Shown here: positions 1 through 64,000 of the stretch, one piece after another
Layout of the letters: every line of letters begins with the position of its first letter
Numbering within the stretch: position 1 is the stretch's first letter
NCBI GenBank assembly: GCA_037447655.1
Contig: JBBHKE010000905.1
Location: 147,149 to 211,148, forward strand
Source of the DNA: Zygnema cylindricum
Taxonomy: Eukaryota; Streptophyta; Zygnematophyceae; Zygnematales; Zygnemataceae
Direction of reading: 5' to 3'
DNA length: 64,000 nt
Position numbers and translations under genes: made by a program
Notes under the pieces: model-generated
Seen by the model: the letters and a program-made list of their open reading frames with translations, nothing else
Told to the model about the DNA's origin: nothing
The model's database searches: none

Positions 1-130
1 GTACTACTAGCTGCAGCAATAGTACTACTAGCAGCAGTAGCTAGTACTACCAGCTGCAGCACTAGTACTAGGAGCTGCAACTAGTACTACCAGCTGCAGA
101 AGCAGTAGTACTGGCAGCTGAATACAAAAA
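1..130. repeat. degenerate short tandem repeat
   Basis: A run of imperfect units of about 20 bp built from AGTACTAC and AGCTGCAGCA blocks. No coding potential was seen. It stops just before the duplicated segment that starts at 135. Confidence 0.7.
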
Positions 131-146
131 AAAACTTAGAAATTCA

Positions 147-245
147 TTCAATATATCGTGATATATTATATTGGCGATATATCCGCTAAATATCGCGATA
201 TTTCGATAATCAATATATCGAAGCGATATATCGATTATCGAGTAC
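147..245. repeat. cluster of ATATCG-type palindromes
   Basis: About 100 bp of repeated self-complementary blocks such as CGATATATCG and TATCGCGATA. The duplicate is at 6,527-6,625. It could be the terminal region of an unrecognised small DNA transposon or a local hairpin cluster. The function is unknown. Confidence 0.6.
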
Positions 246-447
246 CTAAAAGTTGGTACATATAGAATATCGACAAGTGGTCCTCCATACCCAACACTAC
301 AAAATAGTGAAAATACTCATTTTTTTGTTTTTTGAACATCCTTCTAAATCAACATTTCAAAATACTAAATAGGAAAAAAAATGTCTATGCTCGAATATGC
401 CAGGATTCTCGCGAAAGTGTTAAGGAAAGTAGTTGCCACGTCATCAT

Positions 448-1629
448 TGAAACTTTGAGACCTCCATTGGTCCTCAGAGTAGGCAAATCAGAAGAAGCTT
501 ATCTTGATAGTGCCGAATTCAAGTTGATTTAAACCCAACTGACTGACACGTTGACAGTTAGAATCCCAATACAAAGTCACCCCTGTGAAAGAAGATTTTC
601 TGTGTGCTTAGTTCACCCATAGAATGCAAAGTTAGAATATGAGAATTTAGACACATTCACCCACTTTGACTTTCCCTAATAATTGCAGCCACCTTGGCAT
701 CCAAAAACTTTGAACGACCACACCCTTATGTAGCATGGACTCCCATGAGTGTGCAGCAAAAAGAATCTCTGAATTTGCTCCCTTGAGCAGTAAGTTATGG
801 AGGGTCAAAGTTGACCTTTTGTACAAGAGCTCTCTCGGAAAGAAGCGGCTACCTACTAAATTTTCTAAGTCCTATCTCTCTCTAAACTCTATCTACTGAC
901 GTACGGCACCAATCACATTACTATCTCGTACAAAAAAGTACAGGTGGCGGTGTACTTTCTGTATGGTCATCGTACTACATGGCCGAAATGTCGACAGATG
1001 TCATATCCGGATTTGTTCCCGTAATCTCCAGAGTTGCCGCAATCCAATGTTGACGCGCCTTGTGTCCATTGAAGTGGCGATGACCGTAAAACGCCAAAAG
1101 TATATATTTTGCGATCGCGACGCCTATCGTGGCCGTCTGATCAAAACCGGATATATTTCTAGCCGTTGAAAATAGACGCGCGGTATTTGTTTCGCGGTCG
1201 AAACAAATGCGCGGTATCCGTTTTATATAATACATAAAAACTGTTTCTATGCACTACGTATCTCCTTCCCGTTAAACAAACTAGTCCTCGTGGGTCTATA
1301 TAATTATTTATCAAACTCCATATACGTTGGCACTGGTCCTCCACTAATTGGATAAAGCTAATTGCTACTTTGACGGACGATAGGTACCATGTTCAAATCT
1401 TGGATCCGTTAAATCTTGTATAACTCTATCAAGATTGGCCTTCCTGTCCTCTTTAGACAGTCTAGGCAACCATGGCTCTAACTCCTCCTCTAGTCTTTAG
1501 TGACTGCGACAAGTGTAGGGACTTGAGAGTGTGGGGAATTGAGAGAAGAGTTAGAGGCAGGCTGTCACTGTCTCCTTTTTGCCTTTTATTTTACAATCTC
1601 TAGACCTAGAAAATACTTGAATTTCAACA
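448..1629 (-). repeat. 3' LTR of element G (LTR subfamily II)
   Basis: 1,182 bp. On the minus strand it starts TGTTGAAATTCAAG and ends in a terminal CA, here read as TGAAACTTTGAG at 448. A purine tract (minus-strand AAAATAAGGGGGG) lies directly upstream at 1,630. It shares with subfamily I the TGGAGGGTCAAAGTTGACC block, the GTAC hairpin and the G-box region, although the overall sequence has diverged. Confidence 0.85.
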
Positions 1630-1642
1630 CCCCCCTTATTTT

Positions 1643-2203
1643 CTAGTATACTTTTCTTTCAACTCCCATCGAAAACAACAAATACATATATATATATATT
1701 TTTTCTTTTCCCTTTTTTCCTTCATGAAGCTTTAAGCGAATACCTTCATATTTAAGAAAGTGTATTTGATGATCCGAAATAATTTCATCTTGTTGATCAT
1801 ACATTTTATTTTGCATGCCACTTTTGATAAATCCGAGCAACAATTTTATCCACCTACTCCCTTTTTCATCCAAGCAAAATCCACTATCCCTTTTGCATTT
1901 CCAACAGTCAGCCCCATCCCAAATCTGCAACATATACCCGGATGATAACCCTTTTACAGGCACATCTTCATAAGCGACATTACACCAAGGAGTGATGTCA
2001 AATCCACCCTCCCCCAAATTTTCCCAAAAGCCACTAGTCTCCACTAATTTCCTCATAAGATCTATATCTTCCTTACTCATATTTTTATCCATGATAATTA
2101 CCCCATTTTCTGAACTTTCCTCACTCTCTCTAATGGAATTCTTTCCACTATCACTTTCTATTTTTATTCCCAAAAAAAATTTATCCTCCCATAAACCTTT
2201 CAT
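1643..2203 (-). pseudogene. copia RNase H remnant fused to the gag side (element G)
   Basis: A 186-codon frame. Its middle aligns with the copia RNase H start: FDITPWCNVAYEDVP here against DITTWSDASYGDAP in element B, then SSGYMLQIWDGADCW against TSGYVLYVGDGACCW. Further on, LLGFIKSGMQNKMYDQQ corresponds to LLGELGHLKSGVQIFFCDNQ with a deletion. The catalytic Asp in SDAS has become NVA, so the enzyme is dead. Its upstream part matches the linker before RNase H (SSENGVIIMDKNMSKED). The copy at 8,033-8,593 has the same layout, so the deletion predates the duplication. Confidence 0.75.
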
Positions 2204-3476
2204 TTAATATTCCTCTTCTCCCCTATCCTTGGAATCCGTCGTAGTTCCCCTTTCCGACCAGTTTTGTGTTTCCAAAATATCTATGAAACTATCCTCAATA
2301 TTTTGAACTTCCTTAAGTTTCTCCTCTCTCTTTAATTCCCTTATACCGTCAAAAGTACACCGTTGCTTTTGTGGAATTTCTATATGCATTTCTCTCTTCC
2401 GTATACTACCAATACGGAGAAGCTCCAAAATATCTTCATCCTCTTTCTCCTCTTCCCCTTGTTCCTCCTCATCTACTTTTTACTTCTAAGTTCTTCCAAA
2501 CAAGGGCATTTCTCCATATAGTGACCTGAATCCTTATAAAAGAAGCAAACCCCTCTTTTAAAAGCCCTCTTTTCTTTTCCTCTCCCTCTTTTTCCACCAA
2601 AGTTCTGGTATGGTTTACTTTTGTCTCTCTTCCTCTCATCACGCTTCCGCCAATCACCATTATTCCTCTTATCACACCTTCGCGTGTCACCACCAGCTGT
2701 TAGTGCATTCACCTTATCACTTCCCCTACGAAGCTCTAAGGTGCTTTCCCTCACAAGAATCATCCCCATGGTAATGCTCCAAGTCCATGAGGAGCAATTC
2801 ATTGCCTGCATACGGTAAATTATGTCTTTGTAGTCATCTGGAAGTTTTATGATTAGTGTGTTAATCTTTCTCACCTCAGATTCTACATAACTTGCACTAG
2901 CAAACTCAACATATTATGTAGCAACATCATTGGAAAACTCTATCAAGCTACCCCTTGATAAACATAGGCCTCTATTTCTTGTTTTACTAATTGGTGCCTC
3001 TGTATAGTTTCACTCTTATAAATCTGAATCAGTGTTTCCTAGATTTCTGAAGACTTGGTTAGGTTTAAAAGAATGATAGCTACGAATTTAGACACATATC
3101 TAAATATGAGTTGTTTTGCTACAGTGTTTTTAAACTCCTAGATATTACCGTCATTTTCTTCAGTTTTAGTTATAACCCCTACAAGTGGAACCGTAGCCGA
3201 GAGTCTAGCTCCCATCACCATAGGTGTTCCTTTTCCTTTCTCCCCAATTTTTTTTCCATGGAAATGATTTTCCCTTCACCTTCCGTTGCCTCTGAACTCT
3301 GGTTTGTTTTCTGGGAAGCCCTATATTAATCTCCATAGTGAGTTCCATCGAAGCTCGGTGATGGACACCTCACTTGTCCTGAAACAATTCCCCATAAGTT
3401 CTTTTCGAAAAACAATCCCTCAATCGTAAACTCCTAATAAGTGAAGCATGATCAATCAAACATAGGCACCCTAGAT
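2204..3476 (-). pseudogene. copia gag remnant with degenerate zinc knuckle (element G)
   Basis: Broken minus-strand gag. Recognisable pieces are the INTLIIKLPDDYKDII block, matching the KLPDEFENVV block of other copies, and WTWSITMGMILVRESTLELRRGSD. A zinc knuckle follows in which the second Cys is Tyr (CFFYKDSGHYMEKC instead of CX2CX4HX4C), then an acidic region ending before the protease position. Gag would form the virus-like particle and bind element RNA. Frameshifts and stops make this copy non-functional. The N-terminal part (about 3,080-3,476) is very decayed. Confidence 0.75.
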
Positions 3477-3491
3477 GGTGGGCCCATAACT
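3477..3491 (-). promoter_or_regulatory. primer-binding site of element G (internal tRNA-iMet type)
   Basis: On the minus strand this reads AGTTATGGGCCCACC, one base off the GGTTATGGGCCCACC consensus found in every copia copy here. It is complementary to the anticodon arm of plant initiator tRNA-Met and lies directly after the LTR end. Confidence 0.8.
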
Positions 3492-4671
3492 TAAAACTCT
3501 AAGACCTCCAATTGTCCTCAAAGTAGGCAACTTACAAGAAGCTTATCTAGATAGTGACGACTTGAAGTGAATTTAAACCCAGCTCACTAACAATGTGATA
3601 GTCAAAATCCCAATATAAATTCACCCCTGTGAAAGAAGACTTTCTGTGTGCTTAGTTCCCCCACAGAATGCAAAGTACAAATATGAGAATTTGGACACAT
3701 TCACCAACTTTGACTTTCCCTAATAAATGCAACCACTCTGGCTGGCAAAAATTCTAATCGACTACAGCTATGTGTAGCATGGGCTCCGCTGAGTCTGCAG
3801 CAAAAATAATCTTTGAATTTGCTCCCTCAGCACTAAGTTATGGAGGGTCAAAGTTGAACTTTTGTACAGGAACTCTCTCGGAGAGAGGTGGCTACCTACT
3901 AAATTTTTGAAGTCCTATCTCTCTCTAAACTTTATCTACTGACGTACGGCACCAATCACATTAGTGTGTCGTACAAAAAAGTAAAGGTGTTGGTGTACTT
4001 TCTGTACGACCATCGTACTACATTGCCGAAATGTTGACACATGTCATATCAGGATTTGTTCCCGTAATCTCTCGAGTTGTCGTAATCCAATGTTGACACG
4101 CCACGTGTTTTTTGATGTGGCGATGACCGTAAAACCCCAAAAGTACACATTCCCCAATCGCGACGCCTATAGTGGCTGTGCGATCAAAACGTGATATATT
4201 TCTATCCGTTGAAAATAGACGCGCGGTATTTGTTTCGCGATCGAAACAAATGCGCGGTATCCGTTTCATATAAAAAACGGTACTCCGTACTATTTAAAAC
4301 TGTATCTATGCATTACATATCTCCTTCCTGTTAAACGAACTAGTCCACGTGTAACTATATAAATATTTATCAAACTCTATATACGTTAACACTGGTCTTA
4401 GACTTATACGATAAAGCTAACTGCTACTTTGACGGACGACTGGTACTAAGTTCAATTCTTGGGTCCGTCAAACCTTTTGTAACTCTATCAAAATTGGCCT
4501 TCCTGTCCTCTTTGGGCAGTCTAGGTAGCCATGGCTCTAACTCCAACTTTAGTCTTCAGTGATTGCGACAATATGGGGACTTGAGAGAAGAGTTAGAGGC
4601 AGGCTGTCACTGTCTCATTTTTGCCTTTTATTTTATAATCTCTAAACCTAGAAAATACTTGAATTTCAATA
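3492..4671 (-). repeat. 5' LTR of element G (subfamily II)
   Basis: About 1,180 bp, the partner of 448-1,629. The TG start has become TA (right end TTCAATA on the plus strand) and the CA end is also mutated. By eye it is clearly more diverged from the 448-1,629 LTR than that LTR is from its duplicate at 6,828. This suggests that the left LTR was homogenised or duplicated recently. Confidence 0.85.
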
Positions 4672-6200
4672 GTTGTTTTGCAAGCGTTCCTTTCCTATAT
4701 CCCATGTGGATCTCCTCTCCTAGTGCCAGAATGAAGATATCTTTGGGCAAATTATGGGACGAGGCTAGAGTTTTGACATGGGTGAGGGAGTAGGGCATCA
4801 GGTGCCTCACTAATATAATAGCAGGTTTGGAGGATTGAGGTTGATAATTAGGCGGTGAAATGGGGGAACCTTGTTCTTTCAGTTTCTCGTGCTCCTCCCC
4901 CCAGCTTTCTTATTTTCCGCGTCTGAATCTGATGCGGGCAGGGACTGTGGTGTATCGTTTCCCACGTGTTCTGCCAAGTATCTTTCAAACCAATCTTGGT
5001 TGCTCCTTTTCTCATTTTCCAATGTTTGTTTTTTAAGCCTTTTTTCTTTTCCCGCTTTGTAATTTTTGAAGCTGAGTAGAAGTTTCTTGGTGGTCCAGAG
5101 CGGTGGTTGTGTAGGTTTAATTTCGAGGCATATCTCTTAGTTCAGAATAACTGCCCCGGGAGTAAAAGATAACGGTCCAATGGCCTTTCGGTTATGGTCC
5201 CCTTGGGCTATTCTTTGTCTGTTTGTTCTCTGCACCGAGATGGAAGGATAAAGCTATCTGCGACTGTCTCCTACACCCACATTCCAGGCTCCGGATAAAA
5301 AGGATGGGGCATGGTGAGCTTTAGGGGGTCCCAAATTCCAACCCATTACATTGTCATCATCCCCACCCGCTATGGTCTGCTTTTCAAGCTCCGCAAGCAT
5401 CTGCAATAATTCCTATTTTTGTCGCAGGAGTTTCTGTGCTGCAGTCAGAGTGGAGGTTTTCAAACTGAGAGCATCAAATTCGGATGCCATGGCGGCCAAT
5501 TGTTAACTTTGTTGTTGAAATATCCTCTCTCGTGTGAGTGTTGGCGGGTTTGGAGGTGGCTCCGGTGTTTCAGTCGTGGGCTGAAAGCAACGCCCCCATG
5601 GGTAGAGGAGCAAAAGAGGGAGAGTGTTTATCGCAGTTTCTCCTTCTCCAGTGAACAAGGCGAATTGCATCATTTCTTTCGGTACCCCATTCTTGCGGAA
5701 GCATTGTTTTTCCAGGTGTCGTAGGAAGCCGCACGCGAAACACTTGGAACCTTTGGTTGTGTATTTCCCCCTGAGTTTTTGGACATCTGAGCATCATCGA
5801 ATTTTGGCAATTTTATTTGCCTCAACTGTGATTAAGACAATTTAGTAGTTTTAGATCGAGGAGTTGGGTGGTAATTCCCCTTGGTTACCAGTGTTCTGTC
5901 CCCCCCCCCCTTCTGTTTGTTTTCCCTCTTGCTGCCTATCCGTCTTTTCGGATCTTTCTTTCTCCCACTCTTTTTGCTTGAGTACAAGTTCGAGTTTGAG
6001 TTTCCGGGGGCAGCGTTGTTGTTCTTTGGTCTAAAATAGACCGCAGAAGCCACCCAAACTATCATGCAAGAAGCTAAGCGAAGCTAGGCCAATGAACAAT
6101 CATATGAAATGCATCCTCCATTTAACATACAACAACATTTTGTTGTTCTACAACCACCGGTGCAGGTGGAGGAGCAGCAGTAGTAGTAGAAGTAGACATG
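4672..6200 (-). pseudogene. decayed gag-like gene with CCHC zinc knuckle, family unknown
   Basis: Minus-strand remnant. An N-terminal MSTSTTTAAPPPAP segment starts near 6,198. A basic Lys/Arg-rich region lies at 5,850-6,010. A canonical CX2CX4HX4C knuckle (CFACGFLRHLEKQC) is encoded at about 5,710-5,755, followed by about 70 codons that stay open. A C/G homopolymer at 5,901-5,910 and a frameshift just before the knuckle break the frame. From 4,672 to 5,450 nothing is identifiable, although a Lys-rich acidic patch can be read near 4,900-5,060. It is likely gag or ORF1 of a retroelement, but no RT is attached, so the class is unknown. Confidence 0.5.
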
Positions 6201-6514
6201 ATACACTCTCGGAAGCTATCAAGAATCCTACCAAACAGCTGTTCTTAAGTGATCAACAATTCTTATACAAGCATCCAAATCTCACAAAACTCTATCAGAA
6301 TATAGAGTAACATAAACACTGACAACTACCAAAGTTTCAGCACAATTGACCCAACAACACTCAAGATATAATACTCAGAAGTTTCCCAAAAAACTGTCTG
6401 CAGTTTTACTACTTGGAAGTCTGGATACATAAAAATGCTCTAAGTCCTAAGTCTTATACTTTCGGTGTTCTACCGCCGATAACAGTGTACCTGAGAGGTA
6501 CGTCCAAAATCAAC
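6201..6514. other. unassigned sequence before the duplicate
   Basis: No gene is recognisable. It begins just upstream of the MSTST start (minus strand) and could be that element's leader. It ends at the duplication breakpoint at 6,515. Confidence 0.4.
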
Positions 6515-8290
6515 CTTAGAAATTCATTCAATATATCGTGATATATTATATTGGCGATATATCCGCTAAATATCGCGATATTTCGATAATCAATATATCG
6601 AAGCGATATATCGATTATCGAGTACCTAAAAGTTGGTACATATAGAATATCGACAAGTGGTCCTCCATACCCAACACTACAAAATAGTGAAAATACTCAT
6701 TTTTTTGTTTTTTGAACATCCTTCTAAATCAACATTTCAAAATACTAAATAGGAAAAAAAATGTCTATGCTCGAATATGCCAGGATTCTCGCGAAAGTGT
6801 TAAGGAAAGTAGTTGCCACGTCATCATTGAAACTTTGAGACCTCCATTGGTCCTCAGAGTAGGCAAATCAGAAGAAGCTTATCTTGATAGTGCCGAATTC
6901 AAGTTGATTTAAACCCAACTGACTGACACGTTGACAGTTAGAATCCCAATACAAAGTCACCCCTGTGAAAGAAGATTTTCTGTGTGCTTAGTTCACCCAT
7001 AGAATGCAAAGTTAGAATATGAGAATTTAGACACATTCACCCACTTTGACTTTCCCTAATAATTGCAGCCACCTTGGCATCCAAAAACTTTGAACGACCA
7101 CACCCTTATGTAGCATGGACTCCCATGAGTGTGCAGCAAAAAGAATCTCTGAATTTGCTCCCTTGAGCAGTAAGTTATGGAGGGTCAAAGTTGACCTTTT
7201 GTACAAGAGCTCTCTCGGAAAGAAGCGGCTACCTACTAAATTTTCTAAGTCCTATCTCTCTCTAAACTCTATCTACTGACGTACGGCACCAATCACATTA
7301 CTATTTCGTACAAAAAAGTACAGGTGGCGGTGTACTTTCTGTATGGTCATCGTACTACATGGCCGAAATGTCGACAGATGTCATATCCGGATTTGTTCCC
7401 GTAATCTCCAGAGTTGCCGCAATCCAATGTTGACGCGCCTTGTGTCCATTGAAGTGGCGATGACCGTAAAACGCCAAAAGTATATATTTTGCGATCGCGA
7501 CGCCTATCGTGGCCGTCTGATCAAAACCGGATATATTTCTAGCCGTTGAAAATAGACGCGCGGTATTTGTTTCGCGGTCGAAACAAATGCGCGGTATCCG
7601 TTTTATATAATACATAAAATCGTACAAAAACTGTTTCTATGCACTACGTATCTCCTTCCCGTTAAACAAACTAGTCCTCGTGGGTCTATATAATTATTTA
7701 TCAAACTCCATATACGTTGGCACTGGTCCTCCACTAATTGGATAAAGCTAATTGCTACTTTGACGGACGATAGGTACCATGTTCAAATCTTGGATCCGTT
7801 AAATCTTGTATAACTCTATCAAGATTGGCCTTCCTGTCCTCTTTAGACAGTCTAGGCAACCATGGCTCTAACTCCTCCTCTAGTCTTTAGTGACTGCGAC
7901 AAGTGTAGGGACTTGAGAGTGTGGGGAATTGAGAGAAGAGTTAGAGGCAGGCTGTCACTGTCTCCTTTTTGCCTTTTATTTTACAATCTCTAGACCTAGA
8001 AAATACTTGAATTTCAACACCCCCCTTATTTTCTAGTATACTTTTCTTTCAACTCCCATCGAAAACAACAAATACATATATATATATATTTTTTCTTTTC
8101 CCTTTTTTCCTTCATGAAGCTTTAAGCGAATACCTTCATATTTAAGAAAGTGTATTTGATGATCCGAAATAATTTCATCTTGTTGATCATACATTTTATT
8201 TTGCATGCCACTTTTGATAAATCCGAGCAACAATTTTATCCACCTACTCCCTTTTTCATCCAAGCAAAATCCACTATCCCTTTTGCATTT
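6515..8290. repeat. long direct duplication, copy 2 (partner 135-1,900)
   Basis: Near-identical to 135-1,900. Visible differences are a 10-bp insertion (TCGTACAAAA, around 7,618) and a few substitutions, for example TATTTCG against TATCTCG near 7,303. Past about 8,280 the two copies differ much more, with several substitutions per 60 bp and small indels. The boundary between the near-identical and diverged parts lies inside the element. Confidence 0.9.
6828..8019 (-). repeat. 3' LTR of element G' (subfamily II)
   Basis: Nearly identical to 448-1,629 apart from a 10-bp insertion. Minus-strand purine tract at 8,020. Confidence 0.85.
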
Positions 8291-8593
8291 TCAACAGTCA
8301 GCCCCATCCCAAATCTGCAATATATACCCGGATGATAACCCTTTTACAGGCACATCTTCATAAGCGACATTACACCAAGGAGTGATGTCAAATCCATTAC
8401 CCCCCAAATTTTCCCAAAAGCCACTAGTCCCCACTAAGCTCCTCATAAGATCTATATCTTCCTTACTCATATTTTTATCCATGATAATTACCCCATTTTC
8501 TGAACTTTCCTCACTCTCTCTAATGGAATTATTTCCACTATCACTTTCTATTTTTATTCCCATAAAATATTTCTCCCCCCATAAACCTTTCAT
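8033..8593 (-). pseudogene. RNase H remnant of element G'
   Basis: Broken counterpart of 1,643-2,203 with the same gag-to-RNase-H deletion structure. The 100-codon piece at 8,291-8,593 includes GFDITPWCNVAYEDVP and GYILQIWDGADC. The adjoining 76-codon piece at 8,033-8,263 includes IKLLLGFIKSGMQNKMYDQQ. A substitution or stop between them splits a frame that is open in copy 1. Confidence 0.7.
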
Positions 8594-8631
8594 TAAATAT
8601 TCCTCTTCTCCCCTATTCTTGGAATCCCCTC

Positions 8632-10129
8632 TAGTTTCACGTCTCCCTTTTATTCGAAATCCGTTGAAGTTCCCCTTTCCGACCAGTTTTCTGTTTCCAA
8701 TATATCTATGAAACTATTCTCAATATTTTGAACTTCCTCAAGTTTCTCCTCTATCTTTAATTCCCTTACAACTCCAAAAACACACCATTGCTTTCGTGGA
8801 ATTTTTGTGTGCATTTCTCTCTTCCCCATATTACCGATGCGGAGAAGCTCCAAAATATCTTCATCCTCTTTCTCCTCTTCCCCTTGTTCCTCCTCATCCA
8901 CATTCCAACTTCTAAGTTATTTCAAACAAAGGCATTTCTCCATATAGTGACCCGGTTTCTTACAAAAGAAGCAAACCCCTCCTTCGAAGCCCCCTTTTCT
9001 TTTCCTCTCCCTCTCTTTCCACTAAAGTTCCGGTATAGTTTACCTTTGTCTTTCTTCCTCTCATCACGCTTCCGCCAATCACCATTATTCCTCTTATCAC
9101 GCCTCCACCAGTCACCACTAGGTGTTAGTGCATTCACCCTGTCACTTCCCCTACGAAGTTCCAAGGTGCTTTCCCTCAGAAGAATCATCCCTATGGTAAT
9201 GCTCCAAGTCCATGAGGAGCAATCCATTGCCTACATACGGTGAATTATGTCTTCGTAGTCATCTAGAAGTTTTATGATTAGTGTGTTAATCTTTCTCACC
9301 TAGTTTCACGTCTCCCTTTTCCTCGAAATCCGTTGAAGTCTCCCTTTCCGACCAGTTTTCTGTTTCCAAAATATCTATAAAACTATCCTCAATTTTTTGA
9401 TCTCCCTCAAGTATTTCCTCTCTCTTTACTTCCTTTATACCTCCAAAAGCACACTGTTGCTTACGTGGAATTTCTGTGTGCTTTTCTCTCTTCCCCATAC
9501 TACCGATGCGGAGAAGCTCCAACATATGTTCATCCTCTTTCTCCTCTTCCCTTTCTTCCTCCTCATCCACATTCAAACTTTTAAGTTCTTTCAAACAAGG
9601 GCATTCCTCTATATAATGACCCAGTTCCCTACAAAAGAAGCAAACCCCTTTTTTCAAAGCTCTCGTTTCTTTTCCTCTCCCTCTCTTTCTACCAAAGTTC
9701 CGATAAGGTTTACCTTTGTCTTTTTTCCTCTCATCACGCTTCCGCTCGTCATCGCCGTTCCTCTCATCACGCTTCCGCCGATCAGAACCAGCTGTAAATG
9801 CATTCACACTGTCACTTCCCCTACGAAGCTCCAAAGTGCTTTCCCTCACAAAAATTATCCCCATGGTAAAGCTCCAAGTCCATGAGGAGACATCCATTGC
9901 CTGCATATGACAAATGATGTTTTCGTACTCATCTGGGAGTTTCATAAATAGTGTGTTAATCTTCCTCCCCTCAGATTCTACATATCCCGAACTAGCAAGC
10001 TCAACATATAGCGCAGCAATATCATTGTAAAACTCTATCATGCTAGCGCCTTTATAAACATAGGCATCTATTTCTTGTTTTACTAATTGCTGCCTCTGAA
10101 TATTCTCACTCTTATAAATCTGACTTAGT
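8632..10129 (-). pseudogene. gag of element G', with a 0.67-kb tandem duplication
   Basis: The C-terminal half of gag is present twice, 8,632-9,300 and 9,301-about 9,968. Both units begin TAGTTTCACGTCTCCC on the plus strand. The right unit holds the longest frame (9,286-10,041, minus, 251 codons): a KLPDEYENIICHMQAM block, a WTWSFTMGIIFVRESTLEL block, a basic region and an intact CX2CX4HX4C knuckle (CFFCRELGHYIEEC), followed by an acidic tail. The left unit is more decayed. The gene is cut at 10,129 by the gypsy complex and resumes at 29,585. Confidence 0.8.
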
Positions 10130-11604
10130 TGTCATGCCGCATCTCGTCGGCCATTTTAGTTGTTTATATTTAGGTGTTAGGACGGGCATCCGCTACATTA
10201 ATTTGTATTTGGGGTTATTTGGGTTTCGCAGGACTGTACGACGTGTACCGTACGACCTACATTCTCCGTAATTTCCGGGATGACGATTTGGACCGTACCC
10301 GCGGTCCTACCGTACGACATATATTTTTTGCGATTTCCGCCGATAGTGGATTTGATTATTTCGCGTCGACCGTACGACTTACGTCGACCGGAATTCCCGC
10401 GGCCACAAATTGGACCGTACTTGCGGTCCTGCCGTACCTGTTTTTATTTTTTGGATTTTTGACGACAATGAATCGGGTCGATTCACGTCGACCGTACTTA
10501 TTTATTTTTTCCAAGATTTTTCGCCGACAACTTACGTTAAAATTCACGACGGTACAAATAAACTTACCGTACTATATACATTTTCCGCGATTCTCGCCGA
10601 CGATAATTTTGATCATTTCACGGCTATCGTACAAGCTTCCGCTCCCTTGAATCCAGGCCGACAACAAATTTTAATCATTTCCCGTGGAGTAGCATCTCGG
10701 CCGTCGACACAAAGTATGTAATTTTCGTAATATCACATCTGGACCGTCGACGCAAGTGACAGACAAATCGACTGTCAGTTTTGACGAAGCGACGTGATTG
10801 GACCATTTTAAGGCGTGAACCATTTGGAGGTTCACGCATTCACATGTAGATAGGAAGGGTTTTAATCTGTAGGTTATAGATTCTGTAACGTAGGGCATAG
10901 GATTTCGGCCTCCTATTGGCTGAATCCAAACTAGACGCAAATACTTACATAGCACGCTGTACTCTGATTGGCTTTTTTTCGCTAGGCGTAGTTTTTGTTA
11001 CTTAGTTCATTTTGGATCATTTCATGCACACAATTTTCAAGTGCAGGAATTATTCATTTTATTTATTTTCAGTATTGAGGATTTTCTGCAGCCATCTTTT
11101 ATTTGTAAAATTGTCCGAACAGCTTAGTGGCAATTTTCTGCCTTTGCGTGAAGCGTCTAGTTTTCTATCATATTATCAATATCTTGTAAAGCCTTACATA
11201 TTCATCTATGCGGCTTCGGCCAAGACCTACACGGTTTCCCTTCACTTTTCTCGTCATTTTTAGTGGATTTCGACCACGTTCTCACGACACAAACTTCTTT
11301 TCTCGGCTGTGGCTGAACTTTAATTAGTGTGGAAGTTGCATGTTGGGATTATTGATTTGTTGTTTTTATTTCTTGTGATTGTGTATTTATTTCTATTTGG
11401 CTTATGCGCATCTTTTGAGTTTGGCTATCTCAAACCTCATAAGTGTCGGGCATATTGTCATTTTCAGTTTTTATTTATCTTTCTCGGTTGTTTATGCTTT
11501 GATTTATTTTATTTAAGTATAAATTCAGATTATCCTTGATAAGATAACTCCTGCAAGGAATATAAATAGACCGTGGGGCCTAGTGGTCATCCATCGGCTT
11601 AGTA
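10130..11604 (+). repeat. gypsy terminal block A, copy 1 (U3-like, CpG-rich, with TATA box)
   Basis: About 1,475 bp starting TGTCATGCCGCATCTCG. The first 600 bp are CpG-rich and built of degenerate repeats around GACCGTAC boxes (about 10,288, 10,368, 10,411, 10,489). A perfect 9-bp-stem hairpin, GCGTGAACC / GGTTCACGC with a 7-nt loop, lies near 10,812. A TATAAATA box at 11,561-11,568 would place transcription start near 11,590-11,600. Other copies are at 23,162 (truncated) and 27,917. In the third copy A is followed by block B instead of the leader. Confidence 0.8.
11561..11568 (+). promoter_or_regulatory. TATA box of the gypsy element
   Basis: TATAAATA in a conserved context, GGAATATAAATAGACC, repeated at 29,349-29,356 in block A3. 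It is about 40 bp upstream of the point where the block A copies diverge. Confidence 0.6.
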
Positions 11605-12838
11605 TTCCTGCACTTGAAAATTGTCGTATTTTCTTTTCTCGCTTGTTTGTTTTTATTTCAATTTCGGTTTTCTTTTTATTTAAAGAAAAAAAAAAATATT
11701 TAAAAAAAATCAAAAATATATATTTATAGATACATTTCTACAAAAATCTATAACTAGCTTTACATTTATAATTACCATTTGCTTGTTAGTTGACGTTTTA
11801 TCTTATTGGCCAATTTTCGGCCAACGATATACTACACTAACTTAAGTATTTGGTTTTTGTTTTCCCCATTTTCTTTGTTATATATCTTGAGCATCGTTTG
11901 CTCACATTGAGACATACTTCACTAAGGAGTGGAGTTAGTGGAGCGGATCCGTTCTTGGGAGCTCTGCAAAACTTCGGTTGTAGCGAACAACCGCAGTTCA
12001 CCCTTGGCAATCACCAGATTGCTAAGAGTGTTATGTAAGTATCACGATGCCTTGCGGGTACAGGCGCGGGCTAAGGTAGTCAGTTGATCGTATAGAGGGA
12101 TCGTGTTTGGAGTGGATTAGTGTTAATCCACTTGTATTGAGCATCGCATTGGTCCAGCTTTTCATGTTTGCTATCTGGCCCTGAGTGGCCTTGGATGAGT
12201 TTGCTTTGCCCGGTGTGGGATTTCTTCCATAGATCTTGCCGTTGGAGGCACTGGTTTGCTCTTTTGTGGATTGTGCCTCTTTAGATCTGCACTTGGGAGT
12301 GCTTGGATAAAAAGTTATTTGCCTTTATAGATCTGGCCCTTCGGCCTTGTCCCCTTGTTTGCAGGGTAGAAGGTTTTGGTAATACGGCTTCCTAATAGAT
12401 CCGGCCATCGAGGCCTTGTTAGAGATTGATTGGCTGATTGGACAAGAGAGTGGTGTGGCCTGACATTTGAAGCATATCGGTTAGATCAATTTTGTTAGCT
12501 GGTCATCATTTGGTGTTATCATTTTTTATGCCCACTGATTGGGATAATCTTGATTATCCTGGCGGAACCACTCGATCTTTGGCCTCCATTAGGCCCACGG
12601 AATCCGGACCATCAGATTTATCTAGTCTTTTGGACCATCCTCTCCCGAATATCTCGGGTCAAATTTCCCCTTCGGTTCGATCTACTCTCACCTCAGTATA
12701 TCTTCCTTATCATCAGAGTCTTCCACATTTTTTGAAGAGGAATCTGACCACGATTCCCTTGACGGGTCGAATTCCAATTCATTATCTTTTTGGTTTCCAC
12801 AAATTACAAATTCATTAGTATCCCCAAGCATTCCATTA
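11605..12838 (+). other. leader of the DNA-methyltransferase gypsy element
   Basis: About 1.2 kb between block A and gag. The first 20 bases (11,604-11,623) are a perfect inverted copy of 11,031-11,050 inside block A. An A/T-rich stretch follows (11,680-11,740). Between 12,177 and 12,415 there are five short hairpins, four of them directly preceded by an AGATC box. No classical 3'-end tRNA primer-binding site could be identified. A weak frame (12,529-12,818) beginning MPTDWDNLDYPGG may be a frameshifted gag N-terminus. Confidence 0.6.
12177..12415 (+). other. series of five leader hairpins with AGATC boxes
   Basis: Stems are GGCC/GGCC (12,177-12,190), TGCC/GGCA (12,237-12,250), GCACT/AGTGC (12,289-12,302), GGCC/GGCC (about 12,335-12,346) and GGCC/GGCC (about 12,403-12,415). 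Loops are 4-6 nt. Four are preceded by AGATC plus T or C, the first by ATCT, and all are followed by TTG or CTGG. The stem sequences change while pairing is kept, which suggests RNA structure. A role in packaging, dimerisation or translation is only inferred. Confidence 0.5.
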
Positions 12839-14338
12839 TTGGAAATGGCTTCCACATCCGAGGGAGGGGGTCGCCTTCATTTCTGTTTTTCAAGAATGAA
12901 AGACACCGTGAGTTTATCGCATTTTCGAATGCTATTCGATACCGAAATTCGTGATCTTGCATTTCGGTACCAAGACCGGTTCGACCTACGGGTCGCTTTC
13001 TCTCTTTTAGGCCGTTACTTTCGCGGTTCAGCCCTTACTCTTTACTCCCGCAAGTATGATTTCGTACTTGCGATGACAGAGTTTTCTCCAGCTTTTGCTG
13101 GGGGTCCACCTATTATACGACAACCAGAAATTCCCTACCAACCGGCTATTCCGAAAGTCCTTGATCTCAACGGTGATGTTATTACAGCAGCAGTTGCGGA
13201 AATACCGCAACAGTTTGCTATAGCCGCACGTGTTGGAATCCCAGCACGACCAACGATGACGATCCCTATATTGGATCCGCTCTCGGTCATGTTTGAAATG
13301 TTGCAAGCGGAATACCGTATGCAAAACCCTGACCAAGTTCGTGAGTTAATGAACTTCGAACGGAAGTTAGGAGAGACCGCCCCTGCCATGCGTGCTCGCA
13401 TAGAAGCTCTTCGTGAAGCATTGCGGGACCTAATGTCGGATGCTGAAGCTGTCCAAAAATTTGTAGTACATTTTCCGAGTTAGTCTAAGAAATTTATTCA
13501 GAGTCACTTGACTCAAACGTACGGCTTGAAGTTCACTATCGACCAAGCCGCCCAAAATGCCGAGGAATACGAAATGCAAAATTGTTGGTGGGAAGCCCAT
13601 GACCATCCTAATGCCGTCCCGAAGAACCGATTATTCCACCATGGAACAATCCTCGTCCTAACAACCGGCCTCCTAAAGTCCCGGCCATGGGAACCCCACC
13701 TGATACTCCCGAAAACCGATTATGTTTTCGATGTGGGAAGACGGGGCATGATGCCCGAATGTGTCCAGACAAAACAGTTACCTGTACGCATTGCAAGCAA
13801 ACATGACACTACGTCCATCGTTGTCATATAAAGAACCCGGAAATTTCCTATCACAATCAAATTAAAAATGGTGGCATTCCCGCTCGATCCGCAAAACCCG
13901 TTCAACATGTTAAAGAACCGGAGAAGGACACCACTCCACCTTGGGTATCTCGATGAGAGAGAGAGAGCGTTAAAAAATGCAAGAGCAAATGGTGGCTATA
14001 ATGAAGGAACAATTCGCAGCCTTCATGACTCAAATGAAGCCACAATTTACATGCCTGGCTCGCACTCTTGTACACATGCCCACGTTGGCAAGTCGAATCT
14101 TACGAGATTCCACCATCCAACAACGAGAGGTTACCTTCGACAGAGGTTCGACCGATCACAGCCGTGACAATAAACTCTTAACACCCGCATTCCTTTGTCA
14201 TTCACTAAAGAACCTTCTCCTCCCTTGCCCGAAACCGCTTTAGCCATCGCGGCTGAAGCTCTCAACATAGTGGATCGAACTATACCTAAGGCACACCGCG
14301 TGAAGGAACGCTTGTGCATTCTATCCACTATGATTTCG
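12839..14338 (+). pseudogene. gypsy gag with zinc knuckle
   Basis: A first open stretch of 214 codons (12,839-13,483) has gag-like helical sequence, including QVRELMNFERKLGETAP and a DLMSDAEAVQKFVVHFPS block where a stop ends the frame. The sequence continues shifted from 13,508 (TYGLKFTIDQAAQNAEEYEM). A canonical CX2CX4HX4C knuckle (CFRCGKTGHDARMC) is encoded at 13,722-13,763, in a different frame from its surroundings. A Met/Gln-rich region follows (13,975-14,050). The gene is cut at 14,338 by the copia-LTR composite and resumes at 17,682. Gag would form particles and bind RNA. This copy has at least two frameshifts. Confidence 0.75.
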
Positions 14339-14452
14339 TGAAACTCTGAGACCTCCATAAGTCCTCAGAGTGGACAGCTTCTAAGAAGCCTCTAGGATAA
14401 CCCTGACCCCTTTGTGTTTCAGCAAAAACAACTGCCACCCTCGCAGACAATT

Positions 14453-15168
14453 GTAGAAATTAATGGTCTTTTTAAGTATCTTCTAGGTCTGAATAGAAAT
14501 ATAGAAAGAAGTCGAGGCAGTCTACCTCTAACTTCTCTCTCCAACTCTCAAACTTGTTGCAGTCACTAAGAAATTGGAGTGGAAGCTAGAGCCATGGATA
14601 CCTAGGCTATCCAGAGGTTTACGGGATATAAATATTAGTTTATTTATAATTAAGAATATATTTACTAAAATGTATATGCCACCTCCAAGAATTGAACCTG
14701 CAACCTGCCGGCCGAAAACCAGTCGGTAGCCGGTAGCTTTAAACCGTTAACTAGATAATGTTATGTATTATAGGGTTTGATATATAATTAAACATTTATA
14801 TATAGGATAGTTCTATTAACTGAAATAGTTTTACGGGGATATAGATCCAGTTATGTAAAAGTACGGATTACGGTGCGGATAAGAAACCAATACCGCGCAT
14901 TTATTTATTACGGCTACGAATAAATGTGAATTTAATCGGACGGCCGCAATTAACGCCGAGATCGCGGAGGAGGATTTCGGCAGTTTGTAGTCATCGCCAC
15001 ATCGGATGACACGTGGCAAAATTACATTGGATCGTGGTATCTCCGGAGATTACGGCACCAAATCCGGATATGAGATGTGTCGACATTTAGGCCATGTCGT
15101 ACAATGTCCGTACAAAAAGTACACTTGCAGCTGTACTTTTGTGTACCGAGGAGTAATCTGATTGGCTT
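14453..15168 (+). repeat. truncated copia LTR, plus strand (subfamily I)
   Basis: Starts TGTAGAAATTAATGG and ends abruptly after CTGATTGGCT, lacking the last 330 bp or so of the family LTR. It includes the GTAC hairpin and an ACACGTGGC G-box. Confidence 0.8.
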
Positions 15169-16080
15169 AATGTGCCCATTCAAATAGGTGTTCGCTTCCA
15201 TTGGCGAATGTTATATAATTTATACAAGAGCAACCCGACAAACTTTATTTGAACAAATTGGATCTAAGGTGGTAGCCCCACGTCTGTCTCATCTCATTTC
15301 CATAATCAGTATGTCTTATATTCCATAAACAATAACCTACATCCTTAAAACTCACACAAAAAACAAGACTTAAATGACCTCAAAAACTGACAAAATACAA
15401 AACATATACTACGAAAAGGATGAGTTGTATTCCACAAACAATAACCTGCATCCTTAAAACTCACACAAAAAACATGACTTAAATGACCTCAAAAACCGAC
15501 AAAATACAAAAAATATACTACAAAGAGGATGCCTTACATTCCATAAACAATGACTTGCACTCTTAAAACTCACACAAAAAACATGACTTAAATGACCTCA
15601 AAAACCGACAAAATACAAATCATATACTACGAAGAAGTTTCGATATAGTGCCTCTTCACAGTCGCCTTTGCATCTATCGACGAATTTCATATAATTTACA
15701 CAATCAATCCTACAAACTCTATTTCAATAAATTTGAATCCGAGGAGCTAGCTCTATGTTTGTTTCAATTCCATAGTTCGAAAGTCTTCTAATCCATAAAA
15801 AATGACCTACATCCTTATCAGACACAAAAGCAAAGGAAGCATATATTAAATACACGTCAAAACAGAGCTCATAATGCTTAGGGTGTTTGGTTAGATTTGC
15901 AACTGCTCATTCTTAATATGAACTGTTGATGGTTTTTTCAAATATACAATCTTTGTTGTGGTCTATTAAATTACAGGTGAAAGAAACATGTCAAAAATAA
16001 CCCTTTAAAATTAAACCTTACTTACTGCGTGTTTTTAGTAGTTCACTCTGCGCTTAGCACACTACAATTTTAGACCCATT
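15169..16080. repeat. non-LTR segment with tandem repeats
   Basis: Three tandem units of about 109 bp occupy 15,310-15,637. Each contains CCTTAAAACTCACACAAAA and AATGACCTCAAAAAC. The flanks 15,178-15,335 and 15,650-15,820 also resemble each other at roughly two-thirds identity by eye, so the region is a larger, older repeat unit. No coding sequence was seen. Confidence 0.7.
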
Positions 16081-16621
16081 TCTCATTTTTCACTTTCATT
16101 TCTTCAAGTTTTATTTCCCCTTCTCGAATTGCAACCATAAGTTCTTCTCTCTCATTTTCTTTCTATTTTTGTTCCCATTTATCTTCTTCGTCTTTGCGTC
16201 GACAGTCAATGTCAAAAACTAGTGGACGCTCGATCGACTTTGTTTTGGGATTGTTAAACCTTTGTAACGCCTCTATTTTCTCTTTGTCAAATTGATCCGC
16301 CTTAAAGATAATACTAGAAATTCTTCCCACCAACCAATTTAAATCATCATTTCTTTGGGACGAGGCATTGTTTTCTTCATCCTCACGAACTCCTCTAATT
16401 TTTGTTCATACAAGGTTCGAGAATTTTGATACATCGGCACTAAATTGCGAGAATGGTGGTTGTTTTCATGCTATATCTTGTTTTGGTTGGCGCACAGATT
16501 TCTTGCTCTCCGGCAAGGTGAACACTTCTATAACCCTCTCTTCTGTAATGTTAAGAGCCCCCCCCCACATTTCGCACTCTCCTTCATCTTCATCAACGTT
16601 GCTTTTTTGCCTCTTGCACCA
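16030..16621 (-). pseudogene. decayed coding fragment of unknown family next to an LTR
   Basis: On the minus strand one reading frame runs from the LTR edge at 16,621 to about 16,050, interrupted by only three stops (two TGA, one TAG). It encodes roughly 180 residues: an acidic patch (SNVDEDEGECEMWGG), NNASSQRNDDLNWLVGRISS, FDKEKIEALQRFNNPKTKS, then a charged, probably coiled-coil tail (REELMVAIREGEIKLEEM). It is not copia gag and has no knuckle. It could be a captured host-gene fragment or a transposon-borne gene. I do not recognise it. Confidence 0.5.
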
Positions 16622-17676
16622 TGAAACTGTGAGACCTCCATAAGTCCTCATATTGGACAGCTTCCAAGAAGCCTCTAGGATAACCCTCACCCCTTTGTGT
16701 TTCAGCAAAAACAACTGCCACCTTGGCAAACAATAACTCTGACCACCTTCACCGTTGTAAAGGCAAGACTCCCATGAGTCGATAGCAAAAAGAATCTCTG
16801 AATTTGCTCCCCTGAGCAGTAAGTTATGGAGGGTCAAAGTTGACCTTTTGTACATAAGCTCTCTAGGAGTGAGGGTACTATCTCCTAATTTTTCTAAGTC
16901 CTATCTCTCTCACACACTCTATCTACTGATGTACGGAGCCAATTAGATTACAGTTCCGTACAAAAAAGTACAACTGCTGGTGTACTTTCTGTACGGACAC
17001 TATACAACATGGCCTAAATGTTGACACGTGGTATGTCCGGATTCGCTCCCTTAATCCTCGAAGATGCTGCGATCCAATATCATTCCGCCACGTGTCATCC
17101 GATGTGGCGATGACCAAAAACTGCCGAAATCCTCTTCCGCGATCTCGACGTTAATTCCGGCCGTCCGATTAAATTCACATTTAATCGTAGCCGTCATGAA
17201 TACATGCGCGGTATTCATTTCATTAAAGAAATAAATGCGCGGTATTGGTTTCTTATCTGTACCATAATCCGTACTTTTACATTACTGGATCTATGTCTCC
17301 CGTAAACAGTTTCAGTTAAATAAACTATCCTATGTATGAATGTTTAATTAAATATTAAACCATATTATACGTAACACTAGTTGAAGACTTAACGGGTAAG
17401 GCTATTGGCTACCGGCTGTCTACCGTCCGGTAGGTACCACGATCAAATCTTGTGGCCGGCACATAACTTTTAGCAAATAAACCCCTAACTAATATTTATT
17501 TCTGGTAAACCTCTGGATAGCCTAGGTAGCCATAGCTCTAGCTCCCTCTCCAATTTCTCAGTGACTGCGACAAGTTTGAGAGTTGGAGAGAGAAGTTAGA
17601 GGTAGACTGCCTCGGCTTCTTTCTATGTTTCTAATTTGACCTAGAAAATACTTTAAATGGACCATTTATTTCTACA
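16622..17676 (-). repeat. complete copia LTR, minus strand (subfamily I)
   Basis: 1,055 bp, from TGAAACTGTGAGACC to the right-hand terminus CCATTTATTTCTACA. It carries all landmarks of the family (G-box, GTAC hairpin, antisense B-box). Unlike intact elements it is not followed by the internal tRNA-iMet primer-binding site. Confidence 0.85.
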
Positions 17677-17681
17677 TTTCC

Positions 17682-18550
17682 GACTCACCAAAAATCTCCC
17701 CTGTGTCGTTTACCTCCGAAAGCTCAGCTGCAGCTGCCACGTTACAAGCACTTTAGCTGCACATAAATCTGGCTCCTATTCAGCCTATTTCCATAGAGGA
17801 GGGAAAGTCCCTCTATCCTCACATCAGTTTTTTGGATAACGGGAAGGGTGTTTTGTTGATCAATGGTATAGCCCCTTCCCTGCCTCTCATAGATATGGGT
17901 GCAAAGCCGGTGATATTGGGCTCTAGCTTTGCACTTAAGCTTGGTCTAACTCCGGACAAGCCTCAATCCACTTCTACTCGCTTGTTAACATCAGCGGGTA
18001 CAACCGAGCTAGTCCTTGGAATCACTAAGGAACCGCTTGTTTTCAGGTTCCAGAACAAAACGGCCATGGACTTTGCTGAAATCTCGGTTCACGCTCTAGT
18101 CACTAAATGTAGTGACTATGAATGCCTAGTGGGACAAGACGTTATATTTCGTGTAGGGGGTGGAGTTGACATGCATGATCAGACATTTTCTTATAGGCCC
18201 ACTAACTTCCCAGAACGCAAAATCTGCATTCCGCTAATTTCCGCTAGGAAGCCCATGCCAGTTATGGCAAATTCGGCCACATCCATACCTGCATTTTCAG
18301 GGAATTCAGTGGGGGCCGAAATATTTCATTCATTGTCAGCAGAAGAAATTCTGCCTGATAGTTTTTACTTACCAAAATTTTTTAGTGACCCAGGTTTTCT
18401 TATAGATATAAAGGAATTTGACCGAATCTATAACCAAACCTTGTCAGTTCCATTTTTTCTGGTCACTCCTACAATCCTAGTCCCTACAAACTCTTCTGGG
18501 TTTATTCCCTTTAATTGGAATCCGGTCCAATTGAAACCTCATCCAAATGG
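17682..18550 (+). CDS. gypsy protease-like region
   Basis: Open from 17,832, and readable upstream through one stop. It encodes GVLLINGIAPSLPLIDMGA followed by KPVILGSSFALKLGL. This is the retropepsin active-site loop with the usual Thr or Ser after Asp replaced by Met, so catalysis is doubtful. The flap-to-C-terminal pattern LVGQDVIFRVGGGVDMHDQ follows, then FSYRP and KICIPL. Retropepsins cut the Gag-Pol precursor. The segment from GGGVDMHDQ onward is repeated at 18,930-19,090. The frame continues directly into the methyltransferase domain. Confidence 0.65.
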
Positions 18551-18925
18551 AGTGGTGATTTTGGACCTCTTCGCTAGAATAGGCACTTCCCTTCTTGCAT
18601 GTTTGCGGAATGGATTATTAATCTGATTTTATTATTTGGTTGAGATTGATCCGTTAGCACGGAAAGCACAATTACATCATTGTAATCTGTTGCATTCCCA
18701 ATACCCGCATTTGTTACCAAAATCTGCATACGAGCATATGCATATTGCCCTCCCACAAGACATTCGGATTGTGGGTAACCATCACTTACTAGATATTGGT
18801 CCAATCAATCTAGTTTTTGGCGGATGGGAGTGCCAGGGAATGTCGAGGGCCGGGAAAGGTCTCGGATTAGCCGATCCCCGCACCAAATTATTTTTTGAGT
18901 TGGTTCGCATCCTACATTTTTTACA
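18545..18925 (+). pseudogene. cytosine-5 DNA methyltransferase domain, N-terminal half (motifs I-IV)
   Basis: Motif I (SAM binding): VVILDLFARIGTSLLACL at about 18,549-18,605, where the FAGxG glycine has become Arg. After a stop and frame step the sequence continues as VEIDPLARKAQLHHCN (motif II-type acidic residue), then DIRIV and INLVFGGWECQGMSRAGKG. The last is motif IV with the catalytic Cys kept in a WECQ context where most enzymes have PCQ. LADPRTKLFFELVRILHFLQ follows. Motif order (I before IV) is canonical, unlike the permuted order of plant DRM enzymes. Position, strand and decay match the flanking gypsy pol, so it is part of the element. In related enzymes this domain transfers methyl groups to cytosine in DNA. 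The two halves are now separated and this copy is inactive. Confidence 0.85.
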
Positions 18926-19090
18926 AATCGGTGGAGGAGTAGATATGCATGATCAGACCTTCTCCTACCGTCCCTCTAATTTTCCCGGTCGCAAAATCTG
19001 CCTCCCTCTTGTCTCTGCTCGCAAGCCGTTGCCCACTATGGCATTTTTGGCTTCCGCTCTCCCTTCATTTTCGAGTATCGAACTTCGAGA
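18926..19090 (+). repeat. duplicated protease-tail segment splitting the methyltransferase
   Basis: Encodes GGGVDMHDQTFSYRPSNF and ARKPLPTMAFLASALPSF, a diverged copy of 18,160-18,300. It lies where motifs V-VIII of a methyltransferase should be. Either a rearranged copy was inserted here with loss of the intervening motifs, or recombination joined two different element copies. Confidence 0.75.
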
Positions 19091-19594
19091 AGACAATGGC
19101 GACTCGTTTTTCTCGGAAAGGATCCATAACGTCGACACCGAGGTCTTCGTTGACTCCGTGAGGCCAACTTGTTTGTTCGTCCTCCTCCTACAAACATTCA
19201 GGCTGCCCTTCTTCCTTTCCATAAGGTGCAGCGTTGCATTCAAAAGGAATGTCCCCCTAATTTCAGTGTCAATGTACCGGGTCAACCTCTCAAGTTGCTT
19301 CCTACCTTAGTTTCTTACCCACATTCACATGCATTCTCTAATGACGGTCCTGGCATGCTCCGAAACATTCACACCGGTGAGCTCGAAGAGCCCACCTCTA
19401 CGGAACGAGAACATCTAATGCATTTCATTCCTGGCACTACAGCCGCTCCTGGTCTTACAGAACGTCAAAGGTGCACTTTATTAGGTCGTGTCATGGACCC
19501 TCAGTCTTTGTCTTTTGTTTTAGGTTTGCAGCTGGTCGCCACTCTCAGGCACATCCGTCTTAACCAGCTGGGGGGGGGGGGAATGCATCACTAA
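19091..19594 (+). pseudogene. cytosine-5 DNA methyltransferase domain, C-terminal half (TRD, motifs IX-X)
   Basis: Best read in the frame open at 19,169-19,594: NFSVNVPGQPLKLLPTLVSY, HAFSNDGPGMLRN, then EEPTSTEREHLMHFIPGTT and AAPGLTERQRCTLLGRVMD. The second part is the motif IX/X pattern (an R/E-P-T-x-x-E-R-x-x-L-M-x-F block, a G-T-T turn, then R-x-x-L-L-G). Known biology: retrotransposon-encoded cytosine methyltransferases have been reported in dinoflagellates and charophyte algae. The frame ends in a run of 12 G. Motifs VI and VIII were not found. Confidence 0.8.
19570..19581 (+). other. internal run of 12 G resembling the terminal polypurine tract
   Basis: CAGCTG, then 12 G, then AATGC. 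The element's terminal tract at 22,956-22,968 reads GGCTGGGGGGGGGAATAA. The same CTG-G(n)-AAT context occurs twice in one element. Confidence 0.5.
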
Positions 19595-20028
19595 GAAAAT
19601 ATTTCCGTCCCACTCTCCAAGGGACTACATTTCAATTTTTCCTCTTTCCTTCTCCAATTCCACCAGTTTCGGAAATCTCTATTTACGATTTCCTCAATCC
19701 TCCCCATATGTCCTGGTCTATCCTTGCATACACGGCTGTCCAGTCTACAAGTTTCATTTAGATACCACCCACTCCTCATTGGAGTGCTGCTTTCCCAACA
19801 CGTAGTTGGAATCATTCGGTTGATTGCCTTAAACAATCACCTCTAGCTTACGAGATAGGTTGAACGCTTATCGCAGATGAGCAGTTAGCCTTTGCACAAG
19901 CTATGGAAGCTATGACAACCGAAAATTCTGATGCTCCTAAATGGAAAATCGGCACCAATCTAACAAAGGCCTAACAAGAGTTTCTGAATGATGTAGTTTT
20001 TCGAAATATTGATGCCTTTGCCTTTTCT
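19595..20028 (+). pseudogene. pre-RT linker of the gypsy pol
   Basis: Mostly unassignable at 19,595-19,860. From 19,863 a pol-like frame can be read up to the RT, including FAQAMEAMTTENSDAPKW and FLNDVVFRNIDAFAFSMNDL with one TAA stop. This matches the usual gypsy lead-in before the RT fingers. Confidence 0.5.
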
Positions 20029-21561
20029 ATGAACGATTTGGGTTGTCACACCTGTTATAAGATGTCGATAGATCTCGAAGATGATCGCCCGATATTTAAA
20101 CCTAAACATCGTTTGTCAGAAACTGAATGGGAAATGGTAGATAATCGATGTGCTGAACTAGAGGAAGCTGGCCTAATCTATCGGTCTGACTCCACATTTG
20201 CAGCTCCCACTGTTATGCCTCGGAAAAAGGATTCTGAGGGTAATTTTAGTGAACGTCGAATGTGTGGTGACTATCGTGAACTAAATGCTAAAACGGTTCA
20301 AGATCGTCATCCCATGCCTCTTGCCGGTGAAATATTTGATCACGTAGGCGGAGCAAAGTATTTTAGTATCCCTGACCTCCGTCAGGGATTCAATCAAATT
20401 GAGATAGAGGAAAAAAACCGGCAAAAAACTGCCTTTTGGGGTACCGACGGCCGATGGGAATGGGCCGTAATGCCATTCGGACTGAAAAATGCTCTGGTAG
20501 TATTTCAAAAAGTCATGGACTCCATTGTTAGAGGTTGTAAGTTTGCTAGATGTTACATCGATGACCTCATCATTGCCTCGGCTACTATCGAAGAGCACGC
20601 TGCTCACATCGAATGGGTATTGACTGATTTAAAAAAGGTCGGATTAAAATGTCATCCAACGAAATGCACCTTTGGAGCCGAGGGAGTGCCTTATCTCGGC
20701 CATTTTATCTCGGTTGAGGTGATCACTCCTGTCGAAGCAAAGGTAGAGGCAATCAGTAAATTGCATACTCCCACGGACCTAACAAGTCTGCGAGCTTTTC
20801 TCGGACTTGCTAATTATTGTCGCAGGTTTGTATCTAATTTTAGCACCATCGCATCACCGTTATACGACTTTCTTAAGAAGGAAGTGGCGTTTATATTGGG
20901 TCCCGATCAGATTTCCGCATTTCAAAAATTAAAAACCGTCTTATCGAGTGCTCCAATTCTCTGTCCTCCCAATCACAAACTCTCTTTTTGTCTCCAAATA
21001 GATTTTGGGAAACCCGGAATTGTTGCTATCTTGACACAAAGAGAGTTGAGCGGAGAGGAATACGTGGTTGCTTACGCGAGTAGAAGCAATAACCGGGCTG
21101 AATCAAATTATAGTAGCTACGAAGGAGAGTGTCTCGCCGCGGTTTGGGGAGTCGTTCACTTCCGCCATTATTTGTACGGAAAACCTTTCACACTCTTAAC
21201 TGACCATCAACCCTTACATTGGCTGATGACGAACGATAGGCTTTCTGGGAAGCTAGCCCGATGGGCTTTAATCTTACAAGAACATGACGTTGAAATAATT
21301 CACCGACCCGGTCTGCTTAGTCTAAACGCAGACGAAATTTCACGAAATCCTTTCCCCGAACGACAGATAACGGAGTCCGACAAGATTTCGATGACGACAA
21401 TGTTCCCGTCATGTCAATGGGTTCTTATCTTACTTACTGCCTGGCGTCTATTCCGAACCCCCGTCGCGCCACAGATCCTTGGCGTGATGGGCCTCTCATT
21501 CTTTTCTTATCCACCCAAACCTTCAGGTCCGGCACTACCTCTGATGAAGAAGACAGAGTGA
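20029..21561 (+). CDS. Ty3/gypsy reverse transcriptase and RNase H
   Basis: The longest open frame of the window (510 codons). RT landmarks: RMCGDYRELNAKTVQDRHPM, a palm region GAKYFSIPDLRQGFNQIEI (the first catalytic Asp is in PDLRQG), WAVMPFGLKNALVVFQKVMD, and YIDD at 20,554-20,565. The thumb and connection follow (YLGHFIS, LRAFLGLANYCRRFV). RNase H covers about codons 320-440, including YSSYEGECLAAVWGVVHFRHYL and LLTDHQPLHWLM; its first acidic site reads QIDFGKPG where TDAS is usual. The frame is shifted after about codon 455 (21,400), and integrase continues in another frame. The enzyme copies element RNA into DNA inside the particle. Confidence 0.9.
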   Translation: MNDLGCHTCYKMSIDLEDDRPIFKPKHRLSETEWEMVDNRCAELEEAGLIYRSDSTFAAPTVMPRKKDSEGNFSERRMCGDYRELNAKTVQDRHPMPLAGEIFDHVGGAKYFSIPDLRQGFNQIEIEEKNRQKTAFWGTDGRWEWAVMPFGLKNALVVFQKVMDSIVRGCKFARCYIDDLIIASATIEEHAAHIEWVLTDLKKVGLKCHPTKCTFGAEGVPYLGHFISVEVITPVEAKVEAISKLHTPTDLTSLRAFLGLANYCRRFVSNFSTIASPLYDFLKKEVAFILGPDQISAFQKLKTVLSSAPILCPPNHKLSFCLQIDFGKPGIVAILTQRELSGEEYVVAYASRSNNRAESNYSSYEGECLAAVWGVVHFRHYLYGKPFTLLTDHQPLHWLMTNDRLSGKLARWALILQEHDVEIIHRPGLLSLNADEISRNPFPERQITESDKISMTTMFPSCQWVLILLTAWRLFRTPVAPQILGVMGLSFFSYPPKPSGPALPLMKKTE

Positions 21562-22770
21562 AAAACAGGGCCAAAAGTTACCTTTGGCTCGGAGGATCTT
21601 TAGTTCGGTTACTAGCAGACGGAAGCCATAGACACGTCCCTCGTCCTACCGAGCGACTTTCCCTAATTGAGAAAATTCACACCGAGCTTGGTCATTACGG
21701 TACCAAGCGGACGTTAAGTCTAGTTCAGGCACGGTATTGGTGGTCAGGAATGCAAGCCGATGTTGCTGCTATTCTACACAAGTGTGCTACCTGTGATCGT
21801 CTCCGAACTTCGTTCTCCAACCAGCAGACTACGCTCCAACCTCTACCCATTAGGGGTTTATTTCTATCGACGGTCGGTCGATCTGGCCGGACCTTTTCCC
21901 ATCTCACGTAGAGGGAAAACAATATATTATGATTATGATTGAAAATTTCAGTAAGTGGGTAGAAGTAGTAGCATTACCTCATAAGATAGCTAAGTAAACC
22001 ACCAGAGCTTTTAAGGAACATGTCCTTATGAGATACGGTGCCCCAGCCGAGGTCCTTACGGATCAAGGTACATAATTTCGGGGAGAATTTCAAAAGATGC
22101 TTGATAAGGCTCTCATCGATCATCGTCGTACTAGTCGGGATCACCCCCAGGCCGATGGCCTGGCTGAACGGGCAGTCCAGACATTTAAGCGTGCCTTGCG
22201 TAAGCATTGCTTAGAGAAACACATTTCGGTTTGGGACGAGTCCCTCGGCTACATTACCATGGGATATCGCATGTCAGTTCAGGCTAGTCTGGCTAATTTC
22301 AGCCCGTATTATGTTTTATTTGGGCGACAACCGTTGCTCGGTCGCAATATTCAGAAAGCTGCAAGCTTTCCACTTTCGCTGATGTCTGACACTATCTTTT
22401 TGGAAGAACTCACTCGTCGTGCTTTGCTTTTTTCCCGTGAAATGCCCATGGCTTTTGATAACCTGCAGATTGCTCAGCATCGCGACACACTTCGGTGTGC
22501 TACCACTCGAAGCGGCAGTTACAGGCCGCAACAGAAGCCCTATCGGGTGGGAGACTATGTTTATCTTCGCAGGCAATCTTTCGACACTTTGGACATTGAC
22601 GTTTCTGCACACATCCTACGGATCATTGAGGTGGATTGGAACGGAATGTTGGGATTACAAGGAGCGGACACACGGACTTTTCGAGAGCACTCCAAAAATT
22701 GTGCTCCATGTTACTTACCCGATTTGTCGCATGATATGGATCTTATGCGGATGCTGATTACGATGGCGAC
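21562..22770 (+). pseudogene. gypsy integrase
   Basis: HHCC zinc-binding domain at about 21,660-21,800 (IHTELGHYGTKRTLSLVQAR, then HKCATC). The catalytic core continues in shifted frames. First Asp in SVDLAGPFP (about 21,870), second Asp in VLTDQGT (22,052-22,072), and Glu in ADGLAERAVQTFKRAL (about 22,150-22,200). The core up to LFGRQPLLG is open in the 22,097-22,951 frame, followed by a C-terminal DNA-binding region (VGDYVYLRRQSFDTL). Integrase joins the cDNA ends to target DNA. Stops near 21,997 and 22,075 and at least one frameshift disable it. Confidence 0.85.
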
Positions 22771-22951
22771 GGCATGTACCTTTTGTAATCGATCGGACGG
22801 GGAAACTACCATGTTACTTTGTGATCATTACAATCAGGGGTTTTACATGGAGTATTTGGTGCCACCATTGTTGGCAGTTCCAGATGGTCACTGGTTTTGT
22901 CACGGATTTCGCGAGCTTCGGGTCGTGTTGGCCAGCTCCTCTGCCGGCTAA
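22771..22951 (+). pseudogene. degenerate PHD finger at the integrase C-terminus
   Basis: In frame with integrase: CTFCNRSDGETTMLLCD, then HYNQGFYMEYLVPPLL, then AVPDGHWFCHGF. The PHD pattern C-x2-C ... C-D ... W-x-C is clear, as are the PPL..VP.G.WFC landmarks. Four of eight zinc ligands are replaced (three Cys to Tyr or Phe, the His to Tyr), so the fold is probably lost in this copy. PHD fingers read histone H3 tails. In the chromovirus branch of gypsy elements a chromodomain sits at this place and steers integration to chromatin marks, so an equivalent targeting role is inferred. Confidence 0.8.
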
Positions 22952-22955
22952 AGGG

Positions 22956-22968
22956 CTGGGGGGGGGAA
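22956..22968 (+). promoter_or_regulatory. polypurine tract of the gypsy element
   Basis: GGCTGGGGGGGGGAA directly after the pol stop. In a standard element the 3' LTR begins immediately after such a tract. Here block B (TAAACTGACC) follows, then block A. Confidence 0.65.
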
Positions 22969-23159
22969 TAAACTGACCTAACCATAACCAGCTAAGTCGT
23001 TGACCTTTCTTTTCCTTTCACCTTGCCTGTTGTTATATTTATTCATTTTTCTCTTTCATGTCTTATTTCATTCACAATATATTTTCTTTGTTAGGGTTTA
23101 AGTGGAGCATAGTTGATGATATTCCATGCATCTTCATGTTATTTGATACATTCACGACA
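22969..23159 (+). repeat. gypsy terminal block B, copy 1
   Basis: About 190 bp, from TAAACTGACCTAACC to GATACATTCACGACA. Near-identical to 29,393-29,584. Two bases (GC) separate it from the start of block A2. Confidence 0.8.
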
Positions 23160-23161
23160 GC

Positions 23162-23763
23162 TGTCATGCCGCATCTCGTCGGCCATTTTAATTGTTTATA
23201 TTTAGGTGTTAGGACGGGCAGCCGCTACATTAATTTGTATTTGGGGTTATTAAGGTTTCGCAGGACTGTACGACGTGTACCGTACGACCTACATTCTCCG
23301 TAATTTACGGGATGACGATTTGGACAGTACACGCGGTCCTACCGTACGACATATATTTTTTGCGATTTCCGCCGATAGTGGATTTGATTATTTCGCGTCG
23401 ACCGTACGACTTACATCGACCGGAATTCCCGCGGCCACAAATTGGACCGTACTTGCGGTCCTGCCGTACCTGTTTTTATTTCCCGGATTTTGGACAACAA
23501 TGAATCGGGTTTGATTCACGTGGACCATACTTATTTATTTTTTCAAAGATTTTTCGCCGACAACTTACGTTAAAATTCACGACGGTACAAATAAACTTAC
23601 CGTACTATATACATTTTCCGCGATTCTCGCCGACGATAATTTTGATCATTTCACGGCTATCGTACAAGCTTCCACTCCCTTGAATCCCGGCCGACAACAA
23701 ATTTTAATCATTTCGCGTGGAGTAGCATCTCGGCCGTCGACACAAAGTATGTAATTTTCGTAA
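23162..23763 (+). repeat. gypsy terminal block A, copy 2 (truncated)
   Basis: About 600 bp collinear with 10,130-10,735, then broken after GTAATTTTCGTAAT. The following bases are not block A. Confidence 0.85.
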
Positions 23764-23990
23764 TTATCGGCACTTTACTAGTTTTAATAGCAGCCGCTCT
23801 TAGCGCCTTTTACATATATCATGCCATTCAAATAAACATGGCAGCACTTAAAATTGCATTCAACAGCCGCTTTTTAGAAACTTTTTTATTTATTCATACC
23901 AGGTGCACTTAGTTTGGGCTAAGTAACAACAGGTTTTAGGCCCTTTATTTTTGTCCATGCCGTCCTGGCGTTCATGCCAGGTTAAACACC
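23764..23990. other. unassigned sequence next to the gap
   Basis: AT-rich, no gene. Contains several GCCGCT and ATGCCA words. It could be LTR or UTR sequence of the minus-strand gypsy fragment to its right. Confidence 0.3.
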
Positions 23991-24000
23991 NNNNNNNNNN
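23991..24000. other. assembly gap (10 N)
   Basis: Ten undetermined bases. The true distance and content between the two sides are unknown. Confidence 0.99.
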
Positions 24001-24408
24001 TTGTTTCAAAACTCTTATATAAGTTTGTTAAACCCATTGTCAAGCCCCACGTAACTTTTGTGCCTCCACAAATGCACCCCGAACTGTTACCCAAATTGTT
24101 TGAATATATTCTCAAAACTTTGTTCTATAATTTGTTCTCTCTCGAGTGACCCCTGTTATTAAATCTAATGCTTCTCTAGGTTGGTATCCATATGCAACTT
24201 CAAACGGTGAGAATCCTGTACTAGCATGTTTACATCAATTGTATGCAAATTTCATTAATGGCTGTCTAGATTCCCATGTGTTCCGAACTCCACTATAAAC
24301 AGTCATTAGCATTTCCTCCAAAGTACGGTTCATTCTTTCTGTTTGTCCATCTGTCTGAGGATGATAAGAGGTACTCATTTTTAAGTCTGTGCCTAAATTT
24401 TGCTGCAA

Positions 24409-24938
24409 TTATTTCCAAAATGCAAACGTAAATTTAGAATCTCTATCACTGACTATAGACACGGGAACTTCATGATGTCTAACCAGGATGTCAAAACATA
24501 ACTCTGCAATATCTACAACTAAATGAGTAGTTTTGCAAAGGATAAATATTACCATTTTACTGAACCTATCACCTACGACCATGATACTGTCATTTCTTTT
24601 AGACGTAGCTGGTAACATGACAATAAAATTCATACTGACATAGCTGGTAACATGACAATAAAATCCATACTGACAAATTCCCATGGTCTTTCGGAGATAT
24701 CTAAAGGTTTTAAGAAACCTCTAGGTTTTTGGTTACTAGGTTTACTCTGTTGGCAAGGGACACAACTTTCCACCTGTTTCAACACCTCTTTTGCCATCCC
24801 GGGCCAAAACAATCTACTCTGCGACCGACCAAGAGTTTTATCTCGACCTAGATGTCCTAAATGCTCATGGGCTTCCTGTAAAATTTGTTTTAATAAGTCT
24901 CCCATTTCAAGAATGCATAGTCTATCCCCTGTTCGCAA
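24409..24938 (-). pseudogene. integrase of the minus-strand gypsy fragment
   Basis: Zinc-binding HHCC part (AHEHLGHLGRDKTLGRSQSR, then ESCVPCQQSKPSNQ) and core pieces FVSMDFIVMLPA, VVGDRFSKMVIF and VSIVSDRDSKFT, giving both catalytic Asp. A 34-bp tandem duplication (24,607-24,675) repeats the coding sequence around the first Asp and shifts it. The region 24,001-24,408 holds C-terminal integrase sequence without a clear frame. Confidence 0.8.
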
Positions 24939-24944
24939 ATACAG

Positions 24945-26728
24945 TTAACCATCTTCTATTCTAAAGTTTTTGACATGCATTTCATTCAATGGGTCAGAAT
25001 TCCCTCCCAAAATATTATTGCAATTCATAGCAAAATAAGGTTCTTGATCATAATCATTTCTAATAACATCTAAAAACAATTCATCCTGAACCATCACGCT
25101 TATCTCAAAACATCTACTTAAAGGATCTGCGACTACATTTGTCTTTCCATCAATATGTTTGACGTTAAATTTGAAATATACGAATTTTTGCATCCACCTA
25201 ACCCGTCTGCCTGTCATTATCTATGCATCACTTAATCTTTGTAGATAGGAGAGTGCCTTATTTTCACAATGAACTGCAAATTCTTTATTATGCAAATAAC
25301 AACGCCATTTCACCAATGCATGAACTATTGCAAGTAATTCCTTTTCCTGTGCCGGATAGCTCTTTTCAACATCATTGAATTTCCTGGACTCAAAAGCAAT
25401 AGGATGAAAATGTTTTCCGACTTTCTGACTTATGACTGCACCTAGACATTTATCAAATGCATCATAGTGATGAGAACTTCAAATTCCCCAACAAGATCAA
25501 GATACACCAGTGTAGGGGCAAGGGTCAACTTCCTTTTTAGTTCCTCGAAAGCTCTCTCTTGATCGGCTCCCCACACAAACGTCTCCTTCTCCCGAAGTAA
25601 ATTTGTCAAAGGTGCGGCGATCATACTAAAGTTCCTGATAAATTTCCTGTAATAAGTGGCCAATCCCAAAAATGATCTAACTTCTGTGACATTAGTGGGT
25701 TGCTTCCAATTTTTGATTGCTGTAATTTTAGATGGATCTGTTTTAACACCCTCCCACTAACTATATGTCCTAAAAATAAATGTTCATTGTTAAGAAAACT
25801 GGATTTTGACAATTTTTCATATAGTTTTCTTTCCCTTAACCTTTCCAACACTATCCTTAAATAAATTACATGTTGTTCTTTAGATTCGCTGCAAAGTGAA
25901 ATATCATCTATAAACACGTGAACAAACACATCTATATAGTCAAAAAATATTTAGTTCATTAATCTTTGATAAGTAGGCGGTGCATTTGTCAAATCAAATG
26001 GCATCACTATCCATTCAAAATGACCGACTCTAGTTCCAAAAAAAATTTTATCAACATCTTCAGTTCTAATTGGCACCTGATTAAAGTCACTAAGCATACC
26101 AATCAAAGAAAGTAATTTAGCACCTTTCCAACGATCTATCAAACCAAAAATTAAATGTAACGCATACTTATCCTTCACCGTAATCCTGTCAGACTACGAT
26201 AGTTGACACACATCCTCAACTTTCCGTCCTCATTTTTGACGAAGAGAACTGGTGCTCGGTACGGTGATTTGCTGGGCAGAATATGTCCTTTCTCTAAAAG
26301 CTCCTTGATCTGTTTCTTTAACTCCTCGTGCTCAAAGAAATTGTGTTTATAAATTCATGTGACACAGGATTACATCCAAGTTCAAAGTTAATAACATGTT
26401 CCACATATCGGGAAGGTGGCCTCCTTGAGGGTAAGTCACTTGGGAAAACATCTCTAAATTCAAAAATCAAATCTTTCATAGCAACATTAGATGTATTAAT
26501 GTCAGTTACAAAATCAGATATTTGTTTTTCAAGATTTCTAGTGGTGTCTGATTTAGAAATGATATCAATCTTAGTGTTTTTTCCCCCCGTTACATCAGTA
26601 ACTCCCTCAGTTATTATTAACAAGAAAACATGATTTGTTTTATCTTTTAAATGCTTTTTAAATTGTTTAGCAGAAATCAAACCTTCCACTCCCAATTTGG
26701 CTATGTTATTTATATGATTTGTATGCAA
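24945..26728 (-). pseudogene. RT-RNase H of the minus-strand gypsy fragment
   Basis: From the right: FRDVFPSDLPSRRPPSRYVE (lead-in, 26,318-26,728), RT palm ending GHFEWIVMPFDLTNAPPTYQ (25,951-26,178), FIDD catalytic motif in VHVFIDDISLCSES (about 25,900), FLGHIVSGR, then [18 protein letters not shown] and [20 protein letters not shown] (25,442-25,669). The RNase H tail with VKHIDGKTNVVADPLSR is at 24,945-25,217. Several frameshifts and stops are present, and each block is in a different frame. Confidence 0.85.
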
Positions 26729-27905
26729 CTTCTTCGAAGGTAATGTTTACAAAACCTTCGAACCGTTTTCAGACTTCACTCTCAAGGTGTTAGTTTCCCA
26801 ATTAATTTGAGGGTTGTGTTCAGTTAACGAAGGCTTTCCCAGTATTAGCTCCTCACTACCTAAATTCATTATTTCACACACAACTTTCAATTTATGACCC
26901 TAGATATCAACTTCTATTGTGTCAGTTTGTAAATCTAATGTGGACTTATTACCATTTGCCACTTGAAAATGTAAAGGTTTTTCCCTTAAGACTATAGGAA
27001 TTTTATTTTCGTCAACAAACTTATGTCAAGTAAAATTATTTGTAGCACCTGAATCTACCATAATTCTCAATGGTTTTCCTTCCACTAAAGACTTGAATCT
27101 GATCAAACTGTGTCTGGTGTCATCGTTATTTAACTGTCCTAACATATAGGTTTGTTGTTAAGTATTTCACCAGAATGATTTTTCAAACTTTGGAGTTAGC
27201 ATCATAATAAATTCAACCAATCCTAGCCTTTTCATTCATTAGCTTGCCCTCCAGAGTTAACTCTTTAACCTCCGGATTTGATCGACTCAACTGAGGACTT
27301 TCAGCTAATCCTTTCCGTTTTCCACCTCATGGGCTTTCTGCTCAGCTAAGTATAATGCAATATCTTCTTGAAAACCTTCATTGACATCAACTGTTTTAAG
27401 AGATCCCTTATCTGTATAGTCTTTAGCGTAATGGTCTTGACTTCCGCATTTAAAACAAGTGATATTTTTTTTCGGTTTTATGCATTCTCTAGTGATATAT
27501 CCCTCCTCTCCATAGTTATAACAGTTAATTTTAATCAGTTGTGCATATTCAGATGCCCTATGACCTTTTTTCTGACAAATAGTGCATGTGGGAATGCTTA
27601 GATTGGGTTTTTGAGCATTAATACTTGGTTTAGGACTCTAAATATATCCCCATCTATTGTGAAATTTGTTTTCGCATTAACCCTCCGTCCACCTATCTGA
27701 TTTCTCCTAAAGATATTTTGCCTATTTACCAGACCTACATTCAGACCCTCTTCCTCAAACTCCTCCTCACCCCACTCTGATACTTCATTGAAATTTCCTC
27801 AGAGTGGTCGAGTTTCACGATTACACCCCAACTGATCCTCTAATTCCAATGCCTTATCTTGTAATTTATTCCAATTAATAAATTTTTGATGTTTCAGTTC
27901 TGATT
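26729..27905 (-). pseudogene. gag-protease of the minus-strand gypsy fragment
   Basis: Two adjacent zinc knuckles are encoded near 27,420-27,600: CYNYGEEGYITREC and CFKCGSQDHYAKDY, both with lost ligands. A protease-like stretch lies at about 26,760-27,130. Frames are heavily broken. Confidence 0.55.
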
Positions 27906-27916
27906 TGAGTATAGGA

Positions 27917-29584
27917 TGTCATGCCGCATCTCATCGGCCATTTTAGTTGTTTATATGTCGGTGTTAGGACGGGCAGCCGCTACACTAATTTGTATTTGGG
28001 GTTATTTGGGTTTTGCAGGACTGTACGACGTGTACCGTACGACCTACATTCTCCGTAATTTCCGGGATGACGATTTGGACCTTACCCGCGGTCTTACCGT
28101 ACGACATATATTTCCCGCGATTTCCGCCGATAGTGGATTTGATTATTTCGCGTCGACCGTACGACTTACGTCGACCAGAATTCCCGCGGCCACAAATTGG
28201 ACCGTACTTGCGGTCCTGCCGTACCTGTTTTTATTTCCCGGATTTCCGACGACAATGAATCGGGTCGATTCACGTCGACCGTACTTATTTATTTTTTCCA
28301 AGATTTTTCGCCGACAACTTACGTTAAAATTCACGACGGTACAAATAAACTTACCGTACTATATACATTTTCCGCGATTCTCGCCGACGAAAATTTTGAT
28401 CATTTCACGGCTACCGTACAAGCTTCCATTCCCTTGAATCCCGGCCGACAACAAATTTTAATCATTTCGCGTGGAGTAGCATCTTGGCCGTCGACACAAA
28501 GTATGCGATTTTCGTAATATCACATCTGGACCGTCGACGCAAGTGACAGACAAATCGGCTGTCAGTTCTGACGAAGCGACGTGATTGGACCATTTTAAGT
28601 CGTGAACCATTTGGAGGTTCACGCATTCACATGTAGATAGGAAGGGTTTTAATCTGTAGGTTATAGATTCTGTAACGTAGGGCATAGGATTTCGGCCTCC
28701 TATTGACTGAATCCAAACTAGACGCAAATACTTACATAGCACGCTGTACTCTGATTGACTTGTTTTCGCTAGGCGTAGTTTTTGTTACTTAGTTCATTTC
28801 GGATCATTTCCTGCACAAAATTTTCAAGTGTAGGAATTATTCATTTTATTTATTTTCAGTATTAAGGATTTTCTGCAGCCATCTTTTATTTGTAAAATTG
28901 TCCGGACAGCTTAGAGGCAATTTTTCTGCCTTTGCGTGAAGCTTCTAGTTTTCTATTACATTATCAATATCTTGTAAAGCCTTACATATTAATCTATGCG
29001 GCTTCGGCCAAGACCTACACGGTTTCCCTTCACTTTTCTCCTCCTTTTGAGTGGATGTCCACCGCGTTCTCACGACACAAACTTCTTTTCCTGGCTTTGG
29101 CTAAACTTTAATTAGTGTGGAAGTTGCATATTGGGATTATTGATTTGTTGTTTCTATTTCTTGTGATTGTGTATTTATTTCTATTTGGCTTATGCGCATC
29201 TTTTGAGTTTGGCTATCTCAAACCTCATAAGTGTCGGGCATATTGTCATTTTCAGTTTTTATTAATCTTTCTCGGTTGTTTATGCTTTGATTTATTTTAT
29301 TTAAGTATAAATTCAGATTATCCTTGATAAGATGACTCCTGCAAGGAATATAAATAGACCGTGGGGCCTAGTGGTCATCCATCGGCTTAGTAATAAACCG
29401 ACCTAACCATAACCAGCTAAGTCGTTGACCTTTCTTTTCCTTTCACCTTGCTTGTTGTTATATTTATTCATTTTTCTCTTTCATGTCTTATTTCATTCAC
29501 AATATATTTTCATCGTTAGGGTTTAAGTGGAGCACAGGTGATGATATTCCATGCATCTTCATGTTATTTGATACATGCATGACA
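27917..29584 (+). repeat. gypsy blocks A3 and B2 joined (solo unit)
   Basis: Block A (27,917-29,392), complete through the TATA box (29,349-29,356) and CGGCTTAGTA, is followed without leader or coding region by block B (29,393-29,584), which ends GCATGACA next to the copia gag. Length 1,668 bp, with termini TGTCATGC and GCATGACA. It looks like a solo terminal repeat or an internally deleted derivative. Left flank TAGGA and right flank TAGTG do not form a clean TSD. Confidence 0.75.
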
Positions 29585-30071
29585 TAGTGCTTCCCATATC
29601 TCTGAAGACTTCGTTAAGTTTATAAGAGTGATAGCTATGGACTTAGACACGTTTCTAAGTATGAGATGCTTTTCTATAGTGTTTTTGTATTCCCATATTT
29701 TTCGGTCATTTTCTTCTGTTTTAATCCCTTTAAGTGGTACCATAGCTGAGAGCCTAGCTCCCCTCACCATAGGTGTCCTTTTTTCCTTCTCCCCTATTTC
29801 CCTATTCACGGCAAGGTTTTTCCCTTCACCTTCCGTTGCATCTGAACTTCGGTTGATATTCTGGGCAACGTCAGATGATTCTCCATAGTATGCTCCTCCA
29901 AAGCCAGGTGGCGGACATCTCACTTGTTCCGAAACAATTCCCCATAAGTGCTTCTCGAAAAGCAATCCCACCATCATAAATCCCCAATAAGTGAAGCCAG
30001 TTCCATCAAACATAGGCACCCTAGATGGTGGGCCCATAACCTGAAACTCAACAAACATAGGCACCCTAGAT
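29585..30071 (-). pseudogene. gag N-terminal part of element G'
   Basis: Reads on the minus strand from the PBS: MGPPSRVPMF start region, GFTYWGFMMVGLLFEKHLWG, then IWEYKNTIEKHLILRNVSKS, up to the insertion point at 29,585, where the remaining gag lies beyond the gypsy complex. A 45-bp in-frame tandem duplication (30,008-30,097) repeats about 15 codons, including the primer-binding site. Confidence 0.8.
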
Positions 30072-30097
30072 GGTGGGCCCATAACCTGAAACTCTGT
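30008..30097 (-). repeat. 45-bp tandem duplication of the PBS and gag start
   Basis: AAACATAGGCACCCTAGATG begins at 30,008 and again at 30,053. Each unit contains GGTGGGCCCATAACC, so this element has two potential primer-binding sites. The duplication keeps the reading frame. Confidence 0.9.
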
Positions 30098-31265
30098 GTG
30101 CTCCATTGCCCATAGAAATTGCAGATCCAAAAGAAGCTTATCTAGATAGTGCTGACTCCAAGTTGATATAAACCCAAATGATTGACCCCTTGACAATCAC
30201 AAACCTATTATAGCTTCACCCCTGTGAAATAAGACTTTATGTGTGCTCAGTTCCACCACAGAATGCAAAGTTAGAATATGAGTTTTGGACACATTCACCC
30301 ACTTTGACTTTCCCTTAGAAATGCAGCTACCCTGGCAGGCAAAAACTCTGACCGACTACACCTTTGTGTAGCGTGGACTCCCATGAGTCCGCAGCAAAAA
30401 AAATCACTGAAAATGGTCAAGTAAATTGATACATATGAATGGTCAAAGATGACACATTGTACATGAGCTCTCTACCTACTAAATTTTTCTAAGTCCTATC
30501 CCTCTCTAAAACTCTATCTTCTGACTTACGGCACCAATTAAATTACTGTGTCCTACATAAAAAATTATTGTGTCGTACAGAAAAGTACAAGTGTCGGTGT
30601 ACTTTCTGTACGGCCATCGTTCGGCATTGCCAAAATGTCGAAATATGTCATCTCCAGATTCGTTCTCGTAATCCTCGGAGATGCCGCGATCCAATGTTAT
30701 TTTGCCACGTGTCATCCTATGTGGCGATGACCGCAAACCACCGAAATCTTCTTCCGCGATCTCGACATCCTTTCCGGCCGTCCGATCGAAACCAGGTTTG
30801 ATCGTAGCCGTCATAAATACGTGCGCGGTATTTGTTTCGTGTTCGAAACAAATGCGAGGTATTCGTTTCATATAGTACATTAAAATCGTACAAAAACTGT
30901 ATCTATGCATTACGTATCTATATCCCGTTAAATGAACTAGTCTACGTGTAACAAAATAAATATTTATCAAACTTAATGTATCCTACAACTAATCCTAGAC
31001 TTATAGGTTAAGGCTACCGGCTAATTTGACGGACGGCAGGTACCCGGATCAAATCCCGGGATTGACAATTATTTTAGATAACTCTATCGAGATTTGCTGT
31101 CCTGTCCTCTTTGGACAGCCTAGGCAGCCATGGATCTTACTCCTCCTCAAGTCTTCAGTGACTGCAACAAGTGTGGGGACTTGAGTGAAGAGTTAGAGGC
31201 AAGTTGTCATTGTTTTAGGTTTTATTTTACAATCTCTAGACCTATAAAATACTTAAATTTCAATA
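30087..31265 (-). repeat. 5' LTR of element G' (subfamily II)
   Basis: About 1,180 bp. Left end TGAAACTCTGTG next to the PBS; right end TTCAATA, the same mutated terminus as in the 5' LTR of element G. It carries the G-box GCCACGTGTC near 30,704 and the GTAC hairpin near 30,575-30,622. Confidence 0.85.
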
Positions 31266-31605
31266 AATTCTGCATAACTTGCACAAGAAAACTCAACATA
31301 TAATGCAGCAATATTATTGCAAAACTCTATCATGCTACTGCCTTTATAAACATAGGCATCTATTTCTTAATTTACTAATTGCTGCCTCTGTATAGTTTTC
31401 CTCTTATGATTCTGAATTAGTTTTTCCCAGATTTTTGAAGACTTCGTTAGGTTTAAAAGAGTGATAGCTATGGACTTAGACACGTATCTAAGTATGAGAT
31501 GTTATGCTATAGTGTTTTTATACTCCCATAGTTTACTGTCATCTTCTTAGTTTTAGTTATAACCCCTACAAGTGGAACCATAGCCGAGAGTCTAGCTCCC
31601 CTCAC
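31266..31605 (-). pseudogene. copia gag fragment
   Basis: Collinear with gag of elements G and G' (compare 2,880-3,240), with no frame longer than a few dozen codons. It is the target into which G' inserted. It is joined abruptly at 31,606 to a plus-strand copia integrase fragment. Confidence 0.7.
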
Positions 31606-33916
31606 CATATAGTGATAGTGCTAGAAGTATGTTGTCAGATAAGAATATAGAAAAAAGGTTTTGGGCAGAAGCAATGAACTATGCTAATTACCTCAAAAAT
31701 AGAGTTCTTACTTTAGCTATATAAGATCAAACACCTTATGAGAGATCGACAGGCCAGAAACCTGACATATCTCACTTAAAGGTTTTTCGGCAGTCAAGTA
31801 TTCAATCTAGATACAGATCGGTCTAATTGGAAGCTAGATCCTAAAGGAAAACCGGGATACTTATTAGGATATGATGAGGATTTTAAACGATATAGAGTTT
31901 ATGATATAAAAAGGGAAGATATAATCTTAGTAAAGCATCTAGTCGTTATGGATGAAAGAAAGTCTGTGGATCCGTTCAAATATACAAAGTCAGTAAAGAT
32001 CAGATTTGAGTCAAAAAATTCCGATGACTTTGAGCTTCCTAACTATCGAGGTTTTAGAGAAGATGACATTTTTGCAGGTACAAATCAGACCGAAAAGGAC
32101 TAGGCTGTAGAAACTCCAGTGACAACTCTACCCCAAGCGGAAGACGTGGTGAAAATTTATTCGGAATCAAGGGATAAGGGAGAAGCCGAGATTGTTCAAA
32201 AGAATCCACGAAAACCATCTATTTCGGCCTCAGATTTTGAGGGGGGGAGGAGAAGAATCAAAAGATTGCAAAAAAAACAGGTTAATAACAAGGTAACAAA
32301 ACTATCTCATCAAGATGAACCTCAGACTTATGGAGAGGCGATGACGTGTCTAGAAAGAAACCGGTGGAAGACAGCAATCAATGAGGAGATGGCCTCAATT
32401 ATGGCAGCCGATACTTGGGAGCTGGTGGATTGTCCACCTAACCGAAAAGCAATCGATTGTAAGTGGGTTTTCAAATTATAACTAAACCCAGATAACACAA
32501 TTGAGCGCTACAAGGCCAGATTAGTGGCAAAGGGATTTACACAAAAGGAGGGAATTGACTACGAGGAAACCTTTGCCACAGTCGTCACATTTCCCTCCGT
32601 CCGTATACTTCTCAGTCTGGCAGCAGCGGAAGACATGGAAGTGCACCAGATGGACATCAAGACAACCTTTTTGCATGGAGAATTGGAAGAGGAGATCTTC
32701 ATGCGACAACCCGAAGGGTTTGTGGAGGAAGGAGAGGAGAGTAAGGTATGCCGGCTGATTAAATCTCTTTATGGTTTGAAACACGCGCCTCGACACTACA
32801 ATAAGAAGCTTGATGAGTTTCTTACCGGTCTGGGATATATCCGGATTAGCTTAGATCACTCAATCTATGTTTTAGAAGATGAGGAAGGTTTTATATTTAT
32901 TGCAATTTATGTTGATGATTTGTTTGTTTTATGTAAATCAATGGAAAAAATTAATAAACTCAAAACCGATCTTAACGGGAGATTTGAAATGAAGGATATG
33001 GGGGAAGCAAAATATATTTCGGGAATTCAAGTAGAAAGAGACCGAAAAAGAAAGATTATAAGATTGACTCAAAAGGAAGTTATAGGGAACATGCTTGAAA
33101 AATTTCAGATGGATAAAGCTAATAGTTGTACAACTCCAATGGAGTTGAAGAAGGGAAGTGAGAGAAGAGAGGAAGAAGGAGTCATAGCGTTAGACGAGGA
33201 ATTATCTCCTGATGAACAGAAGTTCATGCAGACAATTCCTTACACGCAAGTAGTGGGAAGTCTAATCTATTTTATGAATTGTACCCGGCCGGATTTAGCT
33301 GCAGCTGTAGGAGTGTTGAGTAGAAGTCTAAATGCTCCCACTAAAAGGGATTGGGAGGCAGCTAAAAGAGTCCTTAGATATTTGATAGGAACTAGGGATC
33401 TATGGTTGCATTTGGGTGGGGAGAATACCGACATCACTACTTGGAGTGATGCCAGTTATGGTGATGCTCTGATGAGGAGATGCACTTCTGGATATGTATT
33501 ATATGTGGGTGATGGGGCTTGCTGTTAGAGTAACAAACAACAAAAAGGTATTGCTTAGTCCACCTTGGAGGCTGAGTATATGGCCTCTTGCTCTGCTGTA
33601 AAAGAATTGATGTGGGTCAAGTCTTTGCTTGGTGAGCTTGGTCACCTTAAGAGTGGTGTGTAGAAAATATTTTGTGATAATCAGGCAGCAATTGCTATTT
33701 GTGCCAATCCTAAACATCATATTAAAGCCAAACACATGGACATATGACTCAACTTTGTTAGAGAGAAAGTGTAAAACAAAATAATCAGTTTAGGGTACCG
33801 ACCAGATAGTGAGATGGTAGCTAATATGATGACCAAACCTGTGCCTTCCCCTAAGCTAATTTTCTGCAGGGAGAAGTGTGGTGTGAAATTAAAAATTGAC
33901 TAGAAAATAAGGGGAG
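31606..33916 (+). pseudogene. copia element E: integrase end, RT and RNase H
   Basis: Starts inside integrase, after the DDE Glu region (RFWAEAMNYANYLKNRVL). RT-RNase H is open over 334 codons at 32,524-33,528: YEETFATVVTFPSVRILLSL, MDIKTTFLHGELEEEIFMRQ, YVDD at 32,908-32,919, then the RNase H start DITTWSDASYGDALMRRCTS. A TGG-to-TAG change ends the frame near 33,527. Further stops follow to the purine tract at about 33,900. RT copies element RNA; RNase H removes the RNA strand. The 5' half is missing. Confidence 0.85.
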
Positions 33917-34982
33917 TGTAGAAATTAATGGTCTTTTAAAGTATTTTCTAGGTCTGAATAGAAATATAGAAAGAAGCCGAGGCAGTCTACCTCTAACTTC
34001 TCTCTCCAACTCTCAAACTTGTCGCTGTCACTGAGAAAATGGAGAGGAAGCTAGAGCCATGGCTACCTAGGCTATCCAGAGGTTTACGGGATATAAATAT
34101 TAGTTTATTTATAATTAGGGGTTTATTTACTAATATTATATGTGACACCTCCAAGATTTGATCCTGGAACCTGCCGGCCGGTTAACAGCCGGTAGCTGGT
34201 AGCTTTAACCGTTAAGTCTAGACATAGTGTTACATAATATAGGGTTTGATAATAAATTAAACATTAATACATAGGATAGTTCATTTAACTGAAATAGTTT
34301 TACGGGAGACATAGGTCCAGTAATGTAAAAGTACGGATTACGGTACGGATAAGAAATGAATGCGACGCATTTATGTTTTTAGCGAAACGAATACCGCGTA
34401 TGTATTTATTACGGCTACGATTAAATGTGAATTTAATCGGCAGTCGGAATTAAACGCCGAGATCGCGGAAGAGAATTTCGGCGGTTTTTGTCATCGCCAC
34501 ATCGGATGACAGGTGGCGGAATGACATTGGATCGTGGCATCTCCGAGGATTAAGGGAGCGAATCTGAATATACCACGTGTCGACATTTAGGCCATGTCGT
34601 ACAATGTTCGTACAGAAAGTACACCGGCAGCTGTACTTTTGTGTACGGAAGGATAATCTGATTGGCTCTGTACATCAGTAGATAGAGTCAGTGAGAGAGA
34701 TAAGACTTAGAAAAATAAGGAGATAGGACCCTCTCTCCCAGAGAGCTTCTGTACAAAAGGTCAACTTTGACCCTCCATAACTTACTGCTCAGGGGAGCAA
34801 ATTTAGAGATTCGTTTTGCAATCGACTTAAGGGAGTCTTGCCTTCACAGGGGTGAAGTTGGTCAGGGTTTTTGTCTGCCAGGGTGGCAGTTATTCTTGCT
34901 TAAACACAAAGGGGTCAGGGTTATCCTAGAGGCTTCTTGGAAGCTGTCCACTCTGAGGACTTATGGAGGTCTCAGAGTTTCA
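33917..34982 (+). repeat. copia LTR shared by elements E and F (subfamily I)
   Basis: 1,066 bp, TGTAGAAATTAATGG to GAGGTCTCAGAGTTTCA. Pol of E with its purine tract lies immediately left. A PBS and gag of F lie immediately right. One LTR serving as 3' LTR of one unit and 5' LTR of the next indicates a tandem array produced by LTR recombination. Confidence 0.85.
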
Positions 34983-35570
34983 GGTTATGGGCCCACCCTC
35001 TAGGGTACCAATCTTTAATGGAATTGGCTTCATATACTGGGAAAGTATGATGATAAGAGCTCTATGCGAAAAAAGGTTTTGGGGGATAGTGAGTGGACGA
35101 TTGGGGCTGCCATCAAGTCTTCGAATTCCTCCAGGATTTGAAGGAAGCAGATTCACAAAGAAAGCAGGTCCATCTTCAACGGAGGAGACAAAGGAAGGAG
35201 AGGTGGTGGACAAAGGAGCCGAGAAGGAGACACTCCACCTATAGCAACTGGTTTGACATTCATGTTACCTATTCCGAGTAACGAGGAGAATGATCCTCAA
35301 ACCTAGGATTTCAACAATATGGCGGCAAAGCACTTCATCCTACGCCATCTTACTCAAGGACTTGCGTGTCGCTATTTGTAGATAGAAAGGGCATCCGATA
35401 TGTGGATGGCTCTCATAAAGATGTACCGAAGTGGTACGATTCAGCAACAACTGTTGGCTGATCAGAAAGTTAAGGAATATGTATACAAAGGGGGGAAAAT
35501 GTTGGATTTTTGCAATGAGCTTGCTACACTCTTCATGGAGCTAGAGAGTGCGGGAAAAGATTTTAGTGAA
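34963..35570 (+). pseudogene. copia element F gag fragment
   Basis: Opens inside the LTR as MEVSEFQVMGPPSRVPIFNG, crosses the LTR-PBS boundary in frame and continues with FWGIVSGRLGLPSSLRIPPG. A frameshift and stops follow around 35,240-35,310, but MAAKHFILRHLTQGLA-type sequence and the KVKEYVYKGGKMLDFCNELA block are still readable to 35,570. There a foreign fragment cuts it off. This is the N-terminal half of Gag; the zinc knuckle is missing. Confidence 0.8.
34983..34997 (+). promoter_or_regulatory. primer-binding site of element F
   Basis: GGTTATGGGCCCACC, directly after the LTR CA. Complementary to the anticodon arm of plant initiator tRNA-Met. The ATG inside it pairs with the CAU anticodon. 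Confidence 0.85.
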
Positions 35571-35864
35571 ATCTAACATGGTATCGGAGCCAGCGCGATT
35601 GCGGATGGTTTGACAGGCTTTCCCGTGAGGGGGGTTGTTGGATTGGCACGTGAAGCCGGTCCAATACGGGGTAGAATATGGAAATATCCATACTCGAGCC
35701 GCCCGTAAGAAATGGGTACGGACCCGCCTGTCTCAACATCGAGCTGGTGGCACAGTGGTTGTGCGTTCGCAGCTGAAGTGAAAGGTCCCAGGTTCGAACC
35801 CTGGCCGGCTCAATTTTCCCAAGTGTGAGACATGCCGAATCCCAGATTTCAAGGAAATCTAACA
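35571..35864 (+). mobile_element. fragment of a small LTR/TRIM-like element with tRNA-like module
   Basis: Begins ATCTAACA then TGGTATCGGAGCC (35,579-35,591), the classical primer-binding site type for the 3' end of initiator tRNA-Met. It ends GGAAATCTAACA. The AAATCTAACA end word occurs at both sides, as for LTR ends. No coding capacity. It lies inside the copia F gag, and most of the left LTR is absent. Confidence 0.55.
35741..35811 (+). other. tRNA-like sequence (pseudo-tRNA or SINE-type head)
   Basis: 71 nt that folds as a cloverleaf: acceptor GAGCTGG/CCGGCTC (one G-T pair), D stem GCAC/GTGC, anticodon stem TTCGC/GTGAA, T stem CCAGG/CCTGG with loop TTCGAAC. B box GGTTCGAACCC is perfect; A box TGGCACAGTGGT is nearly so. 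The anticodon loop lacks the invariant U33, so a functional tRNA is unlikely. Confidence 0.55.
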
Positions 35865-35867
35865 CCT

Positions 35868-36826
35868 TTTGGGAAAAAAATCTGACAGACTACACCCATA
35901 TGTAGCGTGGACTCCCCTAAGTCTGCAGCAAAAAAAATCTTTGAATTTGCTCCCCTGAGCAGTAAGTTATAGAGGGTCAAAGTTGATCTTTTGTACAAGA
36001 GCTCTCTCGGAGATAAGCGGCTACCTATTAAATTTTCTAAGTCCTATGTCTCTCTAAACTCTATCTACTGACGTACGACACCAATCACATTACTGTGTCG
36101 TACAGAAAAGTGCAGGTGCTGGTGTACTTTTAGTAAGGCCATCGTACAACATGGCCGAAATGTCGACACATGTCATATCCAGATTTGTTCCCGTAATATC
36201 CGGAGTTGCCGCAATCCAATGTTAACGCGCCACGTGTCCCTTGACGTGGCGATGACCGTAAAACGCCAAAAGTACATATTGCATGATCGCGGCGCCTATC
36301 GTGGCCGTCCGATCAAAACCGGATATATTTCTAGTCGTTGAAAATAGATGCGCGGTATTTGTTTTCGCGGTCGAAACAAATGCGCGGTATTCGTTTCATA
36401 TAATACATAAAACTGTACTCCGTACTATCTAAAACTGTATCTATGCACTACGTATCTCCTTCGCGTTAAACGAACTAGTCCGCATGTATATATATAAATA
36501 TTTATCAAACTCCATATACGCTAGCACTGGTCCTAGACCTATAGGATAAAGCTAACTGCTCTTTTGATGGGCGACAGGTATCAGGTTCAAATCCTGGGTC
36601 CGTCAAACCTTGTATAACTCTATCAAGATTGGCCTTCCTGTCCTCATTGGACAGTTTAGGCAGCCATGGCTTAACTTCTCCTCTCGTCTTCAGTGAACGC
36701 GACAAGTTTGGGGACTTGAGAGCAAGTGTGGGGATCTGAGAAAAGAGTTAGAGGCAGGCTGTCACTGTCTCCTTTTTGCCTTTTATTTTACAATCTCTAG
36801 ACCTAGAAAATACTTGAATTTCAACA
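35868..36826 (-). repeat. partial copia LTR, minus strand (subfamily II)
   Basis: Right terminus TTCAACA at 36,826. The left end is truncated, starting inside the block before ACTACACCCATATGTAGCG. It carries GCCACGTGTC near 36,230. Confidence 0.8.
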
Positions 36827-37650
36827 ATCACATGGCGAGAATTCTCTTTCCACGTCGCTCTGCGCCTTTGCCGGCGGCCTTCCAAAAGCTTCGGCCATGG
36901 CTTTCAGCTCGGGTTTTTTGACAGTCTCTTTGTCTATCCGCCGTCAAATTTGGCGTATGGGTACTTAAAAGAACGTGTTTTCAAAAATCTTTCTCTCTAC
37001 AGAGGCAACTGTTGACGCATTGCGTTTGTTGCATTTGCCTGCACTTGACGACATCCTCTCATTTGTTCAAATGCATGACCCACTTGAATCGTTTAATTTT
37101 GATCGTGAAGCCTTTACCATGGCCGGCATCAAGTCCCCTCACCTTTCTGCGGGCATTCCCTCTGGGATGGTTTATGAATTACTCCGTGACATATTTCCCC
37201 CTAAGACCCTATCCCAAGGATTCAACCTCCTCTTTAAGGTAGGCTCGGGGATGCCTCGTGGTCACATTCCTCATAGTGTAGCCCCGCTTATTTCCGCCGC
37301 TCGACTTGTGGTTGTTTCTAAGCCCGCTGGTGGGATTCATCCAATCGCTATTGGTGAAGTTTTGTACCGCTTCGTCGCTCGTGCTATTTGCATCTAACTC
37401 CAACGAGCGTTTCACGACCATTTTTCGCCGCATCAATTTGTTGTTGCTACGAAGGGGGGTTGCGAGGCGGTTATCTATGGCTTGCAAAGTGTTTTGGATC
37501 TTCCTCCAGATTAGGTGGTCTTTCAAGTGGATGTGGCTAACGCTTTCAATATAATTAATCGTAATGCTATACTTCGAGAACTACAGTATGCATCTTAACC
37601 TATCAACCAATTTTTCCCATTTCATCGATCTTTTTATGCTCGGCCTAGCT
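36827..37650 (+). pseudogene. non-LTR-type reverse transcriptase pseudogene, first half
   Basis: A 140-codon open part (36,975-37,397) contains ALRLLHLPALDDIL, then the RT N-terminal hallmark LISAARLVVVSKPAGGIHPI and AIGEVLYRFVARA. After stops and frameshifts it continues with FQVDVANAFNIINRNAILRE (palm motif with the first catalytic Asp) up to the copia D insertion at 37,651. It resumes at 44,091. The motif style (KPxGGxxPIAxGEV, GDPLG, ADDTH) is that of non-LTR-type RTs. Endonuclease and ORF1 were not seen, so the family is unassigned. Confidence 0.75.
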
Positions 37651-38694
37651 TGTAGAAATTAATGCTCTATTTTAAGTATTTTCTAGGTCTTAATAGAAGT
37701 ATAGAAAGAAGCCTAGGCAGTCTACCTCTAACTTCTTTCTCTAACTCTCAAACTTGTCGCAGTCACTGAGAAATTGGAGAGGGAGCTAGAGCCATGGCTA
37801 CCTAGGCTATCCAGAGGTTTACGGGAAATATATATTAGTTAGGGGTTTTATTTACTAAAAGGTATTTGCCGGCCAATAAGATTTGATCCTGATACCTGCC
37901 GGCCGGCAGACAGCTGGTAGCCGGTAGCCTTAGTCGTTAAGCCTAGACTTAGTGTTACGTACTATATGGTTTGATATTTATTTAAACATTTCCACGTAGG
38001 ATAATTCGTTTAACTGTAATTGTTTACAAGATACATAGATCCGGTAATGTAAAAGTACGGATAAGAAATGAATACCGCGAATTTATTTCTTTAGCGAAAC
38101 GAATACCGCGCATGTATTTATTACGGTTACGATTAAATGTGAATTTCATCAGAAGGCCGGAATTAGCGTCGAGATCGCGGAAGAAGATTTTGGCAGTTTT
38201 TGGTCATCGCCACGTCGGATGACACGTGGCGAAATTACATTGGATCGTGGTATCTCCGGAGATTACGACACCGAATCTGAATATGACATGTGTCGACATT
38301 TAGGCCATGTCGTACAATGTCCGTACATAAAGTACACCGACAGTTCTACTTTTGTGTACGGAACTATGATTTGATTGGCCCCGTACATCAGTAAATAGAG
38401 TCTGTGAGAGAGATAGGACTTAGAAAAATTAGAAGATAGGACCCTCTCTTCTAAAGAGCTTCTGTACAAAAGGTCAACTTTGACCCTCCATAACTTACTG
38501 CTCAGGGGAGCAAATTCAGAGATTCTTTTTGCTATCGACTCAGGGGAGTCTTGCCTTTACAAGGGTGAAGGTGGTCAAAGTTATTGGCTGCCAGGGTGGG
38601 AGTTGTTTTTGCTGAAACACAAAGGGGTCAGGGTTATCCTAAAGGCTTCTTGGAAGCTATCCACTCTGAGGACTTATAGAGGTCTCAGAGTTCT
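37651..38694 (+). repeat. 5' LTR of copia D (subfamily I)
   Basis: TGTAGAAATTAATGC to GAGTTCTT; the terminal CA is mutated. The LTR-internal gag ATG reads ATA here. The PBS at 38,695-38,709 is GGTTATGGGCCAACC, one base off consensus. Confidence 0.88.
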
Positions 38695-39689
38695 TGGTTA
38701 TGGGCCAACCCTCTAGGGTACCAATCTTTAATGGAACTGGCTTCATATACTGGGAAAGTATGATGATAAGAGCTCTATGCGAAGAAAGGTTTTGGGGGAT
38801 AGTGAGTGGACGGTTGGGGCGTCCATCAAGTCTTGGCATTCCTCCTGGGTTTGGAGGAAGCAGATTCACCAGGAAAGAGGATCCACTTTCAACAGAGGAA
38901 ACAAAAGAAGGAGAGGTGGTGGACAAAGGAAAGGAGAAGGAGGCGACCACACCAATAGCAACTGGTTCGGCATTCATGTCACCTATTCCGAGGAACGAGG
39001 AGAATGATATACTCAACCTGGGACTTCAACAATATGGCGGCAAAGCACTTCATCCTACGCCATCTCACTCAAGGACTTGCATGTCCTCATTTGCAGGTAG
39101 AAAGGGCATCCGATCTTTGGATGGCTCTCATAGAGATGTACCGAAGTGGTACGATTCAGCAACAACAGTTGGCTGATCAGAAAGTTAAGGAGTATGTATA
39201 CAAAGGGGGGAAGATGTTGGATTTTTGCAATGAGCTTGCTACACTCTTCATGGAGCTAGAGAGTGCGTGAAAAGTTTTTAGTGAAAAAGAAAAGGTTAAC
39301 TGCTACTGCTGAAGTTACCTGATGAGTTCGAAAACATAGTCAACCGTGTGCAGGACTTGCCAGACTCAAGGTGGATATGGAACTCAATCGTAGGGATGAT
39401 TCTCGTTCAGGAGAATACGATTGAGATCCGAAGGGGAGGAAAAAGTGGCCAAGCCTTGGCAACTGCAACCGATTGGAGGAACAAGGATTCCAGGAAATCG
39501 GTTGGAAACTATGGGGGGACGGAGCAGAAAAATGAGAGCGACGAGTACGGACCAAGGGCTCCCAAAGGTTTATGTCATTTTTGTAAGAAACTTGGGCACT
39601 ACATGGCAGAGTGCACTAAGCTAACCGAGCTTTGGTTAAACGAGGGGCAGACCAGTGGTACTCCGAGAGGAAAAAAAAGGCCCTTGTGA
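38694..39689 (+). pseudogene. gag of copia D
   Basis: Starts at the ATG in the PBS (MGQPSRVPIFNG). Blocks: FWGIVSGRLGRPSSLGIPPG, a Lys/Glu linker, MAAKHFILRHLTQGLACPHL with QVERASDLWMALIEMYRS, KVKEYVYKGGKMLDFCNELA, then WIWNSIVGMILVQENTIEIR and an intact CX2CX4HX4C knuckle CHFCKKLGHYMAEC (39,573-39,614). The frame is broken near 39,000, 39,270 and 39,310. Gag would assemble the particle and bind RNA through the knuckle. Confidence 0.85.
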
Positions 39690-40474
39690 CACAGATACAT
39701 GAGGCAGAATCCGAAGACGAGGATGATGAGCTCCTTTTAGATGAGGAGTTTGAGGCGAAAAACGAGGTCAAAATTCCACGAAGGCAGAAATGTACTTACG
39801 GTGGATTGAAAGGTGAAGCAGGCTGGATTATAGATTCAGGTGCCTCAATGCACATGTGTAAGGATAGGCACCTATTTACTAAGATAAGAAATATTCCCAC
39901 CGTAGAGATAGAGTACGGGGATGGGAGGATTGTCACCACTACTCTTGTAGGATCGGTAGATTTGAAAGTGTTAGTAGAAGGAAAGACATCCATAGTAACA
40001 TTCTCTGATGTATTGTTTATTCCGGGGCTGAACAAAAACCTCATCTCTACATCTGTATTAGATGATAAGGGTTTTTTTACTAGCACTACGGAAGGAGTCT
40101 TTACTGCTAGTTTTGAGGAGGATGTCTATTTCATTGATGAGAAAGGTAGCCATGGGATGTTTAGGCTGGTTTTAAGTAATGAAAAGAAGAAACTTTATTA
40201 TGCTGGTGTTCATGATATTATGATGTGGCATAAGAGGCTTAGGCATGTGAATCTAGACAAGTTAAGAGAGATGAAAAAGATGGGAGTGGTGGAAGGGATT
40301 AAGTTCAGTGAGAATGATAATATAAGTGATTGTAGTGGATGTGCTCAAGGTAAAACACACAGATTACCCTTTCCTAAAACAGTCACCTATAAGGGAGAAA
40401 AAATTCTAGATCTAGTACACACAGATATTTGGGGACCAGCTAAAGTGCCCTACCGGGGGGGAAGAGATTTATGA
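39632..40474 (+). CDS. copia D protease and GAG-pre-integrase region
   Basis: 280 codons. An acidic linker (EAESEDEDDELLLDEEF) precedes the aspartic protease active site WIIDSGASMHMC (about 39,824-39,859) and FIPGLNKNLISTSVLDDKGF. The zinc-binding pre-integrase domain follows: MMWHKRLRHVNLDKLREMKK ... CSGCAQGKTHRLPF. The integrase core starts at HTDIWGPAKVP (first catalytic Asp), where a frameshift ends the frame. The protease would process Gag-Pol. Active-site residues are intact in this copy. Confidence 0.9.
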   Translation: MVKRGADQWYSERKKKALVTQIHEAESEDEDDELLLDEEFEAKNEVKIPRRQKCTYGGLKGEAGWIIDSGASMHMCKDRHLFTKIRNIPTVEIEYGDGRIVTTTLVGSVDLKVLVEGKTSIVTFSDVLFIPGLNKNLISTSVLDDKGFFTSTTEGVFTASFEEDVYFIDEKGSHGMFRLVLSNEKKKLYYAGVHDIMMWHKRLRHVNLDKLREMKKMGVVEGIKFSENDNISDCSGCAQGKTHRLPFPKTVTYKGEKILDLVHTDIWGPAKVPYRGGRDL

Positions 40475-41548
40475 TAACTATCACAGATGATTGGTTTCGG
40501 TATTCCCGAGTGTATTTTTTGAAAAACAAGTCTGAAGCTCAGGATTGTTTTAGACAATATAAAGCATGGAGTGAAAAACTTCATGAAACTCCAATCAAGA
40601 GAATAAGGAGTGACAATGGTGGAGAGTATACTTCTAACCAAGTTGAGGGTTTTTCTGAGAGAAGATGGGGTCCAACACCAAAAGACAGTTTCAGAAAACC
40701 CGGAACAAAATGGGGTAGCAGAAAGGTTAAATAGAACACTAAGTGATAGTGCTAGAAGTATGTTGTCGGATAAAAAGATAGGAAAAAGGTTTTGGGCAGA
40801 AGCAATGAACTGTGCTAATTACCTCAAAAATAGAGTTTTTACTTCAGCTATAAAAGATCAAACACCTTATGAGAGATAAACAGGCCGCAAACCAGACTTA
40901 TATCACTTAAAGGTTTTCGGCAGTCAAGAATTCAGTCTAGATACAGATCGGTCTAATTGGAAGCTAGATCCTAAAGGAAAACCGGGATACTTATTAGGAT
41001 ATGATGAGGATGTTAAAGGATATAGAGTTTATGATCTAAAGAGAGAAGATATAATATCAGTAAAGCATGTAGTAGTTATGGATGAAGGAAAGTCTGTGGA
41101 TCCCTTCAAATATACAAAGTCAGTAAAAATCAGATTTGAGTAAGAAAATTCCGATGACTTTGAGCTCCCTAACTATCCGGGTTTTAGAGAAGATGACATT
41201 CTTGCAGATACAAATCAGACCGAAAAGGACTCGGCTGTGGAAACTCCAGTGACAACTCTACCCGAAGCGGAAGACGTGGTGGAAATTGATTCAGAATCAA
41301 GGGATAGGGGAGAAGCCGAGTTTGTTCGAAAGAATCCACGAGAACCATCTATTCCGGCCTCAGATTTTGAGGGGGGAAGGAGAAGTAGCAAAAGACTGCA
41401 AGAAAAAGAGGTTAATAACAAGGTAAAAAAACTATCTCATCAAGATGAACCTCAAACTTATGGAGAGGCATTGACTTGTCAAGAAAGAAATCGGTGGAAG
41501 ACAGCCATCAATGAGGAGATGGCCTCAATTATGGCAGCCGATACTTAG
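40471..41548 (+). pseudogene. copia D integrase
   Basis: Core continues as TITDDWFRYSRVYFLKNKSE, then IKRIRSDNGGEYTSNQ (second Asp). After a frameshift at about 40,650 comes ENPEQNGVAERLNRTLSDSA (catalytic Glu). The C-terminal part reads LKVFGSQEFSLDTDRSNWKL and GYDEDVKGYRVYDLKREDII, and a Glu-rich linker leads to RT (AVETPVTTLPEAEDVVEIDS). Stops occur at about 40,877 and 41,143. Integrase inserts the cDNA. Confidence 0.85.
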
Positions 41549-43030
41549 GAGCTGGTGGATTGTCCACCTATCCGAAAACCAATCTGTTGTAAGTGGGTTT
41601 TCAAATTAAAACTGAACCCATATAACACAATCGAGCGCTACAAGGCCCGACTAGTGGCAAAGGGATTAACACAAAAGGAGGGAATTGACTACGAGGAAAC
41701 CTTTGCCCCGGTGGTCAGATTTCCCTACGTCCGCATACTTCTCAGCCTGGCAGCAGCGGAAGATATGGAAGTGCACCAGATGGACATCAAGACAGCCTTT
41801 TTGCATGGAGAATTGGAAGATGAGATCTTCATGCGACAACCCGAAGGGTTTGTGGAGGAAGGAGATGAGAGTAAGGTATGCCGCCTAATTAAATCTCTTT
41901 ATGGTTTGAAACTGGCGCCTCGACAGTGGAATAACAAGCTTGATAAGTTTCTTACCGGTCTGATATATATCCGGATCAGCTCAAATCACTCAATCTATGT
42001 TTTCAAAGATGAGGAAGGTTTTATATTTATTGCAATTTATGTTGATGATTTGCTTGTTTTAAGTAAATCAATGGAAAAAATTAATAAATTGAAAACCGAT
42101 CTTAAGGGGAGATTTGAAATGAAGGATATGGAGGAAGCAAAATATATATTTTGGGAATTTAAGTAGAGAGAGACCGAAAAAGAAAGATTATAAGATTGAC
42201 TCAAAAGGAAACAATAGGGAACATGCTTGAAAAATTTCAAATAGATAAAGCAAATAGTTGTACAACTCCAATGGAGTTGAAGAAAGGAAGTGAGGGGAGT
42301 GAGGAAGAAGGAATCATAGTCTTGGACGAATAATTATCTCCTGAAGAACAGAAGTTCATGCATACTATTCCTTACAAGCAAGTAGTGTGAAGTCTAATCT
42401 ATTTTATGAATTATACCATGTCGAATTTAGCTGCAGCTGTAGGAGTGCTGAGTAGAAGTCTAAATGCTCCCACTAAGACGGATTGGGAGGCGGCTAAGAG
42501 AGTCTTTAGATATTTGATAGGAACTAGGGATCTATGGTTGCATTTGGGTTGGGAGAATACTGACATCACTACTTGGAGTGATGCGAGTTATGGTGATGAT
42601 TCGATGAGGAGATGTACTTCTGGATATGTATTATATGTGGGTGATGGGGCTTGCTGTTGGAGTAGTAAACAACAAAAAGTTATTGCTCAGTCCACCATGG
42701 AGGCTGAGTATATGGCCTCCTGCTCTGCTGTAAAAGAATTAATGTGGGTCAAGTCTTTGCTTGGTGAGCTTGGTCACCTTAAGAGTGGTGTGCAGATTTT
42801 TTTTTGTGATAATCAGTAGCAATCGCTATTTCTGCCAATCCTAAACATCATTTTAAAGCCAAACACATGGATATCAGACTCAACTTTGTTAGAGAGAAAG
42901 TAGAAAAAAAAAAATCAGTTTAGAGTACCGACCACATAGTGAGATGGTAGCAGATATGATGACCAAAACCTGTGCCTTCCCCTAAGCTAATTTTCTGCAA
43001 GGAGAAGTGTGGTTTGAAATTAAAGATTGA
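41549..43030 (+). pseudogene. copia D reverse transcriptase and RNase H
   Basis: RT 41,555-42,166: CKWVFKLKLNPYNTIERYKA, YEETFAPVVRFPYVRILLSL, MDIKTAFLHGELEDEIFMRQ, YVDD at 42,038-42,049, then GRFEMKDMEEAKYI before a stop. RNase H 42,406-42,819: DITTWSDASYGDDSMRRCTS, CWSSKQQKVIAQSTMEAEYM, ASCSAVKELMWVKSLLGELG, FFCDNQ, then a stop where QSA is expected. Lost sense codons (TGG to TAG, GAG GAA to GAA TAA) are G-to-A type. Confidence 0.88.
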
Positions 43031-43047
43031 CTAGAAAATAAGGGGAG

Positions 43048-44090
43048 TGTAGAAATTAATGCTCTATTTTAAGTATTTTCTAGGTCTTAATAGAAGTATA
43101 GAAAGAAGCCTAGGCAGTCTACCTGTAACTTTTTTCTCCAACTCTCAAACTTGTCGCAGTCACTGAGAAATTGGAGAGGGAGCTAGAGCCATGGCTATCT
43201 AGGCTATCCAGAGGTTTACGCGAAATATATATTAGTTAGGGGTTTTATTTACCAAAAGGTATTTGCCGATCATAGGATTTGATCGTGATACCTGCCGGCC
43301 GGCAGAAAGCTGGTAGCCGGTAGCCTTAGTCGTTAAGTCTTGACCTAGTGTTACGTACTATATGGTTTGATATTTATTTAAATATTTCCACGTAGGATAA
43401 TTCATTTAACTGTAATTGTTTACAGGATACATAGATCCGGTAATGTAAAAGTACGGATAAGAAATCAATATTGCGAATTTATTTCTTTAGCGAAACGAAT
43501 ACCGCGCATGTATTTATTACGACAACGATTAAATGTGAATTTAATCAGACGCCCGGAATTAGCGTCGAGATCGCGGAAGAAGATTTCGGCAGTTTGTGGT
43601 CATCGCCACGTCGGATGACACGTGGCGAAATTACATTGGATCGTGGTATCTCCGGAGATTACGACACCGAATTCGGATATGACATGTGTCGACATTTAGG
43701 CCATGTCGTACAGTGTCCATACATAAAGTACACCGGCAGTTGTACTTTTGTGTACAGAACTGTGATCAAATTGGCCCCGTACATTAGTAGATAGAGTTTG
43801 TGAGAGAGATAGGACTTAGAAAAATTAGAAGATAGGACCCTCTCTCCCACAGAGCTTCTGTATAAAAGGTCAACTTTGACCCTCTATAACTTACTGCTCA
43901 GGGGAGCAAATTCAGAGATTCTTTTTGCTATCGACTCAAAGGAGTCTTGCCTTTACAGGGGTGAAGGTGGTCAGAGTTATTGTCTGCCAGGGTGGCAGTT
44001 GTTTTTCTGAAACACAAAGGGGTGAGGGTTATCCTAGAGGCTTCTTGGAAGCTGTCCACTCTGAGGACTTATGGAGGTCTCAGAGTTTCA
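43048..44090 (+). repeat. 3' LTR of copia D
   Basis: 1,043 bp, preceded by the purine tract AAAATAAGGGGAG (43,035-43,047) and ending CTCAGAGTTTCA at the TSD. The LTR's own gag ATG reads in frame into the flanking RT pseudogene (MEVSEFHSSLLFPLWG), a chance fusion. Confidence 0.9.
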
Positions 44091-45089
44091 TAGCTCGCTA
44101 CTCTTTCCTCTTTGGGGTCCGTTGGGTGATGTTGCCACTTTAGAGTCCGCAACCGGCACTCGCAAAGGTGATCCTTTAGGGGCATTTATTTTTGCTCTTG
44201 CCCATCTTCAAGCAGTACGATCGTCAGCTACAGCCTTTCGAGTTGTTTATTTTTTTGAATCGCGGATGACACGCATATTGTGGGTCCGCGCGATGAGATT
44301 TTTTATGCTTTCTCTAATTTTTCTGACCAACTTCATTGGATCGGGCTCTTTGTTAAACCATCTAAATGTGTGGCTTGGTGCCCACGAGGTTTGCCGCCGA
44401 ATTGCCCACTCCCTAATGGCTTTCGTCTTGCATCTCACGATGAGGGTATCAAGGCTTTAGGTTGCCCTATTGTTGGGACTTCTTTTGTTAGCCAGGTGGT
44501 TGAGGATGCGCTGTTGGAAGATCTTTCACATAGAGAGGACAACCCTAAGCTGTCGGATGCACAAGTGGCATTTTCGATATTAATCCGTTGTTTTGCCCAA
44601 CACCCTCTCTATCTTGCGCAAACTTTACCACCCACAACTTTTTTTTGTCTTCCTTTAAGGATTTTGACGACAAACTTTTGGGTGTGCTTCATCACCTCGT
44701 TGGTCATGGGATCTTTGATCGTCCGGAGGGGTCAGTTGCTCGTCAACAATCAAGCCTCCTTATTTCTAAAGGCGGTTAGGTTTGATTTCCGTGGCCAAAG
44801 TTGCTCCAGCCGCGTATTTGGGTAGGTGGGCTTTGGTGGTTCCTACCATCACTTCTCGTTTCATCGTGGATGATGTCCCCATTCTGGTGGAAGTTGTCTC
44901 TAAGGTGGAAGAAGGGCTATTTCCATTTCACCAAGCTCTCCTTTGCGCTCGTGCGCTTCTACCAGCGGACGCTCGAAACCAAGTTCCACCTTTTCATTCT
45001 CTCATGGCTGACACTAACTTCCAACTTCAACAACGCATATCTGTGCAAGTAGCCGCCGCTGATTTTGCAAACCTCTTGGAGGCGCTACC
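44091..45089 (+). pseudogene. non-LTR-type reverse transcriptase pseudogene, second half
   Basis: Continues 36,827-37,650 beyond copia D: SSLLFPLWGPLGDV, ATGTRKGDPLGAFIFALAH (RT motif B), then, after a frameshift, the catalytic ADDTHIVGP at 44,262-44,288. Next come PSKCVAWCPRGLPPNCPLP, LGCPIVGTSFVSQVVEDALL, and a C-terminal connection region with KVAPAAYLGRWALVVPTITS and LPADARNQVPPFHSL. It is cut at 45,089 by the 5' LTR of copia A. The Asp-Asp pair is present, but several frameshifts inactivate it. Confidence 0.78.
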
Positions 45090-46124
45090 TGTAGAAGTTA
45101 AAGGTTATTTTAGTATTTTCTAGGTTTTGTAAAATGCAAAAAAGAAGTAGAGGCAGTCTGCCTCTAACTCCTCTCTCTTGCTCCCACACTTGTCGCAGTC
45201 ACTGAAAGTTGGAGAGGGAGATAGAGCCATGGCCCCCTATGCTATCCCGACGGGGACAGATATAAGGTTAGTAGATTTTTACAAAATAAACTTGGCGGGC
45301 CCAAGATTTGAACCTGAAACCTGCCGGCCGCCAAAGTAGTCGGTAGCCGATAACCTTAGCCAACTAGTCTACACCAAATATATATGATATAGGGTTTGAT
45401 AGTTATTTAAATGTTAACACGTCGGCTATCTTCATTCAATGGGATATTTAGACATAGATACAGTTTGTATTGTACGGCGTACGGCACATCGGAAACGGAT
45501 ACCGCGCATTTTGTTTCGAAGGCAAAAAAAAATATTGCGCAAGTATTTTTGACGGCCACAATTGTAATCCGGCTTAATCGGACGGCCACGAAGCATGCCG
45601 AGATTGCGCAATAGGTTTTTGGCACTTTGCGGTCGACGTCACATCAATCACCACGTGGCACAATCACATTGGATTACGGCATCTCCGGGGATTCCAGGAA
45701 CGAATCCAAAAATAACATGTGTCGACTTTTTGGCCATGTCGTACAATGGCGGTACATAAAGTACAACGACACCTGTACCTTTATGTACGATACACTATTA
45801 TGATTGGTGTTGTACTTCAGTAGATAGAGTTTTAGAGAGAGATAGGACTCTGAAAAATTTGATAGATTGGACCCTCTCTCATAGAGAGCTTCTATATAAA
45901 AGGTCAACTTTGACCCTTCATAACTTACTTCCCAGGGGAGCAAATTCAAAGATTCTGTTTGCAATCGTCCCAGGAGAGTCTTGACTTTACACGGGGTAGG
46001 TGGTCAGAGTTTATGTCTGCCAGGGTGACAGTTATTCTTGCTAAAAAAAAAAGGGGTCAGGATTATCCTACATGCTTCGTGTGAGCTGCCTACTCTGAGG
46101 TCCTATGGAGGTCTCTAAGTTGCA
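45090..46124 (+). repeat. 5' LTR of copia A
   Basis: 1,035 bp, TGTAGAAGTTAAAGG to TCTCTAAGTTGCA. A diverged relative of subfamily I that keeps ACCACGTGGC, the GTAC hairpin and the antisense B-box word GATTTGAACCTG. Confidence 0.88.
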
Positions 46125-46767
46125 GGTTATGGGCCCACCATCTAGGGTGCCCATATTCAATGGAGCTAACTTCATATACTGAGAGTGTATGATGACAGGA
46201 GCTCTATGTGAGAAACGGTTTTGGGGAATAGTGAGTGGACGGGTGAGGCGTCCATCTAGTCTTGGGATACCTCTAGGGTTTACAGGAGGCAGATTCACTA
46301 GAGATGCAGATCAATCTTCAACGGAGAAGACAAAGGAAGGAGAGGTGGTGTCAAAGGAAAGGAGAAGGAGACAGTCCCACCAATAGCAACCGGTTCGGCA
46401 TTCATGTCACCTATTCCGAGGAACGAGGAGAATGATATCGATACCTGGGACAACAACAATATGGCGGCTAAGCACTTCATCCTCCGCCATCTTACTCAAG
46501 GGCTTGCATCTCCCCATTTGCAGGTAGAGAGGGCATCCGATCTTTGGGTGGCTCTCATAGAGATGTACCGAAGTGGTACGATTTAGCAACAACAGTTGGC
46601 TGATCAGAAAATTAAAGAGTATGTATACAAATGGGGGAAGATGTTGGATTTTTGCAATGAGCTTGCTACACTTTTCATGGAACTAGAGAGCGATGGAAAA
46701 GTATTTAGTGAAAAGGAAAAGGTTAACTGTTTACTGATGAAGTTACCCGATGAGTTCGAGAACGTAG
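46104..46767 (+). pseudogene. gag of copia A, 5' part
   Basis: In-frame start within the LTR, then FWGIVSGRVRRPSSLGIPLG, a linker with a frameshift, AAKHFILRHLTQGLASPHLQ and WVALIEMYRSG, a TAG stop, then KMLDFCNELATLFMELESDG and LMKLPDEFENVV. The sequence is cut at 46,767 by the 1.3-kb insertion and continues at 48,076. Confidence 0.85.
46125..46139 (+). promoter_or_regulatory. primer-binding site of copia A
   Basis: GGTTATGGGCCCACC, the perfect consensus, right after the LTR CA. The gag frame MEVSKLQVMGPPSRVPIFNG runs through it. Confidence 0.85.
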
Positions 46768-48070
46768 TGTTGTTTTTGAAAAGTTGGTTTCGTTCGTACT
46801 CGACATTTTGTGCGTACGCGACGTTCGCGTGCGTAATATATTATCGAAAGTAATGTGGTGGTTCGAATGGATTTGCGGATTGGGAAAGTAAATGTACGAG
46901 TAAAATTAAAGGGACGTGAGGTAGTAATTGAGTGGCGCGGAATGCGTTAAGAAATGGACAGCGGATCGCGACGCGATCCGATGTGAAGTTTACGAAATGT
47001 ACGTCGCCGGTATGGAACATATAATTTGAACAAATGAAATTTATATGCAACAAGCGATGTTTATGACAAATGACGTGTACTTTATTTGCCGCATTTATTG
47101 CAAAGGATGCGGCTGCGGTACGGAAATGATTTCGGTTGTACGATTATTATTTTAACAAGTGGACGTGAATGACTGAATTCGCATCGCGACGTCGTGGGAT
47201 ATTTGACGACTCGCGTGGATTTCGTTTAGATTTTTGTGACCACGTGGCGCGACATCAAGGGTGCCGAATAAGATCGACGGATGGCGGATATAGGCCGCCG
47301 ATATTTTTCAAGTAGTGGGGACACGAAATCGCGTCAATCACACGATGTTTATTTTGGACGTCTCGGATTGTTTGACGAAAAATAAAGAGTTCCACTGAGT
47401 GACTCAGCATGAGTGAGCATACGATTTTGTAAGATTGTGTGTACTTTGTAAATATTTACAACAATGGTTTGTCTTTATGTGTATTTGTTATTAGTGTAGA
47501 TTTACTCATTTTGACATACCTCGGGTATACTAATGTTAATAGAGGTAGCTAGTAGATTGCGTTCAGCTAGTATGCCTCCGTACACTGAGTAATGAGCTCG
47601 TGTATATTTGTAGGACTTAGTCATTTTTAGTCTTAGGAACTTTTCCGGACCAAAACTGTTTTATGGTGATTTTTGGTAATTGTAACTAAGGATTGCTCTC
47701 AGATCTGCAAGCAAAATTATGTGAAATTTTGCATGTATGTTCTTCCTTGTATTGTCTACATTACCACGGATTTTAAAGCCTATTGTGTGTCTGGTATGTG
47801 TTTTACTTCATTGTGAAGTTGGTCGGTTTTATCAAAGTTCTGGCAGACCGTTATTCTGCAACTTTGACTAGATGGTGTGATCACTGTGTATATTACTTTT
47901 GTCTGAAACTTTTTAAGGTTATTCTATATCCTAGAAACTATTTTTGATTGTAGTTTCAGCTTGTTTTGTTATTTGTGTAGAATTATGCGTTGATTCAAAG
48001 TAGGCTGTTTTTGGGTAGTCTGTGGTGCTTCCGAAAGTAAATCAAAGGCTGAAAATAGCTATGGACAACA
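46768..48070. mobile_element. 1.3-kb solo-LTR-like insertion of an unknown family
   Basis: Starts TGTTGTTTTTGAAAAG and ends ATGGACAACA, giving TGTTGT/ACAACA inverted termini. It is flanked by CGTAG (46,763-46,767) and CATAG (48,071-48,075), one mismatch; the uninterrupted gag in copia D reads CATAG here. No coding sequence. It is CpG-rich in its first 500 bp and unrelated to the other LTRs in the window. Confidence 0.75.
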
Positions 48071-48656
48071 CATAGTACCCCGTGTGCAGGACTTGGCGGA
48101 CTCAAGGTGGATTTGGAATTCAGTGGTAGGGATAATTCTCGTTCGGGAGATTACAATTGAAATCCGAAGGGGAGGAAAAAGTGGGCAAGCTTTGGCAGCT
48201 GAGACCAATTCGAGAAACAATGATTCCAGAAAACACGTTGGAAATTATCGAGGGGAGGGGCAGAAAAATAAAACCGAGGAGTTCGGACCAAGGACTCCCA
48301 AGGGTTTGTGCCATCTTTGTAAGAAACTGGGGCACTATATGGCAGAATGCACTGAGCTGCGGTTAAATGAGGGGCAGACCGGTGGACCCTCGAGAGGAAA
48401 GAAAAAGGCCCTTGTGACACAGGTACATGAGGCGGAATCCGAGGACGAGGACAATGAACTCCTATTGGATGAAGAGTAGAAAGTGAAAAACGAGGTCGAA
48501 ATTCCACGAAAGCAAAAATGTGCTTAAGGTGGATTAAAAGGTGAAGCAGGCCGGATTGTAGATTCAGGTGCATCCATGCACATGTGTAAAGATAAACACC
48601 TGTTCACTAAGATAAGAAAGATTCCCACCGTAGAGATAGAAAACGTGGAGGGGAGG
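48071..48656 (+). pseudogene. gag C-terminus and protease start of copia A
   Basis: 131 codons open at 48,084-48,479: WIWNSVVGIILVREITIEIR, an intact knuckle CHLCKKLGHYMAEC, then KKKALVTQVHEAESEDEDNE and a stop. The protease lead-in (AGRIVDSGASMHMC; Trp and Ile changed) is readable up to 48,656, where copia B inserted. It resumes at 56,095. Confidence 0.85.
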
Positions 48657-49721
48657 TGAAACTCTGAGACCTCCATAAGTCCTCAGAGTGGACAGCTTCC
48701 AAGAAGCCTCTAGGATAACCTTGACCCCTTTGTGTTTCAGCAAGAACAACTGCCACCCTGGCAGACAACAACTCGGACCAGCTTCACCCCTGTGAAGGGA
48801 AGACTCTCCTGAGTCGATAGCAAAAAGAATCTCTGATTTTGCTCCCCTGAGCAGTAAGTTATGGAGGGTCAAAGTTGACCTTTTGTACAGAAGCTCTCTG
48901 GGAGAGAGGGTCCTATCTCCTAATTTTTCTAAGTCCTAACTCTCTCACAGACTCTATCCACCGATGTACAAAGCCAATCAGATTACTCAGTAGACAAAAG
49001 TTTAGCTGCCGGTGTACTTTTTGTAAGAATAATGTACGACATGGCCTAAATGTCGACACGTGGTATATCCGGATTCACTCCCTTTATCCTCGGAGATGCC
49101 GCGATCCAATGTCATTCCGCCACGTGTCATCCGATGTGGCGATGATAAAAAACCACCGAAATTCTCTTCCGCGATCTCGGCATTTAGTTTCGGCCGTCCG
49201 ATTAAATTCACATTTAATCATAGCCGTAATAAATACATGCGCGGTATTCGTTTTGGTAAAGAAATAAATGCGCGGTATTTGTTTCTTATCCGTACCGTAA
49301 TCCGTACTTTTACATGATTGGATCGATGTCTCCCGAAAAACTACTTCAACTAAATGAACTATCCTACGTATAAATGTTTAATTTATTATCAAACCTTATA
49401 ATACCTAACACTATCTCTAGAGTTAACGGTTAAAGCTACCCGCTACCATTTGATTTCTGGCCAGTAGGTTGAAGGTTGAAATCTTGGAGGTGGCACATAT
49501 ATTTTAGTAAATAAACCCCTAATTATAAATAAACTAATATTTATATCCTGTAAACCTCTGGATAGCCTAGGTAGCCATGGCTCTAGCTTCCTCTCGAATT
49601 TCTCAATGACTGCGACAGGTTTGAGAGTTGGAGAGAGAAGTTAGAGGTAGACTGCCTCGGCTTCTTTCTATACTTCTATTAAGACCTAGAAAATACTTAA
49701 AATAGAGCATTAATTTCTACA
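48657..49721 (-). repeat. 3' LTR of copia B (subfamily I)
   Basis: 1,065 bp, followed on the right by the minus-strand purine tract AAAATAAGGGGAG at 49,722-49,736. Contains CGCCACGTGTCATCC near 49,119. Confidence 0.9.
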
Positions 49722-49783
49722 CTCCCCTTATTTTCTAGTCAATCTTTAATTTCAGACCACACTTCTCCCTGCAGAAAATTAGC

Positions 49784-50575
49784 TTAGGGGAAGGCACAGG
49801 TTTTGGTCATCATATCTGCTACCATCTCACTATGTGGTCGGTACTCTAAACTGATTATTTTGTTTTCTACTTTCTCTCTAACAAAGTTGAGTCTGATATC
49901 CATGTGTTTGGCTTTAAAATGATGTTTAGGATTGGCAGAAATAGCGATTGCTGACTGATTATCACAAAAAAAAATCTGCACACCACTCTTAAGGTGACCA
50001 AGCTCACCAAGCAAAGACTTGACCCACATTAATTCTTTTACAGCAGACCAGGAAGCCATATACTCAGCCTCCATGGTGGACTGAGCAATAACTTTTTGCT
50101 GTTTGCTACTCCAACAACAAGCCCCATCACCCACATATAATACATATCCAGAAGTGCATCTCCTCATCGGAGCATCACCATAACTGGCATCACTCCAAGT
50201 AGTGATGTCAGTATTCTCCCCACCCAAATGCAACCATAGATCCCTAGTTCCTATCAAATATCTAAGGACTCTTTTAGTTGTCTCCCAATCCCTTTTAGTG
50301 GGAGCATTTAGACTTCTACTCAGCACTCCTACTGCTGCAGCTAAATCCGGCCGGGTACAATTCATAAAATAGATTAGACTTCCCACTACTTGCCTGTAAG
50401 GAATAGTCTGCATGAACTTTTGTTCATCAAGAGATAATTCCTCGTCTAAGAATATGACTCCTTTTTCCTCACTCCCCTCACTTCCCTTCTTCAACTCCAT
50501 TGGAGATGTACAATTATTAGCTTTATCCGTCTGAAATTTTTCAAGCATGTTCCCTATAACTTCCTTTTGAGTCAA
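49784..50575 (-). CDS. copia B RNase H and C-terminal pol
   Basis: 263 codons. A linker (MTQKEVIGNMLEKFQTDKA) and SLIYFMNCTRPDLAAAVGVL precede RNase H: DITTWSDASYGDAPMRRCTS, CWSSKQQKVIAQSTMEAEYM, FFCDNQSAIAISANPKHHFK, ending MKADMM-type residues near VADMMTKTCAFP. The catalytic Asp and Glu are intact. It is separated from RT by a single frameshift at about 50,575 (an overlap of 35 bp). Confidence 0.92.
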   Translation of the reverse strand: MTQKEVIGNMLEKFQTDKANNCTSPMELKKGSEGSEEKGVIFLDEELSLDEQKFMQTIPYRQVVGSLIYFMNCTRPDLAAAVGVLSRSLNAPTKRDWETTKRVLRYLIGTRDLWLHLGGENTDITTWSDASYGDAPMRRCTSGYVLYVGDGACCWSSKQQKVIAQSTMEAEYMASWSAVKELMWVKSLLGELGHLKSGVQIFFCDNQSAIAISANPKHHFKAKHMDIRLNFVREKVENKIISLEYRPHSEMVADMMTKTCAFP

Positions 50576-51692
50576 TCTTATAATCTTTCTTTTTTCGGTC
50601 TCTTTCTACTTGAATTCCCGAAATATATTTTGCTCCCCCCATATCCTTCATTTCAAATCTCCCCTTAAGATCGGTTTTCAGTATATTAATTTTTTCCATT
50701 GATTTACTTAAAACTAGCAAATCATCAACATAAATTGCAATAAATATAAAACCTTCCTCATCTTCGAAAACATAGATTGAGTGATCTGACCTGATGCGGA
50801 TATATCCCAGACCGGTAGGAAACTCATCAAGCTTCTTATTCCAGTGTCGAGGCGCCTGTTTCAAACCATAAAGAGATTTAATCAGCCGGCATACCTTACT
50901 CTCCTCTCCTTCCTCCACAAACCCTTCGGGTTGTCGCATGAAGATCTCCTCTTCCAATTCTCCATGCAAAAAGGTTGTCTTGATGTCCATCTGGTGCACT
51001 TCCATGTCTTCCGCTGCTGCTAGACTGAGAAGTATATGGACGGAGGGAAATGTGACGCTTGGGGCAAAGGTTTCCTCGTAGTCAATTCCCTCCTTTTGTG
51101 TAAATCCCTTTGCCACTAATCTGGCCTTGTAGCGCTCAATTGTGATATCTGGGTTTAGTTTTAATTTGAAAACCCACTTACAACCGATTGGTTTTCGGTT
51201 AGGTGGACAATCCACTAGCTCCCAAGTATCGGCTGCCATAATTGAGGCCATCTCCTCATTGATGGCTGTCTTCCACCGGTTTCTTTCTGAACACGTCATC
51301 GCCTCTCCATAATTCTGAGGTACATCTTGATGAGATAGTTTTGTTACCTTGTTATTAACCTGTTTTTCTTGCAATCTTTTGTTACTTCTCCTCCCCCCCT
51401 CAAAATTTGAGGCCGGAATAGATGGTTCTCGTGGATTCTTTCGAACAATCTCGGCTTCTCCCCTATCCCTTGATTCCGAATCAATTTCCACCACGTCTTC
51501 CGCTTCGGGTAGAGTTGTCACTAGAGTTTCCACAGCCAAGTCTTTTTCGGTCTGATTTGTATCTGCAAGAATGTCATCTTCAGTAAAACCTGGATAGTGA
51601 GGAAGCTCAAAGTCATTGGAATTTTCTAACTCAAATCTGATTTTTACTGACTTTGTATATTTGAAGGGATCCACTGACTTTCTTTCATTCAT
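50541..51692 (-). CDS. copia B reverse transcriptase
   Basis: 383 codons. The N-terminal linker (KYTKSVKIRFELENSNDFEL) and an acidic stretch lead to the RT: ERNRWKTAINEEMASIMAAD, CKWVFKLKLNPDITIERYKA, YEETFAPSVTFPSVHILLSL, MDIKTTFLHGELEEEIFMRQ, CRLIKSLYGLKQAPRHWNKK, and YVDD (minus, 50,721-50,732). All RT motifs are intact. The frame is lost only at its end, where RNase H begins in another frame. It synthesises cDNA from element RNA, primed at the internal tRNA-iMet site. Confidence 0.93.
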   Translation of the reverse strand: MNERKSVDPFKYTKSVKIRFELENSNDFELPHYPGFTEDDILADTNQTEKDLAVETLVTTLPEAEDVVEIDSESRDRGEAEIVRKNPREPSIPASNFEGGRRSNKRLQEKQVNNKVTKLSHQDVPQNYGEAMTCSERNRWKTAINEEMASIMAADTWELVDCPPNRKPIGCKWVFKLKLNPDITIERYKARLVAKGFTQKEGIDYEETFAPSVTFPSVHILLSLAAAEDMEVHQMDIKTTFLHGELEEEIFMRQPEGFVEEGEESKVCRLIKSLYGLKQAPRHWNKKLDEFPTGLGYIRIRSDHSIYVFEDEEGFIFIAIYVDDLLVLSKSMEKINILKTDLKGRFEMKDMGGAKYISGIQVERDRKKKDYKIDSKGSYREHA

Positions 51693-52591
51693 AACTACTA
51701 GATGCTTTACTAAGATTATATCTTCCCTTTTTAGATCATAAACTCTATATCCTTTAACATCCTCGTCATATCCTAATAATCATCTCGGTTTTCCTTTAGG
51801 ATCTAGCTTCCAATTAGACCGATCTGTATCTAGACTGAATACTTGACTGCCGAAAACCTTTAAGTGAGATATGACTGGTTTCCGACCTGTCCATCTCTCA
51901 TAAGGTGTTTGATCTTATATAGTTAAAGTAAGAACTCTATTTTTGAGGTAATTAGCACAGTTCATTGCTTCTGCCCAAAACCTTTTTCCTATCTTCTTAT
52001 CACTCAGTGTGCTATTTAATCTTTCAGCTACACCATTCTGCTCAGGATTTTCAGAAACTGTCTTTTGGTGTTACACCCCATCTTCCCTAAAAAAATCCTC
52101 AAACTGGTTAGAAGTATACTCTCCACCATTGTCACTCCTTATTCTCTTGATTGGAGTTTCGTGGAGTTTTTCGCTCCATGCTTTATATTGTTTTAAACAA
52201 TCCTGAGCTTTGGACTTGATTTTCAAAAAACACATCAGGAATACCGAGACCAATCATCAGTGATAGTCATCATAAATCTCTTCCCACCCGGTGAGGGAAC
52301 TTTAGCTGGTCCCCAAATATCTATGTATACTAGATCTAGAATTTTTTCTCCCTTATAGGTTGATGTTTTAGGAAAGGGTAATCTGTGTGCTTTACCATGA
52401 GACCATCCACTACAATCACTTATATTATCACTCTCACTGAACTTAATCCCTTCCACCACTCCCATCTTTTCCATCTCTCTTAACTTATCCAGATTTACAT
52501 GCCCAAGCCTCTTATGCCACATCATAATATCATGAACACCACCATAATAAATTTTCTTCGTTTCATTACTTAAAATCAGCCTAAACATCAC
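51693..52591 (-). pseudogene. copia B integrase and pre-integrase region
   Basis: 52,235-52,591 encodes MMWHKRLGHVNLDKLREMEK, CSGWSHGKAHRLPF (one zinc Cys lost to Trp) and YIDIWGPAKVPSPGGKRFMM (first Asp). 52,071-52,253 encodes IKRIRSDNGGEYTSNQFEDF (second Asp). The Glu block NPEQNGVAERLNST is at about 52,000-52,060 in another frame, and the C-terminal region reaches 51,693. At least two frameshifts and a TAA stop interrupt it. Confidence 0.88.
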
Positions 52592-52648
52592 ATGGCTACC
52601 TTTCTCAGCAATGAAATAGACATCCTCCTCAAAACTAGCAGTAAAGAC

Positions 52649-52939
52649 TCATTCCCTAGTGCTAGTAAAAAATCCCTTATCATCTAATACAGATGTAGAG
52701 ATGAGGTTTTTGTTCAGCTCCGGATTAAACAATTCATCGGAGAATGTTACTATGGATGTCTTTCCTTCTACTAACACTTTCAGATCTACCGATCCTATAA
52801 GAGTAGTGGTGACTATCCTCCCATCCCCGTACTCTATCTCTACGGTGGGAATCTTTCTTATCTTAGTGAACAAGTGCCTATCCTTACACATGTGCATGGA
52901 GGCACTTGAATCTATAATCCAGCCTGCTTCACCTTTCAA
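52649..52939 (-). CDS. copia B protease
   Basis: 96 codons: GEAGWIIDSSASMHMCKDRH, the retropepsin loop with DSS in place of DSG, then IPTVEIEYGDGRIVTTTLIG, VDLKVLVEGKTSIVTFSDEL and LNKNLISTSVLDDKGFFTST. The Gly-to-Ser change in the DSGA motif makes activity doubtful. Confidence 0.85.
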   Translation of the reverse strand: MKGEAGWIIDSSASMHMCKDRHLFTKIRKIPTVEIEYGDGRIVTTTLIGSVDLKVLVEGKTSIVTFSDELFNPELNKNLISTSVLDDKGFFTSTRE

Positions 52940-54003
52940 TCCACCGTAAGCACATTTCTACCTTCGTGGAATTTCGACCTCGTTTTTCGCCTCCAACTCC
53001 TCATCCAAAATGAGCTCATCGTCCTCGTCCTCGGATTCCGCCTCATGTACCTGTGTCACAAGGGCCTTTTTCTTTCCTCTCGGGGTACCACCGGTCTGCC
53101 CCTCTTTTAACTGAAGCTTGGTTAGCTTAGTGCACTCTGCCATAAAGTGCCCAGATTTCTTACAAAAATGACATAAACCTTTGGGAGCCCTTGGTCCGAA
53201 CTCGTCGGTCTGATTTTTTTGCTCCCTCCCCCCATAGTTTCCGACCGGTTTTTGGGAATCCTTGTTCCTCCAATCGGTCGAAGTTGCTAAGGCTTGGCCA
53301 CTCTTTCCTCCCCTTCGATCTCAATCGTATTCTCCCGAACGAGAATCATCCCTACCACTAAGTTCCATATCCACCTTGAGTCCGACAAGTCTTGCACACG
53401 GTTGACTATGTTCTCGAACTCATCGGGTAACTTCATTAGTAAACAGTTAACCTTTTATTTTTCACTAAAATCTTTTCTCGCACTCTCTAGCTCCATGAAG
53501 AGTGTAGCAAGCTCATTGCAAAAATCCAACATTTTCCCCCCTTTCTATACATATTCCTTAACTTTCTGATCATCTAGTTGTTGTTGCTGAATCGTACCAC
53601 TTCGGTACATCTCTATGAGAGCCATCCAAAGATCGGATGCCCTTTCTACGTGCAAATGAGGACATGCAAGTCTTTGAGTAAGATGGCGTAGGATGAAGTG
53701 CTTTGTCGCCATATTGTTGAAATCCCAGGTTTGAGTATCATTCTCCTCGTTCCTCGGAATAGGTGACATGAATGCTGAACCAGTTGCTATCGGTGTGGTC
53801 GTCTCCTTCTCCGCTCCTTTGTCCACCACCTCTCCTTCCTTTGTCTCCTCCGTTGAAGATGAACCTGCTTTCTTTGTGAATCTGCTTCGTTCAAACCCTA
53901 GAGGAATTTTAAGACTTGATGGACGCCCCAATCGTCCACTCACTATCCCCCAAAACCTTTTTTCGCATAGAGCTCCTATCATCAAACTTTCCTAGAATAT
54001 GAA
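52940..54003 (-). pseudogene. gag of copia B
   Basis: From the right: MMIGALCEKRFWGIVSGRLG, linker KAGSSSTEETKEGEVVDKGA, MATKHFILRHLTQRLACPHL, DLWMALIEMYRSGTIQQQQL (one frame at 53,545-53,985), then KMLDFCNELATLFMELESA, a knuckle region (CHFCKKSGHFMAEC, about 53,130-53,170) and an acidic tail at 52,958-53,143. It is broken by stops around 53,330-53,545. Solo LTR C lies just inside its first codons. Confidence 0.87.
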
Positions 54004-54008
54004 GCCAG

Positions 54009-55013
54009 TGTTGAAATTGTTAATTTTATATGGTATTTTCTAGGTCTGAACTTAGTACAAAATAGAAAAGGTGGACAGCCTGCCTCCGCCTCCTCTCTCT
54101 TCCCACCATACTTGCCGTAGTCACTGAGGGATAGAGAGGGTGGCTGAGCCATGGCTGTGCTAGCTTAAGCAGGCAGGGCTAAAGAGTGACTTATGTCACT
54201 CTGAACAAAAGGTTGAGTCCGGTAGGACTCGAACCTCCGACTGGTAGAGCGCGGCTTAGCCGTTAGCTCTAACCAGTCTGTCGTAGAAGTCCGTTAGCAT
54301 ATATTAGGTTTGATATTTACTTAAACAATGTTACGTCTATGAATTCGATTAACGGAATTACGAACGAAAGAACATGGAACCAAGTATTATATAGTGCGAA
54401 CATTATCTCGCACGCAAACAAATGAATCGGACATTTGTTTTCGACGGCGGACATTTAATATCAAATTTGATCCGACGGCGTACATCAATGCCGAGATCAC
54501 AAAATGGTCACTTTTGGCGTTTATGGACGTGGCGTGACGTGGCGCCACGCGGAGGGATGACATTTGGTCGCAAGAATTCCGGCGAACATAAGGACAAGTG
54601 AAAAGTGGACACGCGTCCACTTAATGGCATTGCCGTACATAGGCCGTACAGAAAGTACATCGGCCATAGTACTTTTCTGTACTCTACAGTGATCCGATTG
54701 GTTCGTACTTCAATAGATAGGTTTTGTGAGAGGGATTTAGGACTTAGAGAATTTTGGTAGATAGGAACCTCTCTCTCTCTTTGAGAGTTTGTATAAACTT
54801 AGCATTTTTGCCGACTCATAACTTATCGGCTGGTTGGCCGTTTTCAGTGATTCTTTTTGCTACGGACTCAGGGGAGTCCAGGCTGCATACGGGTGCACTC
54901 AAATTGTCAGTTTGCCTTTTTGGGCAGCAGTGGTCGTGGCTTAAAGTGGGTTAGTTAAATACTATCTAGAGGCTTCTTGTATTCTGTAGTCTAATGGAGG
55001 ACACAGAATTGCA
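54009..55013 (+). repeat. solo LTR C inside copia B, TSD GCCAG
   Basis: 1,005 bp, TGTTGAAATTGTTAATT to CACAGAATTGCA, flanked by GCCAG at 54,004-54,008 and 55,014-55,018. A further diverged member of the same LTR group: it keeps the GTAC hairpin (54,644-54,682) and a B-box-like word, GGACTCGAACCTCC. The youngest dated layer here, because it is inside copia B. Confidence 0.92.
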
Positions 55014-55059
55014 GCCAGTTCAATTAAAGATTGGTACCCTAGAGGGTGGGTCCATAACG
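55014..55059 (-). promoter_or_regulatory. gag start and primer-binding site of copia B
   Basis: The minus strand reads CGTTATGGACCCACC directly after the 5' LTR, two bases off consensus. The gag start codons follow up to solo LTR C. Confidence 0.75.
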
Positions 55060-56094
55060 TGAAACAATGAGACCTCCATAAGTCCTCAGAGTGGACAGCT
55101 TCCAAGAAGCCTCTAGGATAACCCTGACCCCTTTGTGTTTCGGCAAGAACAACTGCCACCTTGGCAGACAAAAACTATGACCAACTTCCCTCTTGTGGAG
55201 GCAAGACTCCCTTGAGTCGATAGCAAAAAGAATCTCTGAATTTTCTCCCCTGAGCAGTAAGTTATGGAGGGTCAAAGTTGACCTTTTGTATAGAAGCTCT
55301 CTAGGAGAGAGGGTCCTATCTCCTAATTTTTCTAAGTCCTATCTCTCTCACAAACTCTATCCATTGATGTACGAGCCAATCAGATTACTCCTCCTTACAT
55401 AAAAGTACAGCTGTCGGTGTACTTTCTGTACGAACATTGTACGTTATGGCCTAAATGTCGACACATGGTATATCTGAATTCGCTCCCTTAATCCTAGGAG
55501 AAGCCGCGATCCAATGTCATTCCGCCACCTGTCATCCGATGTGGCGATGATCAAAAACCGCCGAAATTCTCTTCCGCGATCTCGGCGTTTAATTTCAATC
55601 GTCCGATTAAATTCACATTTAATCATAGCCGTAATAAATACATGCGCGGTATTCGTTTCTTATCCGTACCGTAATCCGTACTTTTACATTATTGGATCTA
55701 TGTCTCCCGTAAAAATATTTCAGTTAAATTAACTATCCTACGTATAAATGTTTAATTAATTATCAAACCCTATAGTACGCAACACTATCTCTAGAGTTAA
55801 CGGTTAAAGCTACCGGTTACCGGCTTATTTCCGACCGGCAGGTTGCAGGTTCAAATCCTGGAGGTGGCACATATATTTTAGTAAATATATCCTTAATTAT
55901 AAATAAACTAATATTTATATCCCGTAAACCTCAAGATAGCCTAGGTAGCCATGGCTCTAGCTTCCTCTCCAATTTCTTAATGATTGCGACAAGTTTGAGA
56001 GTTGGAGAGAGAAGTTAGAGGTAGACTGCCTCGACTTCTTTCTATATTTCTATTCGGACCTAGAAAATACTTTAAAATACCATTAATTTCTATA
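55060..56094 (-). repeat. 5' LTR of copia B (subfamily I)
   Basis: 1,035 bp. The TG terminus on the minus strand is mutated (CTATA on the plus strand at 56,090-56,094) and abuts the GGAGG TSD. The CA terminus is TGAAACAATG on the plus strand. Confidence 0.9.
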
Positions 56095-56099
56095 GGAGG

Positions 56100-57464
56100 A
56101 TAGTCACTACTACTCTTGTAGGTTCGGTAGATCTAAAAGTGTTAGTAGAAGGAAAGACATCTATAGTTACATTCTACGATGTATTGTTTATTTCGCAGCT
56201 GAACAAAAACCTCATCGCTACGTCTGTATTAGATGATAAGGGTTTTGATACTAGCACTAGGAAAGGAGTCTTTACTGCTAGTTTTGAGGAGGAAGTTTAT
56301 TTCACTGCTGAAAAAGGTAGCCAAGGGATGTTTAGAAGGATTTTAAGTAATGAAAAGAAGAAACTTTATTATGCTAGTGTTCATGATATAATGATGTGGC
56401 ATAAGAGGCTTGGGCATGTGAATCTAGATAAGTTAAGAGAGATGAAAAAGATGGGAGTGGTGGAAGGGATTAAGTTCGGTGAGAGTGGGAATCTAAGTGA
56501 TTGTAGTGGATGCGCTCAAGGTAAAGCACATAGGTTACCGTTTCCCCAAACAACCACCTATAAGGGAGAAAAAAATTCTAGGTTTAGTACACAGATATTT
56601 GGGGGCCGGCCAGAGTGCCATCACCCGGGAGGAAGAGATTTATGATGACTATCACTGATGATTGGTCTCGGTATTCTAGTGTGTATTTTTTGAAAAATAT
56701 GTCAGAGGCTCAGGAATGTTTTAAACAATATAAAAGCATGGAGTGAAAAACTCCATGAAACCTCAATCAAGAGAGTAAGGAGTGACAATGGTGGAGAGTA
56801 TACCTCTAACCAGTTTGAGGATTTTTTGAGAGAAGATGGAGTGCAACACCAAAAGACAGTTCATGAAAATCCTGAGGAGAATGGTGTAGCTGAAATATTA
56901 AATAGAACACTGAGTGATAGTGCTAGGAGTATGCTGTCAGGTAAGAAGATAGGAAATAAGTTTTGGGCCGAAGCAATGAACTGTGCAAATTATCTCAAGA
57001 ATAGAGTTCTTACTTCAGCAGTAAAAGCCCAAACACCCTATGAGAGATGGACAGGCCGAAAACCAGATGTTTCACACTTAAAGGTTTTCGGTAGTCAAGT
57101 GTTCAGTTTAGACACAGATCTGTCAAACTGGAAGTTAGACCCAAAAGGAAAACTAAAATATCTACTATGATACGATGAAGATGTAAAAGGATACAGAGTA
57201 TATGATCTCAAAAGAGAGGATATTATCCTTGTGAAGCATCTAGTGGTTATGGATGAAGGAAAATCTATAGATCCATTTAAGCATACAAAGACAATCATAA
57301 TCAGATTTGAGTCAGCAAATTCTGATGACTTTGAGCTTGCTAACTATCCAGGATTTCAAGAAGATGATGATCTTGCAATTACGGATCAGATCGAGAAGGA
57401 CCCGAATGTGGAAACCCTAGTATTAACTCCAACCGAAGCGGAAAACGTGGTGGAAATCGACTAA
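56100..57464 (+). pseudogene. copia A protease end, pre-integrase and integrase
   Basis: 56,139-56,645: MLVEGKTSIVTFYDVLFISQ, LNKNLIATSVLDDKGFDTST, the zinc region MMWHKRLGHVNLDKLREMKK ... CSGCAQGKAHRLPF. The integrase core is shifted in the Asp-1 region. IKRVRSDNGGEYTSNQFEDF is near 56,770. 56,826-57,170: QHQKTVHENPEENGVAEILN (Glu present) and LKVFGSQVFSLDTDLSNWKL. The C-terminal linker is at 57,231-57,464. Broken by frameshifts at 56,570 and 56,740 and stops at about 57,168 and 57,462. Confidence 0.87.
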
Positions 57465-59216
57465 GAATTATGGTATAGGGGAGCAGTACAAACTGTTCGG
57501 AAGAATCCAAGAGAGCCATCTATTCCGGCAACGGAGTTTGAGGGAGGAAGAAGAAACAGCAAAATACTGCAAGAGAGACAAGTTAACAATAAGGTAACCA
57601 AACTGTCTCACCTCGATGAACCTCAAACTTATAATGAGGCAATGACTTGTCGTGAAAGAAACCGGTGGAAGAAAACCATTAATGAGGAGATGGCCTCAAT
57701 TATGGCGGCCTATACATGGGAATTGGTGGATTGTCCTCCTAATAGGTAGCCAATTGGGTGCAAGTGGGTATTTAAGCTAAAACTCAACCCGGATAACACC
57801 ATTGAGCGCTACAAGGCTCGGTTAGTGGCGAAGGGATTTACCCGAAAAGAGGGAATTGACTATGAGGAGACTTTTGCTCCGGTCGTCAAGTTTCCTTCGG
57901 TTCGGATACTTCTCAGTATGGCGGCAGCAGACGACATGGAAGTGCATCAGATGGACATCAAGACGGCCTTCCTACATGGAGAGTTGGAAGAGGAAATTTT
58001 TATGCGACAGCCCGAAGGATTTGTGGAGCAATGGGAGGAAAGCAAGGTATGCCGATTGATCAAATCTTTGTATGGGCTGAAACAGGCGCCTCGACAATGG
58101 AACAAGAAGCTCGATGAGTTTCTTACAGGTTAGGGATATATTTGGATTAGCTTAGATCACTCAATTTATTTGTTTGAAGATGAGGAAGGAATTATTTTTA
58201 TTGCAATTTATGTTGATGATTTGCTTGTTTAAAGTAAATTTATTCATAGAATAAATAAGTTAAAAAATGATTTAAAAGTAAGATTTGAGATAAAGGATAT
58301 GTGAGAAGCAAGGTATATTTTGGGAATTCAGGTAGAGAGAGACAGAGACAGATAGATAATAAGATTAACTCAAAAAGAGGCCATTGGAAACATGTTAGAA
58401 AAATTCAAATGGACAAGGCTAATAGTTGTACCACTCCTATGGAATCAAAGAAGGAAAGTGAGGGGAGTGAAGAAGAGGGAGTTATTATCTTAGATGATGA
58501 GGTAGGCCCGGAAAAGAAAAGATTTATGCAGACCATCCCTTATAGACAAGTAGTGGGCAGCATAATATATTTCATGAATTGTACCCGCCCGGACATAGCC
58601 GCAGCTGTAGGAGTACTAAATAGGAGTCTGAATGCTCCCACTAAGAAAGATTGGGAGGCGCCTAAAAGAGTCCTTAGATATCTCATAAGGACTAGGGATC
58701 TATGGTTGCATTTGGGTGGGAACAATACTGACATCACCACTTGGAGTGATGCCAGCTATGGGGATGCTCCTATGAGGAGATGCACATCTGGATATGTATT
58801 GTATGTGGGGGATGGGGCTTGCAGCTGGAGCAGCAAGCAGCAAAAGATCATTGTTCAGTCCACCATAGAGGCTGAGTACATGGCTTCTTGCTCTGCTGTA
58901 AAAGAATTAATGTGGGTCAAGTCTTTGCTTGGTGAGCTTGGTCATCTTAAGAGTGGTGTCCAAAAAGTGTTTTGTGATAATCATGCTGCCATTGCCATTT
59001 CTGCCAATCTTAAACATCACTTTAAAGCCAAACACATGGACATTAGACTTAGCTTTGTTTGAGAGAAAGTAAAAAACAAGATAATTAGTTTGGAGTATAA
59101 ATCAGATAGTGAAATGGTAACAGATATGATGACCAAACCTGTTCCTTCCCCTAAACTAATTTTATGCCGGGAGAAGTGTGGTCTTAAAATAAAGAGAGAC
59201 TAGAAAATAAGAGGAG
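57465..59216 (+). pseudogene. copia A reverse transcriptase and RNase H
   Basis: RT open at 57,825-58,133 (YEETFAPVVKFPSVRILLSM, MDIKTAFLHGELEEEIFMRQ, CRLIKSLYGLKQAPRQWNKK). After a stop YVDD is still encoded at 58,209-58,220. RNase H part 58,301-59,062: FMNCTRPDIAAAVGVLNRSL, DITTWSDASYGDAPMRRCTS, CSWSSKQQKIIVQSTIEAEY, FCDNHAAIAISANLKHHFKA. Lesions include a Trp-to-stop change and TAA near 58,230. A purine tract precedes the 3' LTR. Confidence 0.88.
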
Positions 59217-60090
59217 TGTAGAAATTAAAGGTTATTTTAGTATTTTCTAGGTTTTGTAAAATGCAGAAAAAGAAGCAGAGGCAGTCCGCCTCCAACTCCT
59301 CTCTCCAACTCCCACACTTGTCGCAGTCACTCAAAGTTGGAGAGGGAGATAGAGCCATGGCCGCCATGCTATCCCGACGGGGACAGATATAAGGTTAGTA
59401 GATTTTTACAAAATAAACTTGGCGGGCCCAAGATTTGAACCTGAAACCCGCCGTCCGTCAAAGTAGCCGGTAGGCGATAGCCTTAACCAACTAGTCTAAA
59501 CCAGAGATATATGATACAGGGGTTTGATAGTTATTTATATGTTAACACGTCGGCTATCTTCATTCAACGGGGTATTTAGACATAGATACAGTTTGTAGTG
59601 TACGGCGTATGGCACATCCGAAACGGAAACCGCGCATTTTGTTTCGAAGGCGAAACAAATATTGCGCAAGTATTTATGACGGCCATGATTGTAATCCGGC
59701 TTAATCGGACGGCCACAAAGCATGCCGAGATCGCGCAATAGGTTTTTGGCGGTTTGCGTTCGACGTCACATCAATCACCATGCGGCACAATCACATTAGA
59801 TTACAACATCCCCGGGGATTCCAGGAACGAATCTAAAAATGACATGTGTCCACTTTTTGGCTAAGTCGTACAATGGGCGTACATAAAGTACAACGACACC
59901 TGTACCTTTATGTACGATACACAATTATGATTAGTGTCGTACTTCAATAGATAGAGTTTTAGAGAGAGATAGGACTTAGAAAAATTTGATAGATTGGACC
60001 CTCTCTCCCACAGAGCTTCACTACAAAAGGTCAACTTTGACCCTTCATAACTTACTGCTCAGGGGAGAAAATTCATAGATTCTTTTTGCA
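59217..60090 (+). repeat. 3' LTR of copia A, truncated
   Basis: Starts TGTAGAAATTAAAGG. It matches the 5' LTR up to AGATTCTTTTTGCA at 60,090, then switches to non-LTR sequence, so about 160 bp of LTR end are missing. Confidence 0.87.
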
Positions 60091-61525
60091 GCGGAAGCAC
60101 AAAGGGCCAGATAATGGGTAAGGGCAAACAAAGGTATTTCAAGAGGGTCGCCTTTACTGGTTCCCGTCGCAAAAGAGAGAGGGACCAAATCACCATTAGC
60201 CGAGAAATAAATATTGCTGGTCAAAGAATAAAAAACAATCACAAAGGGAAATAATTGGACAATCGGAGAAAGGACAAGCATAAGCTTTGAAAATATGACG
60301 TTGCGATCCACAGTATTGAAGGCGTTGGAAACGTCGACTTGAAGGACTAACTAATCCGGATGTAAATCCAACAAAGCTAAATTCTCGCGGACCACGGCCT
60401 CACAACCTCTTTCAATGGCCACCCCAAACTGATAAGGAGACAAATAATCATGAAATGTTGGGTCAGAGCTAGATACATATGGCACGAGCCACCATCGGTA
60501 TAGGACCTCTCCTACGGTAATACGACGTGTCCCCCCATTGGGTTTGGTGGCCGACATAAGGTGGGACGACGTGAGAAGATCACAAATTCAAGGGGGAACA
60601 ATACCACTTAAGAAAACATACTCGAAAGAACACATCAGATTCACGGGCACTTAACTCAATTGGAAAAATATTGTGAAACAACTCATACATTGTGGCCGAT
60701 GGGACCTTTTGTTGAAAGGTGAGGAGAGGTTGTAAGGTCCGTCATGAAAACCTCCTAATCCAAAACAAATCCCCAGAAAGCTCAAAGGCGAGGTTAAAAG
60801 GGGATTGAGGGTTGGGTGTTGGCGGATGAGTAGTTTGAAGGACCTCGATAGTGGAAGAAGACCAAGGAGCAAGGGTGAATGGTTGGAGGGCTCGAACAGC
60901 TCGAGAAAGCTCACCAAGATGACCCAAATGAACAGCTTGATGATAAGATGACGTGACATCTGATGCCCTAGAAGGACCACACGGTGTGATAGAAGTAGTG
61001 ACCACATGATCCTCATGCTCGCCGTGGAGGGCCGTCTAGTCACCACGAAGGAATCGGCGATAACACGCCATAATCTCTCAAGCCCCACTGCCACCTCCAC
61101 GACATGTAAGACTAAGACGCAGAGATAGAACATAAGAAGGAGGTGCCTAAGAGCAATCCCGTCGGATTGGAAGAAATGTGGGACAAGGGGAGGTGGAGGG
61201 CATCATGTACTAATGTCAGCACGGCCATAGGGATACGGGTGTACAATCGCGCACGAGGGGATCCCAAATCATATGGTCTCAAGACATCTAAGTCACGGAC
61301 AAAATCCGGGTTCGCATCTATGATTTCGCCAATGTCCGTGCGATTGGCAGCGGCCGCTGGCCAGATCCGTTGGCGCATGGCGACGATGAGGTGCTGTCGT
61401 GCGCTGTGAGGGAGAGAAAAACAATCATCAGAGCCGTAGGCGTATGGTTTCACTATTTTTATAATGTCAAGAAAGTTGTTGACGAATATAGTATCTAAGA
61501 TATGTAGTTTGTCGGAATGAACCAA
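60091..61525 (-). pseudogene. second non-LTR-type reverse transcriptase pseudogene, minus strand
   Basis: Reads leftward. 61,112-61,525 is an N-terminal region of unknown fold (137 codons; ARQHLIVAMRQRIWPAAAAN, YTRIPMAVLTLVHDALHLPL). 60,651-61,005 has LSRAVRALQPFTLAPWSSST and LQTTHPPTPNPQSPF, then PYNLSSPFNKRSHRPQCMSC. 60,351-60,557 has KPNGGTRRITVGEVLYRWWL and HDYLSPYQFGVAIERGCEAV. 60,091-60,311 has FVIVFYSLTSNIYFSANGDL and ATGTSKGDPLEIPLFALTHY (RT motif B). It belongs to the same family as 36,827-45,089 and complements it, since it keeps more of the N-terminus. It is cut at 60,090, before the catalytic ADD block. Confidence 0.75.
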
Positions 61526-62700
61526 ATTCTAATTTATATTTCATCGAGTAATGCACTTGTACTTTGATACTTGAAAAACATAAGTTTTTTTTTTGTATAC
61601 CATAGAAATATGCATCCTATGCTAAAATGGTTTACCATGGTGCTTTCTTAACAAAGTCTTATTATTATTTTTGTGATTTGATTTTGACACACGTGTATTG
61701 TTTCTTAACTTTCATATATACTATCCTACCGCCGAATATAGTAAGTGAATGACGATTTTGACCTTGTCAAATATTTCTGTCGAATCAGATTGTTTACCAT
61801 TGAGCTTTCTTAAAAAAGTCTTATTATTATGTTTGTGACTTTTATTTTGACACTTCTGTAGTATTCTTAGCTTTCAAATATATGATCCAGCCGAATAGAG
61901 GAAACGAATGAGGATTTTGACATCGTCAAACATCTCCGTTGTACCAGAATGTTTTATTAATGACATCTATTATTTTATTTCTTTTAACGACTGCAGCTAC
62001 TAACGCAGCAAGACTGTTTCACACCGTTTGAGCGTACAAAACGAAATGAGTACGGCGAAATAAGTTACTTTGATCCATGGTAAGAATATATCCAAACCGT
62101 CTCAGAAACCGTGGCAGAAGGCCCTTCGGCAGAGAGGCATGGGGAGATGGAGATAACATTGATAATTAAGGTCATGATCATAGTTCAAAAGTAGGCGTTT
62201 TTATGGTAGGCCTTTGGTCAGCGCCTTTATCGTAAGTTGTGTTATGGGCTTTTCATGTGATCTTCTTAGATCGCTACTTTGATTAGCGACCGTTCGATCG
62301 TCCGAATCTGACGGTGTATCGAATGTTTTAATTGGTCCAATTTTTGGTCCGCATGTTTTAATTGGTTCGAATAGGTCCGAATACAATATGGGTCTTAAGG
62401 TCATATTGTATGTTTTGCATACATTAGGCATATTGTATGGGCTTACTTTCACCTACATTCGAACTATGGTCCTGATCCATCGAGTGTGCACCTATCCAGT
62501 TTGTTATTGTTAAGTTTGTGTTGCATTACCTGACTTGAACCATGCTTACAATGAACTGGAACCGTTGATTATTAATAGCAAATCGGCTTGATAAATTCTT
62601 CCAAGTGGACTATATGTCCATAATGACCTGTAATGTAAAGTTGGAACCTATGCAAGGAACGTTTTAGATCGCCAACATATTAACTTTTGGAATGAACATA
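61526..62700. other. non-coding, AT-rich sequence between transposons and the SUVH gene
   Basis: No supported gene. Contains the 162-bp tandem pair at 61,628-61,951 and a small set of ATGTTTTAATTGGT and CATATTGTATG repeats at 62,320-62,440 that may be a decayed MITE. Confidence 0.5.
61628..61951. repeat. two tandem units of about 162 bp
   Basis: Both contain GTTTACCAT, CTTTCTTAA, AAGTCTTATTATTAT, GATTTTGAC and GTCAAA in the same order; the units start at 61,628 and 61,790. Diverged, non-coding. Confidence 0.75.
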
Positions 62701-63244
62701 CAAACTCTTTCAAGCATTTGAACAGCAATTCCTCCAATCAGAGCATACCAGTAAATTCTGGCATCCTCAACAATCTGCAGATCATGTAAGGTCTTCAGCA
62801 CGATCGTGTGAATAGAGAGGACAAAAGGGCGAGAGATGGTAAATGAAGTCGCTGGTTGTTACATTGTTAAAGTCAAACAATTTAAAAAACCAGCTTATAA
62901 TTGCCAATGATCGATCAATAGTTCTTTGCATTGTTGTTAGGACACCTTTTTCCAAAAAAAAGCCTTGCAAACACTATAAAAACCAGCAGGAGCTTCTAGA
63001 TTATCAAAATTTGTATGACCTTTCCAACATTAACCTACCTTGATGCAGTAATTCCTAAGAGAAACTCATACAAAAAAAAAGAAAACAATATAAGGTCAAC
63101 GATTAGCGAAGGCAAAAGACAATTGAACAGATGTTCTAATGTAAAAAAAATAAAAAAATCCAAAATACGGCTCGTTTGCACTAACTTTATTACACTTGAC
63201 TTACACTACACTTTATTCAACTCCACCAACAATTAAAAACACAT
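62701..63244 (-). other. region downstream of the SUVH stop codon (3' UTR expected)
   Basis: No conserved coding sequence. The gene's stop codon lies at about 63,245, so its 3' UTR and poly(A) site must be here. No specific signal stands out from the AT-rich background. Confidence 0.4.
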
Positions 63245-63705
63245 CTAATATAACCACTTCTTACAACCTGGAGATCCACAATGGCATTTTTTGTTTACAA
63301 TATTGCCATGCTCGTCGAGTACCGAATCTATTTTGTAGTTATAATCGTAAGTCAACTCTCTCAAAGGAGGAATATTGTCGGCCGCAAAAAAAGCAATACG
63401 AGGCAACCTCATATCATGGTGGTCATTGAAGATACATTGTGTAACAACATTTGGAGCGCAACTATGGTTCATAAACCGTGCCACATTTCCAGAATCATTG
63501 GCGTCCACACAAAATTTGGCCTCCTCAAATTCTTGAAGGGCACTGATAGGTTGACCTTTAACTCCAAGAAGGTCAGATACGTCTCCCCATCGATCGCGAC
63601 TACCTTTAACCAAATCTAAATTAAAGAGGTATTCGTCTTTCCCTTTCAATGCCTCCGCGTCCTCGTCATTGTATACTATCCCCGTATATTCGCATATAAA
63701 AGAGC
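63245..63705 (-). CDS. SUVH-type histone H3-K9 methyltransferase, last exon (SET and post-SET)
   Basis: About 154 codons. SET landmarks in order: SFICEYTGIVYNDEDAEAL, DEYLFNLDL, RWGDVSDLL, FCVDANDSGNVARFMNHSCA (SAM-pocket NHSC, intact), then FFAADNIPPLRELTYDYNYK (catalytic Tyr region ELTYDY), then the post-SET zinc cluster CHCGSPGCKKWLY before the stop. The VLDEHGNIVNKKCHCG tail and DEYLFN point to the SUVH4/5/6 clade, but 4-like and 5/6-like features are mixed, so no symbol is given. The exon starts at a splice acceptor (minus-strand TTTTTTGGCAG then GCTCTTTTATATGC), so the Gly codon is split by the intron. SRA and pre-SET exons must lie beyond 64,000. The enzyme methylates H3K9 and maintains silencing with CMT-type DNA methylation. 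Confidence 0.9.
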
Positions 63706-64000
63706 CTGCCAAAAAACAACAAAAGTCGTTGAAAAACAACAAGCACAGAAGCAACAACAAGATTGCATACCCCAAAACAAAACTACTTAACCAATCCTCA
63801 CAGCTATAGAACCACTAAAGATACCCCTTGAAATCCCCAGACTTCAGGGAAACGCTGAGAGACATTCGGCTCACAACAACGATCCATAACAACAATAGCA
63901 GATCGAAGAAGGATAGAAGCTGCACTCGCTGAAGTTTTTAGAGCCGTCACAGTCTCCAAAAGTTTGAGATAAAAAACAAATCCTCATATTCCCTTCACGG
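63706..64000 (-). other. intron (or upstream gene sequence) of the SUVH gene
   Basis: A polypyrimidine-rich stretch and GGCAG acceptor precede the last exon on the minus strand. No pre-SET or SET N-terminal coding sequence was recognised up to the window edge, so this is probably intron, at least 295 bp long. Confidence 0.55.

Follow-up and report, generated by a model that had tools for sequence, protein, structure and literature searches.

The element in the window

The window, a stretch of 64,000 nucleotides of a Zygnema cylindricum contig, contains one member, decayed and recombinant, of a large Ty3/gypsy family in which a cytosine-5 (C5) DNA methyltransferase (MTase) is encoded between the aspartic protease (PR) and the reverse transcriptase (RT). 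The features of the element lie on the forward strand. Its left terminal repeat (repeat A, 10130-11604, starting TGTCATGCC) is 96.5% identical to 23162-23764 and 96.1% identical to 27917-29392. A gag region (12839-13603) is detected by tblastn with the gag of a relative, P0127 (25% identity, E 4e-15), and is 63-92% identical to the gag of eight other copies read in the host genome. An insertion that includes copia-type LTR pieces (14339-17676) separates gag from the PR region (17799-18197), which matches PF13650 at an E of 0.002, under the cut-off, and the PR of P0127 with 32% identity (E 5e-16). The catalytic triplet of the window PR is DMG, as against DTG in relatives P0127, P0128 and P0130; its identity to PR is 74-92% in seven of the host copies, the eighth (C783) matching in two pieces (45 and 81%).

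The MTase is in two halves. The N-terminal half (18552-18926) has motifs I, II and IV and the motif GWECQG, with an in-frame TGA 3' of motif I, between it and the VEIDP motif; the C-terminal half (19175-19531; 53% identity to P0033), with the end of the TRD and motifs IX and X, is in a different frame. The site of motifs VI-VIII (about 126-198 of the family profile) is taken by a second, diverged protease-end segment (18924-19142; tblastn with 107-171 of the window PR, E 9e-23), whose nucleotides 18930-19072 are 71% identical to 18156-18298 as a 143-nt direct repeat of the protease end. Divergence to that extent points to a diverged relative as the origin of the segment, most simply via template switching. 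The catalytic Cys is kept, but the suggestion of the first-pass annotation that this element could methylate its own cDNA or the host is not borne out for the window copy, which cannot be an active enzyme because motifs VI-VIII are missing.

RT and RNase H follow at 19897-21351 (PF00078, E 1e-25; PF17917, E 4e-32; 54% identity to P0133), and then an integrase with an H2C2 zinc finger (PF17921, E 6e-16) and a degraded DDE core (21366 to approximately 22450). A degraded PHD finger (22775-22903) matches PF00628 at an E of 4.7e-4, under the cut-off; the PHD finger of the relative L016 is intact (E 4e-10), and the integrase-PHD part of L016 is 50% identical to the window over 21914-22900. A G-rich, polypurine-like tract (22953-22966; a G run occupies the same place in host copies C1915 and C1344) immediately precedes terminal repeat B (22967-23159; 96% identity to 29392-29584), which is followed by a second, truncated copy of repeat A (23162-23764) and, at 23991, by a 10-N gap. 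The element thus extends past the span first annotated, taking in the left repeat, gag and a PHD finger after the integrase. Besides the A, B and partial A repeats of the element, the window has a lone A-B unit (27917-29584), at which no clear target duplication was found. At 63248-63814, on the reverse strand, there is also a SET-domain exon of a host H3K9 methyltransferase gene (top PDB match SUVH6, E 2.8e-40). This SUVH4/6-like exon and the relatives of the RT indicate a host of the streptophyte line.

The methyltransferase domain

All of the motifs from which a C5 MTase was originally proposed, on the forward strand between gypsy PR and RT, are present, and the profile search recommended at that time identifies ORF 18636-19310 with PF00145 (29.1 bits, the cut-off being 22; E 8.7e-7; relatives score up to 48.8 bits). 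A family HMM of 321 profile positions, made from eight relatives with the window excluded, gives 108.5 bits for 18627-19307, which aligns with profile positions 27-125, and 100.3 bits for 19154-19591 (positions 199-317). These two frames are its sole strong matches among the 1272 six-frame window ORFs of at least 30 aa, and its top score in ten triplet-shuffled windows is 7.3 bits. Motif I by itself (18552-18623) scores 6.2 bits with this HMM; once the stop is replaced by X and the stretch is read through, the score is 132.7 bits, spanning profile 1-125. Among PDB sequences, DNMT3A ranks first for ORF 18636-19310 (E 1.7e-4); the C-terminal MTase ORF alone has no match among PDB chains at E 1, nor does it hit a Pfam family that fits.

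By profile, predicted fold and trees constructed without plant DNMT3, DRM, CMT and DNMT1 rows, the MTase is classed as DNMT3-like (the short P0053, P0080, P0084 and P0098 were left out of one tree, and P0115 and 11 of the 15 IMG/VR rows additionally out of another). The family profile finds DNMT3 at 1e-20, DRM2 at 4e-9 and DNMT2 at 8e-9 to 6e-7. The initial argument that this is not a captured DRM gene holds, because the motif order is canonical (motif I before IV and IX/X in the window and in relatives), with no circular permutation, and because the DRM2 match is weaker than that of DNMT3. DNMT3A, 3B and 3C align structurally at about 18-25% identity; they differ from the present MTase in that the latter is embedded in a polyprotein and has a variant motif IV. 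The C5 MTase of L002 (IMGVR_UViG_3300027850_000092) branches beside DNMT3 and the retroelement MTases, apart from the other prokaryotic and viral rows.

C5 MTases otherwise usually carry Pro-Cys in motif IV, and the bacterial and DNMT3 comparison rows have it. Glu replaces the Pro before the catalytic Cys in 28 of the 30 best-scoring host copies of the window's family. Glu-Cys is also found in the liverwort relative P0128, in the moss-type P0021, P0125, P0126, P0127 and P0129, in P0133 and P0135 and in P0080 from Closterium; P0130, P0131, P0134, P0136-P0138 and L016 have Pro-Cys. The Glu might impair catalysis. In the 30 best-scoring loci the Cys is kept in all 30, the motif VI Glu and Asn in 29 each, and the first and second Arg of motif VIII in 26 and 22.

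The MTase is under purifying selection: between subfamilies its synonymous sites are saturated (pS 0.77-0.85) and pN is only 0.10-0.16 (0.13-0.18 for PR and 0.04-0.09 for RT). With the decayed copy C82 left out, median dN/dS over computable pairs is 0.19 for the MTase (6 pairs), 0.14 for RT (6) and 0.36 for PR (3). The MTase is stop-free in 13 of the 30 best-scoring loci, the other 17 having stops; among the 13, dS is finite in 18 of 78 pairs, for which dN/dS has a median of 0.42 and a range of 0.10-0.65, the higher values coming from pairs among L059, L062, L070, L072 and L073.

The family in the host genome

The host genome as searched comprises 353 Mb in 2689 contigs, the window included. 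PF00145 yields at least 123 scored matches (782 candidates), native genes counted in, and all of the 123 listed are above the cut-off. A single-member MTase query yields at least 143 scored loci (1600 candidates), each with E 1.1e-113 or better and a match covering 216 or more of the query's 268 residues, C1157, which matches in two pieces, being the exception. These counts are lower bounds, and some loci may be assembly duplicates. C308, C366 and C624 have identical RT scores, and the coding sequences of C1344 and C1407 are near-identical. With that many matching loci in one genome, elements of this kind can evidently be common.

Eight host copies, selected on their MTase match and in most cases also on the length of their frames, were each read over 13-13.5 kb in two separate stretches. 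The search for intact copies that the first-pass annotation had proposed finds the order gag-PR-MTase-RT-RNase H-integrase-PHD in all eight, and all eight belong to Ty3/gypsy by their PR-RT-RNase H-integrase order with a gypsy RT; Pfam matches in the window and in L016 agree with this. Domain spacing is near constant in six; C82 and C232 have extra sequence. In C1344 a single open frame of 2395 residues, 2355 of them within the longer stretch read, spans gag to PHD.

An unrelated insertion, peculiar to the window, had been named as one way in which the proposal might fail. The MTase is in the same place in all eight copies, and all 31 of the copies examined from among the best 40 RT matches (at least 142 are listed) have MTase sequence, whether complete, broken or as a remnant. 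An MTase is listed not more than 3.5 kb upstream in 23 of those 40. When six of the remaining 17 were read, five retained the greater part of the MTase, interrupted by frame breaks. The sixth, C2216 (L111), is an MTase-deleted derivative: only the C-terminal end of the MTase is present, joined to the protease, in a frame that stays open towards RT up to where the adjoining stretch ends. Single copies can therefore do without the MTase. In C1955 the C-terminal part of the MTase lies behind a copia-LTR-like stretch; the window, with its two MTase halves, is also among the RT-ranked places. The evidence supports the C5 MTase as a regular constituent of this gypsy family. Motif IV reads Pro-Cys in a second gypsy family with an MTase (L051-L053, L056, L058), so that both variants coexist in the same host; the MTases of this second family are upstream of RT, and that of L056 shares one frame with RT.

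Terminal repeats and integration

The repeats of the family are split, in the order A-coding-B-A-B, and five of the eight host copies have the full pattern. In C1915 (positions relative to the MTase start) A lies at -5059, ahead of the coding part, followed by B at 4386, A at 4580 and B at 6054, with 99.5% identity in the A pair and likewise in the B pair. C1344 has the same order, its A pair being 100% identical over 931 bp and its B pair 99.6%, and C232, C2526 and C449 have it in poorer preservation. C1407 has B...B only, C82 only a 74% match outside the pattern, and C783 no repeats in the stretches read. The element ends are TGTCATGC...GCACGACA. Target duplications of 4 bp, read by eye, flank three of the five copies with both ends mapped (CCCT at C1915, TTGG at C1344, CCAT at C232); C449 and C2526, also with both ends mapped, have none.

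DIRS elements use a tyrosine recombinase and make no target duplication. Identification of the present family as DIRS was rejected on two grounds: the matches to integrase, which are H2C2 in the window and H2C2 plus rve in L016, and the 4-bp duplications of three copies. That split repeats occur together with 4-bp duplications and an integrase of the gypsy type raises the question of how reverse transcription and any circular intermediates are organised. At the B-A junction there is a palindrome, GACAGCTGTC (window 23150-23170; also in C1915 and C1344), that does not differ between two subfamilies and could serve a circular intermediate as its integrase site.

Relatives and known systems

The family is apparently present in land plants, judging by two sequence records: P0128 from the liverwort Calypogeia fissa has PR and MTase, and P0132 from the moss Sphagnum magellanicum, which also bears the MTase, is a deleted derivative with PHD, 93% identical to P0021 over 26% of a 315-residue query. 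These named records contradict the published statement (Morozov et al. 2019; PMC6338049) that land plants, tracheophytes for example, lack such transposons. The words methyltransferase and PHD are absent from the main text of a survey of plant LTR retrotransposons (PMC6317226), the cases cited in the consulted text of a 2025 study are those of 2018 in streptophytes and dinoflagellates (PMC12344493), and in open-licence papers we found no account of a retrotransposon with an MTase from any moss or liverwort.

Among algae, Closterium has MTase-bearing records in P0053, P0062, P0075 and P0080, and in P0024 by 35 residues only. In P0084, from Volvox reticuliferus, the MTase follows RNase H and is cut off by the end of the record; this placement, after RNase H and not before RT, is shared by P0098, P0057, P0070 and P0115. 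In P0115 neither a Pro-Cys nor an ENV motif was found, and the remainder matches the HMM at 89.7 bits. Two records are filed under bacterial metagenome assemblies, L016 (CADCWO010000201.1, a contig of 9285 bp) under a Synechococcales (cyanobacterium) MAG and P0131 under an Obscuribacterales MAG; both are probably misbinned contamination from an alga or plant. L016 has a gag-like region with zinc knuckles (recognised by eye), PR and MTase in one intact frame, which ends at TAG CAA TCA (3480-3500) in phase with an intact frame for RT, RNase H, integrase and PHD. We take this context to fit the CAR-YYA readthrough motif. The stop is thus likely to be read through, which would put the MTase of L016 at the level of Gag, with RT made only through readthrough. 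The ends of the contig overlap by 127 bp, as from a collapsed repeat or a circle.

Among 104 in-clade RT proteins, the MTase is upstream of RT in eight and after RNase H in five; 71 are too short to tell, 19 continue for 250 residues or more beyond RNase H with no MTase there and have too little upstream, and one has at least 200 residues upstream and no MTase. With the five downstream cases excluded, six of the seven records with at least 200 upstream residues have the MTase, and the seventh, P0092, belongs to a clade with the MTase after RNase H. The RT tree does not by itself demonstrate a single gain, because 12 changes are required for its 12 rows labelled as MTase-bearing, a number not below that for shuffled labels, as expected from truncated records.

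An MTase-bearing gypsy element is already known from Klebsormidium nitens (KnitGypsy-Dnmt3; de Mendoza et al. 2018, PMC5890265). This element and the window family agree, according to the text and Fig. 4 legend of that paper, in their LTR Gypsy domains, in a Dnmt3-related, non-rearranged MTase in the Pol frame under purifying selection, and in a DIRS-like arrangement of repeats, which its figure legends call a DIRS structure and give as A-coding-B-A-B. By this published description, on which the comparison rests throughout, the domain order is found in all eight host copies and the repeats in five. The elements differ in host lineage, and the PHD finger, the Glu-Cys motif IV and the 4-bp duplications go unmentioned for KnitGypsy-Dnmt3 in the consulted text (PMC5890265). 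Common descent with KnitGypsy-Dnmt3 is likely, as far as its description allows. The dinoflagellate elements SymbioDIRS-Dnmt3 and SymbioLINE-Dnmt are likewise retrotransposons with a captured C5 MTase, but they are a DIRS element with tyrosine recombinase and a LINE, as opposed to a gypsy element with integrase matches and target duplications (PMC5890265). In orchids, Ty3/gypsy elements that carry the domain of an m6A RNA demethylase are another case of a nucleic-acid-modifying enzyme captured by plant gypsy, differing in the enzyme, in the lineage and in an acquisition that is called recent (PMC9289625).

What the methyltransferase may do

The CpG content of the family bears on what its MTase does. 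Observed/expected ratios are 0.90-0.96 in the coding part of the eight host copies and 0.87 in the pol part of the window, compared with 0.65-0.71 in three neighbouring copia stretches. This absence of CpG depletion argues against heavy CpG methylation with deamination, which should lower CpG; it leaves room for non-CpG targets, RNA targets or recent activity. Repeat A of the window (10130-11604) and the A-B unit (27917-29584) are CpG-rich, with ratios of 1.5 and 1.4; the other stretches measured are at 0.5-1.1.

DNA-methylating enzymes are normally used by cells to silence transposons. The reading that we favour, and to which we give about an even chance, is that a DNMT3-like MTase is here put to the element's own use, with a PHD finger at its side. 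The polyprotein would most likely bring the MTase into the particle, where it would methylate cytosines in the new double-stranded cDNA, so that a new copy might enter the nucleus with the marks of host-like or heterochromatic DNA in place; the PHD finger, by reading histone H3 tails, may help to pick the integration site. Against this reading stand the undepleted CpG, the Glu of motif IV, the stops in the MTase of 17 of the 30 best-scoring loci together with the median dN/dS of 0.42 among the other 13, and the loss of most of the MTase in C2216. Since some host copies are young, as the identical A repeats of C1344 attest, pre-methylation of cDNA can be asked about directly.

Glu stands before the catalytic Cys in nearly all host copies, in the liverwort and moss-type relatives and in one from Closterium. 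A changed substrate would account for it: the MTase may act on RNA or an RNA-DNA hybrid (genomic RNA, primer tRNA), as would be compatible with the retention of the Cys and of the motif VI Glu-Asn wherever that part exists and with undepleted CpG, and RNA targets have been proposed for SymbioLINE-Dnmt in the Discussion of PMC5890265. We consider this unlikely, since profile and fold are nearest to DNMT3, the RNA enzyme DNMT2 matching far more weakly, and Pro-Cys relatives in the same host also have their MTase upstream of RT. The domain may instead be kept for a non-catalytic job, in binding cDNA or host chromatin or as a structural part of the polyprotein. P0115, still recognised by the HMM with both motifs unaccounted for, and C2216, with its open frame and most of the domain gone, fit such a role, which we rate no more probable than an RNA substrate; the invariant Cys and nearly invariant motif VI Glu of the 30 host copies speak against it, even with stops in 17 of them, to the extent that a best-scoring sample, which favours conservation, can.

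The domain may also work chiefly in trans, on host DNA, where it would increase methylation around the element or keep the element's copy number down. The idea has been raised for dinoflagellates (PMC5890265), and high copy number and some long open frames would suit it. We regard it as very unlikely: in the account given there, K. nitens, which has Gypsy-Dnmt3, shows methylation patterns resembling those of land plants (PMC5890265). As a point against the reading that we favour, the same paper reports no activity of the KnitGypsy-Dnmt3 enzyme in yeast, a result that its authors call inconclusive (PMC5890265). Coming back to methylation of new cDNA, a wider picture can be drawn that we hold to be doubtful: a DNMT3-like MTase would have been taken up before the main green-plant split and kept in algae, mosses, liverworts and the present host, Glu-Cys would make a working C5 MTase, and a polyprotein combining PHD, MTase and integrase would give each copy its own epigenetic state.
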